Notes under the pieces: generated by a model
Seen by the model: only the letters and a program-made list of their open reading frames with translations
Databases searched by the model: none
Told to the model about the DNA's origin: nothing
Assembly: GCA_016281675.1 (NCBI GenBank)
Contig: JAEEJD010000160.1
Coordinates: forward strand, 1 to 9,380
Length of the DNA stretch: 9,380 nt
Direction: 5' to 3'
DNA from: Lachnospiraceae bacterium
GTDB lineage: Bacteria; Bacillota_A; Clostridia; Lachnospirales; Lachnospiraceae
Shown: piece by piece, positions 1 to 9,380 of the stretch
Layout of the letters: the number at the start of each line of letters is the position of its first letter
Numbering within the stretch: position 1 is the stretch's first letter
Position numbers and translations under genes: made by a program

Positions 1-582
1 TACATGCATGACAAGTACTGCTATGAGAGAGCAGAGATGGCTCTTCATGACAGAGACGTTAAGAGATATTTCGCAACAGGTATCGCAGGTCTGTCGATCG
101 TTGCCGATTCCTTCTCAGCTATGAAGTATGCAAAGGTTGAGTGCATAAGGGACGAAGACGGTATCATCACAGACTTCAAGATCACAGGTGACTTCCCTAA
201 ATACGGTAACGATGATGATCGTGTTGACGCGATCGCAAAGGAAGTTGTTCATAAGTTCATGACAGCTATCAGACGTCATCATACCTACAGGAACGGTATT
301 CCTACAACATCGATCCTTACGATCACATCAAACGTTACATACGGTAAGGCTACAGGTAACACACCTGACGGACGTCGTGCCGGACAGCCTTTCGCACCCG
401 GTGCAAACCCGATGCACGGCCGTGATACACACGGAGCAATCGCTTCACTTTCATCTGTATCAAAGCTTCCGTTCAACGATGCACAGGATGGTATCTCGAA
501 TACATTCACAATCATCCCCGGTGCTCTCGGTAAGGAAGATCAGGTATTTGCAGGTGATATAGAGTTAGATCTTAACAAATAA
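1..582 (+). CDS. pflB: Pyruvate formate-lyase large chain lacking its glycyl radical domain (5' end outside window)
   Basis: This is the C-terminal part of the catalytic chain of formate acetyltransferase, which converts pyruvate and CoA to acetyl-CoA and formate in the cytoplasm. The frame is open from base 1, so the first Met (base 4) is internal; by comparison with remembered E. coli PflB about 500 residues lie upstream, including the Cys-Cys active site. The visible 193 residues match PflB closely: [55 protein letters not shown] and [16 protein letters not shown]. The chain then ends with a short unrelated tail ([11 protein letters not shown]) at TAA 580-582, near E. coli residue 683. It thus lacks the roughly 78-residue domain with the radical glycine. 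That domain is a separate gene at 822-1064, so this chain should be inactive unless it pairs with it. Codon choice (CTT, GTT, ACA) suggests high expression. Family assignment is certain; the split is seen directly, its function is inferred. Confidence 0.95.
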
Positions 583-605
583 TATAAGAAAGAGAGGTGA
601 CATTT

Positions 606-800
606 ATGGATCAGATCGATGATCTGGTAGCGTACCTTGACGGTTCGGTCGAAGCGGGGGTCGGACATCTGAACGTAGATGTCGATGAAGCTCAGAGCCA
701 GATGCGTACGTCGGAGACGATGGGGTGTACCGATTGCTCCAGAACTCCGCTGGCATGCAGCGTTCCGACGCTTCATCAGGGCCTCGACGATTATTCTTAA
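606..800 (+). CDS. Small protein resembling the start of the PFL glycyl radical domain, without the radical glycine
   Basis: This encodes 64 residues between the PFL core gene and the stand-alone radical domain. ATG 606 is preferred over in-frame GTG 597 because GAGAGGTGA (592-600) is a well-placed ribosome binding site for 606 and contains that GTG. Residues 3-30 align without gaps to residues 7-34 of the protein at 822, with 13 of 28 identities: Q.D.LV..LDG, then GHLNV.V. After that the similarity stops. The remainder has three cysteines (GCTDC, then LAC) and no RVSGYAV loop; I read the other two frames and found no hidden radical loop. By hand count its GC is 107/195 (55%) against 107/243 (44%) for the next gene, and it uses more CTG, GTC, TCG and ACG codons, so it looks less highly expressed or differently derived. 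It could be a decaying duplicate, or a docking, regulatory or chaperone subunit that occupies the same site on the PFL core. No function is established. Confidence 0.65.
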   Translation: MDQIDDLVAYLDGSVEAGVGHLNVDVDEAQSQMRTSETMGCTDCSRTPLACSVPTLHQGLDDYS

Positions 801-821
801 ACAGAAAAGGAGGAAAGAATC

Positions 822-1064
822 ATGGCAGCTAATCAGGCACAGGTTGATAACCTTGTAAATCTTTTAGACGGATATGCAACAAAGGGTGGACATCACCTTA
901 ACGTTAACGTTCTTAACAGAGAAACTCTTCTTGATGCTCAGGCACATCCCGAGAATTATCCTCAGCTTACGATCCGTGTAAGCGGATATGCCGTAAACTT
1001 CATCAAGCTTACACCGGAGCAGCAGGCAGACGTTATCTCAAGAACATTCCACGAGTCTATCTAA
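822..1064 (+). CDS. grcA: Stand-alone glycyl radical domain of pyruvate formate-lyase (GrcA-like)
   Basis: This 80-residue protein is essentially the missing C-terminus of PFL. It contains [36 protein letters not shown], the radical loop RVSGYAV with Gly55 as the predicted radical site, and the tail [23 protein letters not shown] (807-815) lies just before ATG 822, a strong ribosome binding site, so it is translated independently. The E. coli homologue GrcA (YfiD, 127 residues) carries an extra N-terminal region and replaces the radical domain of oxygen-cleaved PFL. This one has only 7 residues before the domain (MAANQAQ) and lies beside a PFL chain that lacks its own domain, so it is probably an obligatory subunit and not a spare part. 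Gly55 would be converted to a radical by PflA at 1132-1899. The domain assignment is secure; the name grcA is given by similarity and the role as obligate subunit is inferred. Confidence 0.9.
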
Positions 1065-1077
1065 GTCGGAATTAATT

Positions 1078-1109
1078 TGCGAGCCCGAGACATTTGTTTC
1101 GGGCTCGTA
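1078..1109 (+). terminator. Intercistronic hairpin between the radical-domain gene and pflA
   Basis: CGAGCCCGAGAC (1080-1091) pairs with GTTTCGGGCTCG (1096-1107) around an ATTT loop. That gives 12 bp with one G-U pair, plus a flanking wobble and one more A-T pair outside. Only a broken T tract (ATTTT at 1114-1118) follows, so full Rho-independent termination is doubtful. A partial terminator or 3'-end stabiliser would give abundant PFL subunits and less activase, which fits the catalytic need for PflA. Confidence 0.55.
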
Positions 1110-1131
1110 TGTCATTTTACGGAGGAGAGCA

Positions 1132-1899
1132 ATGACAAAAGGCCGCATACATTCCCTTGAAAGCTTCGGCACCGTGGACGGTCCCGGGACGAGATATGTT
1201 GTCTTCGTACAGGGATGTCCCATGAGGTGTCTGTACTGTCACAACCCGGATACGTGGGCGATGACCGGCGGCGAGGAGATGGACCCCGAATACATATTCG
1301 AGCAGTATCTTCACAATGAGCCGTTTTACAAAAACGGCGGCGGACTGACCGTAACGGGAGGAGAACCGCTCATGCAGGTTGATTTTCTGATCGACCTGTT
1401 TACACTGTGCAAAGATCACGGTGTTCATACCTGCATAGATACTTCGGGCATAGCATACCGTCCGGAGAATAAGGAATTTATCGCCAAACTCGACAGGCTC
1501 ATGGAGCTGACGGATCTGGTCATGCTCGATATCAAGCATATAGATCCCGAGATGCACAAAAAGATCACCGGACAGCCAAATGACGGGATTCTCGCGTTTG
1601 CAAAGTATCTGTCGGATAAGAACGTCGATACGTGGATCAGACACGTCATAGTTCCGAATCTGACCGATGATGACAAGTATCTGTATGATCTCGGATACTT
1701 TATCGGGGGACTGAAGTCTCTGAAGGCTCTTGATGCTCTTCCTTATCACACGATGGGTAAGCCAAAGTATGAGAAGCTCGGGTTTGATTATCCTCTCGGG
1801 GATACACCTCCCATGGACAAGAAAGATCTTATCGCTAAGAAACAGGTGATCCTTGACGGTGTCAGAGCCGGAAGAGAGGCGGCAGGCAGGCCGGTATAA
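1132..1899 (+). CDS. pflA: Pyruvate formate-lyase activating enzyme (radical SAM)
   Basis: This 255-residue protein (E. coli PflA is 246) is the radical S-adenosylmethionine activase that abstracts hydrogen from the PFL glycine. The N-terminus has SFGTVDGPGTRYVVFVQGCP, and the [4Fe-4S] cysteines C29, C33 and C36 form the CxxxCxxC motif, followed by HNPDTW as in PflA. The GGEP motif for SAM binding is at residues 76-79, DIKH at 133-136 and RHVIVPN around 170-176. GGAGGAG (1121-1127) precedes ATG 1132. Its likely target is Gly55 of the protein at 822-1064, presented on the PFL core. The reducing electron must come from a ferredoxin or flavodoxin; a ferredoxin gene lies 714 bases downstream. It sits behind the hairpin at 1078-1109 and may therefore be transcribed less than the PFL subunits. 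Two bases separate its stop from maf. Confidence 0.96.
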   Translation: MTKGRIHSLESFGTVDGPGTRYVVFVQGCPMRCLYCHNPDTWAMTGGEEMDPEYIFEQYLHNEPFYKNGGGLTVTGGEPLMQVDFLIDLFTLCKDHGVHTCIDTSGIAYRPENKEFIAKLDRLMELTDLVMLDIKHIDPEMHKKITGQPNDGILAFAKYLSDKNVDTWIRHVIVPNLTDDDKYLYDLGYFIGGLKSLKALDALPYHTMGKPKYEKLGFDYPLGDTPPMDKKDLIAKKQVILDGVRAGREAAGRPV

Positions 1900-1901
1900 A
1901 T

Positions 1902-2543
1902 ATGAAGATCGCCGAAAAGATCAATAACGATTTCAAGATAATACTTGCATCCGCATCTCCGAGGCGTAAGCAGCTTCTCGAACTTGCGGGATTCGAGTTT
2001 GAAATATGGCCTTCCGACAAGGACGAGGTAATCACTGAAAAAACTCCCGATGCAATTTGCGTTGAACTGTCCAAGCAGAAAGCGATCGATGTCGCTTCCT
2101 CGATAAAGACGTATAACGAACTGCACAAAGACCTTACAACGGAAACGGACATTCTTGTAATAGGAGCGGATACGATAGTTGTCATGGAAGGCAGGATCCT
2201 TGGCAAGCCGAAGGATGAGGCTGATGCGATCTTCATGCTCAAGTCTCTTTCAGGAAAAACGCACAGTGTATTTACCGGTGTTACATTCGTTTTTTCCGGT
2301 AAGGACGGTCGTGTGGGAGAATACTCGTTTTATGAGGAGACTAAGGTCACTTTTTATCCGCTTGATGAGGAGGATATAAAGAGCTACGTTTTGTCGGGCG
2401 ATGCTATGGATAAGGCGGGTTCCTACGGGATCCAGACAACGGCGGCCGCGTTTGTCCGTTCGATCGAAGGAGATTACTACAATGTGGTGGGACTGCCGAT
2501 CGCAAGGGTCATTCATGAACTGAAGCATCTAATAAGTAATTGA
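1902..2543 (+). CDS. maf: Maf family nucleoside triphosphate pyrophosphatase
   Basis: Maf proteins hydrolyse non-canonical or excess nucleotides to the monophosphate plus pyrophosphate. The dTTP/UTP-type subgroup (E. coli YhdE-like) is the likeliest here. The 213-residue chain has LASASPRRKQLL at residues 15-26, VIGADTIV at 86-93, GKPKDEADA at 101-109, HSVFTGV at 121-127, DKAGSYGIQ at 160-168 and NVVGLPI at 184-190, all in family order. The start at 1902 gives about ten residues before the conserved beta strand, slightly more than usual. No closer start is present, and the purine-rich GAAGAGAGGCGG upstream can serve for ribosome binding. It follows pflA by two bases, so the two are probably cotranscribed, though no functional link to PFL is known. 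Subgroup specificity is inferred. Confidence 0.95.
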   Translation: MKIAEKINNDFKIILASASPRRKQLLELAGFEFEIWPSDKDEVITEKTPDAICVELSKQKAIDVASSIKTYNELHKDLTTETDILVIGADTIVVMEGRILGKPKDEADAIFMLKSLSGKTHSVFTGVTFVFSGKDGRVGEYSFYEETKVTFYPLDEEDIKSYVLSGDAMDKAGSYGIQTTAAAFVRSIEGDYYNVVGLPIARVIHELKHLISN

Positions 2544-2568
2544 GTTTTCCGAGCGAATGATGTAAAAT
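2540..2568 (+). promoter_or_regulatory. Sigma-A-type promoter for the ferredoxin gene
   Basis: TTGAGT (2540-2545) and TAAAAT (2563-2568) are separated by exactly 17 bases, giving 4 of 6 and 5 of 6 consensus matches. The -35 box overlaps the maf stop codon. Transcription would start near 2575 and give a leader of about 38 bases before the ferredoxin ATG. This would uncouple ferredoxin expression from pfl-maf. Confidence 0.65.
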
Positions 2569-2575
2569 ACATTCG
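2554..2575. repeat. Inverted repeat over the ferredoxin -10 box (possible operator)
   Basis: CGAATG (2554-2559) and CATTCG (2570-2575) are exact inverted copies 10 bases apart. A second, overlapping inverted repeat, ATGTA-AAA-TACAT (2560-2572), sits directly on the -10 hexamer. The position fits a repressor site that blocks RNA polymerase, but the regulator is not identifiable. No T run follows, so it is not a typical terminator. Confidence 0.4.
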
Positions 2576-2612
2576 ATCAGGTTATTCTTGAAATACAAAG
2601 GAGGTATTTGTC

Positions 2613-2783
2613 ATGGCATTTGTTATCAAAGACGGTTGTATTTCGTGCGGTGCCTGCGCAGGACAGTGCCCTGTCGGCGCTATCGCTGAAGGCGACGGAA
2701 AGTTCGAGATCGACGAGAATACATGCGTTAGCTGCGGAGCATGTGCTGCACAGTGTCCCGTTGGCGCAATAGAAGAAGGCTAG
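2613..2783 (+). CDS. 2[4Fe-4S] ferredoxin, clostridial type
   Basis: This 56-residue protein (MAFVIKDGCISCGACAGQCP...) is an electron carrier with two symmetric CxxCxxCxxxCP cluster motifs: C9, C12, C15 and C19, then C38, C41, C44 and C48. Each half ends in PVGAI, the usual internal repeat of clostridial ferredoxins, whose length is about 55 residues. AAAGGAGGT (2597-2605) precedes ATG 2613, and the stop is TAG 2781-2783. It has its own promoter at 2540-2568, and an RNA stem begins at the base after the stop codon. In fermentative clostridia such ferredoxins take electrons from pyruvate:ferredoxin oxidoreductase and feed hydrogenase and radical-SAM enzymes. Serving the nearby PflA is plausible but inferred from position only. 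Confidence 0.95.
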   Translation: MAFVIKDGCISCGACAGQCPVGAIAEGDGKFEIDENTCVSCGACAAQCPVGAIEEG

Positions 2784-2869
2784 GCAATAAGGAGGGACCC
2801 GGGTTCGGGAGGATTCCTTATTGCACCGTGAGCCCATCGCCGAAGGCGATTTGCATGGGCGAACGACCC
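2784..2869 (+). ncRNA. Unidentified structured RNA element between the ferredoxin gene and gdpP
   Basis: GCAATAAGGA (2784-2793) pairs perfectly with TCCTTATTGC (2815-2824), giving 10 bp. The 21-base loop can form a small inner stem, CCCG/CGGG (2798-2801 with 2806-2809). A second hairpin follows: GCCC/GGGC (2832-2835 with 2857-2860) and ATCGCC/GGCGAT (2836-2841 with 2845-2850) closed by a GAA loop. The loop bases GTTCG (2803-2807) are complementary to CGAAC (2860-2864), and flanking GG (2801-2802) to CC (2867-2868), so a pseudoknot is possible, though C2860 is shared with the second hairpin. It leads straight into the terminator at 2871-2906. I could not match it to any riboswitch or small RNA family I know. 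It could be a riboswitch with the terminator as its output, a stable ferredoxin 3' UTR, or an independent small RNA. Confidence 0.45.
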
Positions 2870-2870
2870 T

Positions 2871-2906
2871 AGGAAATGCTGACTTTTGTCGGCATTTTCT
2901 TTTTTT
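2871..2906 (+). terminator. Rho-independent terminator upstream of gdpP
   Basis: AAATGCTGAC (2874-2883) pairs with GTCGGCATTT (2888-2897) around a TTTT loop, with one G-U pair. AGG/TCT extends it outward (2871-2873 with 2898-2900). It is followed by seven T residues (2900-2906), the classic form. It ends the ferredoxin transcript, or acts as the conditional output of the structured RNA just before it. Confidence 0.85.
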
Positions 2907-2923
2907 GACATTTAGGGTATAAT
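2895..2923 (+). promoter_or_regulatory. Probable gdpP operon promoter, with a perfect -10 box
   Basis: TATAAT (2918-2923) matches the -10 consensus exactly. Transcription would start near 2930 and leave room for the GGAGAGAG ribosome binding site (2934-2941) before ATG 2945. At 17-base spacing the -35 would be TTTTCT (2895-2900), a poor match that lies inside the terminator. A perfect TTGACA exists at 2905-2910 but only 7 bases before TATAAT. Pairing TTGACA with CTTAAT (2928-2933) gives 17-base spacing but would start transcription inside the ribosome binding site. Confidence 0.5.
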
Positions 2924-2944
2924 ATCTCTTAATGGAGAGAGATA

Positions 2945-4996
2945 ATGAGCAGCAGTAACATCAGATTCAAAGGGCAGATCCGTACATATATAATGTGGCC
3001 GGTGTGGATGACCATACTTGTCGGAGTCTTTGCTCTTATAATGTATGCAGTGGATATAAGAGCCGGAGTCGCCTCCACGGTATTTGCCGTTATTTATGCG
3101 GGTGTCGCTTATTTTCTCTATTTCCACAACCGTAACAGGGTCGTCAAGGATCTGATATCGTTTGCCACCCAGTACGGACAAGTCCAAAAACAGCTCTTGA
3201 GAGACCTGGAGATACCGTATGCTCTTCTCGATGAGTCGGGTAAGGTCATATGGACCAATGACGCGTTCGAGCAGATCATGAACATCACCAGGAAATACAG
3301 CAAAAGCATCACCAATCTTATTCCCGAGATCACAAAAGAAACACTTCCGGGCATGGAACACGAGACAGAGAGCGTCATAACAGTTGACGGTCGTGATTTT
3401 CGCGCAAGCATGAACAAGGTATCGATGGAGGCACTGATGGATGCCCCCGATATGGTTGATGCCGTTGATTATGACAGCTATCTGATAGCTCTTTACATGT
3501 TCGATGTGACTGAGGTCAACCGCCTGTCAAGACAGATAGAAGAGCAGAAGATGGTATGCGGCCTCATATACATGGATAACTATGACGAGGCGCTGGAGAG
3601 CGTCGATGAGGCAAGACGTTCGCTTGTAGTTGCACTTATCGACAGACAGATCAACAAGTATTTTTCAAAGGTCGATGCCATAGTCAAGAAGCTTGAAAAA
3701 GATAAGTTCCTCGTACTCATGAAGAGGAAAGAACTTGACAGCATGATCGAGAAACGGTTCACGATCCTTGAGGAAGTCAAGAACGCAAATATCGGAAACG
3801 AACTGTCGTTTACGCTGTCCATCGGATTCGGTGCCGGAAGCGGATCGCTCCCGCAGAACTATGAATATGCGAGAACGGCGATCGATCTGGCTCTCGGACG
3901 AGGCGGAGATCAGGCCATCATCAAGACCGATGACGAGATCAGTTATTTCGGAGGAAAACGTGAAGTTACCGCCAAGAATACAAGGGTCAAGGCAAGGGTT
4001 AAAGCGCATGCGCTTCGTGAGATCATAGAGAACAGCGATCATATCGTTATCATGGGACACAAGATACTTGATGTCGATGCGTTCGGAGCATCGATCGGTA
4101 TCTATCGTGTTGCCAAGACATTCAATAAGAAAGTGAACATCGTCGTTGACGAAGTAACGACTTCGATACGTCCCATGCTTGAGATGATCTCGCATGACGG
4201 TTCGCACGAGGACAGTATATTCGTGTCAAAAGAAGAGGCGATAGAGATAGCATCTTCGGTGGACTGCACGCTTGTTGTGGTTGATGTCAATAAGCCGAGC
4301 TTTACCGGATGTCAGGAACTTCTCGATATATGTCCCGCGATCGTTGTCCTCGATCACCACAGACAGGGAGCCGAGAAGATCGAGAATGCCACTCTTTCAT
4401 ATATCGAACCTTATGCGTCATCCGCGGCGGAAATGGTATCAGAGGTATTACAGTATATAAGCGATCACGTAAAGCTTATGTCGGATGAGGCCGACTGCCT
4501 GTATGCGGGAATGATGATCGATACGAATAATTTCATGACCAAGACGGGTGTCAGGACTTTTGAGGCAGCTGCATATCTTCGCAGAAACGGTGCGGACGTT
4601 ACGAGAGTCCGCAAGATGTTCAGGGATGATGTCGGAACATATAAAGCAAGAGCCGAGATAGTAAGCAACGCTGAAATATATGACAGAGAATTTGCGATCG
4701 CGGTAACGCCCGATACGGTTGTGGACAGTCCCACGATAATCGGCGCGGAGGCTGCAAATGAACTGCTTAACATAAACGGTATCAGGGCATCGTTTGTATT
4801 GACGATGCATCAGGGCGAGGTTTATATAAGCGCCCGTTCCATAGATGATGTCAATGTTCAGGTCATCATGGAGAAGCTCGGCGGAGGCGGACACATGAAC
4901 GTTGCCGGCGCCCAGCTTAAGGAAGTATCTCTTGAAGATGCGAAGAAGTCACTTATACGGATCCTTAAGGAAATGCTCGAAAAAGGAGAGATCTGA
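2945..4996 (+). CDS. gdpP: GdpP-type membrane cyclic-di-AMP phosphodiesterase
   Basis: GdpP hydrolyses the second messenger c-di-AMP to 5'-pApA at the inner face of the membrane and affects potassium balance, wall stress and beta-lactam tolerance in Firmicutes. The 683 residues show the full architecture. Two transmembrane helices lie at about 16-36 and 41-60, a PAS-like domain at about 84-190 and a degenerate GGDEF domain at about 200-330 that has no GGDEF motif. The DHH domain follows, with metal ligands H372, D376 and D378 (GHKILDVD), D447 (VVVDVNKPS), the DHH motif 470-472 and D526 (MMIDTNNF). The DHHA1 domain has [14 protein letters not shown] at 646-659. The usual Asn-Pro of motif I is Ile-Leu here, but all metal ligands are kept, so it should be active. 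GGAGAGAG (2934-2941) decides the ATG at 2945; ATG 2932 is out of frame. Its TGA overlaps the rplI ATG by one base, so translation is probably coupled. Confidence 0.96.
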
Positions 4997-5442
4997 TGAA
5001 AGTCATACTGTTACAGGACGTTAAGTCCGTCGGAAAAAAAGGTGATGTTGTTGAAGTGTCCGACGGTTACGCAAAGAATTTCATATTCAAGAAGAAGCTC
5101 GGCACACCCGCTGACGCGAAGAACATGAACGATCTTAAGCTAAAGAAAGCAAACGATGAAAAGGTCGCAGCCGAGAATCTTGCAAACGCAAAAGAATTCT
5201 CCGAGCAGATCGCCAAGAAAACGGTTGTTGTCAGACTTAAGGCAGGAGAAGCCGGCAAGACGTTCGGCAGCGTATCGAGCAAGGAAATAGCCCAGGAGGC
5301 CAAGACCCAGTTCGACATGGACATAGATAAGAAGAAGATCATCCTTCCCGAAGCCATCAAGTCATTCGGGACATTCGAAGTTCCCGTCAAACTTCATCCG
5401 CAGGTTACCGCCACACTCAAAGTCAAGGTTGAGGAGTGCTGA
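4996..5442 (+). CDS. rplI: 50S ribosomal protein L9
   Basis: L9 binds 23S rRNA near the base of the L1 stalk and helps keep the reading frame. At 148 residues it has the normal family length and domain plan. The N-terminal RNA-binding domain is [21 protein letters not shown] with the signature DGYAKNF. A charged connecting helix spans about residues 40-75, rich in Lys, Glu and Ala. The C-terminal domain includes [13 protein letters not shown] and [14 protein letters not shown]. The usual Ile-Pro-Lys after the signature is replaced by FKKK, a minor variant. AAAAGGAGAG (4981-4990) lies within the end of gdpP, and ATG 4996 overlaps the gdpP stop by one base. The gdpP-rplI-dnaB order is conserved in Firmicutes, which supports all three calls. 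Confidence 0.98.
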
Positions 5443-5444
5443 GC

Positions 5445-6779
5445 ATGGACGAAGCCACTCTCAAAAAACTTCCTCCGCATCACAAGGAATCCGAAAGAGG
5501 TGTTGTCGGAGCCATGATGCTCGACAGGGATGCGGCAATAATAGCGATAGGCGCGCTATCTTCGGAAGATTTTTATCTCAAGGAGTGCGCATACGTTTTT
5601 GATGCCGTAAAGTCTGTTGTTGACGAAGGCGCAACGGTAGATCCCACTACGGTATCGAACAGACTCATGGAGATGAATGCCCCGGCGGAGATCGCATCCG
5701 GAGAGTTCCTGAGAAATCTGTGCATGTGGGCATCCACGTCGGCTGTGATCGAGCAGCACATAGATATCGTTAAGAAAAAATCACTTCTGCGCAGCATGAT
5801 AAAGCTCAGCCAGGATATCGAGAATAAATGCTATTCCGATTCGGGAGATGCCGATGATATTCTCGAAGAAGCCGAGAGAAGAGTGTTTGAGATCACGAAC
5901 AGCAAATCAACGTCGGATTATGTCCCGATAAGGCAGGTTGTCAAGTCCGCGATAGAAAAGATAGGAATTGCAGCCAAGACCGACGGAGTTGTTACCGGTG
6001 TGGCAACCGGCTTTACCGATCTTGATTACAAGACAGCAGGATTGCAGCCTTCCGATCTGATACTGATAGCAGCAAGGCCTTCAATGGGTAAGACGGCGTT
6101 TGCACTTAACATTGCGCAGCATATTTGCTTTAAGGATAAAAAGGGAGTCGCGATATTCTCTCTCGAGATGTCCAAGGAACAGCTTGTTAACCGTCTGCTC
6201 TCACTTGAGTCCCATGTCGATTCCAAATCGATCAGAAACGGAAACGTTACGGCAAAGGACTGGGAAGGTATCATCGAGGGCGCGAGCGTCATCGGCGAAT
6301 CCAAACTGATAATAGATGATACACCCGGTATCAGTATCGGCGAACTCAGATCCAAATGCCGGAAATACAAAGCGGAGAACAAAGATCTGTCAGTGATAAT
6401 AATCGATTACCTCCAGCTCATGTCGGGATCCAAGAGGGCCGACTCGAGACAACAGGAGATTTCGGATATTTCAAGATCACTCAAATCGCTTGCGAGGGAA
6501 CTGAGCATTCCCGTCATTGCACTATCACAGTTATCGCGTGCCGTGGAGAAGAGAGACGACCACAGGCCGATGCTCTCGGACCTTCGTGAATCCGGTGCGA
6601 TAGAGCAGGATGCGGATGTCGTAATGTTCCTGTACAGAGACGATTATTACAATCCCGATACCGAGAAAAAAGGAATAGCGGAAGTCATCATAGCCAAGCA
6701 GAGAAACGGCCCCATCGGTACAACCGAACTCGTCTGGTTGTCTGATCTGACAAAGTTTGCCAATATGGCAAAAAGCTGA
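5445..6779 (+). CDS. dnaB: Replicative DNA helicase DnaB
   Basis: This is the hexameric 5'-3' helicase that unwinds DNA at the replication fork (called DnaC in Bacillus subtilis). The 444-residue chain has the N-terminal DnaB domain at about 8-110 (PPHHKESERGVVGAMMLD), a linker, and a RecA-type ATPase domain from about 180. Walker A is ARPSMGKT (210-217) and Walker B is VIIIDYLQLM with D321. The later DnaB motifs SQLSRAVEKR (361-370), SDLRESGAIEQDADVV (378-393) and AKQRNGPIGT (417-426) are intact. ATG 5445 is chosen over in-frame GTG 5436, because GAGGAG (5431-5436) is its ribosome binding site and overlaps that GTG. It begins two bases after the rplI stop and is clearly cotranscribed. Nothing unusual is seen in the conserved motifs. 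Confidence 0.98.
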   Translation: MDEATLKKLPPHHKESERGVVGAMMLDRDAAIIAIGALSSEDFYLKECAYVFDAVKSVVDEGATVDPTTVSNRLMEMNAPAEIASGEFLRNLCMWASTSAVIEQHIDIVKKKSLLRSMIKLSQDIENKCYSDSGDADDILEEAERRVFEITNSKSTSDYVPIRQVVKSAIEKIGIAAKTDGVVTGVATGFTDLDYKTAGLQPSDLILIAARPSMGKTAFALNIAQHICFKDKKGVAIFSLEMSKEQLVNRLLSLESHVDSKSIRNGNVTAKDWEGIIEGASVIGESKLIIDDTPGISIGELRSKCRKYKAENKDLSVIIIDYLQLMSGSKRADSRQQEISDISRSLKSLARELSIPVIALSQLSRAVEKRDDHRPMLSDLRESGAIEQDADVVMFLYRDDYYNPDTEKKGIAEVIIAKQRNGPIGTTELVWLSDLTKFANMAKS

Positions 6780-6794
6780 TTTAAGGAGATTTGC

Positions 6795-7289
6795 ATGGAC
6801 AAGCCGATTTTGTATCGCAAACGTATCATTCCCGAAGAGATCATACTGCTCGACAAGGATGAGATACTGTATCAGGACGAAGGACATATCGTGACCAAAT
6901 GGAACACGATAAAGCCCAAGAAGATACTCCATCACGGATGTTCATGTTATTTCCTGAAAGAGGGATATAAGGTCAGCAAGTTCTATCGGGAGGACGGAAC
7001 ACTCCTCTATTGGTATTGCGACATTATCAATTATAAATACGACGGTAAAGAGAATTCGTACGTGTTTACGGATCTTCTTGCCGATGTGCTCGTTTATCCC
7101 GACGGCAAAGTCGAGGTTGTGGATGTGGGAGAGATAGCGGACGCTCTTACGGAAGGAACTCTTACGATCGAGGAAATGATACCGGCGCTGAGATCTCTTG
7201 ACGCTCTCCTGACGATCATCAATTCCGGAAAGTTTTCCGGTATTCAGGAAATGATAAACAGGATCGAGGAAGGCGGCGGCCTTTCCTGA
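6795..7289 (+). CDS. DUF402 family protein, possible nucleotide phosphatase
   Basis: This 164-residue cytoplasmic protein fits the DUF402 pattern: KFYREDGTLLYWYCDI (62-77), DLLADVLVYPDGKVEVVD (93-110) and an acidic GE pair (112-113), followed by a helical C-terminus. The acidic residues D76, D93, D97, D110 and E113 fall where DUF402 proteins place their metal ligands. Characterised Gram-positive members act as nucleoside tri/diphosphatases, so hydrolysis of a nucleotide or nucleotide-like phosphoester is plausible, but the substrate here is unknown. No signal peptide or membrane segment is present. AAGGAG (6783-6788) precedes ATG 6795, 15 bases after dnaB. Its TGA shares one base with the sua5 ATG, which argues for coupled translation. 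The family call rests on remembered sequence pattern, so it is less certain than its neighbours. Confidence 0.75.
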   Translation: MDKPILYRKRIIPEEIILLDKDEILYQDEGHIVTKWNTIKPKKILHHGCSCYFLKEGYKVSKFYREDGTLLYWYCDIINYKYDGKENSYVFTDLLADVLVYPDGKVEVVDVGEIADALTEGTLTIEEMIPALRSLDALLTIINSGKFSGIQEMINRIEEGGGLS

Positions 7290-8341
7290 TGAATACCATA
7301 TATGCAAAAACAGATCCCGACGATATCGATATGTCGGTCATAGAAAAGGCCGGAAGTATTGTAAAGCAGGGAGGCCTTGTGGCGTTTCCCACAGAAACGG
7401 TATACGGACTCGGAGCGGACGCACTCTGCGGAGCTTCATCGAAAAAGATATACGAGGCAAAGGGAAGACCTTCTGATAACCCTCTCATCATCCATATAGC
7501 CGAACTCGAAGATATTTACAGGATAGTTAAAATCGTACCGCCCGAAGCACTGGCTCTTGCAAAAAGATACTGGCCGGGCCCGCTTACGATGATATTCGAT
7601 AAAGCATCTATTGTTCCCAAGGAGACGACAGGAGGGCTTGATACGGTTGCTGTCAGGTTTCCGTCTCATCCGGTCGCGAAAGCATTTATCAAAGCTGCGG
7701 GAGGATTTGTCGCGGCACCGTCCGCGAATCTTTCGGGAAGACCATCACCGACAACGGGAAAGCATGTCGCAGAAGACATGGAGGGCAGGATAGATATGAT
7801 CATAGATTCCGGACCGTGCGATATCGGTTTGGAATCAACGATCATTGATATGACATCCGATGTTCCGATGATGCTTCGACCCGGATACGTGAACGAAGAG
7901 ATGCTTCGAGATGTCCTCGGAGATATAGAAAAAGATCCGGCCGTATTCGGAAATACGGATGAGAACATTCTGCCGAAGGCCCCGGGAATGAAGTACCGCC
8001 ATTATGCGCCGAAAGGCAGGCTTTCAATAGTTTCCGGAGAGAGCGATAAAGTCACGGAATATATCAGGGCCAGGATAGCGTCCAGAAAAGAAGGGGTACG
8101 AATCGGGGTGATCGCATCTTCATCCGACGTATCATATTACGGTTCGGCCGATCTTGTGGCGGATGCGGGAAGCAGAACGAACGAAACGGAGATCGCGGCA
8201 AGACTGTTTGACATACTCAGGCGATGCGACGAGGAAAGAATCGACGAGATATACTCGGAGGAATTCAATACGCCGCAACTTGGTCTTGCGATAATGAACA
8301 GACTTATAAAAGCTGCCGGTCACAGCATAATAAAGGTGTAA
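7289..8341 (+). CDS. sua5: L-threonylcarbamoyladenylate synthase, Sua5 type
   Basis: This enzyme makes threonylcarbamoyl-AMP from threonine, bicarbonate and ATP, the first step of the universal tRNA modification t6A at position 37 of ANN-decoding tRNAs. The 350 residues contain the YrdC domain (about 1-205), with FPTETVYGLGADA at 33-45, KGRPSDNPL at 58-66, SANLSG at 145-150 and ESTIID at 182-187. The Sua5 linker PGMKYRHYAP is at 232-241, and the C-terminal Sua5 domain (about 245-350) ends in NTPQLGLAIMNRLIKAA. It is therefore the long Sua5/YwlC form and not the short TsaC form. ATG 7289 overlaps the stop of the DUF402 gene by one base; its ribosome binding site would be the GGAAGGCGG run at 7268-7276. 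The partner genes tsaB, tsaD and tsaE are not in the window. Confidence 0.96.
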   Translation: MNTIYAKTDPDDIDMSVIEKAGSIVKQGGLVAFPTETVYGLGADALCGASSKKIYEAKGRPSDNPLIIHIAELEDIYRIVKIVPPEALALAKRYWPGPLTMIFDKASIVPKETTGGLDTVAVRFPSHPVAKAFIKAAGGFVAAPSANLSGRPSPTTGKHVAEDMEGRIDMIIDSGPCDIGLESTIIDMTSDVPMMLRPGYVNEEMLRDVLGDIEKDPAVFGNTDENILPKAPGMKYRHYAPKGRLSIVSGESDKVTEYIRARIASRKEGVRIGVIASSSDVSYYGSADLVADAGSRTNETEIAARLFDILRRCDEERIDEIYSEEFNTPQLGLAIMNRLIKAAGHSIIKV

Positions 8342-8357
8342 ACAGGAGAACAGCAAA

Positions 8358-8789
8358 ATGAAAGTAGCCATCGGCGCCGATCACGGAGCATTTGAAAGGA
8401 AAGCGGAAGTGATCGAACACTTAAGATCCAAAGGACATGAGGTAAAGGATTTCGGAACATTCACCCCGGACAGTTGTGATTATCCGGCAATAGGAAGAAG
8501 CGTTGCAGAGGCTGTCGTTTCCAAAGAATTCGACAGAGGAATAGTGATGTGTACGACGGGTATCGGTATATCCATCGTGGCAAATAAAGTAAAAGGCATC
8601 AGATGTGCGCTCTGTTCCGATGTTACGAGCGCAAAGCTCACGAGGATGCATAACGATGCAAATATGCTCTCGATGGGAGCAGGGATCATAGGTCCCAACC
8701 TTACAATGGATATAGTGGACATGTTCATGGAAACGGAATTCTCAAACGAAGAGAAACATGTCAGAAGGATATCACAGATAGAAGAATAA
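8358..8789 (+). CDS. rpiB: Ribose-5-phosphate isomerase B
   Basis: RpiB interconverts ribose 5-phosphate and ribulose 5-phosphate in the non-oxidative pentose phosphate pathway. The 143-residue chain (family about 145-150) has the N-terminal GADHGAFE (6-13), the anion-hole segment [15 protein letters not shown] (64-78) with catalytic Cys65, and [13 protein letters not shown] (96-108) with His98. These match the RpiB/LacAB family. LacA/LacB galactose-6-phosphate isomerases share the fold, but there are no lac genes nearby and the context favours RpiB. CAGGAGA (8344-8350) precedes ATG 8358, 16 bases after the sua5 stop. It lies between sua5 and upp, as in the related ywlC-rpiB-upp region of Bacillus. 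Ribose 5-phosphate is the precursor of PRPP, which the next gene product consumes. Confidence 0.96.
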
Positions 8790-8808
8790 TCAATTTGGAG
8801 GGCTTACA

Positions 8809-9380
8809 ATGAAACAGTATCCGGGAATCGACAACATTTACGTGATGGATCATCCGCTCATTCAGCATAAGATCGGGTATATCCGCAGAAAAGAAACAGG
8901 AACAAAGGATTTTCGCCAGACGATCGGAGAGATCGCAATGCTCATATGTTATGAGGCAACGAGAAACCTTGAGCTGGCCGATGTGAACATAGAGACGCCG
9001 ATCTGCCCGACGGTCGCAAAGGAACTGAAGGGTAAGAAGATGGCGATCGTTCCGATCCTTCGTGCGGGATTGGGGATGGTCGACGGAATGCTTTCACTCA
9101 TTCCGGTAGCAAAGGTAGGACATATCGGACTGTACCGTGATCCGGAAACGCTCAAGCCGGTTGAATATTACTGCAAGCTTCCCGAAGACTGTGCGAACAG
9201 GGAAGTTTTCGTTGTGGATCCGATGCTTGCAACGGGCGGCTCATCATGCGCCGCTATCCCGATGCTCAAGGAGAAAGGATGCAAGAACATACACTTCATG
9301 TGCATAATAGGAGCTCCCGAGGGAGTCAAGGAAATGCATGAAGCACATCCCGATGTTGATGTTTATATAGGAGCTCTTGA
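8809..9380 (+). CDS. upp: Uracil phosphoribosyltransferase (3' end outside window)
   Basis: Upp salvages uracil by joining it to PRPP to form UMP and pyrophosphate. The first 190 residues are visible of a family length near 209, and the frame is open to the last base. It starts [21 protein letters not shown]; typical motifs follow: [14 protein letters not shown] at about 30-43, [14 protein letters not shown] (81-94), HIGLYRD (105-111), and the PRPP loop [11 protein letters not shown] (135-145). The uracil-binding C-terminal segment (usually YIVPGLGDAGDR) should lie just beyond the right edge. GGAGGG (8797-8802) gives a clear ribosome binding site for ATG 8809, 19 bases after rpiB. No terminator separates them, so this is probably the last visible gene of the gdpP operon. 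Confidence 0.96.

Follow-up and report, generated by a model that had tools for sequence, protein, structure and literature searches.

Split pyruvate formate-lyase in gut and rumen Lachnospiraceae, with a cysteine pair that may protect or repair its exposed active site

Pyruvate formate-lyase (PFL) is central to fermentation in anaerobes, including the Lachnospiraceae of gut and rumen, and its oxygen sensitivity is a textbook limit. In Escherichia coli the enzyme normally is one chain, and YfiD (GrcA), a separate glycyl-radical domain that can complete a PFL core, is a rescue protein (PMC8683613, PMC12338860; accessible parts of both papers). In vitro, E. coli PFL residues 1-695 together with YfiD residues 61-127 take up a glycyl radical, 2.7 uM versus 17.2 uM for PFL (PMC8683613, accessible part).

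Ribonucleotide reductase (RNR) offers a second comparison. In these enzymes, the active-site disulfide is re-reduced by a cysteine pair that the catalytic chain carries at its end; in a split class II RNR, the small second subunit NrdJb carries the C-terminal redox cysteines (PMC4520616, accessible part). Class III RNRs, which are glycyl-radical relatives, lack the requisite cysteines (PMC4390871, accessible part).

The locus described here opens a 9,380-nucleotide stretch of Lachnospiraceae DNA (contig JAEEJD010000160.1, assembly GCA_016281675.1), which is referred to below as the window. Its features are as follows.

1..582, + strand: PFL core, C-terminal 193 residues, with a Cys-free tail (TIGR01255 484-665; PF02901; first half of PF01228)
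593..599, + strand: AGAGGTG, ribosome-binding-site-like, 5' of the mini-protein gene (read from the sequence)
606..800, + strand: unannotated 64-residue mini-protein, GrcA3-like arm plus dithiol end (relatives; PFL core adjoining in 80/80 loci)
606..695, + strand: mini-protein arm, residues 1-30, homologous to the start of GrcA3 (hhalign; NF038360 4-30)
717..773, + strand: motif TMGCTDCSRTPLACSVPTL, with Cys codons at 726, 735 (C44) and 756 (C51) (motif comparison)
806..815, + strand: AAAGGAGGAA, ribosome-binding-site-like, 5' of the GrcA3 gene (read from the sequence)
822..1064, + strand: GrcA3, separate glycyl-radical subunit, 80 residues, ATG at 822 (NF038360 161.8 bits, cut-off 158)
975..995, + strand: RVSGYAV radical loop, intact (sequence)
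1078..1109, + strand: terminator-like hairpin, 14 pairs with a T-rich tail, between the GrcA3 and pflA genes
1132..1899, + strand: PflA, radical SAM activase (TIGR02493 286.8 bits, cut-off 231.75)

The core reading frame enters the window open at its 5' edge and stops at 582, just where the preliminary description ended the PFL chain. This stop corresponds to position 665 of TIGR01255: the core covers model positions 484-665, and the 822-1064 product covers 663-744 of 744. Likewise, the core matches positions 1-51 of Pfam Gly_radical and the small protein positions 50-106, so the two chains together span the C-terminal part of PFL without loss. The claim that they cover all of PFL stands for that part; the stretch of PFL before it, ~500 residues, is not in the window. 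Core residues 1-183 (window numbering) align with E. coli PFL 499-681, which places the final core residue, 193, near E. coli residue 691, slightly later than the residue 683 first proposed. The artificial cut at residue 695 in E. coli PFL is almost the same as this natural end (PMC8683613, accessible part).

Relatives supply what the window edge removes. The window core scores 293 bits against TIGR01255, its chain being clipped by the window edge (family cut-off, 994.2). The relatives' cores begin at model position 1-5 wherever the contig is complete, and 36 of 50 relative genomes hold a TIGR01255 match above 994.2 bits; matches in the other genomes are fragmented. The active-site Cys-Cys pair, which lies in the region outside the window, sits within an invariant ACCVSS in 38 aligned relatives' cores.

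The 822-1064 product is, as first described, the radical domain, with its own ribosome-binding-site-like sequence and an intact RVSGYAV, the radical loop of glycyl radical enzymes. It scores above the cut-off of the NCBIfam GrcA3 model (NF038360; 161.8 vs 158 bits, positions 2-78 of 78) and below that for E. coli-type GrcA (TIGR04365; 102.2 vs 170 bits). Its best 120 database relatives are all stand-alone proteins of 80-130 residues. Moreover, in the 50 relative genomes with the locus, the strong PFL matches listed all end at ~665 and none is full length. An assembly accident is thereby ruled out. (The terminator-like hairpin at 1078-1109 is not significant, since the scan found 1 and shuffled sequence gave an average of 1.0; it may reduce pflA expression.)

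Databases already reflect the split as such, as the existence of the GrcA3 entry makes plain, and it is less novel than first claimed. The core's best solved relatives, PDB 38la and 38lb (both "Formate acetyltransferase"), seem from their sequences to be PFL chains without a radical domain: 38la ends at LGKED, and 38lb (chain 38lb_A) has no detectable radical domain and carries CDMC in its tail. Their depositors may describe the split or the tail already, and the GrcA3 name and the two PDB entries together indicate that others probably are at work on split PFLs. A search of the open-access literature, preprints excluded, found nothing on a naturally split PFL, GrcA3, the mini-protein or the Cys tail, which says little on novelty.

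The preliminary description gave the locus as a three-gene order, and overlooked the reading frame at 606-800. Because this gene lies between those for the core and GrcA3, the locus has four genes. Its 64-residue product has 1,450 clustered relatives at E up to 1; of the 120 listed, several carry the name "hypothetical protein" of Lachnospiraceae. The product matched no Pfam family, nothing in the PDB at E up to 10, and nothing on plasmids. The first 30 residues are homologous to the GrcA3 arm (hhalign 95.9%, E 5e-9). The NF038360 model itself gives the mini-protein 20.9 bits over positions 4-30 only, under the cut-off, and so does not count it as a member.

A scan of named genomes confirmed 396 mini-protein relatives, and the best 80 loci were analysed. 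A PFL core adjoins the mini-protein in all 80. The order core, mini-protein, GrcA3 is found in 78; in the exceptions, GrcA3 precedes the mini-protein (L016) or is absent before the contig end (L050). Same-strand pflA follows downstream in 60 of these, the remainder having contig ends or a differing arrangement. Two metagenome-assembled genomes, RGIG8400 (L003/L004) and RGIG9247 (L032/L033), each hold two split-PFL loci, through recent duplication or mixed assembly.

The segment TMGC(T/S)DCSRTPLACSVPTL is identical in the 80 loci except for one Thr/Ser, an identity that is partly selected because the loci were picked with patterns containing the motif. DNA variation within the 57-nucleotide motif is almost only synonymous: among 70 DNA versions, pairwise differences number 3,605, 1,341 and 24,819 at codon positions 1, 2 and 3, respectively. 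Divergent members give a fairer measure of conservation. In 26 divergent mini-proteins, C44 and C51 (window numbering) are invariant and the first Cys of the window form often is missing; residues flanking the cysteines (PTL..G.D) also are conserved. Outside this set of 26, two short mini-proteins (L117:3150-3338 and L118:3266-3505) stop right after CxxC (GCTDCAK and GCTTCSQ) and lack the second half of the motif. Two other proteins (L119:2412-2654 and L171:1887-2102), not beside PFL, join a GrcA-like arm to a different end, YHHGRCDVGSP(F/W)xKG...C.

An arm that resembles GrcA3 and then diverges is what would be expected if pflB were simply broken, by artefact or decay, with the middle reading frame a decayed second radical domain. 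That account has next to no probability, and was rejected: the frame encodes a conserved protein with synonymous variation, it recurs in 80 loci, and no intact pflB is among the matches listed for the 50 genomes.

Codon bias, compared in 48 loci, distinguishes the two small proteins. The median for GrcA3 against the core is 0.719, beside 0.708 for the core halves against each other; the medians for the mini-protein and PflA are 0.492 and 0.474 (mini-protein versus PflA, p 0.10), and the mini-protein falls below GrcA3 in 47 of 48 loci. These levels suggest that GrcA3 is produced on the scale of the enzyme and the mini-protein on that of an accessory factor. The core-like codon bias of GrcA3, along with the want of any full-length pflB among the matches listed for the 50 genomes, supports the proposal of the preliminary description that the two-chain form is the normal PFL of the genomes carrying this locus. 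GrcA3 most likely is the normal, exchangeable radical subunit; as the preliminary description proposed, it might be swapped in the cell and be cheap to make. Its name implies a spare part, whereas here no other radical domain accompanies the PFL of the operon.

The PflA-like codon bias of the mini-protein, and the presence of same-strand pflA downstream in 60 of the 80 loci, might point instead to a role in activation, the Cys-bearing end serving to recruit PflA or to guide radical transfer to GrcA3. (In E. coli, PFL residues 696-733 and the YfiD N-terminus matter for activation, according to the accessible part of PMC8683613.) Such a role is the least probable of the functional alternatives considered here, as full-length PFLs are served by an activase of the same kind and have no such module, and the two cysteines would be left unexplained.

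A spare part in the original sense may nevertheless exist, for at least 21 of the 50 genomes carry a second GrcA3 gene unlinked to the core (2 of these with a stop within the matched stretch). A Crp-type regulator lies directly upstream, or one gene off, in 3 of the 8 flanking regions listed. At L124:3923-6800, a same-strand row consists of desulfoferrodoxin, rubrerythrin, a Crp-type regulator, DUF2161 and an unlinked GrcA3; L127 and L128 likewise have a second, unlinked GrcA3 near a Crp-type regulator. These surroundings are consistent with, and suggest, a spare copy for oxygen stress.

Since loci chosen by their mini-protein cannot reveal how often a split PFL goes without one, 150 genomes of the family were searched separately for PFL and for the mini-protein. 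Among the PFL matches listed, 20 genomes had none; 59 had a full-length chain (G135, G168 and G181 have a split PFL besides); 58 had resolved split cores; and in 14 all matches were partial or belonged to other glycyl radical enzymes. The mini-protein is present in 36 of the 58 split genomes, on the contig of the core in 35 and elsewhere in one (G052); in five of the 36 (G053, G081, G091, G110 and G165) it was assigned by profile score. It is present also in G072 and G177, whose cores are fragmented. No separate mini-protein was found in the 56 genomes with only full-length PFL. The association of mini-protein with split is strong (Fisher p 2.5e-15, with G072 and G177 counted as split and G179 as lacking the mini-protein).

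As a control, the 56 full-length-only genomes were searched with a wider profile (A7), which matched in 20 of them at E up to 0.01. All 20 matches lie within the full-length PFL chain and cover the arm only (model 2-38), none reaching the dithiol end. The absence of a stand-alone mini-protein from these genomes is thus upheld, and the arm is seen to match the beginning of the radical domain in PFL itself.

A linked mini-protein is missing from 22 split loci, and in 21 of these the core itself ends in a tail of 30-48 residues with at least two cysteines, for example CGNQACNIPNI (L137), CGDMACKVPTLHKGID (L143), CPDEACRIPNLMEGLD (L150) and CACCEPN (L141). The C-x4-6-C type accounts for 12 of these 21 tails; the other nine are CACC, CAC, CC or CAAC. 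The 22nd, G179, has neither form at the core, and the wider profile finds an unlinked, divergent mini-protein with CENSPVPMACGVPTV. A Cys pair thus accompanies the split PFL in 58 of 58 resolved split genomes: 37 as a separate mini-protein and 21 as a fused tail. Conversely, core tails that stand beside a separate mini-protein have no Cys, either in the 80 loci (L001-L080) or in 25 loci of the family sample, whose tails have 14-24 residues. GrcA3 has no Cys in any of 79 loci.

Beyond the family, a class-wide sample gave three split cores among the matches listed: one with a CC tail (L166), one with a separate mini-protein (L167) and one with a fused tail (L168). In a phylum-wide sample of 398 genomes, the centre genome and one other had a mini-protein match at E up to 1e-8, and so the mini-protein looks mostly confined to one family.

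Are the tails and the mini-protein ends related? Eleven of the family's 21 fused tails, together with L168, P0244 and P0271, went into a profile of 14 tails (A6); L152 and the CACC, CAC, CC and CAAC tails did not. Against the ends of 26 mini-proteins this profile gives hhalign 97.1%, E 6e-11. By this sequence match, the C-x4-6-C fused tails and the mini-protein ends are one module. The module's two settings have been exchanged repeatedly: in a quick tree of 58 cores, 2 of them full-length outgroups, fused and separate forms are interspersed, with at least 8 changes by parsimony, 4-5 of which are forced by starred branches. Because the module shifts between chains and yet is kept in each split genome read, it is under functional constraint.

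What might this function be? The module accompanies a detachable radical domain, and so may well handle the active site that detachment exposes. In the proposed scheme, the core holds the active-site Cys-Cys pair and PflA would charge GrcA3. The module is either, as in the window, a 64-residue protein with a GrcA3-type arm and a Cys end replacing the Gly loop, or, as in relatives, a Cys pair fused to the core C-terminus. At any time when the core lacks GrcA3, be it before assembly, in the course of charging or after cleavage by oxygen, the active-site cysteines would be open; the dithiol would then dock at or near the vacated site, and re-reduce or cap them, and fresh GrcA3 would restart the enzyme. 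This reading as a whole, of a natural split PFL with GrcA3 as its normal subunit and a dithiol module that re-reduces or caps the active-site cysteines, is offered at slightly under even confidence. Work by Reddy in 1998 and Zhang in 2001 reportedly linked the loss of PFL activity under oxygen to Cys419 and also to Gly734; the dithiol would then have a target for repair.

Several observations count against the dithiol. The Cys spacing varies, from CC, CAC, CACC and CAAC to C-x4-C through C-x7-C, nine of the 21 fused tails fall outside the C-x4-6-C type, and L117 and L118 stop right after their CxxC; this variety is also compatible with metal binding or mere capping. PFL turnover is not known to consume reducing equivalents, which makes it less evident than for RNR why a reductant should be required. 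Further, in G052 and G179 the mini-protein is unlinked to the core, and G056 (1.9 Mb assembly) has a mini-protein and no PFL match listed. The G056 gene, L160:8149-8388, may reflect gaps in the assembly or a role of its own; the genes around the unlinked mini-proteins of G056 and G052 were uninformative.

One alternative is a cap without chemistry: the Cys end would plug the active site while GrcA3 is away, or act as a placeholder that keeps the core folded, the cysteines mattering for fit or as oxygen scavengers. The arm common to the mini-protein and GrcA3, through which the two could compete for the same site, fits such a plug, as does the conservation of residues around the cysteines (PTL..G.D). 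However, the two cysteines are the most constant feature despite their varying spacing and setting, and, on the codon bias, the cell probably makes less mini-protein than core, which would be insufficient for a cap that stays in place. This possibility is judged unlikely.

Alternatively, the cysteines might be ligands of zinc, iron or a cluster, as in the small subunits of some other glycyl radical enzymes, and so lend stability or supply electrons. The window form has three cysteines (CxxC plus AC), and six fused tails are of the CACC type. Only two cysteines are kept across the divergent mini-proteins, however, several tails have just two, and their spacing is not fixed; a metal site therefore appears quite improbable.

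Under the preferred reading, in which the module is a dithiol, the closest parallel is RNR. As in NrdA and in the NrdJa/NrdJb pair, a Cys pair sits either at the C-terminus of the catalytic chain or on a small subunit of its own (PMC4520616, accessible part), and the E. coli NrdA end, GCESGACKI, and the L168 PFL tail, CASGACISPTL, have a similar C-x4-C layout. Split PFLs differ from class III RNRs in that they carry a Cys pair where the latter lack the requisite cysteines (PMC4390871, accessible part). Nor is a Cys tail or mini-protein described for YfiD repair in E. coli, in the accessible parts of PMC8683613 and PMC12338860. The likeness to RNR is one of arrangement: searched against the PDB at E up to 10, the 14-tail profile found no RNR, and its lone match (E 0.59) was dismissed as chance.

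By analogy, the module could be an RNR-like mobile C-terminal dithiol, the mini-protein having formed by the joining of a GrcA-type arm to a Cys end; exchange of GrcA3 would renew the enzyme after damage to the Gly, and the dithiol after damage to the Cys. This fuller analogy is put forward tentatively, as rather less than an even prospect. AlphaFold models of a type-F core with its Cys tail (pLDDT 54.5) and of a read-through of L019 core, mini-protein and GrcA3 (pLDDT 45.4) were too poor to interpret.

Together, these results show that many gut and rumen Lachnospiraceae make PFL as a core plus a separate radical subunit, along with a Cys pair whose role may be to shield or mend the active site left exposed. 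If the radical domain is indeed swappable and a dithiol tends the cysteines, both oxygen-sensitive parts of PFL would be serviceable. Moreover, an unannotated family of small proteins gains a partner and a testable role, and a feature reminiscent of RNR is placed on the glycyl-radical side of the family.
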